Origin: Candidatus Saccharimonadota bacterium
GTDB lineage: Bacteria > Patescibacteriota > Saccharimonadia > Saccharimonadales > Saccharimonadaceae
Direction of reading: 5' to 3'
Assembly: GCA_017460045.1 (NCBI GenBank)
Contig: JAFUBU010000043.1
Span: 1 to 44,516 of the forward strand
Length of the DNA stretch: 44,516 bases
Shown: piece after piece, positions 1 through 44,516 of the stretch
How the letters are laid out: every line of letters begins with the position of its first letter
Numbering within the stretch: position 1 is the stretch's first letter
Translations under genes and position numbers: made by a program
Notes under the pieces: model-generated
The model's input: only the letters and a program-made list of their open reading frames with translations
Told to the model about the DNA's origin: nothing
Database searches by the model: none

Positions 1-66
1 GCCGGGACTTTGCCGGCGAGGAGAGCGGCGAAGAAAAACCCGATAGACGCGCTCCGGTACGAGTAG
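1..66 (+). CDS. ABC transporter permease, C-terminal end (MacB/FtsX type), partial
   Basis: Frame 1 from the window edge is open to a TAG at 64-66. It encodes 21 residues ending PARRAAKKNPIDALRYE. This matches the very characteristic C-terminus of MacB/LolC/FtsX-family permeases (PARRAAxLDPIEALRYE), which follows their last transmembrane helix. The rest of the gene lies outside the window, so substrate and partner ATPase cannot be seen. The stop codon is itself the first part of the long hairpin that follows. The family assignment rests on this short but distinctive tail. Confidence 0.75.
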   Translation, partial: AGTLPARRAAKKNPIDALRYE

Positions 67-187
67 ATATTGCGTAGCAGAGTGAGCTGCTTCGTTAGGA
101 GGTGCGCTCCTTCGCTCGCTGGGCTTAAAGCCCCGCTCGCTCCGGTGCTCCTCCTGCCTCGCATCTCATCTCTGCTACGCAATATCT
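65..187. terminator. Long imperfect hairpin downstream of the ABC permease
   Basis: Positions 65-82 (agatattgcgtagcagag) are a perfect 18-nt inverted repeat of 170-187, and the right arm is followed by TTAGTTTTT. The interior holds further GC-rich inverted segments (around GGGCTTAAAGCCC at 121-133, and GGAGGTGC against GTGCTCCTCC). It overlaps the permease stop codon and probably acts as a terminator. Its style (many TTCGCTCGCT-like blocks) resembles the hairpin cluster at 22.56-22.70 kb, so it may also be a repeat element. Confidence 0.6.
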
Positions 188-220
188 TAGTTTTTGGTAG
201 CCAGAAAAGCTTAAACGGTG

Positions 221-226
221 TATAAT
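221..226 (+). promoter_or_regulatory. -10 box TATAAT of the 235-3246 gene
   Basis: A perfect TATAAT ends 8 nt before the ATG at 235. Transcription would begin at or within a base or two of the start codon, giving a leaderless mRNA. No Shine-Dalgarno fits in the gap. Confidence 0.6.
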
Positions 227-234
227 GGGAATAT

Positions 235-3200
235 ATGCCGAGATATCAGACCTATGGTCAGTATGACGAGAAAAATGATGTTTTCCCGGATAGCGCGGAA
301 AAGGTTTTGCGCGCGAACGAAGAAATGGCGAGCGATTGGGATTCGGATTGGAGCTCGACGAAGGACGATGATTTGAGCGTAAAAGGTAATCCGAAGAAAG
401 AGGGGTTTTATCAGAAAGACGACGATTGGGACGCCGATTGGGACAGGTCTAATTATGATTGGAGTACGGCGCGAGAAGCGAATGAGCGCGAAGGGTTGTA
501 CCGCGGCGATAGGCTAGCGTCGGCGTTAAAGGGGGCGAGAGGCAAAAGCAAAGGCGGGAGTTTCTTGAAGAGGCGAGCGCCGCTAGTCGCGATTATTTTG
601 CTGATTTCGGGGATGGGGATTGGAATCGGGATGTCGCAAGTTTTGATGCCCTTCCATGTCGTTGAGTCGTTGACTGAGATGACGGATGGGTCGTTTACGG
701 CGCGAGCGGCGCGAATGCCGAGATTGATAAAATGGATGTTTAATATGGAAGGAGATACGGCTTATACTCAAGAGATGAAAGGGGCGTTTGGCGGTACTAC
801 GACGACACGCTACCGTAAGAGTATAACGTCCGATAAAATGAAGAGCCGGCTAGCGGCAGAAGGTATCGAGGTCGATACGTCTGGAGAAAATACGGTTTTG
901 AGATATAAGGACGCGGGAGGAGCAGACGTCGAGGTCAAAGCCGAAGATTATACGGCGAAGTATTACGAGGATGCGGAGTTTCGCAATAAAATGAATCGGG
1001 GAGGGAGAAGTTTTCTTGGACGGATTGCGGCGCATATTGACTTGACGCTGGCGAACTTTTTGAATAGCCATAATTTGACTAAAAATTTATTTGAAGGTTG
1101 GATAAATAAGGTCTACGACGCGGAAGGTCAGACGATAAGGCTACACGACGCGATCGAGACGAGGAGTTTGGGGACGGAAGTAAAAACGGAGGCGGGCGAT
1201 TATGATGGGTCGAGCGAGAGGCCGGTAGATATTGATGCGGACGCGGATACTAATACGGAGAATCTGAGGACAAACTATAAGGATATGATTTCTAATATCG
1301 CCAGTATTACGACGAGTACGGTCTGCGGAGCGGCGGCGGTGGCTTCGGCGGTAACGGTTGCGAAGGTAGCGATTGCCTATCAAAATGCGCGGGGCGCATT
1401 TTCGGGCGTAGCGGAGGCGGTCGATAAGACCAAGGCCGGCGACGGGAATAATTCGCCTATCAATGCTTCGGCGGATTTGATGATGAAAAGAGATAGTAAC
1501 GGGCAGACGATGCTGCAGTCGGAGTCGATGAAGTGGGCGCTTTCGGGCGGGACTTATACGCCGAATAAAAATGCTGAAGACGTAAAGTCGACGAGTATTG
1601 ATTCGATTTTCCGAGAGAGCCTTATTTCCGAGGCGGCGACTAGTACGGGCTTTATTATCGGTTGCGCAGTCGCCAAAGTTACGACGGCGGCAGTTTCGAT
1701 GGTGATTGATATTGTGGGGAATATTGTGACGGCGGGGGCGTTTTCGGTCGGAAAACTGGCGCTTACTACGATAATTGGGACGACGACCGGGATTGTAGCT
1801 TCGGTAGCGGTCGATAAATTAGCAAATATGTTAGTAAATAATGCTACGACGAATTTTTGCCTAGATGCGAGCGGTCCAGAAGCGGGGGCTTGTATGTATC
1901 TTGGCGCGACGAAATATAACGGCCAGAATTTTCAAGCGGGCGGGGGCTCGCTTGCGACCAAGACGAAAGCCGAAGGTTTTTATGACGAATACAGAGTCGC
2001 GCTCGAGGAAGAAGCGGAGTTAATACGGAGTACAAAAAGTCCGTTTGATACTTCTTCTTCGCATACTTTCTTGGGTTCGATAGTATCGAAGCTCGGGCTA
2101 ATTGCGGTTGAGATGCCGAGCCTTTCGAGCGTGGCCTCGATGTTTACAAATGTCGCGGCCAGTTCGTTCGCGAGCTTGATGCCGGCGGCGTCGGCGGTAG
2201 ATAAGTTTTCCTATTTCTCGAACCAGCTGAGGGACGATTGTACGAATTTGCAATTTGGAAATATTCAGGCGCTAGGAGATTTGAACTGCGAGCCAGTACT
2301 TATTACGGACCAAAGTCTAAACTCTGGGACGATAGGTGGTTTAGCGGAAGTAGAAGGCGAGGCGGCCGCAAGAGGGGCAAGTGGCGTAGATCCGGAATAT
2401 GTCTTTAAGATACTAAAAGATGCGGGATCGTTTGAAACGAAGACGGATAGTAACGGAAACTTGGTCCTAGAAAAGCAAGATGCAAACGGAAATAAAACCG
2501 ATTCTGCGGACGGGGTAGAAATTATTAAGCCGGATTCGCTGCTTGGTAAGTATATCTCGTACTGCGGCTATCGTAATTCCCCGTTTGGACATATCGACCA
2601 AAATATCATGAACGCGGAGTCTCAAGCGACTAGCAGTACGGTACTAGGGTCAATTTTGAATGCGATTCCGATTCTCGGCGATTTACTAGACATGGCCGAA
2701 GGGATAAAGCAGATGGCGACGGTCGGCTGGAGCTCGGGCGTAAATTGCGTAGCGAGAGAGACTGGCCAGGATTCTACGATGGAAGTAGCGACTTTTAACG
2801 ATAATGAAGTCGAGAGTGGGACAGTTTCGGTTGGGATTGAATCTTGGAATAATTTCATGCGCTACGCTCAAAGCTACGTAGCGGACGACCGGTTTATGCA
2901 GACGTCGTATGAAGGCTATATCTCGCCGGTACAATTGTTCGCTGAGCAACAAGGCTTGGTAGCGTCGGATAACGAGTTGTCTTTGGTAGAGTACTTGGCG
3001 AAGTATTCGGGCTATACGGTCGAGAATATGCAACTCGCTTTAAACGAGGTCGAGTATTGGACCTATATCGCGCAGTATGATTCGGAGGGTAAGGGGCCGA
3101 CGAAGTTTGAAGAAGCGTCGTCAACGATTGATAATTTTTCAGTGCCAGACGGGGAGGTTTACGCGGACTACAACGAGCGGATTGCGGCGGTCCCGCAATA

Positions 3201-3246
3201 TATAATTTATGCAGATTTGCGAAATCGTGAGGTAGCGATGGCATAA
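235..3246 (+). CDS. Large multi-pass membrane protein of unknown function
   Basis: I do not recognise a named family. The 1003-residue product has a cytoplasmic-looking, very acidic and Trp-rich N-terminus (residues 30-78) with repeated DWDxDW-like units. A basic stretch follows (RRA at 113-115), then one hydrophobic helix at about 116-136. Further Ala/Val/Gly-rich hydrophobic segments lie near residues 363-385 and 475-540. The long C-terminal part has several Cys residues, suggesting an exported region. This layout (acidic N-tail, single TM, large Ala-rich body) recalls big membrane proteins that I associate with type IV secretion/pilus-like clusters in Saccharibacteria. That is only an inference; no VirB/Pil genes are adjacent here. 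It starts right after a TATAAT box and is followed by a convergent diguanylate cyclase gene. Confidence 0.7.
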   Translation: MPRYQTYGQYDEKNDVFPDSAEKVLRANEEMASDWDSDWSSTKDDDLSVKGNPKKEGFYQKDDDWDADWDRSNYDWSTAREANEREGLYRGDRLASALKGARGKSKGGSFLKRRAPLVAIILLISGMGIGIGMSQVLMPFHVVESLTEMTDGSFTARAARMPRLIKWMFNMEGDTAYTQEMKGAFGGTTTTRYRKSITSDKMKSRLAAEGIEVDTSGENTVLRYKDAGGADVEVKAEDYTAKYYEDAEFRNKMNRGGRSFLGRIAAHIDLTLANFLNSHNLTKNLFEGWINKVYDAEGQTIRLHDAIETRSLGTEVKTEAGDYDGSSERPVDIDADADTNTENLRTNYKDMISNIASITTSTVCGAAAVASAVTVAKVAIAYQNARGAFSGVAEAVDKTKAGDGNNSPINASADLMMKRDSNGQTMLQSESMKWALSGGTYTPNKNAEDVKSTSIDSIFRESLISEAATSTGFIIGCAVAKVTTAAVSMVIDIVGNIVTAGAFSVGKLALTTIIGTTTGIVASVAVDKLANMLVNNATTNFCLDASGPEAGACMYLGATKYNGQNFQAGGGSLATKTKAEGFYDEYRVALEEEAELIRSTKSPFDTSSSHTFLGSIVSKLGLIAVEMPSLSSVASMFTNVAASSFASLMPAASAVDKFSYFSNQLRDDCTNLQFGNIQALGDLNCEPVLITDQSLNSGTIGGLAEVEGEAAARGASGVDPEYVFKILKDAGSFETKTDSNGNLVLEKQDANGNKTDSADGVEIIKPDSLLGKYISYCGYRNSPFGHIDQNIMNAESQATSSTVLGSILNAIPILGDLLDMAEGIKQMATVGWSSGVNCVARETGQDSTMEVATFNDNEVESGTVSVGIESWNNFMRYAQSYVADDRFMQTSYEGYISPVQLFAEQQGLVASDNELSLVEYLAKYSGYTVENMQLALNEVEYWTYIAQYDSEGKGPTKFEEASSTIDNFSVPDGEVYADYNERIAAVPQYIIYADLRNREVAMA

Positions 3247-3249
3247 AAA

Positions 3250-3272
3250 GAGCCGCTTTTTAGGCAGCTCTC
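3250..3272. terminator. Weak hairpin between convergent genes
   Basis: GAGCCGC-N7-GCAGCTC, with one mismatch and A-rich and T-rich flanks, sits between the stop of the 1003-residue protein and the end of the convergent diguanylate cyclase gene. It could be a bidirectional terminator but is short. Confidence 0.3.
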
Positions 3273-3282
3273 GTAAGGTACG

Positions 3283-4350
3283 TTACGTTTCTTCGCGTCG
3301 GCGGTCGTTTCTAGCGTTGCGGTAAAATTCCGCTTTCTTTTTATACATACGACTTTCGGCGTTGTGAATAAGGGTCGTCATAGATAAGTGGTCGGTCCGG
3401 TGAGAATCCCAACCGACTGAAATTTGGTAGCCGTTGTCGATAATACCGATCGACATGGTACGGACTTTCTCGTTGACATTGTCGCAGTCGGGGATGAAGA
3501 TAATAAATTCGTCTCCCCCGAGCCGGTAAGAAAGCTCGTCGCCAAAGGTATCAATAATGTTCTCGGCGATACACTTCAAGAGCTTGTCGCCGCTTTTGTG
3601 GCCTTTGGTATCGTTGATCTGTTTCAACCCGTTAGCGTCGATATAGATACAGCTAAGGGTATGTTGGCATTTCTTAGGGATTGTATAGAGGTCGAGCTCG
3701 TAGGCGTTGCGATTATTCATACCGGTTAGCTGGTCGGTACGGCCAACCTTTTTGAGCTGGGCCTCTAAGACGTAGCCTCTAACCTTAACGTGGTTAACGA
3801 TTGTCCCGCTAACGATGCCGAGGATGCCGAAGATAACGGCGTCGATAATATCGTTCCATAGGACTGCGCCAGTTTTGTTTTTGAAACAGAGCGCGATAAA
3901 AATTGCGACATAGCTGAAGGTCATGATAATGGTATGAATCGGGCGATCGACAAATAAAACTGGCAGAAATACAAGCATAACCATAAAAGTTACAGTTTTC
4001 TGGCCCGGGTCGGTCACGGTTCCAATCAATATTCCATAGACATAGAAAATTGAATAGGAAAGGTAAACCAACGGCATAGTCAGAAAATCGCATCTTTCGG
4101 AGAAATGGACCGAGGTTAGAAAGAGCAGGAACGAAGCGAGCGTTCCGCCTATATAGACGACTTGGTTCATATGAACTCCGCTAATGAACAGAGCGGAGAC
4201 AAACATGGCCGCGGCTAAGATCGCCAAAAGGAGCGAAATCGTGTTGACCATGGTACGATTGTCTTTATTCATATGAGAGATAATGTCTTCCGTATAATCT
4301 TTGTCGTCAATCTCGGATAATAACAGTAAGTTCTTGAATTTTTCCTTCAT
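3283..4350 (-). CDS. Membrane-bound GGDEF diguanylate cyclase
   Basis: This enzyme would make cyclic di-GMP from two GTP. The first ~190 residues carry about six hydrophobic helices (roughly 36-56, 63-80, 92-112, 119-134, 138-155, 169-187), a membrane sensor of no clear family. A catalytic domain follows: DQLTGMNNR at 206-214, the metal Asp in YIDANG (D238), and an intact GGDEF at 278-282. The product-inhibition I-site (RxxD five residues before GGDEF) is absent; FGDE occupies that place. The start at 4350 has a good ribosome-binding site (GGGGAGG, 5-6 nt away), unlike the leaderless genes nearby. The domain resembles Firmicutes (Lachnospiraceae-like) cyclases, so lateral acquisition is plausible. 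No phosphodiesterase or PilZ gene is in the window. Confidence 0.9.
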   Translation of the reverse strand: MKEKFKNLLLLSEIDDKDYTEDIISHMNKDNRTMVNTISLLLAILAAAMFVSALFISGVHMNQVVYIGGTLASFLLFLTSVHFSERCDFLTMPLVYLSYSIFYVYGILIGTVTDPGQKTVTFMVMLVFLPVLFVDRPIHTIIMTFSYVAIFIALCFKNKTGAVLWNDIIDAVIFGILGIVSGTIVNHVKVRGYVLEAQLKKVGRTDQLTGMNNRNAYELDLYTIPKKCQHTLSCIYIDANGLKQINDTKGHKSGDKLLKCIAENIIDTFGDELSYRLGGDEFIIFIPDCDNVNEKVRTMSIGIIDNGYQISVGWDSHRTDHLSMTTLIHNAESRMYKKKAEFYRNARNDRRREET

Positions 4351-4422
4351 AAAAACCTCCCCTTCGTTGTTAATTTACGACCCTATTTGAAACGTATTTA
4401 TGTATTTTAGCATTTTAGCATT

Positions 4423-4447
4423 AAAAAAACAAGACCGAGATGGCCTT
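4423..4447 (-). terminator. Rho-independent terminator downstream of tRNA-Gln
   Basis: On the minus strand the stem AAGGCC/GGTCTT, with a four-base loop, is followed by seven T. It lies 27 nt past the tRNA-Gln 3' end. Confidence 0.65.
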
Positions 4448-4473
4448 TTTTATATCCATGTAGTGATGAAACA

Positions 4474-4548
4474 TGGCTGAGCCGGCAGGATTCGAACCTG
4501 CGAATGCTGGGACCAAAACCCAGTGCCTTACCACTTGGCGACGGCTCA
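4474..4548 (-). tRNA. tRNA-Gln (anticodon TTG)
   Basis: A 75-nt cloverleaf: acceptor TGAGCCG/CGGCTCA starting with the U typical of tRNA-Gln, anticodon stem CTGGG/CCCAG with loop TTTTGGT (anticodon TTG, reads CAA), T-loop TTCGAAT, and a genomically encoded CCA. It lies just downstream of nrdG on the same strand. Confidence 0.95.
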
Positions 4549-4579
4549 AGGTATTTATATGATAGCACAGAAGGCGGTT

Positions 4580-5104
4580 TTATTCAATACTCTGAATTTG
4601 GCCGTTTTTGAGACGGAGGATGCGCTGGTTGCGGGAGCCGCGGAACTTCAAGGTCAAGTCGCGCTCGGCGAGGACGAAGCGGCCGTCAATCAGAGCGTCG
4701 AGTTCGTTTAGAAAATCAAGGGTAGCTTGATTCTTTCTTTGCTGTTTTTCGTCGGCAGTTTTTTGGCGGCCATATTCGAGGATTTCTTCGTAAGTGAAAC
4801 CGGAGAAACTCCAGACGTCCCAGCCGAGTTCTTGATGGGCGAACTTGGCGAGCTCGAGACAAGCCTCCGGCTGGACGAACGGCTCGCCACCGCAAAAGGT
4901 CAAGCCGGTTTGGCCCTCGAGTTTTCGTAGCTCGTCTTTGACTTCTTCAAGGTCGACAAGAACTCCGCCGCCAAAATCCCAAGTCTCGGGATTTTGGCAA
5001 CCTTCACAATGGTTGGGGCAGCCCTGCGTCCAGACGACGGCGCGGAGGCCGGGGCCATTGACGATACTGTCGCGCTCGATGGGGCCGCTTAAACGGATTT
5101 GCAT
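4580..5104 (-). CDS. nrdG: Anaerobic ribonucleotide reductase activating protein (radical SAM)
   Basis: NrdG uses S-adenosylmethionine and a [4Fe-4S] cluster to install the glycyl radical on NrdD. The cluster motif CPNHCEGC (CxxxCxxC) is near residue 30, preceded by the family segment SIVNGPGLRAVVWTQGC, with GLTFCGGEP about 40 residues further on. I place the start at 5104: this ATG has AAGGAG 5 nt upstream and lies 1 nt after the nrdD stop. The open frame continues to 5311, but that extra part is antisense-like sequence inside nrdD. The product has 174 residues, normal for the family. It stops with TGA, showing that TGA is not recoded. Confidence 0.95.
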   Translation of the reverse strand: MQIRLSGPIERDSIVNGPGLRAVVWTQGCPNHCEGCQNPETWDFGGGVLVDLEEVKDELRKLEGQTGLTFCGGEPFVQPEACLELAKFAHQELGWDVWSFSGFTYEEILEYGRQKTADEKQQRKNQATLDFLNELDALIDGRFVLAERDLTLKFRGSRNQRILRLKNGQIQSIE

Positions 5105-5105
5105 A

Positions 5106-7445
5106 TTACTCCTTCCCCAATGCCTTTTTGGCGGTCTTCTTAGCGCGCTCGCGGGCTTGTTTCTCGTCGGTCGTATAGACGCCATGCTTGACACGAGCGG
5201 CCTCTTCGGCTTTTTTGCCGTCGTTCCAACGTTCGAGCGAGCCGACGAGGTAGCCGGTAATGCGGCGGAGGCGCTCAAAGAGGACATCCCCTTCGGATTC
5301 AAGGCGGCCACAGCTCGGGCAACGATCGCCCTTGATGATGCCGGAGAAACCGCAGACCGGGTCGCGGTCGACGGGGTGGTTGACGGAGCCGTAGCCGATG
5401 CCGGCTTCTTTCATATGGCGGATGACGGCCTCAAAAGCTTCAATATTATCGGAAGGATCGCCGTCGAGCTCGATGTAGGAAATATGACCGGCGTTGCAGA
5501 GATTGTGGAAGGGAGCTTCCTTGTCGATTTTTTCGAAAGCCGAAATATTGTAGTAAACCGGGACGTGGAAAGAGTTGGTATAGAAGTCGCGGTCGGTTAC
5601 GCCTTCGATTTTGCCGTATTCTTTGCGGTCCATTTTAGTAAAGCGGCCGGCGAGACCTTCGGCCGGGGTCGCGAGAAGCGAGAAGTTGAGCTTGTATTTC
5701 TTAGTGTAACTATCGCAGCGTTCGCGCATATGGGTAATAATGTCGAGACCGAGCTCTTCGGCTTCGTCGGACTCGCCATGATGTTGGCCGATCATCGCCT
5801 TTAGACATTCGGCGAGACCGATAAAGCCGATGGAAAGCGTACCATGTTTGATGACGTCGCGGAGCTTGTCGTTCGGCTTTAATTTTTCGGAGCCAAACCA
5901 GTTGCCTTGACCCATGAGGAAGGGGAAGTTGCGGACATGTTGGTTGGCTTGGAAATCGTAACGCTCGAGGAGCTGGTCTTTTACTAGGTCCATCATCTTG
6001 TCGAGGTCTTTGTAGAAGCCAGACCAGTCGGCCTCTTTGCGCTCGCCGAGACAGATACCGTGTTTGATGCCAAGGCGGACGAGGTTAATGGTAGTAAAGG
6101 AGCAGTTACCGCGGCCGGTCACGATACCATCAGACTCGGGGAAGCAAGAGCCAAAGACGCGGGTGCGACAGCCCATGGTAGCGATTTCGGTATTGTAGTC
6201 GCCCGGCTTGTAGTACTGGAGGTTAAACGGGGCGTCGATAAAGGTAAAGTTCGGGAAAAGACGCTTGGCTGAGACTTCCATACTGCGCTTGAAGAGGTCA
6301 TAGTTGGGGTCTTCAGGATTGTAGTTAATTCCCTCTTTGACCTTGAAGATAGAGATTGGGAAAATCGGGGTTTCGCCATGGCCGAGGCCGTTCATCGTGG
6401 CTTCGAGGAGATACTTCGAAACGAGGCGGCCGGACGGGGACGTATCAGTACCGAAGTTAATACTAGTAAAGGGAACTTGAGCGCCGGCGCGAGAGTGCAT
6501 AGTGTTTAAGTTGTGGATGAAGCCTTCCATAGCTTGGAAAGTTTGTTTTTCGGTATCTTCGCTACTAGCTTTAATGACAGTTTCCGGGACTTTGAGTTTC
6601 TTCAGACGTTCATCTTCGCCGTATTTAATATCGTCCGGGATTTCGATTTTGAGGTTTTTACCGGCGAACTCGTTGTATTTTTCGAGGTTCGACTTTAAGG
6701 CCTTCTTGAAAGATTTGTCGACGCCGGGCGCCATTGCATAGTCGAAGTTGGGAATAGATTGGCCGCCATGTTGTTCGTTTTGGTTGGCCTGGAGAATAAT
6801 TGCGGCGAGAGCGGCGTAAGAGCCGATTGAGTTCGGAGTGCGCAAATGTCCGTGTCCGGTATTGAAGCCGCCGTCTTTGAAGAGCTTGAGCGGGTCGGTC
6901 TGGCAGCAGGTCAAAGTCCCGGTCGCGTAGAAATCGAGGTCGTGGATATGGATGTCGCCGTTATCATGGGCATAAGCGTGTTCCGGCTTCAGGAGAACAA
7001 TTTTAGCAAAAGCCTTGGAGCCTTCGGCGCCGAATTGGAGCATCTTACCCATCGCGGAGTTGCCGTCGACATTGGCGTTGGAGCGCTTGATATCGGAATC
7101 TTCGGAAGCGTCGGCGATCGAGATTGTCTTGTAAGCCTCCATGAGGTTGGACTTGGCGTCGCGGACCTTGTTGCGCTCTTGCCGGTAAGTAATGTATTCC
7201 TTAGCCGTCCGCTTGAACGAACTCTCCATCAAGACGCGCTCAACAATGTCTTGAATCTGCTCAACTTTCGGGGTGCGCTCTTTGATGGTCTCTTCAGCAA
7301 CCTTCAAAACCTTGTCGGATATTTGCTTTGCGCGATCGTACTTAAACTCTTCGGTAGCCGCACCAGCCGCCGCAATAGCGTCAGTAATCTTGTCAGGGTT
7401 GAAATTGACGATTTTGCCGTCGCGTTTCTGAATTTTTTTGAACAT
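5106..7445 (-). CDS. nrdD: Anaerobic (class III) ribonucleoside-triphosphate reductase
   Basis: This oxygen-sensitive glycyl-radical enzyme reduces NTPs to dNTPs. The 779-residue protein starts with an ATP-cone regulatory domain (about 1-95, KRDGKIVNFNPDKI). The central catalytic barrel contains MGCRTRVFG, and the C-terminus carries the glycyl-radical motif RITGYLVG, with the radical on G731. The zinc site just before it shows only three cysteines (C698, C709, C712). The usual first CxxC pair is reduced to DPVC, so one ligand may be Asp or missing. NrdG follows after 1 nt, forming the activase operon. No class I or II reductase is seen in the window, in keeping with an anaerobic or fermentative life. 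Confidence 0.97.
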   Translation of the reverse strand: MFKKIQKRDGKIVNFNPDKITDAIAAAGAATEEFKYDRAKQISDKVLKVAEETIKERTPKVEQIQDIVERVLMESSFKRTAKEYITYRQERNKVRDAKSNLMEAYKTISIADASEDSDIKRSNANVDGNSAMGKMLQFGAEGSKAFAKIVLLKPEHAYAHDNGDIHIHDLDFYATGTLTCCQTDPLKLFKDGGFNTGHGHLRTPNSIGSYAALAAIILQANQNEQHGGQSIPNFDYAMAPGVDKSFKKALKSNLEKYNEFAGKNLKIEIPDDIKYGEDERLKKLKVPETVIKASSEDTEKQTFQAMEGFIHNLNTMHSRAGAQVPFTSINFGTDTSPSGRLVSKYLLEATMNGLGHGETPIFPISIFKVKEGINYNPEDPNYDLFKRSMEVSAKRLFPNFTFIDAPFNLQYYKPGDYNTEIATMGCRTRVFGSCFPESDGIVTGRGNCSFTTINLVRLGIKHGICLGERKEADWSGFYKDLDKMMDLVKDQLLERYDFQANQHVRNFPFLMGQGNWFGSEKLKPNDKLRDVIKHGTLSIGFIGLAECLKAMIGQHHGESDEAEELGLDIITHMRERCDSYTKKYKLNFSLLATPAEGLAGRFTKMDRKEYGKIEGVTDRDFYTNSFHVPVYYNISAFEKIDKEAPFHNLCNAGHISYIELDGDPSDNIEAFEAVIRHMKEAGIGYGSVNHPVDRDPVCGFSGIIKGDRCPSCGRLESEGDVLFERLRRITGYLVGSLERWNDGKKAEEAARVKHGVYTTDEKQARERAKKTAKKALGKE

Positions 7446-7566
7446 AGACCTTTGCCTCCAATTATCATTTATGCTATATTTAGTGTCTGTGACTATTATA
7501 AAACACTAGATGTGGGGGTGCAAGAGTTTTTTAGCATAAATTTTATGTGGTTTTCCACAGGCGTGC

Positions 7567-7572
7567 TATAAT
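7567..7572 (+). promoter_or_regulatory. Extended -10 (TGCTATAAT) of the small CDS at 7581
   Basis: TGC-TATAAT ends 8 nt before the ATG at 7581, predicting a leaderless transcript. Confidence 0.6.
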
Positions 7573-7580
7573 CATATACA

Positions 7581-7760
7581 ATGAGTTACAAAGTATTTGA
7601 GCCGAAAAAATGTTGGGTTGGGGAGGGGCAGAAGATTTGTTATGCGACGAAAGAGGAGGCGGAAGTCGCGGCGCGAGTAGCGGAGCACGATTACGGAGCG
7701 CCGCGACTATCGGTTTATCGTTGTGAATTTTGCAATGAATGGCACTTGTCTAGTCGGTAG
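7581..7760 (+). CDS. Small Cys-containing protein, possible zinc ribbon
   Basis: A 59-codon ORF translates to a compact protein with a YxPKKCW start, a second Cys at residue 19, and a C-terminal YRCEFCNEWHLSS (CxxC followed by WH). The two halves could form a small zinc-binding fold, with C11 and perhaps C19 plus the CxxC and His. Proteins of this size with a CxxCxxWHL ending occur as unknown small proteins in actinobacteria, phages and CPR genomes. I cannot name a function. A well-placed extended -10 box upstream supports expression as a leaderless mRNA. Its last 11 bp overlap the convergent cutinase-like gene. Confidence 0.65.
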   Translation: MSYKVFEPKKCWVGEGQKICYATKEEAEVAARVAEHDYGAPRLSVYRCEFCNEWHLSSR

Positions 7761-9846
7761 TAGAGAACTTGGGCAAGGCGGTATTGGGGGCTTTGGGGAT
7801 AGTTAGATCCGGACTGGTCGCTCTAGCGACGACGGTCTCGGTCGGCTCTTCTTCCTCGTCGAAATCGGGAGAAAGCGCCTCAGTAACGGGGTCGCCGCGA
7901 AGTCCGGTATCGGAAACTGGAATGAGGGTCAAGGTATGGCTATGGAAGCCGAGATCGGTAATAGTAAATTCGGTCGTAGCAGTAACTCCGAGAATATAGT
8001 CGTCGAGAACGACGATTATCGCGGAAGCATTGTCGGATTTTTGGTAGCTGATTTGGGCGGAATCGTCAGCGACGGTAGCTTGAAGATTCGAGATGGTCGG
8101 TTTTTCGCCGAGATTTTCGCCGGAAGTAACGGTCACTAGGGCGGAGGCGGTTGAAGATAAACCGGAGGTTAAGACGACTTTGGCTTGGACGAAGCCGGCA
8201 GTCGGAGTAGTATAGAGGTAACTGATCGTCGGCGAGGTCGTAGTCATTTCAAAAACGCCATCGAAGTCGAGATCCCATTCAAAGTGGTCGATAGTGGTTG
8301 CGGAGGTATCGACGAGAAAACTGGCAATCTCGCCGGCAGAGGTTTCGTAGGATTCAAACTGGAAATTGAGGTCGGGGCGGCCAAGTAATACTTTGCTAGA
8401 GAGCGCGATGTCGTCGGCGGAAAGACTAAAAGATTGGCCGTTGGTCTTTGAGGTAAGTTGAGCATAGGAAGTTTTAGCTTCGTTCGTAGTAACGACGTAG
8501 AAATTTACCGGGTCGATTTCGAGACTGCGTTTGACGACGTCGGAGAGGGTAGTACCGTCGAGGTCGGCGTCGTGGTAAGTTGCATCGGTTAAGAGGACGA
8601 TGGACTTAGTGGCGCCTTTTTGCCAAGATAATTTATTCATAACGCCGAGCGAAGCCGAAAGGGCCGACTCGGGGTCGTCGCCACCGCCGTCGGTTTCAAG
8701 CGCCGAGAGATAGTCTTCGAATTCTTCGTAGGTACAGGAGAAATCGCAGAGCTCGTTGGGGACGTATTCCCGGCCGTCGGCTTTGAGGTCGCGATATTCA
8801 TAAAGGGCGATGCGGCCGCCGCTATCGATAGTAGTCTTAGCGATTTTAAGAGCCTCCTTGCGATATTTATCGATGCGATTTTTCATCGAGCCGGTCGTAT
8901 CGATCAAGATTGCGGTATCGCGGGCGGCGGAATGGACCGTCTCTTCGCTCGGGCTAATTTTCTCTGGGAAAAGCGCAGCGAGTTTTTGGCGAATGATGGT
9001 AGCGGCTTGCTTGTAGGGCTCTGGGTCGTCGCTAGCATAACTGGTGTGAACGTCGATCATTTTAGAGACTTCAAAGATGTTGAAGTAGCTGCTACAGAAC
9101 GGGTCTTTAGAAAAACACCATAGACCAGCTTTTTCGATGTATCCTTCTGGAAAATAAGGTTTTTCAGCGCCAAGGATGCCAGCGTAGGTACGGCAATTGG
9201 GGGCGTAGACGCGATAGCTAGAAAAGGCCTCGTTGCGGCAAGCCGGCGGGTTAGTTCCCTCGCCTTCGGGAAGATAGAGCTTGGGGTCGCCGAAGGTCGC
9301 GATGTAGACGACGTTTTCAGTCGTCAAACCAAGAGCTGGGGCGGGCCCGTTGAAAAAATTATGCAGGAGATAAGCACCTTCAGAATAGCCTCCGAAGATA
9401 AATTTGGTACTTGGGCAATTTTTAAGGGTCGTGCTTATGCGGTTAGAAAGTTCCGTAATTCCCTTCTCGACAGTTTCGTTGAATTCGCCCGATTGACCAG
9501 CGGCGAAGAAAGTCTCGAGGGTATTTTTAATCTCGGCGAGCGAGCTGGCGCCAATGTCGGCGCCGTCATATCTTGCGCCGTAGCGGTCGCTTTCGCCGAG
9601 ATTGTAGTAGCTGAGGGTTAAGCTACCGAAATTTTGATTTTGGAAGGCCCCTTTCCAGGCGACGACGTCTTGGTTATCGTCGATATCGGAAGCGGCGCCA
9701 TGGACGAAAATAACTTCGACGTCGGAACAGACGCTAGCGGTAGCCTGGGCCGGCTTGACATTTCCGAAAATTATTGTTGATAAACTTACAACAGCCAATG
9801 CGGGGAGCAAGAGCTTGGTAGTGATTTTGTGTTGTATTTTTGACAT
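7750..9846 (-). CDS. Secreted cutinase-like esterase fused to vWA and PKD-like domains
   Basis: The order along 698 residues is as follows. A signal peptide ends near 35-37 (PAQATA). An alpha/beta-hydrolase domain of cutinase type spans about 40-275, with VIFVHG (46-50), the nucleophile elbow GGYSEGA (Ser155), FGDP (D187) and DVH (H267) as a likely triad. A von Willebrand A domain spans about 308-485, with MIDAS motif DTTGS at 316-320. A PKD-like beta domain spans about 495-575, followed by a fibronectin-like segment (580-660) and an acidic tail. The C-terminus has KAPNTA at 685-690, resembling a sorting signal, but no hydrophobic anchor follows. The substrate is unknown; an extracellular ester or lipid with adhesive binding is my inference. 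Possible promoter elements (TTGACA at 9953-9958) lie upstream; GGAG precedes the start. Confidence 0.8.
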   Translation of the reverse strand: MSKIQHKITTKLLLPALAVVSLSTIIFGNVKPAQATASVCSDVEVIFVHGAASDIDDNQDVVAWKGAFQNQNFGSLTLSYYNLGESDRYGARYDGADIGASSLAEIKNTLETFFAAGQSGEFNETVEKGITELSNRISTTLKNCPSTKFIFGGYSEGAYLLHNFFNGPAPALGLTTENVVYIATFGDPKLYLPEGEGTNPPACRNEAFSSYRVYAPNCRTYAGILGAEKPYFPEGYIEKAGLWCFSKDPFCSSYFNIFEVSKMIDVHTSYASDDPEPYKQAATIIRQKLAALFPEKISPSEETVHSAARDTAILIDTTGSMKNRIDKYRKEALKIAKTTIDSGGRIALYEYRDLKADGREYVPNELCDFSCTYEEFEDYLSALETDGGGDDPESALSASLGVMNKLSWQKGATKSIVLLTDATYHDADLDGTTLSDVVKRSLEIDPVNFYVVTTNEAKTSYAQLTSKTNGQSFSLSADDIALSSKVLLGRPDLNFQFESYETSAGEIASFLVDTSATTIDHFEWDLDFDGVFEMTTTSPTISYLYTTPTAGFVQAKVVLTSGLSSTASALVTVTSGENLGEKPTISNLQATVADDSAQISYQKSDNASAIIVVLDDYILGVTATTEFTITDLGFHSHTLTLIPVSDTGLRGDPVTEALSPDFDEEEEPTETVVARATSPDLTIPKAPNTALPKFSTTD

Positions 9847-9973
9847 AGTTTTCTCCGTTTAATTGATGATAATTCGAGGATATAACAGACTCGGCCCGAC
9901 ATGCAAGCATAACCTTGATGTTTTTGGGAAAATATGTTCTAATATGTGTTTTTGTCAAGCGTAAGTTCGACGG

Positions 9974-11395
9974 CTATTTAGCCCATTTGGTCAGACGAGC
10001 GAGGAAGGCCGTAGCGTCTGCATCGGACATTGGAGCGGTCTGGAGGGCTTCGTCGTAAATGGTCGGGGTAACGACGGTTTGGAGGAGTCGGCCATTCCAG
10101 AAATAATGGGTTAAAATTAGCGAACGCTCGGTTCCGGGCCAGTAAGTTTGGTCGAAGAAGAGGTTGCCGAGGCCGTAGTAGATAGGCTTATCGCGGTAGA
10201 GTTCGAAAGTCTGAGGCTGGTGGGCCTGGGTCCCGACGACGAGGTCGGCGCCGAGGTCGATAAGATGTTTGAAGAAGGCCTCCTGCTCGGGCCAGTCGGA
10301 CTCGCCGGCGTTGATCGGGTAGTCGCAAGTTTCATATTCGACAAAGCCGGCCTCGGGATAGCAATAACATTCGTAGTATTGGACATCGACGATAACAAAA
10401 TCGCCGCGCGCCTTGGCCGCTTTGATTTGCTCCTTGGCGGTTGCTTCGTCGTAGAGATTAGCTCCGGGGAGAGTAGCGGTCGCGCCACCTCCGCCGGCTT
10501 TGGTAGTCGAGAGATTATAGCCGAGCCAAGTAATCTTGTTCCCCTTTTGATTGAGCTCGAGCGGGGTTTTGGCGTCTTCGGCGTCGGAGCCGCCGCCGAA
10601 AGTTAGCAGGCCTTGGTCGCGGTAGAGTTTGAGCGTATCAAGGGCGGCGTTTTTCCCGACGTCGACGTTGTGGTTTCCGGTTAGCTCGACGATGTCGGTA
10701 CCGATAGCCTTGATACTGTCGAAGACGCGGTTGTCGGCGCAGAGGACGGTCGAGCCGGAATCGGTCGTACAATCGTCGGCGAAGGAGACCTCGTTGGAGA
10801 TATGAGTAAGGTCGGAGGAGCTAAGCAAATCCTGGATTTTTTCGGCGAAGTAGGCGCCGTCTCCGACTTGGTTTAATTTTGTCTGGATACCGCGGGCGAG
10901 AGCGGTAACGCCGGTTTGGTTAATGGTTAAGACGGAATCTCGAGACGGAAAAGTCGGGAGGGCGGCACGGACTTGGTCTTCGGCCTGTTTTTTCTCCTCG
11001 GCGTTGGCACTTTCGACTTTAATGATACGGAAGTTGGCGCCTGAGTTAAAATTATCGAGGTAATTTTCGCCGCCTAAATCGACGAGGCGGAGACTAGAAT
11101 CGAGGTCGCCAATTGAGACGTATTTTGGCTCGCCATGGTAATAAAAGTCGACAACGGGAACTTCAATTTCGGCAACGAGCTCGTCCCCGTCGATTTTTTG
11201 GACAGTTTCGGAGGAAAAAGTTAGGTCGTTTTTGAATTTTTGGCCTTCGAAAGTCTTTTCGAGCAGGGCTCGATCGGAAGGCTCGAGGCTTTCGGCGTAA
11301 GAGACGACGCCGTGAGGGAGATTAAAAATAAAAAGCCCGCCGCAGACAAGGGCAGCGAGGAAGACGATACCGATGAAGATTTTAGAGTATTTCAT
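9974..11395 (-). CDS. CapA-family metallophosphoesterase-like protein
   Basis: The 473-residue protein has one N-terminal membrane helix (about 6-26) and an external domain of the CapA/PgsA family (calcineurin-like fold, linked to poly-gamma-glutamate or capsule synthesis). The family marks are HISNEVSF, ELTGNHNVDVG and GTQAHQPQ, followed by the YGLGNLFFDQ segment. An extra ~150-residue region sits between the TM helix and the catalytic part. No CapB or CapC genes are nearby, so the role in making a polymer is uncertain; it could act in wall or capsule processing. A TATAAT box 6 nt upstream of the start predicts a leaderless mRNA. Confidence 0.85.
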   Translation of the reverse strand: MKYSKIFIGIVFLAALVCGGLFIFNLPHGVVSYAESLEPSDRALLEKTFEGQKFKNDLTFSSETVQKIDGDELVAEIEVPVVDFYYHGEPKYVSIGDLDSSLRLVDLGGENYLDNFNSGANFRIIKVESANAEEKKQAEDQVRAALPTFPSRDSVLTINQTGVTALARGIQTKLNQVGDGAYFAEKIQDLLSSSDLTHISNEVSFADDCTTDSGSTVLCADNRVFDSIKAIGTDIVELTGNHNVDVGKNAALDTLKLYRDQGLLTFGGGSDAEDAKTPLELNQKGNKITWLGYNLSTTKAGGGGATATLPGANLYDEATAKEQIKAAKARGDFVIVDVQYYECYCYPEAGFVEYETCDYPINAGESDWPEQEAFFKHLIDLGADLVVGTQAHQPQTFELYRDKPIYYGLGNLFFDQTYWPGTERSLILTHYFWNGRLLQTVVTPTIYDEALQTAPMSDADATAFLARLTKWAK

Positions 11396-11401
11396 ATATT
11401 T

Positions 11402-11407
11402 ATTATA
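11402..11407 (-). promoter_or_regulatory. -10 box TATAAT of the CapA-like gene
   Basis: On the minus strand TATAAT ends 6 nt before the ATG (11395), with no room for a ribosome-binding site. It is back to back with the 11444 promoter of the divergent GH97 gene. Confidence 0.6.
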
Positions 11408-11443
11408 GCACAGGATTTTTAGACGCTAGCATAAGCTTTGTAG

Positions 11444-11449
11444 TATAAT
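11444..11449 (+). promoter_or_regulatory. -10 box TATAAT of the GH97 gene
   Basis: TATAAT ends 6 nt before the ATG at 11456, so a leaderless transcript is predicted. It is divergent from the CapA-like gene promoter. Confidence 0.6.
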
Positions 11450-11455
11450 ATAGGT

Positions 11456-13483
11456 ATGGGATTATTTTCGTGGCTGTTTCGAAAACCGGTCTTGGAATAT
11501 GACAAGAGTTTTATCAGCCCAAATGGGCGGGTAGTTTTGAAGGTCCAGTTGAAACTCGGCCAGCTATTATATTCGGTATATAAAGATGGGAAGGCAGTCG
11601 TGAGAGACTCGCATCTAGGAATTCGGTTACGGGATGATGACCCGCTCTTAAACGGGCTAATGATTGTCCGGGTAGTTGAAAAGAATTTCGATAATACCTA
11701 CGAATTACCTTGGGGCGAGCAGAGATTAATTCGGAATAATTATCATGAAGTTGCACTTTATCTTTCGGAGACGGGCGGAGAGAAACGGCTCTTTACGATG
11801 AGATTTCGAGTCTTTGACGACGGAGTGGCGTTTCGCTACGAAATTCCGCCCCAGCCGGAGTTCCAGAAGATCGTAATTTTAGAAGAGTTGACGGAGTTTA
11901 ATATGGATCTAAACTCAGTCGCGTGGCATATTCCGGCGTACCAGCCGGATCGGTACGAATATAATTACGAGAAAAGTACGCTCGGCGAGATTGACCATTC
12001 GGTCCATACGCCGTTGACAATGCGGACGCCGACCGGCTATTACGTCTCGCTCCACGAAGCGGCGCTATATAATTATGGCTCGATGACCTTGAGGCAAAAT
12101 CGGGACCAGATTTTGGCGGCAGATATTACGCCGCTTTCGGACGGGGCGAAGGCGTACGTCGAGTTGCCGTTTAATGTTCCTTGGCGAGTAATAATGATTG
12201 CGGATACGGAGATTGACTTAACGGTTAACCGGATAGTTCTGAACTTGAACGAGCCGCCGTCGGGCGATTTCTCGTGGGTGCGGCCGCTAAAGTTTATCGG
12301 GATATGGTGGGCGATGTTTGTTGGCGAATGGACTTGGGCCGAGGGGGAGCGTCATGGTGCGACGACCGAGCATACGATGGACTATATTGACGCTTGTAAA
12401 CGGCTAGGGATTGAGGGCCTACTGGTCGAAGGTTGGAATAATGGGTGGAACGGAGATTGGCTCTTAAACGGGGCGACTAATGATTTTACTCATCCGGTAG
12501 CGGACTTTGATATGGCGGAAGTTTCGAATTACGCGCGAGAAAACGGAGTCGAGCTAGTTGGCCATCATGAGACGGTTGGGTTTGTCGATAATTACGAAAA
12601 ACAACTCGAAGAAGCATACCAATATTACGAGGATTACGGTATTCATTACGTCAAGCCGGGGTATGCGGGGTCGTATATGATGATTAATGGACGGAAAGAG
12701 TTTCATCATTCGCAGCTCGGGGTCGTACACTATCAGAGGGTAGTCGAGATGGCGGCAAAACACCATATCATGCTTGATATTCACGAACCAATCAAAGGGA
12801 CGGGGATTGAGCGGACATGGCCGAATCTTTTAACGCGCGAAGGCGCGCGTGGTCAAGAATACGAAGGCGGGGCTTTGATTCCCTCTCATGCGACGATTTT
12901 GCCGTTTACGCGGCTCTTGGCCGGAGGCATGGATTATACGTCGGGAATTTTCGACGTCTGTAATTATACCAAGCGAATTGCCTCGACTTTGAGCCGGCAG
13001 ATTGCTTACTATGTGACGATTTATTCGGGGATGCAGATGGCGGCGGACCGGCCGAGGTTTTATGAAAATGAGTTTCCGGAGGTCTTCAAATTTATTCGAG
13101 ACGTACCGGTAACTTGGGAAAAGACGGTACCGTTACTCGGTTCGATTGGTGAATACTATGTTGTGGCGCGACAAGCGCGGTCGAGAGGTACTGGTTATGG
13201 TAAATCTGATAATGCTGATGCTAAATTTGATGGTGGTTATGGTAAGCCGGGCGATTGGTACGTCGGAGGCGTGACAAATGACCAAGCGCATATGGTTAGA
13301 ATTAGCTTGGACTTTTTGGAACCGGGCGAATGGACGGCGGAGATTTATCGCGACGGCGATACGGCACATTACCGAGATGATCAACTGGCAATTACGATCG
13401 AGCAGAGAAAAATAACGCGGGCGGATACGCTCGAGATTTGGATGGCGCCGGGGGGAGGATTTGCGATTAGGATAACAAGATAA
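11456..13483 (+). CDS. Glycoside hydrolase family 97 (alpha-glucosidase/alpha-galactosidase type)
   Basis: The 675-residue protein follows the GH97 (SusB) plan. An N-terminal beta-sandwich opens with SPNGRVVLKV and has FRVFDDGVAFRYEIP near residue 120. A (beta/alpha)8 barrel follows from about 270, with KFIGIWWAMFVGEWTW, GLLVEGWNNGW, VGHHETVGF, DIHEPIKGTG and GGMDYTSGIFD, then a C-terminal beta domain. SusB acts on alpha-glucans in the Bacteroidetes periplasm. Here no signal peptide is visible, so the enzyme looks cytoplasmic, a point of interest. Near residues 580-595 a 42-bp in-frame stretch is bounded by direct repeats (tggttatggtaa) and uses T-ending codons unlike its surroundings. With the GT4 and GH57 genes downstream it suggests alpha-glucan metabolism. 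Transfer from Bacteroidetes is plausible. Confidence 0.93.
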   Translation: MGLFSWLFRKPVLEYDKSFISPNGRVVLKVQLKLGQLLYSVYKDGKAVVRDSHLGIRLRDDDPLLNGLMIVRVVEKNFDNTYELPWGEQRLIRNNYHEVALYLSETGGEKRLFTMRFRVFDDGVAFRYEIPPQPEFQKIVILEELTEFNMDLNSVAWHIPAYQPDRYEYNYEKSTLGEIDHSVHTPLTMRTPTGYYVSLHEAALYNYGSMTLRQNRDQILAADITPLSDGAKAYVELPFNVPWRVIMIADTEIDLTVNRIVLNLNEPPSGDFSWVRPLKFIGIWWAMFVGEWTWAEGERHGATTEHTMDYIDACKRLGIEGLLVEGWNNGWNGDWLLNGATNDFTHPVADFDMAEVSNYARENGVELVGHHETVGFVDNYEKQLEEAYQYYEDYGIHYVKPGYAGSYMMINGRKEFHHSQLGVVHYQRVVEMAAKHHIMLDIHEPIKGTGIERTWPNLLTREGARGQEYEGGALIPSHATILPFTRLLAGGMDYTSGIFDVCNYTKRIASTLSRQIAYYVTIYSGMQMAADRPRFYENEFPEVFKFIRDVPVTWEKTVPLLGSIGEYYVVARQARSRGTGYGKSDNADAKFDGGYGKPGDWYVGGVTNDQAHMVRISLDFLEPGEWTAEIYRDGDTAHYRDDQLAITIEQRKITRADTLEIWMAPGGGFAIRITR

Positions 13484-13491
13484 AATTGTGG

Positions 13492-13497
13492 TATAAT
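13492..13497 (+). promoter_or_regulatory. Extended -10 (TGGTATAAT) of the 13507 gene
   Basis: TGG-TATAAT begins 8 nt after the GH97 stop codon and ends 9 nt before the ATG at 13507, a leaderless arrangement. Confidence 0.55.
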
Positions 13498-13506
13498 GGT
13501 TTATAG

Positions 13507-14232
13507 ATGAAAAAGATACTGAAGAAACTGGATAAGCTTGGGTTTGGTTGGTTGTTGGTTTGGGGGGCGATTTATGTAGCGTTTTTGGTAATGGGGGCAG
13601 ATAAAGAGAGCGACGTAGTAGCGACAACGTTGAAATATGGTGGGCTAATACTCTGTTTTATTTACGTTTTGCTTTATGCGCGGCGAGACGTTTATCTAGT
13701 ACTCGCGATGGGGCTGACGGTTATTGCGGACGGGATTTTAGTCTATAATAATGTTTCGGAAATCGGAGTCGGGGTATTTCTTTTAGTTCAAGTCGCGCAC
13801 CTATTGCGCTTTACGCAGATTCGATCGGTATCGCCGCTAGTGCCATTACTTTTGGCGGGATTAGCGGTCGGGTTCGGGCTGATTCAAAACGAAGTGCCGA
13901 TGATGTTCGTACTAGCGGTAGCGTATGCGGTTTTGATTTTCACGAATATTTATCAAGTAGCAAAATGGTATAAAGTTGAAAAAAGTAGCGCCTCGAAGTA
14001 CGCGTTGGTTGGGTTTTTACTATTCCTCCTATGTGATGTCTGTGTTGGGATTTCGTACTTGACGACGACGGTAACGTTGCCGCATTTCGTGACGATTTTG
14101 GCGAACTATATGGCGTGGGTCTTTTACTTACCGGCGCAGATTAGCCTAGCGCTTTCGGGGAGGAGAGCGGGGTTTGACGAAATCGTAGAGATACCGGAGA
14201 CTTTGCTAGACCCCGGGGCTGAGAGCCTTTAG
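13507..14232 (+). CDS. Polytopic membrane protein, YhhN/TMEM86-like
   Basis: The 241-residue protein is almost wholly made of hydrophobic helices (about seven or eight). A segment with VIADGILVYNN followed by GVFLLVQVAHLLRF resembles the GD-xxL and FxxxHxxYxxxF pattern of the YhhN/TMEM86 family, whose eukaryotic members hydrolyse lysoplasmalogens. The match is by eye and weak, so it may simply be an unrelated small membrane protein. Its own promoter sits in the 23-nt gap after the GH97 gene. The 3' end overlaps the convergent metalloprotease gene by 27 bp. Confidence 0.5.
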   Translation: MKKILKKLDKLGFGWLLVWGAIYVAFLVMGADKESDVVATTLKYGGLILCFIYVLLYARRDVYLVLAMGLTVIADGILVYNNVSEIGVGVFLLVQVAHLLRFTQIRSVSPLVPLLLAGLAVGFGLIQNEVPMMFVLAVAYAVLIFTNIYQVAKWYKVEKSSASKYALVGFLLFLLCDVCVGISYLTTTVTLPHFVTILANYMAWVFYLPAQISLALSGRRAGFDEIVEIPETLLDPGAESL

Positions 14233-14763
14233 TTTTCGACGGTGGTCTTTGAAGCGGGGGTCATGAGTACCGACTTCGGCCCAAAAACTAGCAGAATGGT
14301 CGGGATGGTTAATATGGGCGAGCTCGTGGACGATGACGTAATCGCGAAGCGGCTCGGGGACGTTCATGAGGCCGATGTTGAGAGAGATAACGATACTACC
14401 GTCGGGATGGTGGGTACAAGAACCCCAGCGGGTATTGGCGTGGGAGAAGCGAATTTTATCGTAATGGTAGCCGTAAAGTTTGGCAAAATAGTCGAGACGA
14501 TAGGGTAGATATTCCTTGGCCTTTTTCATGAGAATTTTCTTCTTGGCGTCGCGGGCGCGTTGAGAACTCGGGTCTTTTAAGGGGAGTTTCTCGCGAATAG
14601 TATCGCGACTTTGGTTCAAAAAACGCTTGGCGAGAAAAGTTGTCGTATAGGAAGGAACCGACATCTGAAGCCGTCCGGAAGTCGAAACGGAAAACTTGAC
14701 TCCGCGCGAGAGACTATTCTTCCGGACCAAGACTTCGCCAAATTCTTTGTCGACGAATTTCAT
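14206..14763 (-). CDS. YgjP-like metallopeptidase (DUF45, HExxH-type)
   Basis: The 185-residue protein ends in a DUF45/YgjP domain: the characteristic RWGSC (near residue 112), then VIVHELAHINHPDHSASFW with the zinc-binding HELAH and a downstream His/Glu set. The family is widespread and predicted to be a soluble zinc-dependent peptidase; its substrate is unknown. The length is somewhat below the usual ~230 residues, with a short N-terminal part. Its ATG shares one base with the stop of the upstream P-loop kinase gene (TAATG), so the two are translationally coupled. Confidence 0.85.
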   Translation of the reverse strand: MKFVDKEFGEVLVRKNSLSRGVKFSVSTSGRLQMSVPSYTTTFLAKRFLNQSRDTIREKLPLKDPSSQRARDAKKKILMKKAKEYLPYRLDYFAKLYGYHYDKIRFSHANTRWGSCTHHPDGSIVISLNIGLMNVPEPLRDYVIVHELAHINHPDHSASFWAEVGTHDPRFKDHRRKLKALSPGV

Positions 14764-15254
14764 TAAATCAGCTCAGCCATGCGCGAAAGGACGTGGGTTA
14801 ATTGGGTCTCGAAAGTATGTTTACCGGAGAGGACGATGGAATTTTCGTCTTCGGCCGGGGCCTCGAGCTCGGCGATTTTCTTATCGTATTCGGCCTTAGC
14901 CTTCTCGACGGATTTTAGGCGGACCTTGAGGCGAGTACGGATAGTATTAATATCGGTCTGAATCCAGATCAAGGAGGGATTATAGCCGTTTTGGCGGAGG
15001 AGCTTTTTAATTTCCTCGCGATCTTGCTCGGTATTGAGTTCGCCTTCGATGATGAAGTTTTGGCCGGTTTTAGCGATCAAGTCAAGGACTTGGAGCATCT
15101 TAGCACGGTCGAAACCGAGGCGTTCTTCAATCTCGGTTAAATTATAATACGGGGCCCGAAACTGCTTTGAGAACTTCTCGCAGAATGTAGTTTTGCCGCT
15201 GGCGGGGGCGCCAAACACCAATATTGCGCGCGGCTTGCTTGTCTTACCTTCCAT
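14763..15254 (-). CDS. P-loop kinase-like ATPase (AAA_33/zeta-toxin-like)
   Basis: A 163-residue nucleotide kinase-like protein. Walker A GAPASGKTT lies at residues 15-23, close to the N-terminus. A conserved-looking LTEIEERLGF region follows, then IIEGELN (a Walker B-like strand), and the basic lid TRLKVRLKSVEKAKAEYDKK. Such small P-loop proteins phosphorylate nucleotides, sugars or other small molecules. Nothing here fixes the substrate, and no antitoxin partner is visible, so a zeta-toxin role is not supported. It is co-transcribed and translationally coupled with the downstream YgjP-like peptidase gene. Confidence 0.75.
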   Translation of the reverse strand: MEGKTSKPRAILVFGAPASGKTTFCEKFSKQFRAPYYNLTEIEERLGFDRAKMLQVLDLIAKTGQNFIIEGELNTEQDREEIKKLLRQNGYNPSLIWIQTDINTIRTRLKVRLKSVEKAKAEYDKKIAELEAPAEDENSIVLSGKHTFETQLTHVLSRMAELI

Positions 15255-15263
15255 AATAGTTAT

Positions 15264-15269
15264 ATTATA
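15264..15269 (-). promoter_or_regulatory. -10 box TATAAT of the P-loop kinase gene
   Basis: On the minus strand TATAAT ends 9 nt before the ATG at 15254; leaderless start predicted. Confidence 0.55.
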
Positions 15270-15313
15270 ACAAAGATTTTTAGGCGCGACAAGGGAAATT
15301 GTAGATTTGACTT

Positions 15314-15350
15314 TAGATAAAAAATCTAGCCGGTTTTATGGCTAGATTTT
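15314..15350 (-). terminator. Rho-independent terminator of the sortase gene
   Basis: AAAATCTAGCC and GGCTAGATTTT form an 11-bp stem with a short loop. On the minus strand it is followed by a run of T (TTTTTTTATC). It lies 10 nt after the sortase stop. Confidence 0.8.
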
Positions 15351-15359
15351 GGCTGATAA

Positions 15360-16157
15360 CTAGACTGCGTTGGCGAAGAGGACGAGACGATGAGAAGCGT
15401 CGCCGTTGCCGTAGCTGGTACCGGCGCAGGTCATCAAGATGTAGTCGTAATAGTTGCCGCCATATTCGCCGTAGGCGGTAATGGCTTTCATAATTTTCAT
15501 CTTAGTTTTGACGGTCATGCCGGTCATTTTGGTCGTAATGATAGTTTCACCCTCGAAGTGGGACTTGGTTTGGAGGTCACTCCCGACAATTTGATAGGTT
15601 TTAGTATTACCATTTAGGGTAACGGTAAATTGAGAACCGACCGAGAGATATTGGAGGCCACCGAAGACGTTGGCGGTATTGTGGCCATAGAGGAAGTGTT
15701 CGCCGTAGAGGCCAACTTTACTGCCGGCATCGATGAGGGTATCGCTAGAGTAGAAGATTGGGACGGTGTTGCCGGCGATGTTGATTTGGTCGTAAATTTC
15801 GACGGCCGGGGCGACGTATTCTTGAGCGACTGGGGCGACGTATTCTTGAGCGGTCGGCTCGACGTAGGTTGGTTCTTCAACGGTGTAAGTTATATTGACC
15901 GCGGTTTCGGCGGTAGTCGGTTCTTCGACCGGCGCGCTGGCTGGTTCGTCGATCGGATTGGCTAGTTCGGGCTCATTTTGTTTGGGCTCTTCCGCTTTTT
16001 CGGCTTCGGGTTCGATGACTTGTTCGGCGGAGGCTTGCTCGGTCTCGGCGAAAGCGCCGCTCGTTAGTAAGCTAGCCGGGACAAGCCCAAGAGCAATTAA
16101 AAAGACGAGTAAACTAATATGGTAATTGCGTTTAGCACCCTTGTTAGTAACCTTCAT
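15360..16157 (-). CDS. Exported sortase with Pro/Glu-rich spacer
   Basis: Sortases cleave a C-terminal sorting motif and join proteins to the cell wall or to each other. This 265-residue protein has a signal peptide ending AFA|ET at 37. A long acidic Pro/Glu/Ala-rich spacer (40-120) follows, with a tandem QEYVAP repeat, then the C60 catalytic domain. The active-site residues are H159 in YGHNT, C244 in LMTCAG and R257 in SHRLVLF, all present. It lacks the usual N-terminal anchor helix, so after signal cleavage it might be released or wall-held. A second sortase gene is divergent, 176 bp away. Start chosen at 16157, with GGAG 8 nt upstream. Confidence 0.87.
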   Translation of the reverse strand: MKVTNKGAKRNYHISLLVFLIALGLVPASLLTSGAFAETEQASAEQVIEPEAEKAEEPKQNEPELANPIDEPASAPVEEPTTAETAVNITYTVEEPTYVEPTAQEYVAPVAQEYVAPAVEIYDQINIAGNTVPIFYSSDTLIDAGSKVGLYGEHFLYGHNTANVFGGLQYLSVGSQFTVTLNGNTKTYQIVGSDLQTKSHFEGETIITTKMTGMTVKTKMKIMKAITAYGEYGGNYYDYILMTCAGTSYGNGDASHRLVLFANAV

Positions 16158-16288
16158 TTCACACTCCGATTATGGTTATTGCAACCATTATATCACAGAA
16201 TACTAAATAAGTCAATATACAGAACATTTTTACAGAGGTAGGAGAAACATTATTTACAATCTTGGGGTTGAATTGATTGTGGTTGTGT

Positions 16289-16294
16289 TATAAT
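16289..16294 (+). promoter_or_regulatory. Extended -10 (TGTTATAAT) of the second sortase
   Basis: TGT-TATAAT lies 39 nt before the ATG at 16334. Unlike most promoters here it leaves a true 5' leader, and GAGAGG precedes the start. Confidence 0.5.
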
Positions 16295-16333
16295 AGAAGT
16301 GCTACGAATTTTAGAGAGTGAGAGGTAATACAG

Positions 16334-16948
16334 ATGGGAACGTTGGGTATTTTTAGGAAAAAGGACAGAGAGGCGACTTTGGAGGGCGGGGCTTTTGGGA
16401 CGGAAATTAAGGTCTCGGAGGCCCCGGAGTTCCGGATACGGACGCGCTTTACGAGGAGAAGAGTAGCGGTTGGCTTGTTCGTCTTTTATTTGATTGCGAT
16501 ACCGGTCTATCTGTATATTGGGATGCAGCCGACGGGGAGCGCGACGGCCTATGCGGAGGAGGCAAAGAGCGCGACCGGGAGTTTGGAGATTCCGAGTATT
16601 TCCCTATCCGCGCCGATGGCGGACGTTGAGCTTGATGGGCGGATTTTAACGGCGCCGGAGTATATCGTCGGGCGGTATACGGCGCATAAAAATAAAGTGC
16701 TAGTCATGGGACATTCGTCGACGATTTTTCAGAGGCTGAAGGAGGTCGAGGTTTCTGATGAACTTTGGTATGACGACGAAAGGTTTGTAGTTGTCTCGAA
16801 AGAAGTTCGGGCGAAGGCGGAGATTTCGATGCGAGAGATTCTGAGAGATGAGGATGAACCGACGCTGGTCTTGATGACCTGCTCAGGGGAGCATATTACA
16901 GGGCAAGATTATTCGCACCGATTGATTATGTATGCGAAGCGGGCGTAG
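16334..16948 (+). CDS. Membrane-anchored sortase
   Basis: This 204-residue protein has a basic cytoplasmic N-terminus (1-42), one transmembrane helix at about 43-63, and an external C60 domain. The domain has the catalytic set H127 in VMGHSS, C183 in LMTCSG and R196 in SHRLIMYA, with LEIPSISLSAP at its start. It is a compact type II membrane protein, the usual sortase layout, in contrast to the signal-peptide form encoded divergently at 15360-16157. Likely substrates are proteins ending in an APNT-like motif, of which one clear (27945-28973) and one partial (7750-9846) example occur here. It converges on the CE4 deacetylase gene 11 bp away. Confidence 0.9.
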   Translation: MGTLGIFRKKDREATLEGGAFGTEIKVSEAPEFRIRTRFTRRRVAVGLFVFYLIAIPVYLYIGMQPTGSATAYAEEAKSATGSLEIPSISLSAPMADVELDGRILTAPEYIVGRYTAHKNKVLVMGHSSTIFQRLKEVEVSDELWYDDERFVVVSKEVRAKAEISMREILRDEDEPTLVLMTCSGEHITGQDYSHRLIMYAKRA

Positions 16949-16959
16949 GCTTTGGGGCG

Positions 16960-17913
16960 CTAGTTGTTGACGCCATGGTGGGCGGCGAAGGAAGTTTCGT
17001 CGAGCTTCTTAAAGGTATAGCCGTTCTTTTGGCCGTACTCAATAATGCGCTCGACGGCGTCGACGGAAAATTCTTTGATATCGTGTTGGAGGACGACGGA
17101 GGAGGTCGGCTTGAGGTTGTCGGTAACGTTCTGGTAGACTTGGTCGGGAGAAGTAGCGCCGCCAGCGTCGCCAGAGGAGACGTTCCAGTCGAAATAGGTA
17201 AAACCGCGGGCGCTGACTTCGCCGACGAGCTGGGACATGATATGAATGCCGCCGTCGTAATAAGCGCTGACGCCGTTTGAACTACCGCCGGGGAAACGTA
17301 TGAGGGTCGAGGTATAGCCGGTAGCGTCTCGGACGCGGTCTTGGACGCGGTAGAGATCAGCGAAGAAATTAGCGACGCTCGAGTAGACGAGAGCGTAATC
17401 ATGGGTATAGGTATGAAGTCCGACGGCATGGCCTTCGTTGTACTCGCGAGTTATAAGAGCGTCATCGCCGGCGCCAGTAACGAAGAAAGTAGCCTTGACG
17501 TTGTGTTTTTTAAGAATGTCGAGGAGCTTGGCGGTATAGGGGCCGGGGCCGTCGTCAAAAGTAAGATGGATGATTTTTTCGCCGGGAGTCTCGGGCTTTT
17601 TGGTGCGGTCGATGACGCTGATAGCGTTGTCGCCGGACTCGGGATTTTGAGGCTCGCCGTCCGGCTCGCGCGGGGCGGAAGCGTCGTAGCCGAGCGTCTC
17701 GCTTAGGTAGTGAGGCTCTTCTTCGGTAGCGGGTTTTACGCCAAAACCGAGACTAAAACAGGAGAAGACAATAAAAATTAGAGTAAGGAAGGCGAGGAGA
17801 AATTTTAGTCGGACGCGTAGCTTGCGTTTGGCAAGCGAAACTCGTCGGACTTTAGTCTTGGAGTTGTTGTTTACTTCGAGAACCTCGTCGACTTTACTCT
17901 GAATGGATTTCAT
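16960..17913 (-). CDS. Polysaccharide deacetylase (CE4/NodB), probable peptidoglycan deacetylase
   Basis: The 317-residue protein has a basic cytoplasmic tail, one TM helix at about 37-57, an acidic linker, and a NodB domain from about 113. The CE4 motifs are present: TFDDGP (D120, D121), the metal motif HTYTH (H167, H171), RFPGG, the FDWNVSSGD strand and VLQHD. Enzymes of this type remove acetyl groups from N-acetylglucosamine in peptidoglycan or related glycans, often giving lysozyme resistance. The outside-facing location and the neighbouring sortases fit a cell-wall role. tRNA-Trp lies upstream on the same strand. Confidence 0.92.
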   Translation of the reverse strand: MKSIQSKVDEVLEVNNNSKTKVRRVSLAKRKLRVRLKFLLAFLTLIFIVFSCFSLGFGVKPATEEEPHYLSETLGYDASAPREPDGEPQNPESGDNAISVIDRTKKPETPGEKIIHLTFDDGPGPYTAKLLDILKKHNVKATFFVTGAGDDALITREYNEGHAVGLHTYTHDYALVYSSVANFFADLYRVQDRVRDATGYTSTLIRFPGGSSNGVSAYYDGGIHIMSQLVGEVSARGFTYFDWNVSSGDAGGATSPDQVYQNVTDNLKPTSSVVLQHDIKEFSVDAVERIIEYGQKNGYTFKKLDETSFAAHHGVNN

Positions 17914-17956
17914 AAAATAGGGGGTTTCTACTTTATCTCCATGTAATCATGGAAAA

Positions 17957-18032
17957 TGGCAGGGATGGCAAGACTTGAACTCGCGACACCTGGTTTTGGA
18001 GACCAGTGCTCTACCAACTGAGCTACATCCCT
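17957..18032 (-). tRNA. tRNA-Trp (anticodon CCA)
   Basis: A 76-nt cloverleaf with acceptor AGGGATG/CATCCCT, D-arm GCTCAGTTGGTAGAGC, anticodon stem CTGGT/ACCAG with loop CTCCAAA (anticodon CCA), T-loop TTCAAGT and an encoded CCA. No UCA suppressor form is seen, consistent with TGA being a stop. Confidence 0.95.
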
Positions 18033-18045
18033 CGGTATTTGGTTT

Positions 18046-18105
18046 CAAAATCAGGCCTTCGGCCTGTGCGTCCCAAGGGGCAAACAGGCGCATATTCTGA
18101 TTTTG
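18046..18105. repeat. Hairpin containing one copy of the CGTCCCAAGGGG repeat core
   Basis: The outer arms CAAAATCAG (18046-18054) and CTGATTTTG (18097-18105) enclose a GGCCTTCGGCC hairpin and the core GCGTCCCAAGGGGC (18068-18081). The core is itself flanked by short arms GCCTGT/ACAGGC. The same core recurs at 21.7 kb and 40.1 kb. It lies between tRNA-Trp and the GT4 gene promoter. Confidence 0.7.
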
Positions 18106-18158
18106 GAAATTGATTTATAAATTATTAATTTACTTTTACATTATAGCACAAGTTGTGG

Positions 18159-18164
18159 TATAAT
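18159..18164 (+). promoter_or_regulatory. Extended -10 (TGGTATAAT) of the GT4-GH57 operon
   Basis: TGG-TATAAT ends 8 nt before the ATG at 18173. The gap reads GGAAGGAG, so the same few bases could serve either as a leaderless start or as a Shine-Dalgarno if transcription starts earlier. Confidence 0.55.
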
Positions 18165-18172
18165 GGAAGGAG

Positions 18173-19399
18173 ATGAAAATACTAATGCTAGGATGGGAGC
18201 TGCCACCTCATAACAGCGGAGGACTCGGGGTAGCGTGTCTAAACTTGTCGCGGGCTCTGGCGCGAGACGGGGCGGATATCGACTTCGTCGTACCGTACGA
18301 GGCGGAACATCCGGAGATAAAGTATATGCGAATCTTATCGGCGATGAAACTTGACCCGATTTATCGCTATGGAGTTGGAGCGTACGATACGAAATACGTT
18401 GAGGAGCGATTGATCCCGAAAGTCGATACGGGGGAGATGATTTCGATTCGAGAAATACAACATAATTACTGTGAATTCGTCGAAAAATACCTGATGGAAT
18501 TTAAGCCGGACCTGGTCCATGCGCACGATTGGCTGACGTTTGAGGCGGGGATGTTGGCGAAGAAAAACTTCGGAATTCCGCTGGTAGCTCATGTCCATGC
18601 AACGGAATATGACCGGTCGGGAATGAACGGAGGAAATCCGGTTGTGCTCGAGATTGAGCGAGAGGGGTTGATGCTCGCGGATAAGATTATTGCGGTTTCG
18701 GAAGCGACGAAGCGAATTATCCATGAAAAATATGATATTCCGGAAAATAAGATTGACGTAATTTATAATTCGCTAGACGAAGAATTTATAAGCGAGGTCT
18801 ATCGGTACGATGCGGACGATTATGCTTATCTTGAGGCGATGAAGGCGGCGGGATATACGGTCGTTTCGACGGTCGGGCGTTTTACGGTTCAGAAGGGGCT
18901 TGCGAATATGATGCGGGCGGCGGCGCGGGCGCTTTCGAAGGAGAAAAAATTGCTCTTTGTATTCGCTGGAGACGGGGAGCAAAAGGACGAGCTTTTGGAG
19001 CTTTCGGCGAAATATGGGATTTCGAAGAATGTCGTCTTTACCGGATTTGTGCGGGGGAAGCAGCTAAGAGATATTTATGAGGTTTCTGATATATTTGTAA
19101 TGTCGTCGATTTCGGAGCCGTTCGGGTTGACCGCTCTGGAGGCGGCGCATCATGGCGACGTGTTGATTTTGACGAAGCAATCGGGAGTTGCGGAGGTCTT
19201 GAGATCGGCAATGGAATATGATTTTTGGGATACAGATAAATTGGCGAACGAGATTGTCGCGATTACGCGATCAAAAGGGCTTAGAAATACTTTAATGGAC
19301 GGAATTTCGGCGGAATATCGAAAAATATCCTGGGACGATGTTGCATCGAAATTGATTTCGGTGTATAATGAAGTAAATAAACATAAGCGGGATTTTTAG
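18173..19399 (+). CDS. GT4 glycosyltransferase, glycogen-synthase-like
   Basis: The 408-residue protein has the GT-B two-domain fold. The N-terminal glycine loop LPPHNSGGLGVA is at about 10-20, HAHDWLTFEAG lies near 118, and the C-terminal nucleotide-sugar domain has VSTVGRFTVQKG and the E-x7-E motif EPFGLTALEA. The first loop and the HDWLT segment are those of glycogen/starch-synthase-like GT4 enzymes. Its stop is 1 nt from the start of a GH57 gene, a pairing seen in archaea and CPR bacteria and associated with alpha-glucan synthesis. The donor (ADP- or UDP-glucose) cannot be told from sequence. Confidence 0.88.
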   Translation: MKILMLGWELPPHNSGGLGVACLNLSRALARDGADIDFVVPYEAEHPEIKYMRILSAMKLDPIYRYGVGAYDTKYVEERLIPKVDTGEMISIREIQHNYCEFVEKYLMEFKPDLVHAHDWLTFEAGMLAKKNFGIPLVAHVHATEYDRSGMNGGNPVVLEIEREGLMLADKIIAVSEATKRIIHEKYDIPENKIDVIYNSLDEEFISEVYRYDADDYAYLEAMKAAGYTVVSTVGRFTVQKGLANMMRAAARALSKEKKLLFVFAGDGEQKDELLELSAKYGISKNVVFTGFVRGKQLRDIYEVSDIFVMSSISEPFGLTALEAAHHGDVLILTKQSGVAEVLRSAMEYDFWDTDKLANEIVAITRSKGLRNTLMDGISAEYRKISWDDVASKLISVYNEVNKHKRDF

Positions 19400-19400
19400 A

Positions 19401-20603
19401 ATGCGAGCGATTTGTCTCTATCTACACATGCACCAGCCGTGGCGATACGAGCGGTACTCGATTTTCGATGTCTCGCATGACCATAATTATTGGGACGAGA
19501 TTGATTATTACGACAAGCAGAACAACGAGCGGATTTTTCGGAAGGTTGTGGAGAAGTCGTATTATCCGATGCTTGATTTGCTCGAGCGAATGATAGCGGA
19601 GTTTCCGGGTTTTAAGGTCTCGCTTTCGATTACGGGGACGTGGCTAGACCAGGCGGAGCTTTGGGAGCCGGATTTAGTGTCGAAACTACAACGGATGGTA
19701 AAGACGGGGCAAGTCGAGATTGTCGCGGAGACCTATTACCATTCCCTGGCGTTTTTCTACAACCGCGAGGAGTTCGAGGCGCAAGTCAAGAAACATTTAG
19801 TAAAAATTCGCGATACGTTCGGGGTAGTGCCGAAGGTGTTTCGAAATACGGAGTTGGCGTACAACGACGAGTTGGGGCGCTGGGCGGATTCGGTTGGATT
19901 TAAGGGGGTATTAGCTGAGGGCTGGGACAAGGTCCTGGGCTGGAAGAGTCCGAATTATGTTTATCGGCCGTACGGGGCGTCGCGGACGAAACTGTTGCTT
20001 AAGAACTATCGGTTGTCGGACGACATCGCGTTTCGATTTTCGAATAAAGGTTGGAGCGAGTGGCCGCTGACAGTTGAGAAGTATATGGATTGGGTAAATA
20101 TGGACTGTTTGCGAGGACCGCTAGTTAATTTGTTTATGGATTTTGAGACGTTTGGCGAACACCAATGGGCGGAGACGGGGATTTTCCAGTTCTTTGAGAT
20201 GTTCGTGCGTGAGTGGCTGGCGGTATACGATAATCGATTCGTCTCGGTTTCGGAGGCTTGCGATTTGTTGCCGGTCGGGGACGAGATTTCGATGCCGGAG
20301 ACAGTAACGTGGGCGGATACCGAGCGAGATTTGTCGGCTTGGATGAGCAACGAGATGCAACAGGAGGGGCTACGAAATCTTTACGAGATGCGAGACGAAG
20401 TTATTCGGTCGGGCGATGAGCGGCTGATTGAAGATTTTCGGAGGCTTTCGACTTCGGACCACGCGTATTATATGTGTACGAAATATTGGAACGACGGGGA
20501 TGTCCATGCGTACTTTTCGGCGTATGATTCGCCGTTTGACGCGTTTATGTATTATGCGAATATACTACGAGATATGGAGTGGAGGTTGAGGCAAAAAATA
20601 TAA
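19401..20603 (+). CDS. Glycoside hydrolase family 57 (alpha-amylase/glucanotransferase type)
   Basis: This 400-residue GH57 protein has the family motifs HMHQPW (9-14), AETYYHSLAF (about 109-118), FRNTELAYN with the nucleophile E151, and MDFETFGEH with the probable acid/base D247. It ends in a helical C-terminal part. GH57 enzymes hydrolyse or rearrange alpha-1,4-glucans and include amylases, 4-alpha-glucanotransferases and branching enzymes. The compact length fits an amylase-like member. No signal peptide is present, so it acts in the cytoplasm. It is co-transcribed with the GT4 gene (1-nt gap) and ends in a strong terminator. Confidence 0.92.
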   Translation: MRAICLYLHMHQPWRYERYSIFDVSHDHNYWDEIDYYDKQNNERIFRKVVEKSYYPMLDLLERMIAEFPGFKVSLSITGTWLDQAELWEPDLVSKLQRMVKTGQVEIVAETYYHSLAFFYNREEFEAQVKKHLVKIRDTFGVVPKVFRNTELAYNDELGRWADSVGFKGVLAEGWDKVLGWKSPNYVYRPYGASRTKLLLKNYRLSDDIAFRFSNKGWSEWPLTVEKYMDWVNMDCLRGPLVNLFMDFETFGEHQWAETGIFQFFEMFVREWLAVYDNRFVSVSEACDLLPVGDEISMPETVTWADTERDLSAWMSNEMQQEGLRNLYEMRDEVIRSGDERLIEDFRRLSTSDHAYYMCTKYWNDGDVHAYFSAYDSPFDAFMYYANILRDMEWRLRQKI

Positions 20604-20626
20604 TGTAGCGCGACGCTCTAGTCTTA

Positions 20627-20652
20627 AAATCCCCCGAATCATCGGGGGATTT
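20627..20652. terminator. Bidirectional rho-independent terminator
   Basis: AAATCCCCCGA and TCGGGGGATTT form a perfect stem between the GH57 end and the convergent rpmG gene, with A- and T-runs suited to both directions. Confidence 0.8.
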
Positions 20653-20664
20653 CCTAGATGGAGA

Positions 20665-20874
20665 TTAGCGCTTCTTTTCCTTGACTTCGTTGCGGCCGAG
20701 ATTTTTCTTGGTCTCGGTAAAAACGACGTGTTTTTTAAGGACGGGGTCGTACTTACGTAGACTTAACTTATCCGGAGTATTCATCGTATTTTTCTTCGTA
20801 TAATAGGCGCGAATACCGGATTCCTCAGAAACGAGTCCGACTAATTTCCTCTTGGTGTTACTCTTCTTTGCCAT
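20665..20874 (-). CDS. rpmG: 50S ribosomal protein L33, cysteine-free form
   Basis: L33 is a small protein of the large ribosomal subunit near the E site. The 69-residue product begins [13 protein letters not shown] and contains [19 protein letters not shown], the conserved L33 core. The zinc-binding cysteines of the C+ form are all absent: SEES and DPVL take the place of the CxxC pairs. I place the start at 20874 rather than the in-frame ATG at 20904. A TATAAT lies 9 nt upstream of the former, while the latter would lie upstream of that promoter. The extra ten residues ([10 protein letters not shown]) are therefore not expected. Confidence 0.93.
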
Positions 20875-20883
20875 AATGAAGGT

Positions 20884-20889
20884 ATTATA
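20884..20889 (-). promoter_or_regulatory. Extended -10 (TGGTATAAT) of rpmG
   Basis: On the minus strand TGG-TATAAT ends 9 nt before the chosen L33 start at 20874, and it decides that start against the upstream ATG. Confidence 0.6.
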
Positions 20890-20925
20890 CCAAAAACTCC
20901 CCAAAAAGTAAAGAGAAAATGCGAG

Positions 20926-20953
20926 TTGATTTTTCCTTGTTTTGTGATATAAT
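20926..20953 (+). promoter_or_regulatory. Sigma70-type promoter of the 20991 gene
   Basis: TTGATT (20926-20931), a 16-nt spacer, and TGA-TATAAT (-10 at 20948-20953). A leader of about 30 nt follows, with a near-perfect AAAGGAGGT ribosome-binding site 6 nt before the ATG. Confidence 0.6.
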
Positions 20954-20990
20954 AATACGAAATATGGTTCATTAAAAAGGAGGTCAAAAC

Positions 20991-21632
20991 ATGAGAGATT
21001 TACTAAGCGTTGCGGACAATATTTATCTATTCAACGGGAGTAATGCGCGCGAAAAGGGCGTGCCGCGTTCGCGAGATGCAGCCTATGAATACCATGAAAA
21101 TGGAGTTTCAGGCGAAATTCATGCCTATCGGCCGGCTGATTGGGATTGGGAGTACGTCACGGTACGAATGGGCGGAGCGTATGCGAGGCTGCCAAATCAT
21201 TTGGAAATGGCTAGAATAAAAGATTTCTTTTGGGAGTCGCATGAACTGGCGTTGATGGTTTATCAGTCGGGTGGGGGAATTCCGCAGAGATTGGCACTTT
21301 GGCGGTGTTCGAGCATCCCAAAACAGACTGAACAGAATTGGTCTGAGATAGTCAACGCTTCTACTGAAGTTGTGACCGAAGGAATTGCCAGTAAAATCCA
21401 GGAGAAGAGAGGGCAGTTTAGCTTTTTCCAATACAGGCAGCTAATTGTCTTGTCTTGCGGGGAAATATTGCTCGATTGGTATGACGTTCAAGCTGTCAAG
21501 GAGAAGCTTGGGATTGATAAGCCGCTCGTGCAGTTCGTAACGAGCTATCAAGAAATAAAAAAGAGCGGTCTAGTCATGCTTTGGCCGGTGAGCGATATGA
21601 TTTTACCGGAATCGCTGCCAGAAATGAAATAG
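20991..21632 (+). CDS. Protein of unknown function with a DUF7694-like segment
   Basis: A 213-residue soluble protein. The segment at about 55-105 ([24 protein letters not shown], then a hydrophobic strand and LALWRC) resembles the pattern of a phage/bacterial domain of unknown function (DUF7694: P-x-EM-xx-IKDLFW followed by LHLW). That likeness is by eye only. The C-terminal half ([24 protein letters not shown]) has no recognisable family. It is one of the few genes here with a strong AAGGAGGT ribosome-binding site and a real leader, and its codon use is less GC-biased. A recent arrival is possible. Confidence 0.6.
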
Positions 21633-21655
21633 GCTCACTTTGTGGGTCTATTTTT
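21628..21655 (+). terminator. Terminator of the 20991 gene
   Basis: AATAGGCTCAC pairs imperfectly with GTGGGTCTATT and is followed by TTTTTA. The stop codon TAG is inside the left arm. Confidence 0.5.
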
Positions 21656-21664
21656 ATGTGAAAA

Positions 21665-21706
21665 TGGAGCCGTGAGTCGGACTTGAACCGACGACCTGCC
21701 GCTTAC
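21665..21706 (-). pseudogene. Duplicated 3' half of tRNA-Thr(TGT)
   Basis: These 42 nt are identical to 21751-21792, the 3' portion of the intact tRNA-Thr gene: part of the anticodon arm, the variable and T arms, the acceptor 3' strand and CCA. The copy breaks in the anticodon loop, where the CGTCCCAAGGGG repeat core (21705-21724) takes over. It cannot form a tRNA. It lies downstream of the intact gene on the same strand. Confidence 0.9.
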
Positions 21707-21724
21707 CGCCCCTTGGGACGCGGA
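21705..21724. repeat. Copy of the CCGCGTCCCAAGGGGCGGT repeat core
   Basis: On the minus strand it reads TCCGCGTCCCAAGGGGCGGT, the same core as at 40083-40101 and 40118-40136. It is flanked by arms GCCGCTT/AAGCGGC, the first of which comes from the tRNA-Thr fragment. Confidence 0.8.
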
Positions 21725-21750
21725 AAGCGGCCCAAGTTGATGCATAAAAA

Positions 21751-21826
21751 TGGAGCCGTGAGTCGGACTTGAACCGACGACCTGCCGCTTACAAGGCGGC
21801 TGCTCTACCAACTGAGCTATCACGGC
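21751..21826 (-). tRNA. tRNA-Thr (anticodon TGT)
   Basis: A 76-nt cloverleaf with acceptor GCCGTGA/TCACGGC, anticodon stem GCCGC/GCGGC with loop CTTGTAA (anticodon TGT, reads ACA), T-loop TTCAAGT and encoded CCA. Its 3' half is duplicated 86 bp downstream. Confidence 0.95.
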
Positions 21827-21857
21827 TTGGCTTACTTGAATAATTATACCACAGATT

Positions 21858-22499
21858 TTATTTTTTGTTGAGACTCTTTAATCTATCAGTTAGCTCGTCT
21901 AATGAGCTAATGCTAGCGTATTCGCAGTCTTCTTTGCTGGGGTTAAAATATAATACATTCATCCCTAATTTGCTCGGGGTTTCGATATCGACTCTGATGG
22001 AATTTCCTATGATTAAGACCTCGCTATAGTCAAGGTCGCCGCAAGCAGCGTCGAAAGCTTCTTTTTCGGGCTTCATGCCAGCATTTTCATATCCATAGAC
22101 TTCGCTAAAAAATTTTAAGATACCACAGGTTTTTAGTCTTTCCTTTTGTTGAGCTACATACCAATTTGATAAAGCGACGAGTTCATAGTCGTTGCTTAAA
22201 TCTTCCAGAATGCTTGCGGTGTGGCCGTTTAATAAAGTCGCAGTATGGCTATAAATGTCAAAAAATCTGTTTAAATCAGCTAGTGACAGATTTATGTTTA
22301 ATTCTTCGTTGATGAGTTTCACGAAATCATTATTACTGATTTTTCTGTCTAGTTTGTCGTACTCATATATAATATGGTGTATGTCATTGGCGGATATATT
22401 CAAATTGGTATTTTTTACAAACTCATTATAGGTTGTAATAAAATCCCGATTTGTGTCTAGTAATGTTCCATCGATGTCGAATATTATTCTTTTTAGCAT
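21858..22499 (-). CDS. HAD-superfamily hydrolase
   Basis: The 213-residue protein has the four HAD motifs: nucleophile DIDGT (residues 8-12), ALSNW (motif II), MKPEK (motif III) and IIGNSIRVDI (motif IV). The alpha-helical cap after motif I is of the phosphoglycolate-phosphatase-like (C1) type. Substrate unknown. The gene is clearly more AT-rich than its neighbours (long runs of AAT/ATT codons) and lies between two tRNA genes. That setting is often used by incoming DNA, so horizontal transfer, perhaps from a Firmicute, is plausible. Confidence 0.88.
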   Translation of the reverse strand: MLKRIIFDIDGTLLDTNRDFITTYNEFVKNTNLNISANDIHHIIYEYDKLDRKISNNDFVKLINEELNINLSLADLNRFFDIYSHTATLLNGHTASILEDLSNDYELVALSNWYVAQQKERLKTCGILKFFSEVYGYENAGMKPEKEAFDAACGDLDYSEVLIIGNSIRVDIETPSKLGMNVLYFNPSKEDCEYASISSLDELTDRLKSLNKK

Positions 22500-22564
22500 A
22501 AATCCTCGCTATAAGTATGATTTTACCATAAAATCGTGTAGGTGAAAACTCGAACTGCGAAAGA

Positions 22565-22700
22565 TGCTGGAAGTAGGTCATCGCTTTCGCTTCGCGAAAG
22601 CTCACTTTTCTGCGTCGCTCGGCTACAGAAAAGTAAACTTTTCTGTAGCGCTCGCTTCCTTGAAAAGACGAACCTGCGGTTCTTGCCCTACTTCTCAATG
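22565..22700. repeat. Cluster of nested hairpins with tRNA-Tyr tail fragment
   Basis: At 22565-22577 TGCTGGAAGTAGG repeats the tRNA-Tyr 3' end found at 22746-22758. An inverted, degenerate CCCTACTTC appears near 22686-22694. Between them lie palindromes such as GCTTTCGC/GCGAAAGC and CAGAAAAG/CTTTTCTG. No gene is evident in this ~240-bp gap between the HAD gene and tRNA-Tyr. Confidence 0.6.
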
Positions 22701-22701
22701 T

Positions 22702-22744
22702 CAGATTTTAAAAATAGACCCTTCGGGTCTAATTTTAAAATCTG
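22702..22744 (-). terminator. Hairpin at the tRNA-Tyr 3' end
   Basis: CAGATTTTAAAA and TTTTAAAATCTG form the outer stem, with an inner TAGACCC-TTCG-GGTCTA stem-loop. It abuts the tRNA-Tyr CCA end on the downstream side. Likely a terminator or processing signal. Confidence 0.6.
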
Positions 22745-22827
22745 GTGCTGGAAGTAGGACTCGAACCTACGAAGGCCGAAGCCGAGAGATTTACAGTCTC
22801 TTGTCATTGCCACTAGACGATTCCAGC
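22743..22827 (-). tRNA. tRNA-Tyr (anticodon GTA)
   Basis: An 85-nt type II tRNA: acceptor GCTGGAA/TTCCAGC, anticodon loop CTGTAAA (anticodon GTA), long variable arm centred on CGGCTTCGGCC, T-loop TTCGAGT, and encoded CCA. Confidence 0.95.
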
Positions 22828-22895
22828 ATAAAAACGATTTGTTAATAATTATATTATATCACAGATTTAGAGAATTGCGCTAAAATCACATCAAA

Positions 22896-23582
22896 TTATA
22901 CGGATTTTTTACGGGCGCCGAGGGGGCGCTTGCGTACGCGAGCGAGCTTTTTCTTTTTGGCGGCCTCATTCGCGGCGAGCTGGGCCTCGATACGGGCGAT
23001 GGTCGCGGTCGCGTTTTCGGTATCGCCGGTCGACTCGTAAATCGCGAGAATCTGGCGGAGAGTCGTCGTCGTATGATCGAGGTCGTAGGCGGCTTCGAGA
23101 GCTTCGATAGCGGCTTTGCGATTCCCTAATTTTTCCTCGGCCTTAGCCAGCGCGAGGAAGCGCGCCGGGACGTCGCCCTCCATCTCTAGGGCCTGGCGAA
23201 AAGCCATGGCGGCCTTTTCGAACGCGCCGGTTTCGAGATAAATTAGTCCGGCGTTGTGGAGCGAGGACGGGTTGTTGTCGAGCGACTGGGCGATTTCGAA
23301 ACATTCAATCGCGTCGTCGAACTTCTGGCCCTTGGCGTAGAGGATACCGAGGCGGTTATAAGCGGCGGCGTTCTTTTCATCGAATTTTAGAATCGTTAGG
23401 AGGGCTTTTTCGGCGCGGACGGGCTTTCGCTCTTTCATGGAATCCTGAGCGATAGTCCAAAGTTTTTTCATTTGAGTATCAATCTTGGGGTCGACCTTGC
23501 GCTCTTTCTTTTTGACTTTTTTATCATGGAAGAAAAAGGCCAGGTAAATAGTAAAACCTAAGATTATTAAGACGCCTAACAT
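22896..23582 (-). CDS. Membrane-anchored TPR protein
   Basis: The 228-residue protein has one N-terminal helix (about 2-17) followed by a Lys-rich stretch. A helical solenoid of three or four tetratricopeptide repeats covers about 45-190, with the typical AxxxYNRLGxLYxxxGxxxxAIxxF pattern, and a strongly basic C-terminal tail ends the protein. TPR domains bind protein partners; no enzymatic function is expected. It is the last gene of a trpS-rluA-holB-TPR operon (9-nt gap after holB). Confidence 0.85.
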   Translation of the reverse strand: MLGVLIILGFTIYLAFFFHDKKVKKKERKVDPKIDTQMKKLWTIAQDSMKERKPVRAEKALLTILKFDEKNAAAYNRLGILYAKGQKFDDAIECFEIAQSLDNNPSSLHNAGLIYLETGAFEKAAMAFRQALEMEGDVPARFLALAKAEEKLGNRKAAIEALEAAYDLDHTTTTLRQILAIYESTGDTENATATIARIEAQLAANEAAKKKKLARVRKRPLGARKKSV

Positions 23583-23591
23583 AGTACTATT

Positions 23592-24311
23592 TTAGCATAA
23601 ATGGGCCGTAAGTTGCAACTTTATATGGCCATTGCCCTCAATATTTTCGTAAGCCCTTAAGAGGCTCGGGACTTTTCGGAGAAAAGCGCGATTGCTCGTC
23701 CTAAAGTAAGATTTATAGGCGATTTCGATAGTAGCACCGAGGATTTCGAGGACGTCTGGGCGGTCGAGCTTATGTTTTTTATCAGTCCAACGGTTTACGA
23801 GATCAAAAGTTTTTGAAGGCGAGGCGGCGAGGAGGAGCTTAGCCTCGTCTAAGACCTTTTGGTCGACGGCGGGCGGAGTTTCGAGAGGATTTTTAGTTCG
23901 ATAGACATAAATCGAGGCGCGCGAAAGAACGGTCGGTAGAAAAGCGCTGATATTCGTCGCCAAAAATACAAGATGACAATGTTCCTTTGGCTCCTCGAGG
24001 AGCTTTAGGGCAGCATTTTCGGCGCTGTCGTTTAAGAGCTCGGCGTGTTTGATGACGAAAAAGCGCGACGTTAGTTGCTTATTTGTCATTTCGGCCTCGA
24101 GGTCGCGGATTTGGTCGACCTTAACCTTATGTTTTTCGTCCGGCTCGAGATAGTAAGTTGTATTCGGAAAAGCAAACGGCGCGGCGGCGGTCTTAATTCG
24201 TTTTTTGCCGGTCGTTTGAAGAGCGTCGATAGCGTTTTTGGGAATAATAAAAATCGAGAAGCCGACTTTTTCGGCGATAGCGGGGAGGTTTTCAAGGTCG
24301 TCGAAAAACAT
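23592..24311 (-). CDS. holB: DNA polymerase III delta'-like clamp-loader subunit
   Basis: The 239-residue protein matches the delta'/HolB type of AAA+ clamp-loader subunits that work with DnaX to load the sliding clamp. The segment RFFVIKHAELLNDSAENAAL then KLLEEP, and FLATNISAFLPTVLSRA, are the sensor regions of the family. There is no Walker A motif, as expected for delta'. The N-terminus is short, and the zinc module of bacterial HolB is missing. The start is immediately after the rluA stop (0-nt gap), indicating coupling. DnaX is encoded in the same window at 37.7-39.2 kb. Confidence 0.82.
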   Translation of the reverse strand: MFFDDLENLPAIAEKVGFSIFIIPKNAIDALQTTGKKRIKTAAAPFAFPNTTYYLEPDEKHKVKVDQIRDLEAEMTNKQLTSRFFVIKHAELLNDSAENAALKLLEEPKEHCHLVFLATNISAFLPTVLSRASIYVYRTKNPLETPPAVDQKVLDEAKLLLAASPSKTFDLVNRWTDKKHKLDRPDVLEILGATIEIAYKSYFRTSNRAFLRKVPSLLRAYENIEGNGHIKLQLTAHLC

Positions 24312-25214
24312 TTAAGACTCCTCGAGGGCTTGTTTGAACTCGTCTGGGAGCGGGGCTTTGAAAATCTTGCGCTCGCCGCCAGCCTCCCCGGGTATAGTAA
24401 TCTCGAGCGAGGCGGCGTGCAGAAAGAGACGGTCGGCTTTGGCGTCGCCGTAGACTTTGTCGCCAAGGATAGGATGTCCGAGATATTTTAAGTGGACGCG
24501 GAGCTGGTGCGTCCGGCCGGTAATGGGTTTTAGCTCAAGTAAGGAATATTTGTCTGTGGATTTTACGATTTTGTAGAAAGTAACGGAAGGCTTACCGGAG
24601 GGGCTGACGATAAAGGTCGTTGGAGATTTTAAGCTACGCTCGATAGGCAAATCGATTTTAGCCTCTTCGAGCTTGGGGCGACCTTCGACGATAGCGTAAT
24701 AGGTTTTGTGGGTCTTGCGATCTTGGAATTGTTTTCTGAGGTAGCTTTGGGTCGCTTGGTTTTTGGCGAGAATGACGACACCGGAGGTATCGCGGTCGAG
24801 GCGATGGACGAGAAGCCCATAGTCCTCGAGCGTCGGCTCGGTCGTAAACTCGCCTTTAGCCATGCTGAGGAGACCGGCGGGTTTATCTAGGACAAGAACG
24901 TTATCGTCTTCGTAAATTGGTTCGAGATCGGGAGGGGTTTGGCGCGCGGGAACTTTAAGGTCGAGAGTCGGCCAAGTACCGTCCGCGAGCTCTTCGATTT
25001 CGGCGTTGGGCTTTTTTACGATCGCTCCATCGAGAGAAACGTAGCCGGACTTGATGAAATTTTGGAGCGTAGAGCGGTTAAACTCGGGATGTTGCTCGAC
25101 CAAAATCAAGTCGGCACGCTTGCGTTTTTTGCGCTCGATAGACTTTAGCTCGATATCGCCATTGATGACGCGCGAGAGTTCGGGTTTTGAAAATTTCTTT
25201 CCAGGGCGATACAT
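24312..25214 (-). CDS. RluA-family rRNA/tRNA pseudouridine synthase
   Basis: The 300-residue protein has an N-terminal S4 RNA-binding domain (about 30-75, RADLILVEQHP and SGYVSLDGAIV). The catalytic domain has HRLDRDTSG with the catalytic Asp, then the conserved THQLRVHLKYLGHPILGD block. It converts particular uridines in rRNA or tRNA to pseudouridine; whether it is RluD- or RluC-like cannot be decided by eye. It shares one base with the trpS stop (TAATG overlap) and is followed directly by holB. Confidence 0.93.
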   Translation of the reverse strand: MYRPGKKFSKPELSRVINGDIELKSIERKKRKRADLILVEQHPEFNRSTLQNFIKSGYVSLDGAIVKKPNAEIEELADGTWPTLDLKVPARQTPPDLEPIYEDDNVLVLDKPAGLLSMAKGEFTTEPTLEDYGLLVHRLDRDTSGVVILAKNQATQSYLRKQFQDRKTHKTYYAIVEGRPKLEEAKIDLPIERSLKSPTTFIVSPSGKPSVTFYKIVKSTDKYSLLELKPITGRTHQLRVHLKYLGHPILGDKVYGDAKADRLFLHAASLEITIPGEAGGERKIFKAPLPDEFKQALEES

Positions 25215-26227
25215 TATCTTAATCCTACGGCGTTTTGGACTTCAAGGAGCTTGGCTTTCGAGACGAAATTGGCGTATTCCTCGCCAGCTTCGAGATACTC
25301 GAGGACGGTTTCATCGGGGATTTCTTTCATACGAGCTTGGAAAATTTCGAGCATACTTTTAACCGAGCTAGCAACCTTTTGTTTCAAATCGCCGTAGCGA
25401 GTCTCGCCGGCCCAAGTCGAAACAACGTCTTGGAGCGGGATGTTATTTACGAGCGCCTCGATTTGGAGTAAGTTCGAAATCCCCGGCTGGTTAAACATAT
25501 CGTACTGGATTTTCCCGACCGAGTCGGTCGTTGCCGACATGATTTTTTTGGCCGCGACCTCGGGGTCGTCGAGCATCATAATTTTCGAATTTTCCGCGCG
25601 GGAAGACTTGCTCATCTTGCGCTCGGGGTCGGTCAGACTTCGAATTCGAATCCCGTTTTCGACGCCCATAAATTTCAACTGGTCCTCGGTCTTAACCGGC
25701 GGGATAAAAATCTCGCGACCGTATTTATTATTGAATCGCATCGCGAGATTGCGGGTCAACTCGAGATGTTGGAACTGGTCTTCCCCAACGGGGACGTATT
25801 CGGCGCCATAGAGTAAGATATCCGCCGCCATCAAAACCGGGTAGTTAAATATCCCCGCGTTAACCGACGCTTTGCCCTCGGATTTTTCTTTGTATTGGGT
25901 CATCCGAGAGAGCTCGCCCATCGAGGCGTTACACTCTAAAATCCAACAGAGCTCCGAATGAGCCGGGACGTAAGATTGGCGATAAAGATGGACATTTTCG
26001 TTTGGCTCGAGACCGGCCGCGAAGTAAATCTTGATGCTACGGAAAATATTTTTCTTTAAGTTTCCGTCGACCTTCGAGATAATCGAATGAAGGTCGGGTA
26101 CGAAAATATTGATATTATGGTCGGCTTTGTAAGCGTTCGCGAGTCGCACCATCGGGAGCACCGCTCCGAGATAGTTCCCAAGCGTTGGCTCGCTATTGAC
26201 GCGAAGTCCGGTTAAAATTGTTTTCAT
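25214..26227 (-). CDS. trpS: Tryptophanyl-tRNA synthetase
   Basis: A class I aminoacyl-tRNA synthetase that charges tRNA-Trp. The 337-residue length is normal for bacteria. It opens with ILTGLRVNSEPTLGNYLGA, where TLGN is the HIGH-type signature. It has the typical GELSRMTQYKEK and VLMAADILLYGAEYVPVGEDQ segments, and the KMSKS motif as RKMSKSSR. It is the first gene of the trpS-rluA-holB-TPR operon. Its substrate tRNA-Trp is encoded at 17957-18032. Confidence 0.96.
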   Translation of the reverse strand: MKTILTGLRVNSEPTLGNYLGAVLPMVRLANAYKADHNINIFVPDLHSIISKVDGNLKKNIFRSIKIYFAAGLEPNENVHLYRQSYVPAHSELCWILECNASMGELSRMTQYKEKSEGKASVNAGIFNYPVLMAADILLYGAEYVPVGEDQFQHLELTRNLAMRFNNKYGREIFIPPVKTEDQLKFMGVENGIRIRSLTDPERKMSKSSRAENSKIMMLDDPEVAAKKIMSATTDSVGKIQYDMFNQPGISNLLQIEALVNNIPLQDVVSTWAGETRYGDLKQKVASSVKSMLEIFQARMKEIPDETVLEYLEAGEEYANFVSKAKLLEVQNAVGLR

Positions 26228-26257
26228 ACTCCTCCAAGAAAATCATTAAATAAAAAA

Positions 26258-26332
26258 TGGAGCCGAGTATGAGACTTGAACTCATGACCCCGCCCTTACC
26301 ATGGGCGTGCTCTACCACTGAGCTAACTCGGC
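26258..26332 (-). tRNA. tRNA-Thr (anticodon GGT)
   Basis: A 75-nt cloverleaf with acceptor GCCGAGT/ACTCGGC, anticodon stem CGCCC/GGGCG with loop ATGGTAA (anticodon GGT, reads ACC), T-loop TTCAAGT and encoded CCA. It lies 4 nt downstream of tRNA-Ala, probably one transcript. Confidence 0.95.
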
Positions 26333-26336
26333 AATT

Positions 26337-26413
26337 TGGTGGAGCATATGAGACTCAAACTCATGACCTCTTCAATGCCATTGAAGCGCTCTAATCAACT
26401 GAGCTAATGCCCC
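26337..26413 (-). tRNA. tRNA-Ala (anticodon GGC)
   Basis: A 77-nt cloverleaf with acceptor GGGGCAT/ATGCTCC including the G3:U70 pair that marks alanine tRNAs, anticodon stem CTTCA/TGAAG with loop ATGGCAT (anticodon GGC) and encoded CCA. Confidence 0.93.
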
Positions 26414-26564
26414 GAATAAGATATTCAGAATGCAAGATTACTGACTAATCTTGGGTAATATATTTTTAATGACCTTCACTGAATAACTGGACTAATTATA
26501 GAGCCTGGTAATTAAAAAGTCAAGCAATTTCCGCGAGAATTTTGCAAGGTTGTAAATTTAACCA
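26414..26564. other. AT-rich intergenic stretch upstream of tRNA-Ala
   Basis: Between the 5' end of tRNA-Ala and the promoter at 26565 I see no gene. One small hairpin (AGATTA/TAATCT near 26434) is present. The region should hold the promoter of the tRNA pair, but no clear -35/-10 pair stands out. Confidence 0.4.
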
Positions 26565-26593
26565 TTGAAATTTTGGGGCGGGGGCGGTAAAAT
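26565..26593 (+). promoter_or_regulatory. Sigma70-type promoter of the mechanosensitive-channel-like gene
   Basis: TTGAAA (26565-26570), 17-nt spacer, TAAAAT (26588-26593). A short leader with AAGGAG 4 nt before the ATG follows. Confidence 0.65.
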
Positions 26594-26620
26594 GAGAGTA
26601 ATATTAATGTAAGGAGTATA

Positions 26621-27829
26621 ATGGACAACCTAAGTAAATTTTGGGATAACATTACAAGAGGGCTTCCAGACGTCGTGGTAGCTTTGATTGTGATGATTAT
26701 CGCCTTCTTGGTAGCCTGGCTTGCCAAGAAAATAACCTTAAAACTACTAAATGCCGTCGGGCTCGAACGAGCGATGAAGAAAGCCGGAGTCGACGAAGAC
26801 AATCGCAAAAAGTCGGTGGGTTTTGTCGGGCAGTTAGTCTATTTGGTAGTCTTTTTGCTCTTCTTGCCGGGGATTTTTGAGAAACTCGGACTGAATAATA
26901 TCGCCGAGCCGATCGTTAATATGATGAACGTTTTCATGACCTATCTTCCGAATATCGTAGCGGCGCTCATTATCCTTATTATTGGGCTCTTCGTAGCGAA
27001 GCTCGTCAAGGGGCTTTTGATTCCGATTTTTAAGAAGCTTGGGATCGATTCTTGGCTAAAGAAAATCGGTTACGCCGAGGCGGAAGACGTCGAAATCTCG
27101 GTCGTATTAGCGACGATTATCTACGTATTGATTCTCGTCCCGGTAGTGATTGCATCTTTGAACGCGCTAAAAATCGAGGCGATTTCGAAGCCGGCGATTA
27201 ATATGCTCGACCAGATGATTGTGTTCTTGCCGCGGATTGCGGTCGCGGTCGCGATTATCTTTATTGGGCGGTTTATCGCGAAGCTTGTCTTCATGTTACT
27301 AGACCAGATTTTGAAGTCAGTCGGGCTTGATAAGTTGACTCAAAATATCTTTACGACTAGCGGTACGAAGGTCAACGAGAAGTTTTCGCTTTCGAAGCTA
27401 GTAGCGAACGTCGTCCGGGCGATTGTAATTATCTTCTTTGTTGTCGAGGCGCTAAATACCTTGCAACTCGAAGTTTTGACGAACATTGGCCACTCGGTCA
27501 TTTCCTATATGCCGTACGCGATTTCGGCGTTGATTATTCTCGGCGTAGCGGTAATTGCTGGTAATTTCATCGAGAAGTATCTCATGAAGAAGCTGACAGT
27601 TACGCAGGGTACGGCGGTCTTGGCTAAAGTCGCGGTTATCGCGGTCGGGGTCTTTATTACGCTTTACCAGATGGGCGTAGCGCCGACGATGGTCAATTCG
27701 GCCTTTATTATCGTACTCGGAGCATTTGGGGTCGCCTTTGCAATTGCCTTCGGGATTGGCGGGAAAGCCTTTGCCGAGCATACGATGAAGAAAGTCGAAA
27801 CCAAGATGGAAAAGACCAAGAAGAGATAA
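26621..27829 (+). CDS. Mechanosensitive ion channel-like protein with TM_helix repeats
   Basis: The 402-residue protein contains four copies of a repeat. Each copy is a hydrophobic helix with an amphipathic neighbour, typified by LPNIVAALIILIIGLFVAKL and LPRIAVAVAIIFIGRFIAKL; copies lie near residues 15-40, 110-135, 195-220 and 295-320. A conserved GxxxAFAIAFGIGGKA near 365-380 ends the repeats. This is the TM_helix (PF05552-type) architecture of small-conductance mechanosensitive channel relatives. The last glycine-rich helix resembles the pore helix of MscS, but the cytoplasmic MscS beta domain is absent. A basic tail ends the protein. A single-gene unit with its own promoter and terminator. 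Confidence 0.82.
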   Translation: MDNLSKFWDNITRGLPDVVVALIVMIIAFLVAWLAKKITLKLLNAVGLERAMKKAGVDEDNRKKSVGFVGQLVYLVVFLLFLPGIFEKLGLNNIAEPIVNMMNVFMTYLPNIVAALIILIIGLFVAKLVKGLLIPIFKKLGIDSWLKKIGYAEAEDVEISVVLATIIYVLILVPVVIASLNALKIEAISKPAINMLDQMIVFLPRIAVAVAIIFIGRFIAKLVFMLLDQILKSVGLDKLTQNIFTTSGTKVNEKFSLSKLVANVVRAIVIIFFVVEALNTLQLEVLTNIGHSVISYMPYAISALIILGVAVIAGNFIEKYLMKKLTVTQGTAVLAKVAVIAVGVFITLYQMGVAPTMVNSAFIIVLGAFGVAFAIAFGIGGKAFAEHTMKKVETKMEKTKKR

Positions 27830-27860
27830 TTTCGGCTAAGTTTACCGTAAGCGGTTTGAC

Positions 27861-27885
27861 AAAAATCCCCTTTTGGGGGATTTTT
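27861..27885 (+). terminator. Rho-independent terminator
   Basis: AAAAATCCCC and GGGGATTTTT form a stem after the mechanosensitive-channel-like gene. Confidence 0.8.
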
Positions 27886-27887
27886 GC

Positions 27888-27916
27888 TTGATATTTATAG
27901 TATATAGTGATATAAT
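27888..27916 (+). promoter_or_regulatory. Sigma70-type promoter of the 27945 surface-protein gene
   Basis: TTGATA (27888-27893), 17-nt spacer ending TGA, TATAAT (27911-27916). The leader contains AAGGAAGG before the ATG. Confidence 0.7.
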
Positions 27917-27944
27917 GCGAGTAATATAATTTAAGGAAGGTTTT

Positions 27945-28973
27945 ATGAAAAATATGAAATCCTTTTTAACCGCCGGAGCAGTAGCCGCAGGGCTCGGAGC
28001 TTCGGTGTTTTTTGCTGCTCCGGTAGCGCATGCAATCGATTGGTCGGCGATTGTTTCAACGGAAGCAACGAGTAGTGAAGATGTTTCGTTCGACGAAGAT
28101 GAAGCGAAGCAGCTGCTTCTCGATTCGGCCGTAGACTATTTAGTAAATACTAGTACCACGGATGTAACATTTGATACTTGGTCATTATATGTTAACGGTA
28201 CGGATTATGATAGTTTGGCGGAGGCTATGGGTGTCGAAGGTAATGTTGAGCTATGGATGATGGGCGACGACTATGCGGGAGATTTAGAGAGTCACTTCTT
28301 TGAAGATACCGAACAAATCGTTACTTCGCTTACATCTGTAATTTCTGGAAGCGAGATTGCTGATGTATTTGGTGTAGATGTGACATTGGAAGTTGATGGT
28401 ACACAACTTGGATTTTTGACCAAGACTGTTGAGCCTTTGGCATTTACGGCGAATATTCCAACCGACTTGCCAGCACTTACAGAAGGTGGTACGAGGGACT
28501 TTTATCTCGTAACAATTCATGATGGAACCCCTAAGGAGGTTGCAGCCGAGTTTGACCTAGCGACGAACAAGGTTACTTTTGAGACTGACGAGTTTTCGAT
28601 ATTCGCCATAGTCTACAAAGATACTTTGCCGACGACTGAAGAGCCGGGAGAGGATGGCGACGAAGAGCCGACTGAAACTCCGGCGGAGACTCCAGCCGAA
28701 ACTTCCACGGAAACTCCAACTACTCCAACTACTCCTAGCTCCACATCTGGCGATAAGGCCAAGGCGATGGAAGAAATGAGCAAAGGAATGGAGGAGATAA
28801 TCGCGAAGGCGAGCTCGACGGGAACAGCGACTAAGAAGAAGACCACTACTACGAAGAAAGTCAAAGCTCCGAATACTAGCGTAGCCGACGGCGCGATGGC
28901 GACGAGCGGCGCGACCGTCCTTTCGATGGCGACGCTCGCTGGTGCGGCAATTTTCCTGAAAAAGCGCGCCTAG
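27945..28973 (+). CDS. Secreted, probably sortase-anchored surface protein
   Basis: The 342-residue protein has a signal peptide with likely cleavage AHA|ID after residue 30. A beta-rich domain of unknown fold covers 35-225. An acidic Pro/Thr-rich spacer with TPAET repeats follows at about 228-265, then a Lys/Thr-rich stretch. The C-terminal sorting-like signal is KAPNTS at 307-312, a hydrophobic helix at about 322-338 and the tail KKRA. The order motif-helix-positive tail is that of sortase substrates, with APNTS in place of LPXTG. The two sortases encoded at 15-17 kb are candidate enzymes. The globular part is AT-richer than the rest of the gene and I do not recognise its family. Confidence 0.8.
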   Translation: MKNMKSFLTAGAVAAGLGASVFFAAPVAHAIDWSAIVSTEATSSEDVSFDEDEAKQLLLDSAVDYLVNTSTTDVTFDTWSLYVNGTDYDSLAEAMGVEGNVELWMMGDDYAGDLESHFFEDTEQIVTSLTSVISGSEIADVFGVDVTLEVDGTQLGFLTKTVEPLAFTANIPTDLPALTEGGTRDFYLVTIHDGTPKEVAAEFDLATNKVTFETDEFSIFAIVYKDTLPTTEEPGEDGDEEPTETPAETPAETSTETPTTPTTPSSTSGDKAKAMEEMSKGMEEIIAKASSTGTATKKKTTTTKKVKAPNTSVADGAMATSGATVLSMATLAGAAIFLKKRA

Positions 28974-28982
28974 GATTTAGAT

Positions 28983-29019
28983 AAAAATCCCCCTTTCAAA
29001 GCGGTGAAGGGGGATTTTT
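28983..29019. terminator. Bidirectional rho-independent terminator
   Basis: AAAAATCCCCCTTT and AAGGGGGATTTTT form a long stem between the surface-protein gene and the convergent AI-2E family gene. Confidence 0.85.
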
Positions 29020-29030
29020 AACGGCGGGTC

Positions 29031-30122
29031 TTACGATTCTTTTTCGCGGAGGGCGCGGAGATTAGGGTACTCTTCGATGAGGACTTTAATCATACCGGCG
29101 ATCGGAATTGAGATAATCGCGCCGAGAAGGCCAAAAGTATAAATACCAATAGTAACGGCGATAAGAATAATAACCGAGGGGAGGTCGAGGGCGTTGCCTT
29201 GAATTTTGGGGGCGATAACGTTGTTTTCGATTTGCTCGTAAACCGCGTAGACGACGAGGAAGGCGAGGCCGGCGAAGGGGGCGGAAATAAAGATAATGAG
29301 CGAGACGACGACGGTGGTAATAAGCGGGCCGAACATCGGGATAAGGTAGAAAATCGCGGCGATAAGCGCCATCGGGAAGGCGAGCCCGCTCGAAAAGCCG
29401 AAGATCAACGAGAGGACAAAGACGATAACTCCGGCGACGGTACCGTCGAGGAGAGCGACGAGGACTTGGCCGCCAACGTATTTCGAAACGACTCCGGCCA
29501 TATTTGAGACGACGCGACGAGCGACTTTGCCGACGTTACTGTTTTTATTGCTGATTTTTTGCCAGAGCGCGTCCATCAACTCCGGGCCTTGGATAAGCCA
29601 GAGGATTGCAATAACAATAGTCAAGATAAGACCGGCGAGGAACGAGCCGACGGCACCGACGGAGGAAATAAAGTTGGCCTTAAAGGTAGCGAGGACTTGG
29701 CTAGAGAAATCGCGGAGCCCGGAGACGATCTCGGCATGGGCGTCGTCGATACCGAAGAAACGGCCGATTTCGTTGACTTTATCCCAGTTGGCATTGTTGC
29801 TCTGGAGCATCTCAGGGGCGTCTCTCAGGAAATTAGTTGTCTCAGTAACGACGGTCGGGCCGACGATAGCAAGGGCAGTTCCGACGATTAGGACGACTCC
29901 GCCGACAGTCAAGCCGGAGGCGAGTGCATGGCGGTCTTTGCCTAGGACTTTTTCGACTTTATGGACGAGCGGACGGACGGCGAGCGCGAGGAAAATCGCG
30001 AGACCGACGATCAAAAGCCCGGTCGAGGCGAAACAAATCAAGACGGCGGCGACGCCGAGGCCCATGACAACGAGCCAAAAGCGCACAAAAGTTTTGGTAT
30101 CTACTTCAACGGTTTTCAACAT
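29031..30122 (-). CDS. AI-2E family (PerM-like) membrane transporter
   Basis: The 363-residue protein has about eight hydrophobic helices. Two lie near the N-terminus, a long soluble amphipathic section follows (about 85-150), and a set of six in the C-terminal half includes IFYLIPMFGPLITTVVVSLI and NNVIAPKIQGNALDLPSVIIL. The PxxGP and I.P.i.G..l.l.p signatures belong to the AI-2E exporter family (PerM/YdiK/TqsA). Members export autoinducer-2 or act as Na+/H+ antiporters; which applies here is unknown. A promoter (TGGTATAAT at the cysS end) leaves a leader with GAGGA ahead of the start. Confidence 0.9.
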   Translation of the reverse strand: MLKTVEVDTKTFVRFWLVVMGLGVAAVLICFASTGLLIVGLAIFLALAVRPLVHKVEKVLGKDRHALASGLTVGGVVLIVGTALAIVGPTVVTETTNFLRDAPEMLQSNNANWDKVNEIGRFFGIDDAHAEIVSGLRDFSSQVLATFKANFISSVGAVGSFLAGLILTIVIAILWLIQGPELMDALWQKISNKNSNVGKVARRVVSNMAGVVSKYVGGQVLVALLDGTVAGVIVFVLSLIFGFSSGLAFPMALIAAIFYLIPMFGPLITTVVVSLIIFISAPFAGLAFLVVYAVYEQIENNVIAPKIQGNALDLPSVIILIAVTIGIYTFGLLGAIISIPIAGMIKVLIEEYPNLRALREKES

Positions 30123-30145
30123 GGTAATTTCCTCTTATGTTTCTA

Positions 30146-31498
30146 TTATACCACATATTGCCAAAGCGGACCGAAACTCGTGTCTTTAACGGTAATACCG
30201 TTTTGTTCGAGCTCGGCGCGAAGGCGATCCGAGGTTTCGTAATCTTTTTTACGGCGAGCCTCTTCGCGGCGAGCGATAATTCCCTTTTCTTCCGCCGTTA
30301 AATCAACGACCTCCTCGATTTGGTCTTCGCCGAAGATGCCGAAGGCGCGATTGACGTAGTCCCAGTCGTCGTAGTCGAGGTCCGTAGCGTCGATATAGGC
30401 GCAGGCCTCGGGGGAGGCGAGGTTATCGGAGAGTAGCTCGAGGAATTTACTCTGGTCGAAGGTCGATTTAATATCTCGTTGGAAAGTTTCGGCGATACGA
30501 TTTTTCCAGGCGAGACGACGGTTTTTAGCGGCGGTAAGATCTTCGAAATTGAAGTTGCGCGTACCCTGGTAGTGGCCTTGGAGAGTCCAGAGTTTGAAGT
30601 CGAGCGGCGCGTAACCTTTTTCCTCCAGGTCCTTTAGGGTATAAGTATTGCCGAGAGATTTGCTGACTTTTTGGTTTTCGATAGTAACGTGGTTTGAGTG
30701 GAGCCAAAAACGAGACATCTTTTCGCCGTAGGCGGCTTCGTACTCGGCGATTTCGTTGGTATGGTGGACCGGGATGTGGTCGATACCGCCGGTATGAATA
30801 TCGATCGTCCCGCCGAGTAGCGTATGAACGATAGTTGCACACTCGAGATGCCAGCCGGGATAGCCGGGGCGACCGAGATAGTCCCAGCGCATGGCGTGGT
30901 CTTCGCCGGCTTTGATGAATTTCCAGACGGCGAAATCGGTCGGGTTTTTCTTCTGGCTATTTTTGGCGACGCGGGCGCCCTCCCTGAGATTTTTAAGGTC
31001 AAGGCGAGCGAAGTCGGCATAGGCCGAGAACTTCGAGGTGTCGAAATAAACGCCATCTTCAATTTCGTAGGTATAACCCTTTTCCCTAAGCCTGTCGACG
31101 AGGTTCATATCTTGGACGATAAAGTGGGTCGCGCGGGCGAGCTGGTCTGGCTCTTTGAGTTTTAATTTCTCGTAGTCGTCGAGAAAAGCGGCGGTATAGA
31201 AATCGGCGATTTCGTAGACGGTCTTGCCTTCTCGCTTCGCGCCTTTTTCAAGCTTGTCCTCGCCGTCGTCGGCGTCGGAGGAGAGGTGGCCAACGTCGGT
31301 AATGTTTAAGACGCGGTTTACCGTCATCCCGTTCAGGGCTAAAGTACGGACGAGGAGGTCCCAGTAGATGTAGGAAGAGAAGTTGCCAATATGGGCGTAA
31401 GAATAGACGGTCGGTCCGCAGGTATAGATTTTGACGTTTTCAGGGTCGCCGGGGCGGAAGTCCTCGACCTTTTTGGAAAGTTGGTTATAGAGTTTCAT
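30146..31498 (-). CDS. cysS: Cysteinyl-tRNA synthetase
   Basis: A class I synthetase that charges tRNA-Cys. The 450-residue protein has the zinc ligands C27, C220 (WHLECA), H245 and E249, the HIGH motif as HIGN at 36-39, and the KMSKS loop as KVSKS at 277-281. The length is standard. Its zinc site is fully kept, in contrast to RecR, DnaX and L33 in this window. The first 14 bp overlap the 3' end of nrnA, so translation is likely coupled. Confidence 0.97.
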   Translation of the reverse strand: MKLYNQLSKKVEDFRPGDPENVKIYTCGPTVYSYAHIGNFSSYIYWDLLVRTLALNGMTVNRVLNITDVGHLSSDADDGEDKLEKGAKREGKTVYEIADFYTAAFLDDYEKLKLKEPDQLARATHFIVQDMNLVDRLREKGYTYEIEDGVYFDTSKFSAYADFARLDLKNLREGARVAKNSQKKNPTDFAVWKFIKAGEDHAMRWDYLGRPGYPGWHLECATIVHTLLGGTIDIHTGGIDHIPVHHTNEIAEYEAAYGEKMSRFWLHSNHVTIENQKVSKSLGNTYTLKDLEEKGYAPLDFKLWTLQGHYQGTRNFNFEDLTAAKNRRLAWKNRIAETFQRDIKSTFDQSKFLELLSDNLASPEACAYIDATDLDYDDWDYVNRAFGIFGEDQIEEVVDLTAEEKGIIARREEARRKKDYETSDRLRAELEQNGITVKDTSFGPLWQYVV

Positions 31499-32507
31499 TT
31501 TGCTCCTTTTCGATTTTGTCTATGGCGAGGATAGTTTCGTGGATAGCGTCGTCGTAAGAGAGATCGTAGGTACGGAAGCCGGCGGCGTAAGGATGGCCAC
31601 CGCCGCCGAAGAAGGCCGCGATTTGGTCGGCAATAGGCTTTGAGGTCCGAATTTTCCCGGTAATTTTTCCATCTGGGTAGGTCTTAAAACAGGCAGAAAC
31701 TTCGACGCCTTCGACGAGTCGCAACTCTTCGAGAATAAGGACGTTCGGGTTGTACTCGTCGGAGTAAGCGTGGATTTCTTCCCAAGGGATATGGACGGTA
31801 GCGAGCCGGCCGTCAAGGAAATATTCGACTTTCTTTATCAGGTCGGCTTTGTAGCTCAAGATACGCGGAGATTTTTTCATAAAATCGCGACGATGTTCTT
31901 CAAATTCAGCGATATCGACGCCATAGTCGAGGAGATCGGCGACTTCGCGGTAAAGGTCAGAGGTCGTCGAGGCGGAAGTCAGGCCAAGAGTATCGGAGAG
32001 GATACCGGCGATAAGATATTCCGCGATAATTTTAAAGCGCGGTTTTTCGTCTTCTTTTAGGTCTTCGGGCCTCGGCATTAGGCCCTGTTCTCTGGAGATA
32101 CGGAAGATAAGGTCAGTACAAGACGGGAGGGTTTGGATTAAACCTTGGTGGCCAAACTCGAGGTCGTCTTCGGTTTCGTGGTGGTCGAGGACGAAGACGG
32201 GCTTTTCGATCAAGGCGTTTTTAATCGCGGGATCCTCGAGAAGCTTAGAAAGGAGAATTTCGGCCGCAGTATCGACGATAATATAGCCGTCGGCCAGGTA
32301 GTCGAAGTCTTTTTCGACGCGCGACCAATCGTCGAGATAGTGGAGATACTTCGGAAGGTCGACCGGGCAGTAGAGCGAGATTTCGTAATCTTTTAGGAGG
32401 TAGTCGAGGGCGAGAGCGGAGCCTAAAGAATCGCCGTCCGGATTTTCGGCCTGGATAATACAGAGACGTTTTTTATCTTTAAGAAATTCGGTAAAGGAGT
32501 CGTACAT
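31485..32507 (-). CDS. DHH-family phosphoesterase (NrnA-like oligoribonuclease/pAp phosphatase)
   Basis: The 340-residue protein has DHH motifs: NPDGDSLGSA (metal Asp residues, about 22-31), IIVDTA, the DHH signature VLDHHET, and the C-terminal DHHA1 domain ending in GGGGHPYAAGF. NrnA-type enzymes degrade nanoRNAs and, in some bacteria, pAp or cyclic dinucleotide products such as pGpG or c-di-AMP linear forms. The presence of a diguanylate cyclase in the same genome makes pGpG turnover a possible side role (inference). It follows a small gene by 4 nt and overlaps cysS. Confidence 0.92.
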   Translation of the reverse strand: MYDSFTEFLKDKKRLCIIQAENPDGDSLGSALALDYLLKDYEISLYCPVDLPKYLHYLDDWSRVEKDFDYLADGYIIVDTAAEILLSKLLEDPAIKNALIEKPVFVLDHHETEDDLEFGHQGLIQTLPSCTDLIFRISREQGLMPRPEDLKEDEKPRFKIIAEYLIAGILSDTLGLTSASTTSDLYREVADLLDYGVDIAEFEEHRRDFMKKSPRILSYKADLIKKVEYFLDGRLATVHIPWEEIHAYSDEYNPNVLILEELRLVEGVEVSACFKTYPDGKITGKIRTSKPIADQIAAFFGGGGHPYAAGFRTYDLSYDDAIHETILAIDKIEKEQNETL

Positions 32508-32511
32508 AATA

Positions 32512-32742
32512 TTATATTCTTGATAGTTTTTGCCATTTTGCCTCTTCTAGCGAAGCATCAGATGGCAGTATCCCCTTCAAAGATTTTAAGATTTTTAGGC
32601 GTTCTTCGGGGCTCTTTTTTTGCGGCCTTTTAGCCATTTCGACAAAAAACTTGCCGTCGTCAGAAATGTAATATTTTCCCCGTTTAATCATTTCAAGCTC
32701 TGAAAGTGGGGCCCCATTGTATTCTTGGATAGTGATTGACAT
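32512..32742 (-). CDS. Small protein of unknown function, antitoxin-like
   Basis: A 76-residue basic protein beginning MSITIQEYNG. It has a short beta-like section (KYYISDDGKFFVEM) and a Lys/Arg-rich helix, and ends SLKGILPSDASLEEAKWQKL. The C-terminal pattern is reminiscent of antitoxin tails, but no toxin gene is adjacent, so this is weak. I place the start at 32742 because a TATAAT box lies 6 nt upstream. The longer open frame to 32778 would begin inside or before the promoter. It heads the nrnA-cysS operon (4-nt gap). Confidence 0.6.
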   Translation of the reverse strand: MSITIQEYNGAPLSELEMIKRGKYYISDDGKFFVEMAKRPQKKSPEERLKILKSLKGILPSDASLEEAKWQKLSRI

Positions 32743-32748
32743 ATTTAG

Positions 32749-32754
32749 ATTATA
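32749..32754 (-). promoter_or_regulatory. -10 box TATAAT of the small gene-nrnA-cysS operon
   Basis: On the minus strand TATAAT ends 6 nt before the ATG at 32742; leaderless start predicted. Confidence 0.55.
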
Positions 32755-32824
32755 CCTTATGGAAGCTTGATTCGTCAAGATGGACGGAGGAACTTTTTGA
32801 GCTCGAGGCTTGGAGTATAAGGGG

Positions 32825-33991
32825 CTAAGCGCCGACTTCGCCGATTAGGGCAACGCTGTCGGGCTCGGGGAGGGATTCGACGTTTTTTAGCTTTCGTTCA
32901 ATCTGGCGAGAGGTCGTCGCGGCGGAATCGATTTTGTTGGCGGACTCAAGCAACTTCTTTTTAGTCGCGTCGAGGAGGTCGCCGAACTTGCTAAACTGGG
33001 TTTTGACGGCGCCGAGGACTTGCCAAACTTCGGAGGAACGCTTCTCAATCGCGACGGTCCGAAAGCCCATCAAAAGTCCCGAGAGGACGACCGGGAGAGT
33101 CGACGGGCTAGCGAGGGTAATATGATATTTTTGGCGGATTTCGTCGGAGAGGCCGGGGATACGGAGAATTTCGGCGTAAAGCGACTCGGTCGGGACGAAC
33201 ATCATCGCAAAGGCGGTCGTCGCGGGCGGATCAACATATTTAGTACTAATCTTTTTCGCTTGCTCCTTGACGTCGGTCGCAAGAGCCTTGCGATATCTTT
33301 CAATTTCGAGTTTATCGCCAGCGTCGTAGGCGGCGATGAGGCGGCTATAATTCTCGACCGGGAACTTAGAGTCGATCGGAAGGTAGACGATCTCTTCGTC
33401 TTTACCGGGGAGCTTAACGGCGAATTCGACGCGGTCGGTCGTACCGCGCTTAGTAATAATATTTTCTTCATATTGGCCTTTCGAAAGAATATCGGAGATA
33501 ATATTGCCGAGCTGGACCTCGCCGTAGATACCGCGAGTCTTGACGCCTTCCATGACTTTTTTCAAGTCGCCGACGCCGGTCGCGAGGTTTTTCATTTCGC
33601 CGAGGCCTTGGTAGACTTCGGTTAGTTGGGTCGAGATAGACTTAAAGCTTTCGTTGAAACGTTTCTCGACCGAGGCCTTTAATTTTTCGTCGACGGTTTC
33701 GCGCATCTCGTCGAGCTTTTTACTATTTTCGTCCTGGAGCGCTTTGACGCGCGAGTCGACGGTCTTTTGGATAACGGCGAGATTGCCGGCGATTTCCTTG
33801 CGGTTTTCGCGAAACTCGCCTTCGATACGCGGAGCGAGCTTGTCGGTCGCGGCCTCGACGCGAATAAGACGCTCGTCGATTTTGTCTAAAGATTTAACGA
33901 GCTCGCGATCGGAACTTTTAGAAGATTTAAGAAACAAAAGAAGCAGCAAAAGGACATTGACTACTCCCAAAATAAGCGTAAGTATTTCCAT
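32825..33991 (-). CDS. rmuC: RmuC-family DNA recombination protein
   Basis: RmuC proteins limit inversions and are predicted nuclease-like. The 388-residue protein has a short N-terminal membrane helix (about 4-20), a long coiled coil (25-130), and the RmuC domain from about 140. That domain includes YLPIDSKFPVENY and AFAMMFVPTESLYAEI, with TLASPSTLPVVLSGLLMGF after it. A C-terminal helical region follows. It sits 12 nt downstream of recR, but a TATAAT box in that gap offers its own leaderless start. Confidence 0.92.
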   Translation of the reverse strand: MEILTLILGVVNVLLLLLLFLKSSKSSDRELVKSLDKIDERLIRVEAATDKLAPRIEGEFRENRKEIAGNLAVIQKTVDSRVKALQDENSKKLDEMRETVDEKLKASVEKRFNESFKSISTQLTEVYQGLGEMKNLATGVGDLKKVMEGVKTRGIYGEVQLGNIISDILSKGQYEENIITKRGTTDRVEFAVKLPGKDEEIVYLPIDSKFPVENYSRLIAAYDAGDKLEIERYRKALATDVKEQAKKISTKYVDPPATTAFAMMFVPTESLYAEILRIPGLSDEIRQKYHITLASPSTLPVVLSGLLMGFRTVAIEKRSSEVWQVLGAVKTQFSKFGDLLDATKKKLLESANKIDSAATTSRQIERKLKNVESLPEPDSVALIGEVGA

Positions 33992-33997
33992 ACGCTA

Positions 33998-34003
33998 ATT
34001 ATA
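33998..34003 (-). promoter_or_regulatory. -10 box TATAAT of rmuC
   Basis: On the minus strand it lies directly after the recR stop and ends 6 nt before the rmuC ATG. Confidence 0.55.
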
Positions 34004-34609
34004 CTATAATTCGGTCCGGCCGGCAAGAGCGGCGGAGAGGGTAATCTGGTCGGCGTAAGAAAGGTCGACGCCGAGCGGGAGGCCGCGAGCGAGACGGGTA
34101 ATCTTCAAACTGGGGTATTTTTCGCCGAGGATTTTCTGAAGCAGGAGAGCGGTCGATTCGCCCTCGACGCTAGGATTAGTCGCGATAATAATCTCTTTAA
34201 CTCCGTCCTCAGCAACGCGGGCGACGAGCTCTTTAATATGAAGTTCGTCTGGGGTAATACCGTCAATCGGCGAGACGGCGCCGCCGAGAATATGGTAAGT
34301 CCCGGAGAAACTCTTAGTTTGTTCAATCGCGTAGATATCGAGCGGGGCCTCGACGACGAGGACGGTCGTCTTGTCACGAGTCGGATCGCTGTAAAACGGC
34401 GAGATCTCTTCGGAAGCGTCGATTAGCGCGAAGGTCTTGGGGCAAGATTTGACGCCGCGATGGAGATTTTTGAGGGCGTCAGAAATCGTTTCGCAGAGCT
34501 TCTCATCGCTTCGAAAAAGGTAGTAGGCGTAGCGCTCGGCGGTTCGCGGGCCGACGCCCGGGAGTAGCCCGAGCGCGTCGATAGCTTGTTGTAAAGCTTT
34601 TGGTAACAT
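34004..34609 (-). CDS. recR: Recombination mediator RecR with degenerate zinc finger
   Basis: RecR forms a ring that, with RecO or RecF, loads RecA at gaps. The 201-residue protein has the helix-hairpin-helix LLPGVGPRTAERYA at 15-28 and the Toprim domain (VLVVEAPLDIYAIE; the C-terminal domain ends LARGLPLGVDLSYADQITL). The C4 zinc finger between them is lost: aligned by eye, the four ligands read C56, T59, S70 and Y73, so only one Cys remains. The rest of the protein is well conserved, including SDPTRD after the finger. It starts one base into the ybaB stop, indicating coupling. Confidence 0.96.
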   Translation of the reverse strand: MLPKALQQAIDALGLLPGVGPRTAERYAYYLFRSDEKLCETISDALKNLHRGVKSCPKTFALIDASEEISPFYSDPTRDKTTVLVVEAPLDIYAIEQTKSFSGTYHILGGAVSPIDGITPDELHIKELVARVAEDGVKEIIIATNPSVEGESTALLLQKILGEKYPSLKITRLARGLPLGVDLSYADQITLSAALAGRTEL

Positions 34610-34905
34610 TACATTCCGAAATTACCAAGTTGGGACATTAAGGGCTTCATTTTATCGGTCGCGATTTCCTGGGCCTTGGCGTAGCCGTCACGGAAACAGT
34701 TTTCGATCCAGCGCTCAAGCTCGCGAATATCGTCGAAATCGATTTTTTCAGGATCGAGGGTAACCTTTTTAACCTTTAGTTCTCCGTTGATTTGGACGAC
34801 GACGGCGCCGTCGCCAGCCTCAACTTCGACGATTTCATTTTTCAAATCTTTTTGAGCCTTCCGTAGTTGGTTTAGCATTTTCATTTGGTCCATAGTTTGA
34901 CCCAT
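34609..34905 (-). CDS. YbaB/EbfC nucleoid-associated protein
   Basis: A 98-residue protein of the YbaB/EbfC family, homodimeric DNA-binding proteins. It has an N-terminal amphipathic helix (MDQMKMLNQLRKAQKDL), a central beta-sheet with VVVQINGELKVKKVTLDPE, and a C-terminal helix ending KMKPLMSQLG. The ybaB-recR pairing (1-nt overlap) is common across bacteria, where dnaX often precedes them. Here dnaX lies 2.8 kb upstream, separated by dnaB and a glycosyltransferase gene. Confidence 0.95.
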   Translation of the reverse strand: MGQTMDQMKMLNQLRKAQKDLKNEIVEVEAGDGAVVVQINGELKVKKVTLDPEKIDFDDIRELERWIENCFRDGYAKAQEIATDKMKPLMSQLGNFGM

Positions 34906-34949
34906 AACACACTCCTATTTAGTATATGGATATTATAGCACAAAGCGAG

Positions 34950-36380
34950 CTATTTATAAATATAGATACGGTCGGAATTTAGCGATTTTGGCGAGGTAAT
35001 AATACGGTAAAGCGTACGATTTTTAGTAGCGGCGTCGAGCCGACCGAGGGTCGCGACAGTTCCTTCGACGCCTTCGAGAGAACTAACGACCTTGAATTCG
35101 GTTTTATCCTCGAGAATTTTATAGAAATTGTAATTTAGGGTATCTTTCGGAATTAGAAGAGTAGTTCCCTCTTCGAGATTTTGGTAAACGAGGCCGAGGT
35201 CGTCTTGGAACTCGGTCGCGACGACGAGATTGTAGCGGTAGCCAAAAACGTAGTATTCGAGGCTACTAACTAGAATAATACCGATAAACGTCGCGATAGG
35301 GACAAAACCGACGACGCGGGCGTAAGGGTTTTCCGGGAAGAGGCCATACCATTTTTCGAGAATATAGCGGACACCATGGGAAGTCAAAATCGCGAGCGGG
35401 AGAATAATCAAAACAGCCGAATTGGGAGAGAGGCCGGAGATAAAAATCGTAAAGAGAGTAAGCATCGTCGCGATAGAGTTGCGCGAAGCGAAGAAGCCCT
35501 TGGCTGTACTAATTACGCCGATAATGGCGACGGAAAGCGTCGCGATACCAATCATTGGCGAGAGCATCGTCGACTCGGCGCTACCGGACCAAGAGAAGAA
35601 CGGCAAAAAGGCGGTCTTAATGTGTTCGAAGAAATTGCCGAAACTATCGGTCCAGAGAAGAGTTTTAGCGGTATCGGGGAAACGGAGAAAGCTCAAAACG
35701 AGAAAAGCGACCGAGAGAACGCTCAGAGCGGCGATGGCAATAAAGGGTTTTCGAGGAAGACTTTTGACGACGAAGCGGAGATGGGGCTGGGTCAAGACAA
35801 AGATAAAGATAAAGGCGGCGAGATAGATAAGATGGGGCGTAAAAACGGCGAAGAGGAGGAAGAAGGCGAAGAGAAAGCAGAAAGAGACGCGCGGCTTTTT
35901 CTCGCCCTGGATTTTCGAGCCGAGCCAGAGTAAGAGGGTCGGCCAAAAGACGAGCATAATACTCGGCGTCCCCGAGCCGGCAAGATAGAGAAAGGGCGGG
36001 GAGAGGACGGTCATCACGCTCGCGATAATCGCGACGTTGTTTTTGAACCAACGGTTTAAGAGGAGAATTAGGAGGAAGCCAAGGATAATGCCGAAGATAA
36101 TACTCGGGAGTTTAATAGCGTAAGAATTTAGGCCGAAGAAGCCGATACTGAGTTTTTGGAGGAAATGGTAAGGGAGATCGATAAAATTACCATGGGTAAT
36201 ACTTTCGACAGAGAGGTCGTTCGAGGTAACGGCGGAGGTCATTTCGGCATCGGAGAGGCCGTCGGGACTAATAATCGGCATAATGAAGAGGAGGGCGAAG
36301 AAGGCCAGCGCGAGGAGAGAGTAGCCGATAACAAAACGATGTTTATAGAGGAAAAGTTTCGAAATAACGATTTTCTTCAT
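34950..36380 (-). CDS. GT39/ArnT-like membrane glycosyltransferase
   Basis: The 476-residue protein has about ten transmembrane helices and a C-terminal extracytoplasmic domain. The first loop contains LSDAEMTS (an acidic DAE pair where GT-C enzymes carry the catalytic Asp). Next come LPYHFLQKLSIGFFGLNSYAIKLPS, which matches the PMT_2 pattern, and a long hydrophobic core. Such enzymes transfer sugars from polyprenyl-phosphate donors to proteins or lipids on the outer face of the membrane. The acceptor is unknown. It follows dnaB by 17 nt but has its own TATAAT box. Confidence 0.8.
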   Translation of the reverse strand: MKKIVISKLFLYKHRFVIGYSLLALAFFALLFIMPIISPDGLSDAEMTSAVTSNDLSVESITHGNFIDLPYHFLQKLSIGFFGLNSYAIKLPSIIFGIILGFLLILLLNRWFKNNVAIIASVMTVLSPPFLYLAGSGTPSIMLVFWPTLLLWLGSKIQGEKKPRVSFCFLFAFFLLFAVFTPHLIYLAAFIFIFVLTQPHLRFVVKSLPRKPFIAIAALSVLSVAFLVLSFLRFPDTAKTLLWTDSFGNFFEHIKTAFLPFFSWSGSAESTMLSPMIGIATLSVAIIGVISTAKGFFASRNSIATMLTLFTIFISGLSPNSAVLIILPLAILTSHGVRYILEKWYGLFPENPYARVVGFVPIATFIGIILVSSLEYYVFGYRYNLVVATEFQDDLGLVYQNLEEGTTLLIPKDTLNYNFYKILEDKTEFKVVSSLEGVEGTVATLGRLDAATKNRTLYRIITSPKSLNSDRIYIYK

Positions 36381-36388
36381 ACTATTTT

Positions 36389-36394
36389 ATTATA
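36389..36394 (-). promoter_or_regulatory. -10 box TATAAT of the GT39-like gene
   Basis: On the minus strand TATAAT ends 8 nt before the ATG at 36380; leaderless start predicted. It lies in the short gap after dnaB. Confidence 0.55.
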
Positions 36395-36397
36395 CAT

Positions 36398-37768
36398 TTA
36401 GTCACGAGTTTTATCAAGCGACAAGAAACGGTTATGCTCGCTGTCGAAGTAGAAATCGATACGACCGGTCGGACCCTGGCGGTGTTTCTCGATTAGAAGC
36501 TCGGTAATATTAGTCGGCTCGTAGTCGTCCTCGTTTTGATGGTAATAGTCGGGACGGTGGATAAACATAACGACGTCGGCATCCTGCTCAATCGAGCCGG
36601 ACTCGCGAAGGTCAGAAAGAATCGGACGCGGGTCGGGACGACCGGCGAGGTTTCGCGAAAGCTGGGCAAGGGCGATAACGGGGATTTCAAGCTCGCGAGC
36701 GATAGTTTTTAGGCCGCGGGAAATCTCGGTAACTTCTTGGACGCGGTTTCCGGCGTAGCGATCGGTACCGTCGAGAAGCTGGAGGTAGTCGATTACGATC
36801 GCGCCGAGGTCGTAATCATGGGCCGCGCGGCGAGCCTTGTTGCGGAGCTCGAGGATATTCATATTGCTTGTATCGTCAAATAAAATCGGGGCGTCGTCAA
36901 TTTCGCCGAGGGCGTCGGAGATTTTAGAGAAATCCTCATCGGAAAGAGTCCCCTGGCGAATTTTCCAAGCGTCGACGTTGGCGACGGCGGCGACCATCCG
37001 CTCGACGATCTCGGTCGCGGCCATTTCCATGGTAAAGAAGAGAATATGCTTTTTGTTGATGGTCGACATATTATAGACGAGGTTTTGCGCAAAAGTCGTC
37101 TTGCCCATCGCCGGGCGAGCGCCGACGATAACGAGCGTTCCCTTTTGGAAGCCGGCGAGCTTCTTGTCGAGGTCGATAAAGCCGGTCTTAAGACCGCGAA
37201 GCGCGCCCTTGTTGCGATGAAGCTCTTCGATACGGTCGAAAGTCTCGATTAAAATAGACGAAATCGGCTGGCAGGTATTTTTAACGGTACGGTCGGAAAC
37301 TTCGAAGAGAGTCTTTTCGGCTTTGCCGACGATGTCGCCGATTTGGCCTTGGCTATCGTAGGCCTCTTCGACAATGTCGCCGCCGGCTTTAATCAAACGT
37401 CGGCGAGTCGCGGCCTCGGCGATTAAGTCGGCGTAAGTCTCGGCGTGGGCCGCGGAAGGGACGAAGTTGGTCAACTCGGCAAGATAGCTAGCGCCGCCGA
37501 CCGCCTTTAAGACTTTTTCGCTCTTTAGCTCGGAGTTCATAGTCTGGAGATCGATCGGACGATGGTTATTATAAAGAGCGGTCATCGCGGCGAAGATTTT
37601 TTGGTGGCGGTCTTCGTAGAAGTCGGGCGCCTTGACTCGCTCGAGGATTTCCGAAAAAGATTCATCAGAAATTAGGATCGCGCCGAGCAGAGATTTTTCG
37701 GCCTCGACGTCTTGAGGCGGGATACGACCGCCGGAGCTAGAACGGGTTGTTTCCTCCATTTTCGTCAT
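36398..37768 (-). CDS. dnaB: Replicative DNA helicase DnaB
   Basis: The hexameric helicase at the replication fork. The 456-residue protein has the N-terminal DnaB domain (PQDVEAEKSLLGAIL at 18-32), and a RecA-like motor with Walker A GARPAMGKT at 216-224. Further on are the IVIDYLQLL Walker B strand, QLSRNLAGRPDPRP and LSDLRESGSIEQDADVV. No intein is present. The start at 37768 has GGAGG 5 nt upstream and lies inside dnaX (32-bp overlap), so the two replisome genes are translationally linked. The alternative ATG at 37759 is less well placed. Confidence 0.97.
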   Translation of the reverse strand: MTKMEETTRSSSGGRIPPQDVEAEKSLLGAILISDESFSEILERVKAPDFYEDRHQKIFAAMTALYNNHRPIDLQTMNSELKSEKVLKAVGGASYLAELTNFVPSAAHAETYADLIAEAATRRRLIKAGGDIVEEAYDSQGQIGDIVGKAEKTLFEVSDRTVKNTCQPISSILIETFDRIEELHRNKGALRGLKTGFIDLDKKLAGFQKGTLVIVGARPAMGKTTFAQNLVYNMSTINKKHILFFTMEMAATEIVERMVAAVANVDAWKIRQGTLSDEDFSKISDALGEIDDAPILFDDTSNMNILELRNKARRAAHDYDLGAIVIDYLQLLDGTDRYAGNRVQEVTEISRGLKTIARELEIPVIALAQLSRNLAGRPDPRPILSDLRESGSIEQDADVVMFIHRPDYYHQNEDDYEPTNITELLIEKHRQGPTGRIDFYFDSEHNRFLSLDKTRD

Positions 37769-39188
37769 TGACCTCCATTACTTTCCCTCCCATTATAGCA
37801 GATAATTTAGAAATTTGGGGGTCGTTTGTAGAAATTACAGTATCATCGGGGTCGAGGACTTGGAGTTCGTAATTTTCGGGGAGGCATTTTTTGAGAATTT
37901 CAGCATTATTTTTCGACGTCAAAATCGTTTTGTAGATTTTCTTTTCGGGGATTAAAGTTATAGTATTATTGGCGATTTTTTGGGTAGTTTTGTTTAGAAT
38001 ATCTGCGAGGGAAGGAGATTGCTGTTGGACTGCGGAATAGAAGGCACTCCAGCTTAACTCCGGGACGGAGTTTTCGACCAAAGGGTTCTCCGAACGGGAG
38101 ATTGTCTCGCCCTTGGAAATTACAACATCCGGGCGGGCCTTCGCCCAAATTCCGCTTTGCTCCAGTTCGGGACTCAGGCCCGCGGATGTTGTAATTTCTC
38201 GGGGAGAAATCTCTTTATTGTTCGTAGAACCCTTTGGTTGAAAACTCTCGGTAGAGTTGACTGGTGAATCTTCCGTAAAAGCTAACAGCAGTTTTGCTTC
38301 GGGGAAGGGGTTGGCGACGCTAGATAAGGGTTTCAGGAGAGGGAGAAGGTCGGGAGAGGGGGAAGCGAGGATGGTATCCAAGATGTCTTCGGCGATAATT
38401 TCGGCGCGGACGCCGGAACTCAGGAGGGCTTTTAGACTTTCGGAAATATCGGCGAGGCTACCCGCGCGGTAGGCGTCAAGGAGACGGTCAATTTTGTCGC
38501 TCGAGGGGAGGCCGAGACTAGAAGAGATAAGCTCGGCGGAGATTTCGCCGTCGGCGATAGTCGAGACTTGGTCGAGTAGGGAGAGGCTGTCGCGGAAAGA
38601 GCCGCCGCCGCGACGGGTCAAAAGCGCGAGCGCGTCGTCGGTAATTTTAATTCCCTCTTTTTCGGCGATTTTTTTAAGGTAGGCTTGCATCACTTCCGGC
38701 GAGGAGAGTCTAAATTCGTAGACCTCGGAACGAGAGATAATCGTCGGCGGGACTTTGTAGACGTCGGTCGTAGCCATAATGAAGACAACGTGGGCCGGGG
38801 GTTCCTCGAGGGTTTTTAAGAGGGCGTTAAAAGCGGATTTAGAAAGCATATGGACTTCGTCGATAATATAGACTTTGTATTTCCCCTCCGCCGGAGCAAT
38901 CGCCGCGCGCTCGCGAAGCTCGCGGATATTATCGACGCCGGTATTGCTCGCGGCGTCAATTTCGAGAATATCGGGGTAGAAATCCTCAAGCTCGTAGTTG
39001 AAGCCGTTAATTTCGTGGGCAAAAATCCGCGCGACGCTCGTCTTGCCGCAGCCGCGCGGACCGATAAAAAGATAAGCATGGGACAGGCGGCCGCGTTTCA
39101 AACTCGACTCGAGATTTTTAGTTACCTGCTCCTGCCCGACGACGTCGCTTAGCTTCGTCGGGCGGTACTTACGATATAAAGCTTTCAT
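37737..39188 (-). CDS. dnaX: DNA polymerase III gamma/tau subunit with an in-frame palindromic insertion
   Basis: The clamp-loader ATPase. In the 483-residue protein Walker A is GPRGCGKT at 43-50, DEVH lies at 110-113, and the ATTD sensor and SRSEVYEF follow. The zinc module normally placed at about 56-72 is replaced by a Cys-free ARIFAHEINGFNYELEDF. Residues about 309-380 are encoded by a large nested inverted repeat (see the separate repeat entry). They are low in conserved-looking features and rich in Ser, Glu and Pro, and would form a linker loop before the C-terminal domain. No slippery frameshift site was recognised. A TATAAT box 8 nt upstream gives a leaderless start. Confidence 0.96.
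   Translation of the reverse strand: MKALYRKYRPTKLSDVVGQEQVTKNLESSLKRGRLSHAYLFIGPRGCGKTSVARIFAHEINGFNYELEDFYPDILEIDAASNTGVDNIRELRERAAIAPAEGKYKVYIIDEVHMLSKSAFNALLKTLEEPPAHVVFIMATTDVYKVPPTIISRSEVYEFRLSSPEVMQAYLKKIAEKEGIKITDDALALLTRRGGGSFRDSLSLLDQVSTIADGEISAELISSSLGLPSSDKIDRLLDAYRAGSLADISESLKALLSSGVRAEIIAEDILDTILASPSPDLLPLLKPLSSVANPFPEAKLLLAFTEDSPVNSTESFQPKGSTNNKEISPREITTSAGLSPELEQSGIWAKARPDVVISKGETISRSENPLVENSVPELSWSAFYSAVQQQSPSLADILNKTTQKIANNTITLIPEKKIYKTILTSKNNAEILKKCLPENYELQVLDPDDTVISTNDPQISKLSAIMGGKVMEVNDENGGNNPF
38051..38264. repeat. Nested palindromic element within dnaX
   Basis: The outer arms at 38068-38089 and 38226-38247 match 21 of 22 nt as inverted repeats, and a weaker match extends to about 38051 and 38264. 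The inner arms at 38116-38131 (gaaattacaacatccg) and 38183-38198 are a perfect 16-nt inverted repeat, extended by GGGCC/GGCCC. All of it is read in frame as about 60-70 residues of DnaX without a stop. Confidence 0.85.
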
Positions 39189-39196
39189 TATATATA

Positions 39197-39202
39197 ATTA
39201 TA
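39197..39202 (-). promoter_or_regulatory. -10 box TATAAT of the dnaX-dnaB operon
   Basis: On the minus strand TATAAT ends 8 nt before the dnaX ATG; leaderless start predicted. Confidence 0.6.
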
Positions 39203-39220
39203 ACACATACCTTTAGGAGT

Positions 39221-39376
39221 TAAAATCGTCTAGGTCGGTATTTTCTCGGAACACGAACAAGCGATGACTCTCTGAGGACTAGAATTTGCTAGATTGGTGT
39301 TTTCTCCGAGAAAGGCGCATCTTAAGATGGCCTTTCGAGGAAAAACACCGAGATAGTGAATTCTAGACTCAGAGAG
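39221..39376. repeat. Composite hairpin repeat between dnaX and the next gene
   Basis: A 32-nt arm (39221-39252) matches 29 of 32 nt with the reverse complement of 41892-41923 in the hairpin after rplL. Next, 39268-39376 is a long imperfect hairpin with ~45-nt arms: CTCTCTGAG/CTCAGAGAG ends, a CTAGAATT-type arm, and the inner pair AAAGGC/GCCTTT. The right arm overlaps the stop codon of the 39369-39887 gene. No gene is seen inside. Confidence 0.85.
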
Positions 39377-39887
39377 CGGCTTCGACGGCGGCCCAGGTCG
39401 CGTCCTTATTGTTCGCAGGAATAATAACCGAGACTTGCGCCCCTTCCTTAAGGCGGAAATAAGTCACCGAAGCGTACAAAACGCGATATTCCTTGCCGCC
39501 TACTTCGACGAAGTATTTGTCGTCATGGTGGGTCAAAGTACCGATTACGGTCTTGCGCTCGACCGGGCCGATTTGTTTGTAGAGGAGACGGCCCTCTTTA
39601 GTAATAGTCAACTTCATAATATCGCCTTCGACGAGCTTGGACTTACTAGCGTAGTTCGCGGGGACGGGATGGTTCTTGCCCTCTTGGTCAATCATAATTT
39701 CGCCGTCAAAGACGCCCTCGATAATCTTACCCTCCGGGGAAGATACTACGGTATCGCGAGGGGCGGTAATCGTCCCGCCGTCGCCCAAAACGGAAATTAG
39801 TAGCTCGCGCGCGGCGGCCAAATTAGTTTCGGCTTCTTGAATTAAGCTTCTTAGTCTCTTGATTTGTTTTTCTGGTAATTCAGACAT
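39369..39887 (-). CDS. Conserved CPR-type protein of unknown function
   Basis: The 172-residue protein has an N-terminal helical segment likely to form a coiled coil (KQIKRLRSLIQEAETNLAAA). A beta-rich region follows, with GKIIEGVFDGEIMIDQEGK, VPANYASKSKLVEGD, LYKQIGPVERKTVIG and VTYFRLKEGAQVSVIIP. I recall this as a widely conserved uncharacterised protein of Saccharibacteria and other CPR bacteria. The general size and the coiled coil plus beta-domain order recall GreA, but the GreA signatures are not seen. The stop codon is TGA. A promoter with an operator-like inverted repeat lies upstream (39923-39951), and AGGATG precedes the start. Confidence 0.7.
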   Translation of the reverse strand: MSELPEKQIKRLRSLIQEAETNLAAARELLISVLGDGGTITAPRDTVVSSPEGKIIEGVFDGEIMIDQEGKNHPVPANYASKSKLVEGDIMKLTITKEGRLLYKQIGPVERKTVIGTLTHHDDKYFVEVGGKEYRVLYASVTYFRLKEGAQVSVIIPANNKDATWAAVEAAL

Positions 39888-39922
39888 CCTCGCATCCTGT
39901 CTGTTTATATAATATTATCTTT

Positions 39923-39951
39923 ATGATACACCAGGTCGCAACCTGTGTCAA
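39923..39951 (-). promoter_or_regulatory. Sigma70-type promoter with inverted repeat in the spacer
   Basis: On the minus strand: TTGACA (39951-39946), a 17-nt spacer, TATCAT (39928-39923). The spacer contains CAGGT-TGCG-ACCTG, an inverted repeat that could be a repressor or activator site. It drives the CPR-type gene at 39369-39887, with a leader of about 30 nt. Confidence 0.6.
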
Positions 39952-40054
39952 TAGCTAAACCTAATTTTTTGCAAAAAAATGTTTTCCACAGATTTTGTTG
40001 TAAAAAATGTGATTTTTCTTATGGTTAAACATGATAATCTCGCTACGCGAGCTT

Positions 40055-40136
40055 TCCACGGGGCGTAAGGTCTTCGACCTTTCCGCGTCCCAAGGGGCGG
40101 TAGGCGCTTCGCGCCTTCCGCGTCCCAAGGGGCGGT
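40055..40136. repeat. Short array of CCGCGTCCCAAGGGGCGGT repeats
   Basis: Two perfect 19-nt cores lie at 40083-40101 and 40118-40136, spaced 35 bp. A degenerate third copy (TTCCACGGGGCG) precedes them. Between the cores lie small variable palindromes with TTCG loops (AAGGTCTTCGACCTT, AGGCGCTTCGCGCCT). It lies between the CPR-type gene and rlmH; no gene is seen in the 40-172 part of this gap. Confidence 0.8.
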
Positions 40137-40172
40137 CGCCTCGTGCACCAGAAAACAAGTTTTCTGGCGACT

Positions 40173-40610
40173 TCAGCTCCTACCGTGGTGGTATCCGGAC
40201 TTCTTCTGGATTTCTTGGGCGCGATAGATTTGTTCGGCGACGATTAGGCGCGCGAGTTCATGGGGTAAGACTTCGCGGCCGAGACTCCAGACGTAATTAG
40301 CCTTGGTCAAAACTTTGGGCGGGAAGCCGTAAGGCCCGCCGATAATGAAGCAAACGTTGAGCCCCGAGTTCCAGACGCGCTCGAGTTTGTCGGAAAATTC
40401 GATCGAAGAGGCGTTTTCGCCATGTTCGTCGAGCAAAATAATATAGTTGGCGGTCGAGAAGGGCCACTTTAGAAGCGTCGAATTGAGTTTTTCTTCGGGG
40501 ACGAAAGTCCATTTGAGCTGGTATTTCTTGGAAAGGCGCTTTTCGTATTCGGCGATGCCGTCTGCTAACCAACCTTTATGGGCTTTCCCTCCTGCTATAA
40601 TCTGTATCAT
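40173..40610 (-). CDS. rlmH: 23S rRNA (pseudouridine-1915-N3) methyltransferase RlmH
   Basis: A small SPOUT methyltransferase that modifies helix 69 of the 70S ribosome. The 145-residue protein has YIILLDEHGENASSIEFS, CFIIGGPYGFPPKV and the knot segment LPHELARLIVAEQIYRAQEI, and ends near SGYHHGRS, close to the usual xPYH terminus. The length is as expected (about 155). It has a leader with AGAGGA before the ATG and a TATAAT further upstream, divergent from the rplJ promoter. Confidence 0.94.
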   Translation of the reverse strand: MIQIIAGGKAHKGWLADGIAEYEKRLSKKYQLKWTFVPEEKLNSTLLKWPFSTANYIILLDEHGENASSIEFSDKLERVWNSGLNVCFIIGGPYGFPPKVLTKANYVWSLGREVLPHELARLIVAEQIYRAQEIQKKSGYHHGRS

Positions 40611-40618
40611 AAATCCTC

Positions 40619-40647
40619 TTGAATTATTATAGCAGATTTGTTATAAT
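40619..40647 (+). promoter_or_regulatory. Sigma70-type promoter of rplJL
   Basis: TTGAAT (40619-40624), 17-nt spacer, TATAAT (40642-40647). Transcription would start near 40654, giving a leader of ~125 nt before rplJ. Confidence 0.75.
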
Positions 40648-40653
40648 ATAGCT

Positions 40654-40755
40654 AGTTACCAAAGACAGCGACGGGAGAAATTCTTAATAATGTCGCCGAG
40701 GCTATTCTCTTATTTAGGGTTGGTAACGGAGTTTAACAATTTACCAACCGTTTTT
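40654..40755 (+). promoter_or_regulatory. L10 (rplJL) leader with attenuator
   Basis: The leader contains AAAGAC followed by a GCGAC/GTCGC stem and CCGAGG, as in bacterial L10 leader RNAs that bind the L10-L7/L12 complex. GTTACCAA (40655-40662) is a perfect complement of TTGGTAAC (40720-40727). The latter also forms the left arm of a terminator, GGTTGGTAA (40718-40726) with TTACCAACC (40741-40749), followed by GTTTTTATT. The two pairings are mutually exclusive, so a classical attenuation switch controlling L10/L12 synthesis is likely. Confidence 0.78.
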
Positions 40756-40778
40756 ATTAACGCAATTAAAGGTACAAA

Positions 40779-41303
40779 ATGGCTATTTCTAAAGATAAGA
40801 AACAGACTTTAGTTGCAGATTTGACTGAGCTACTCGAAAGCTCGAAGATGACAGTCTTCGCTAAGTATCAAGGGCTGACCGTTGCGGAGCTCCAAGAGCT
40901 ACGCAAGGCCGCGCGCGAAAACGGCGTAAAAATCAAGGTGGTCAAAAACCGCTTGGTACGCGTCGCGATGGGCGAGATTGCCGTCTACAAAGATACGGAT
41001 ACCTCCGGACTGACCGGCCAACTGCTCTACGCGGTTTCGGACAGCGACGAGGTTATGCCGGCGAAAATTCTTAACGAATTCGCGAAGACCCACGAAGCGC
41101 TAGAGATTTCCGGGGCGTTTAACGACGCCGGGGAGACTCTCGCGACCGACGAGGTCAAGGCGCTCGCGGCTCTTCCGTCCAAGAACGAGCTTATCGCTCA
41201 AGTTGTGGCGCAGCTTCTTTCCCCGGTTACGGACTCGATTTCGGGTCTATCCGGCGGGCTTTCCGGAATTGTCTCCGGTCTCGAAGCAAAAGCTACGGCT
41301 TAG
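40779..41303 (+). CDS. rplJ: 50S ribosomal protein L10
   Basis: L10 forms the base of the ribosomal stalk and binds L7/L12 dimers. The 174-residue product has the usual N-terminal rRNA-binding domain (FAKYQGLTVAELQELRKAAREN, VKNRLVRVAM), the FNDAGE turn and the C-terminal helix that holds L12 (SPVTDSISGLSGGLSG). The complex also represses its own mRNA through the leader described upstream. rplL follows after 139 nt. Confidence 0.97.
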   Translation: MAISKDKKQTLVADLTELLESSKMTVFAKYQGLTVAELQELRKAARENGVKIKVVKNRLVRVAMGEIAVYKDTDTSGLTGQLLYAVSDSDEVMPAKILNEFAKTHEALEISGAFNDAGETLATDEVKALAALPSKNELIAQVVAQLLSPVTDSISGLSGGLSGIVSGLEAKATA

Positions 41304-41442
41304 TTAAATTTGCAATTATTTGGAGTTGCGACACGTACGTAGCTCCGATCATCTCGGAGCTGGGATAGATGCCTAGCTTTGAAACTATAATCAGAGGAAA
41401 GGTTGAGGAGTTCCTCCCCAATCTTAAAGAAAGGATAATTTT
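41304..41442 (+). other. Structured rplJ-rplL intergenic region
   Basis: It contains a perfect hairpin AGCTCCGA/TCGGAGCT (about 41340-41361) and a second stem GGTTGAGGA/TCCTCCCCAATC just before the rplL ribosome-binding site (AAAGGA). Both could adjust the higher output of L7/L12 relative to L10. No T-run follows either hairpin, so these are not classical terminators. Confidence 0.5.
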
Positions 41443-41829
41443 ATGGCAACAGATATTAAAAAGTTGGCCGAGGAATTGGTAAAACTTACCGTTCTCGAAG
41501 TTAACGAACTTAAAAACACTCTTAAAGATGAGTACGGGATTGAACCGGCGGCGGCTGCGGTAGCAGTAGCGGCTGGCCCGGCGGCTGGCGGCGACGCGGC
41601 TGCGGCCGATGAAGGCAAATCTGAGTTTGATGTCGTCTTAAAGGACGCTGGCGCTCAGAAGATCGCCGTCATCAAGGCAGTTAAGGAAGCTACCGGTCTT
41701 GGTCTTGGCGAAGCCAAGGCGATCGTTGATGGCGCTCCGGCGACCGTCAAGGAGAAGGTCGCGAAGGCTGATGCCGAAAATATGAAGAAGGCCCTAGACG
41801 AGGCCGGCACAACCGTAGAATTGGCTTAA
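41443..41829 (+). CDS. rplL: 50S ribosomal protein L7/L12
   Basis: The flexible stalk protein that recruits translation GTPases. The 128 residues show an N-terminal dimerisation helix ([22 protein letters not shown]), an Ala/Gly-rich hinge (about 40-57), and the C-terminal domain with [20 protein letters not shown] and the [15 protein letters not shown] motif that contacts the factors. Its downstream neighbour would normally be rpoB, which is absent here. Instead a hairpin element flanked by an 11-bp direct repeat follows the stop. Confidence 0.98.
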
Positions 41830-41939
41830 TTAGGGCTAAAATCGCTTATCTCGGCATTTTTCGGAACTCGCTCTATCAATAATAGCGCTTCGTTCCGAGA
41901 AAATACTGACCTAAGCGATTTTATCTCCTAATTAGGGCT
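41827..41939. repeat. Hairpin element flanked by an 11-bp direct repeat after rplL
   Basis: TAATTAGGGCT occurs at 41827-41837 and again at 41929-41939. The 91 bp between them are a long imperfect hairpin with ends AAAATCGCTTA (41838-41848) and TAAGCGATTTT (41912-41922). The right arm repeats, 29 of 32 nt, in the dnaX-side repeat at 39221-39252. The pattern (inverted repeats plus a flanking duplication) resembles a MITE-like insertion; it may also terminate rplL transcription. The first direct repeat includes the rplL stop codon. Confidence 0.75.
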
Positions 41940-42000
41940 CGGTTAGGTTATTCGATTTAACCTCACTTCTAGGCTTAAGTATAGGTTGGTAAATTGTTAG

Positions 42001-42033
42001 AAAATCCCCTCGCTTTGCGGCGAGGGGATTTTT
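42001..42033 (+). terminator. Strong rho-independent terminator
   Basis: AAAATCCCCTCGC and GCGAGGGGATTTTT form a 13-bp stem between the rplL region and the promoter of the 42089 gene. Confidence 0.8.
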
Positions 42034-42037
42034 GTGG

Positions 42038-42043
42038 TATAAT
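42038..42043 (+). promoter_or_regulatory. Extended -10 (TGGTATAAT) of the 42089 gene
   Basis: TGG-TATAAT directly follows the terminator. A leader of about 39 nt with a strong AAGGGGG(T)GG ribosome-binding site precedes the ATG. Confidence 0.55.
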
Positions 42044-42088
42044 ACTTGTAGAAACTAGAGTTTGGGACTTTAAGAAGGGGGTGGTTTT

Positions 42089-42319
42089 ATGGAGCTAACG
42101 GAGAGAAGTTCGTATTTCGTGAGAATGATTCTTCTCGATGAAGATAGTGATAAAGATTTTCGGAAAATTCTGATGCTTAGTATGGACGAAGAAATAGTGC
42201 GTACGCTTAAATTGGAATATTGCGACGAGGCCTTCCAACCGCACCGAGAATATTTAGATTCGATTGGCGATTACGACGCGGACGATGCAGTTTATCTACC
42301 ATATGCTCTTTATACATGA
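42089..42319 (+). CDS. Small acidic protein of unknown function
   Basis: A 76-residue acidic protein (many Asp and Glu) with no recognisable family. It has an N-terminal strand-like part (SSYFVRMILLDEDSDKDF), a predicted helix (FRKILMLSMDEEIVRTLKLEYC), and a tail rich in Asp and Tyr. It has its own promoter, ribosome-binding site and terminator, so it is likely a real independent gene. A polar, helical protein of this type could bind another protein; nothing more can be said. It stops with TGA. Confidence 0.65.
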   Translation: MELTERSSYFVRMILLDEDSDKDFRKILMLSMDEEIVRTLKLEYCDEAFQPHREYLDSIGDYDADDAVYLPYALYT

Positions 42320-42350
42320 AAAAGCCCGAGGTTAGTCCCCGGGCTTTTTA
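42319..42350. terminator. Bidirectional rho-independent terminator
   Basis: AAAAAGCCCGAGG and CCCCGGGCTTTTTA form a stem between the 42089 gene and the convergent rplA gene, whose stop directly follows. Confidence 0.85.
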
Positions 42351-43388
42351 TTAGTTGTAGAGATTTTCGACGGCGATGGAAGGGCCTTGAGAAGTCGTCA
42401 GGAAGACGGATTTGACGTAAGTACCCTTTACAGAGGCCGGCTTTTGGGCCTTTAGGGAGTCGAAGAACGCGTTGGCGTTTTCGAGGAGCTTATCAACGCC
42501 GAAGGAAACCTTGCCGAGCCCGAGGTGGACAATGGACTGTTTGTCGACGCGGTATTCGACCTTACCGGCTTTAGCTTCTTTGACGGCCTTCTCGACGTCG
42601 GTCGTAACGGTACCGGCCTTCGGATTTGGCATCAAACCTTTCGGGCCAAGGAGACGAGCGAACTTGCCGAGCTTCGGCATATAAGCCGGAGTAGCGATTA
42701 AGACGTCGAAGTCAATCGTCCCTTTTTCGAGTTTTTTCAAGAACTCCTCGTCTTCGGCGGAGTCGGCGCCGGCGGCCTTAGCCTTTTTACATTCGTCGAG
42801 CGGGGCGAAGACGGCGACGCGGACGGTTTTACCGTTACCATTCGGGAGGACGATAGTCGTACGGATATTCTGGTCGGCCTGGCGCGGGTCGACGCCGAGA
42901 CGGACGTGGGCCTCGACGGTCGCGTCAAACTTAACCGGGGAGGTCTTAGTCGCGAGGTCGATAGCCTCTTTTAGAGTGTAGATTTTACTCTTCTCGACTA
43001 GCTTAGCGGCTTCTTGGTATTTTTTACCGCGACGCTCGAGCTTCGGGCGAGTAACCGGAGCGGCGCCTTTCGGCTTTTTCTCGCCTTCTTCGGCTTTTCT
43101 TTCTTCTTTGCGAGCTTGGCGTTCTTCTTCGGCCTTGACTTCCTCGAGGTGTTTTTTGGATTTTTTGCCGGACTTGGCGAAGTGTTCCTCTTCTTTAGGC
43201 TCGGCTTTATCTTCGACTTCAGTTTTGCGGGCCTCGGTCGGTTCGCCTTCGATGTCGACGGTTTTGCTGTTTTTAATTTCCTTTTCCGCTTCTTTCGCGG
43301 CTTGTTCGACGGCTTCGATTTCTTGGTTCTTAGCCTCGACTTTGTCGGTCGGTTCGACCGGCTCTTTGGCAGTTTTCTTAGTTGCCAT
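42351..43388 (-). CDS. rplA: 50S ribosomal protein L1 with a long charged N-terminal extension
   Basis: L1 binds 23S rRNA at the mobile stalk near the E site. The ribosomal part spans about residues 118-345 and is normal: [41 protein letters not shown], the [17 protein letters not shown] signature. Ahead of it lie some 115 residues of Lys/Glu/Ala-rich sequence (for example [21 protein letters not shown]), which look disordered and are not part of usual bacterial L1 (about 230 residues). The extension might bind RNA or other proteins. AGAAAGGA precedes the start, and a 14-bp perfect palindrome, GCGTAAATTTACGC (43415-43428), lies in its leader. Confidence 0.96.
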
Positions 43389-43414
43389 AGAATAATCCTT
43401 TCTGTGGTGTTAGC

Positions 43415-43428
43415 GCGTAAATTTACGC
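43415..43428. promoter_or_regulatory. Perfect 14-bp palindrome in the rplK-rplA gap
   Basis: GCGTAAATTTACGC is fully palindromic and sits 27 nt before the rplA start. It might be a protein-binding operator or a short RNA hairpin controlling L1; no data decide. Confidence 0.4.
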
Positions 43429-43487
43429 TCCCAACTTGGTTGATATTAGGGTAATTATAGCAAATTTTCTATGATTTTTCAAGTATG

Positions 43488-43516
43488 AAAATCCGCAAGG
43501 GGTACTTGCGGATTTT
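43488..43516 (-). terminator. Terminator after rplK
   Basis: AAAATCCGCAAG and CTTGCGGATTTT form a 12-bp stem downstream of L11, with T-rich sequence after it on the minus strand. If active it would separate rplK from rplA. Confidence 0.7.
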
Positions 43517-43534
43517 AGACGGAGTCTGGCGGCG

Positions 43535-43966
43535 TTAGCCTTCGACTTCGACGCCCATCGAGCGGGCGGTACCGGCGACGATTTTTACGGCGCCGTCTAG
43601 GTCGACCGCGTTGAGCTGGTCCATCTTGACCTTGGCGATTTCTTCGAGGTCGGCGCGGGAAATTTTCCCGACCTTTTCGAGATTCGGCTTGCCGGAGCCC
43701 TTTTGGATTTTAGTTTTTTCGCGAATCAGATCGTCGACCGGCTGGCCGAGGCAAGTCCAGTCGAAAGTCCGATCTTCGTAGACCTTGATGTGGACGATAA
43801 CGTTCTTGCCCATAAACTCCTTGGTCTGTTCGTTAAAGGGATTGATAAAATCCATCATATTAAGACCCCATTGGCCGAGGGTCGAACCGACCGGAGGACC
43901 GGCGGTCGCTTTACCGCCAGGGATGCGGAGCTTAAGATTTCCGATACATTTTTTAGCTTCTGCCAT
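43535..43966 (-). CDS. rplK: 50S ribosomal protein L11
   Basis: L11 binds 23S rRNA near the GTPase centre and takes part in factor-dependent steps. The 143-residue protein has LRIPGGKATAGPPVGSTLGQWGLNMMDF and VIVHIKVYEDRTFDWT, and ends with KMDQLNAVDLDGAVKIVAGTARSMGV, all typical. Its promoter is at 44021-44049. Unlike the usual rplK-rplA-rplJ-rplL order on one strand, rplK and rplA here run toward rplJ-rplL, which are on the opposite strand. Confidence 0.98.
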   Translation of the reverse strand: MAEAKKCIGNLKLRIPGGKATAGPPVGSTLGQWGLNMMDFINPFNEQTKEFMGKNVIVHIKVYEDRTFDWTCLGQPVDDLIREKTKIQKGSGKPNLEKVGKISRADLEEIAKVKMDQLNAVDLDGAVKIVAGTARSMGVEVEG

Positions 43967-44020
43967 AAAAACAGTTCCTGATTAAATTTAATAATTTAGA
44001 AGCATTTGCGTAACGTTATT

Positions 44021-44049
44021 ATTATATCAAAGTCGCAGGGGTTTGTCTA
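44021..44049 (-). promoter_or_regulatory. Sigma70-type promoter of rplK
   Basis: On the minus strand TAGACA (44049-44044), 17-nt spacer ending TGA, TATAAT (44026-44021). A leader of about 48 nt with AGGAA precedes the L11 start. Confidence 0.7.
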
Positions 44050-44072
44050 GGGCGAAAAGCCTAATCTCTAGC

Positions 44073-44516
44073 CTAAGACTTAGCCACGCACCGTACGGCG
44101 AGCCCGTAGTACTTGTAGTAGTTGTTCTGCGGGTACACATTCGACGAATTGAAGCTCAGGCCGTCGCCGTAGCTGGTACTGAGGACCGAGGAGGACCAGT
44201 AGACCCCGCCCGAACCACGATTGCTGGCGCTAGAATCCGTACCATTCCAGAGGCCCGAGTACGAGAAGCCGGCGTAGTTGTTGCCATTTGCGGCGGCAGT
44301 TAAATACATGCCGTTTCTAATCGTATCATCTGAGGTGTAACGATTAGCGGTTGTACTGCTTGTCCAGGAAGCGTCAGGATTATACGAGCTAGCGAGCACT
44401 GCGAAGTCGCCTGTAAAATCTCGCGAGCCAGAGGTCGTAGTGGCGGTTGCGCTAACTTTTGGTAATCTCCAGCCTTTCGGGCAAATATCTCGAGACGAAG
44501 TACCAACAGTTTTACC
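44073..44516 (-). CDS. Surface protein with Fibrobacter succinogenes major paralogous domain, C-terminal part
   Basis: The frame is open to the right edge, giving 147 residues of a longer protein. The motif RDICPKGWRLP near the edge, the GLWNGTDS and GGVYWSSSV blocks, and the ending YYGLAVRCVAKS define the Fib_succ_major domain, a C-type-lectin/FGE-like fold on exported proteins of Fibrobacteres, Bacteroidetes and CPR bacteria. Such proteins are thought to sit on the cell surface. The last third is very rich in Asn and Tyr codons (AAC, TAC), as in variable regions of diversity-generating retroelements, though none is visible here. The real start lies outside the window; an apparent GTG at 44399 is not it. 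Confidence 0.85.
   Translation of the reverse strand, partial: GKTVGTSSRDICPKGWRLPKVSATATTTSGSRDFTGDFAVLASSYNPDASWTSSTTANRYTSDDTIRNGMYLTAAANGNNYAGFSYSGLWNGTDSSASNRGSGGVYWSSSVLSTSYGDGLSFNSSNVYPQNNYYKYYGLAVRCVAKS

Follow-up and report, generated by a model that had tools for sequence, protein, structure and literature searches.

We consider it probable, at roughly two chances in three, that the hairpin-forming sequence repeated in the window (the whole stretch of 44,516 nucleotides analyzed here, from a Candidatus Saccharimonadota bacterium) is a mobile DNA element, non-autonomous and of the "coding palindrome" type. The evidence comes from its fixed core, the pairing of its variable arms, the kinds of sites it occupies, and the comparison of occupied with empty sites.

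A fixed core and its variable partners

The core, GCGTCCCAAGGGGC, was found in 14 exact copies in the genome to which the window belongs (841,835 bases, 0.84 Mb, 94 contigs; counted by pattern search and in retrieved stretches), and the reversed control gave none. In the genus, 79 of 174 genomes carried it, with 273 copies in all and between 0 and 19 per genome, again without a match for the reversed controls. Among the other-genus genomes in a 199-genome sample of the family, no match to the core was found. A scan of the GTDB genome collection with the 19-mer CCGCGTCCCAAGGGGCGGT returned 67 stretches, 65 of them from Candidatus Saccharibacteria MAGs, many from ruminant gut (one is labeled merely "uncultured bacterium", RUG10634). 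L177 and L178, from a Deltaproteobacteria and a Klebsiella MAG, were rejected as element copies, being chance matches in coding DNA. The 19-mer had no match in IMG/VR, and a viral origin was rejected on these grounds. The first-pass annotation had proposed a small family of elements whose core is fixed and whose stems change, which absence of the core elsewhere in this and related genomes, or a lack of conserved pairing in the arms, would have refuted. Neither of these conditions held; the copy numbers, the covarying arms, and the orthologous sites with and without the element (see below) all bear the proposal out. Its exclusion of a CRISPR array also holds, as no more than two or three copies occur in tandem and copies are dispersed over many contigs. 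The data are MAGs with one genome per species, the counts are not corrected for common ancestry or a common host, and the 19-mer scan biases the sampled copies to the CCG..GGT subtype.

Within the window, the 19-mer is exact at 40083–40101 and 40118–40136 on the plus strand and at 21705–21723 on the minus strand (0 expected from 100 shuffles). The two cores near 40 kb previously described as 35 bp apart, the one at 21705–21724, and the 14-nt core at 18068–18081 were all recovered. At 40 kb, two double-hairpin units of 35 nt lie in tandem: unit 1 (40067–40101, +), preceded by T40066, consists of AAGGTC-TTC-GACCTT and TCCG-CGTCCCAAGGGG-CGGT, and unit 2 (40102–40136, +) of AGGCGC-TTC-GCGCCT and the same core hairpin. 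A further "degenerate copy" suspected near 40055 turned out not to be a core, but the left arm (40056–40066) of a larger palindrome, which occurs without the core elsewhere (L098). The unit at 18052–18084 (+, 33 nt) consists of CAGGCC-TTC-GGCCTG and TG-CGTCCCAAGGGG-CAAA, and the core hairpin at 21707–21724 (−) reads TCCG-CGTCCCAAGGGG-CG, the next bases, GT, being part of a repeated tRNA segment. In an Rfam search of the window, only tRNAs and an L10 leader (RF00557; 40641–40765, upstream of the frame 40779–41303) gave matches; the units matched no family.

Inverted arms that border the copies and differ between loci, as had been claimed, were confirmed at the window loci, and in the larger sample they pair and covary. 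Because the outer base pair of the core varies compensatorily (C..G, A..T, T..A), the invariant part is limited to the 12 nt CGTCCCAAGGGG. Repeated two-mismatch variants in eight genomes (ACGTCCCAAGGGGT, 9; CCGTCCCAAGGGGG, 2; TCGTCCCAAGGGGA, 1) keep this outer pair and are dominated by the compensatory forms ACG..GGT, CCG..GGG, and TCG..GGA; one position farther out, 134 of 149 sites have a C-G, A-T, or T-A pair. In hairpin 1, the variable partner, the 5-nt arms were perfectly complementary in 31 of 82 sites, compared with a mean of 4.7 and a maximum of 11 in 1,000 partner shuffles. This test used a fixed register without selection for pairing; the units of class A (see below) are defined by possession of hairpin 1, so that only the fixed-register test counts as evidence of pairing. 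The hairpins themselves thus stood, whereas the TTCG tetraloops once assigned to them are better described as 3-nt loops with a closing C-G pair, which read TTC on the displayed strand and C(GAA)G on its complement. Of 62 units with a 3-nt loop, 55 have the GNA form on one strand (12.5% expected), and in 61 the closing pair is C-G. Since hairpins of the d(C-GNA-G) type are exceptionally stable in DNA, the evidence favors, as an inference, a structure that acts at the DNA level. Of the "RNA- or DNA-level" family proposed earlier, the DNA part is therefore preferred, and an RNA product has no support in the present data, which are DNA sequence only.

Insertion in genes and in older palindromes

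That units lie in frame in protein genes, in tRNA genes, and inside other palindromes had been overlooked in the first-pass annotation. Sixty-eight sites (class A) follow the order T-[hairpin 1][core hairpin]-C, in which hairpin 1 has a variable stem of 5–7 bp and a 3-nt loop and precedes the fixed core hairpin; the unit measures 33 nt in 30 cases and 35 nt in 27. T stands before 66 of the 68 units and C after 59, i.e., the insertion is at T^C. No terminal inverted repeat was seen; T or GT flanks many class A units on both sides and could be a duplication of 1–2 bp. Entire units that share one hairpin 1 reappear at unrelated sites (AGGCC, eight times; CGACCC, 20 times), and therefore both hairpins move together as one. 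Class counts are not independent events, as many copies have host and subtype in common, and about one third of all sites strictly fit neither class A nor class B (see below), with flanks that are older, have degenerated, or are put together in another way.

Long open frames (at least 170 codons, with at least 30 codons on either side of the copy) hold 69 of 154 sampled copies, in both orientations and in all frames, with 46 antisense and 23 sense (p = 0.008). Pfam domains were present in 19 of 20 tested frames carrying the element and identified murG, valS, ileS, lysS, leuS, recG, priA, uvrD, lepA, miaA, and a methyltransferase gene, as well as polA, gatB, der, and obg with two hits each; a tsaD frame also runs into an element at its 3′ end. 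In RecG, the insert comprises 11 residues (TAPWDAESRRL) between the motifs DEQHRFGV and MTATPIPR and has no counterpart in the solved RecG structure 1gm5. In murG of the window's own genome, a "form D" palindrome together with the core adds RSASSEDALLLSLRSRVPRGERRMSNTSQSGAPSSSHSI, which is missing in G242 and G308. The adjacent upstream FtsW/RodA-like gene (L273) and murG (L015) contain the same coding palindrome (peptide SASSEDALL...SGAPSSSHSI), with the core in murG only. Where the empty loop could be inferred, all 27 coding hosts showed a net insertion of 33 or 36 nt, the 35-nt units carrying one extra letter. Stops are lacking from all six frames in 57 of the 68 class A units, compared with 30% of shuffles. 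The element is tolerated in genes owing to this general lack of stops and to the added length of 33 or 36 nt. Retained copies are, however, filtered by selection, and this filter may by itself yield the patterns of frames and stop codons; the pattern of frames, made possible by the short stop-free unit, can be explained by selection acting after insertion.

Host palindromes of ∼100–130 nt form a layer separate from the 33–35 nt unit. Units 1 and 2 split the GGCGT^CGCC hairpin of one of them, form C (40056–40188; CCACGGGGCGT^CGCC..hairpin 40148–40167..CCGTGG), which overlaps the 3′ end of rlmH (40173–40610, −) and, as a complex, has a DNA fold with z of −5.2 and −6.0 on the two strands. Form C without units is present in G242 (the L098 site mentioned above). 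On the 3′ side of rlmH, G242 and G308 have neither host nor units; in these close relatives, RlmH is 89% and 86% identical, respectively, and the flanks align at 76–80% over 560–1174 bases. Presence and absence were also paired in an orthologous frame (L009 versus L246) and in murG, and copies compared among G000, G242, G308, and G251 often differ in position. The unoccupied form of a commoner host loop, CCCGTCGYYACGGG, occurs in 146 of 170 genomes (controls, 0). Among the 68 class A sites, 34 have a host stem of at least 5 bp in reach of the insertion point; exchanging the flanks gives 11.8 (maximum 20) and shuffling the letters 5.4. The element therefore favors loops of older palindromes as targets, although half of the class A sites have no 5-bp host stem near that point. 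The unit at 18052–18084 likewise sits in the loop of a hairpin (18044–18109), beside tRNA-Trp; the empty relative locus L078 compares with the occupied L118.

The window also contains palindromes without the core. One of ∼180 nt (38068–38247) lies in the dnaX frame (37737–39188, −) and adds residues near the C-terminal part; dnaX of G242 has a still larger interruption at about the same place. The same kind holds one unit in L108 (obg, G251), but the two were rejected as orthologous sites because Pfam shows different genes, and they are comparable as host kinds only. Another palindrome (65–187) resembles form D; palindromes of that kind hold the core in murG (L015) and in one further frame (L009). 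A further family (TAAAATCGYYTA..TCGGYATTTT ... AAAATAC..CTAAGCGATTTTA) occurs near genes (39213–39252 with 41892–41931; 41837–41931; 39278–39370), and in L007 the core is within a hairpin of this TAAAATCGYYTA/CTAAGCGATTTTA type.

Class B (32 sites) has the form T-X-loop-X′-(GA or TA) core (AAA or TA)-X, in which X is a direct repeat of 9–60 nt and X′ an inverted copy of its first letters. In 23 of the 32 copies, the first X starts within an intact tRNA gene (15 anticodon kinds), the starting points being the anticodon loop, T arm, or acceptor strand; most of these repeats extend to the tRNA 3′ end. The insertion carries the tRNA part that would otherwise be cut off, and therefore the tRNA is kept intact. 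In the window, the tRNA-Thr(TGT) gene upstream of the insertion is intact (21751–21826, −; ARAGORN and Rfam), and downstream of the core lies an extra 46-nt copy of its 3′ part (21661–21706, −), which is identical to 21747–21792 and spans from the anticodon loop to past the discriminator. The copied part often reaches from the tRNA through its terminator (L065, L102, L104). Class B units are stop-rich, and none of the 32 is coding. Tandem X-core-X-core-X arrays were observed at L102, L104, and L107, behind tRNA-Pro, tRNA-Met, and an unidentified short transcript-like unit, which suggests repeated insertion or unit duplication. The unit at 18052–18084 links the two classes: it has class A size, and its hairpin-1 arm CAGGC repeats the target letters that follow (18085–18089).

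Possible routes of spread

For a mobile element of the coding-palindrome type, we infer that the folded single strand would be the recognized form, pasted into single-stranded loops exposed during replication, and that the core may serve as the recognition site of a trans-acting enzyme, although none was identified. The tRNA class would arise where DNA synthesis continues from the insertion point into the target and then folds back to copy it (X-loop-X′-core-X); tRNA genes are tolerated when hairpin 1 derives from the tRNA's own 3′ part, which restores the gene. No mobilizing enzyme was identified among the gene families searched (Y1 transposase, reverse transcriptase, and tyrosine recombinase), and no transposition was seen. 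The IS200/IS605-type Y1 transposase (PF01797) was rejected as the mover, being present in only 8 of 174 genomes and absent from the element-rich G000, G213, G242, and G251. Tyrosine recombinase is near-universal, mostly in one or two copies, and was undetected in the carriers G308 (six copies of the element) and G253 (merely 58% complete). The mover may be a host replication or repair activity. A leaner variant, in which a minimal non-coding element can make its first hairpin from the target (X-loop-X′-core-X), so that a 20-nt core jumps into tRNA genes and rebuilds them by means of an unknown enzyme or host replication proteins, can be put forward only tentatively and is on balance doubtful; if true, the target-built first hairpin of class B would be a new mode of insertion.

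Replication errors alone, in which templates are switched by fold-back at hairpins, no transposition enzyme takes part, and the core is copied along as a very good fold-back primer, would agree with several observations: the class B arms are inverted copies of adjoining DNA, tandem arrays exist, the d(C-GNA-G)-type loops are of a kind that is extremely stable in DNA, and no enzyme correlates with the element. We nevertheless regard this explanation as improbable, as switching in place does not carry an exact 12–14-nt core to dozens of unrelated loci, identical hairpin-1 units stand at unrelated sites, and the T^C boundary is sharp. That the core is instead a conserved functional site under selection (protein-binding, or an RNA-processing or terminator hairpin), spread by slow vertical inheritance and local duplication, is quite improbable. 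A copy number ranging so widely among congeneric genomes, the shifting positions among the four genomes compared, and class B units that restore a tRNA without evident regulation all speak against it, and insertion in many unrelated conserved genes, in both orientations and all frames, is unlike a regulatory site, even though the 12-nt core is exactly conserved and paired and some copies are intergenic or directly follow tRNA genes, at places where terminators or processing hairpins are also found.

Copying via RNA appears very improbable. Here, a small hairpin RNA would be reverse-transcribed into nicked DNA, with the tRNA class stemming from a copied tRNA transcript end. Reverse transcriptase showed no positive association with the core (36 of 79 carriers versus 59 of 95 non-carriers, four unsearched genomes being scored as lacking the gene) and was not retained as a mover, and one strand or its complement has loops of the GNA type, which is stable in DNA; in favor of an RNA route are the class B copies that run through the terminator and the reported suggestion of such a route for hairpin elements of Allomyces mitochondria (PMC2800124).

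Relation to known palindromic elements

Coding palindromes have been described chiefly in Rickettsia, and their means of spread into protein genes has been an open question since then. In the genus studied here, more than 170 species-level genomes are available, copies number in the hundreds, layers are nested, empty sites exist, and the T^C target is sharp, so that the spread mechanism of coding palindromes becomes testable. On the preferred reading, RecG, MurG, tRNA synthetases, and DNA polymerase I, essential enzymes of very reduced genomes, contain selfish peptide inserts (no expression data), and mobile DNA is present in many annotated proteins and tRNA regions of rumen Saccharibacteria. 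The open-access literature, which lacks most subscription papers, yielded no earlier description of these elements in Saccharibacteria.

Several known systems share single traits with the family. Repetitive hairpin-forming elements of mitochondria, including double hairpins, occur in intergenic regions and rRNA genes of sponges and also in fungi and others (PMC2800124); they resemble the present units in having two tandem hairpins, complementary substitutions between units, and presence or absence among relatives, whereas the Saccharibacteria family is bacterial, lies in protein and tRNA genes, and has a fixed 12-nt core. Of the traits of classical MITEs, terminal inverted repeats with a target-site duplication, no terminal inverted repeats were seen here, the T or GT on both sides of many class A units could be a short duplication, and class B has long direct repeats. 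REPs of the CGTC and GTAG kinds are palindromes of 20–40 bp, some of them intragenic, with an unpaired CGTC (8–9 bp stem) or GTAG (5–13 bp stem) at one end; the CGTC kind has a mostly CCA tail and is without a known transposase (PMC3733652). The letters CGTC do occur in the Saccharibacteria core, but within the short core hairpin, and the units have neither an 8–9 bp tagged stem nor a CCA-like tail. The GTAG REP/RAYT criterion is not met either, since the Y1 transposase is absent from element-rich genomes.

The closest likeness is to the Rickettsia palindromic elements (RPE; Ogata et al, 2000, 2002), which are described as repeats of ∼105–150 bp found in frame in many genes and also in tmRNA and RNase P RNA genes (PMC10969869, PMC2229807), and to the protein-coding palindromic repeats of Wolbachia (Ogata, 2005, as cited in PMC2229807). 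As in those systems, short palindromic repeats lie between genes, in RNA genes, and fused in frame within conserved genes, and the mobilizing enzyme is not known. The criterion of in-frame fusion in many unrelated protein genes is met (69 of 154 copies; Pfam, 19 of 20). The definition of RPE requires 105–146 bp and terminal inverted repeats (PMC2229807), and this length is not reached, the unit being 33 or 35 nt in 57 of 68 cases; moreover, it has two hairpins, a T^C target, nesting in ∼100-nt palindromes, and a tRNA-restoring form, and belongs to a different phylum. Because the definitions of RPE length and of the REP tag are unmet, the family is filed neither as RPE nor as CGTC REP; it belongs to the coding-palindrome kind and, without RPE sequences having been compared, works like RPE.
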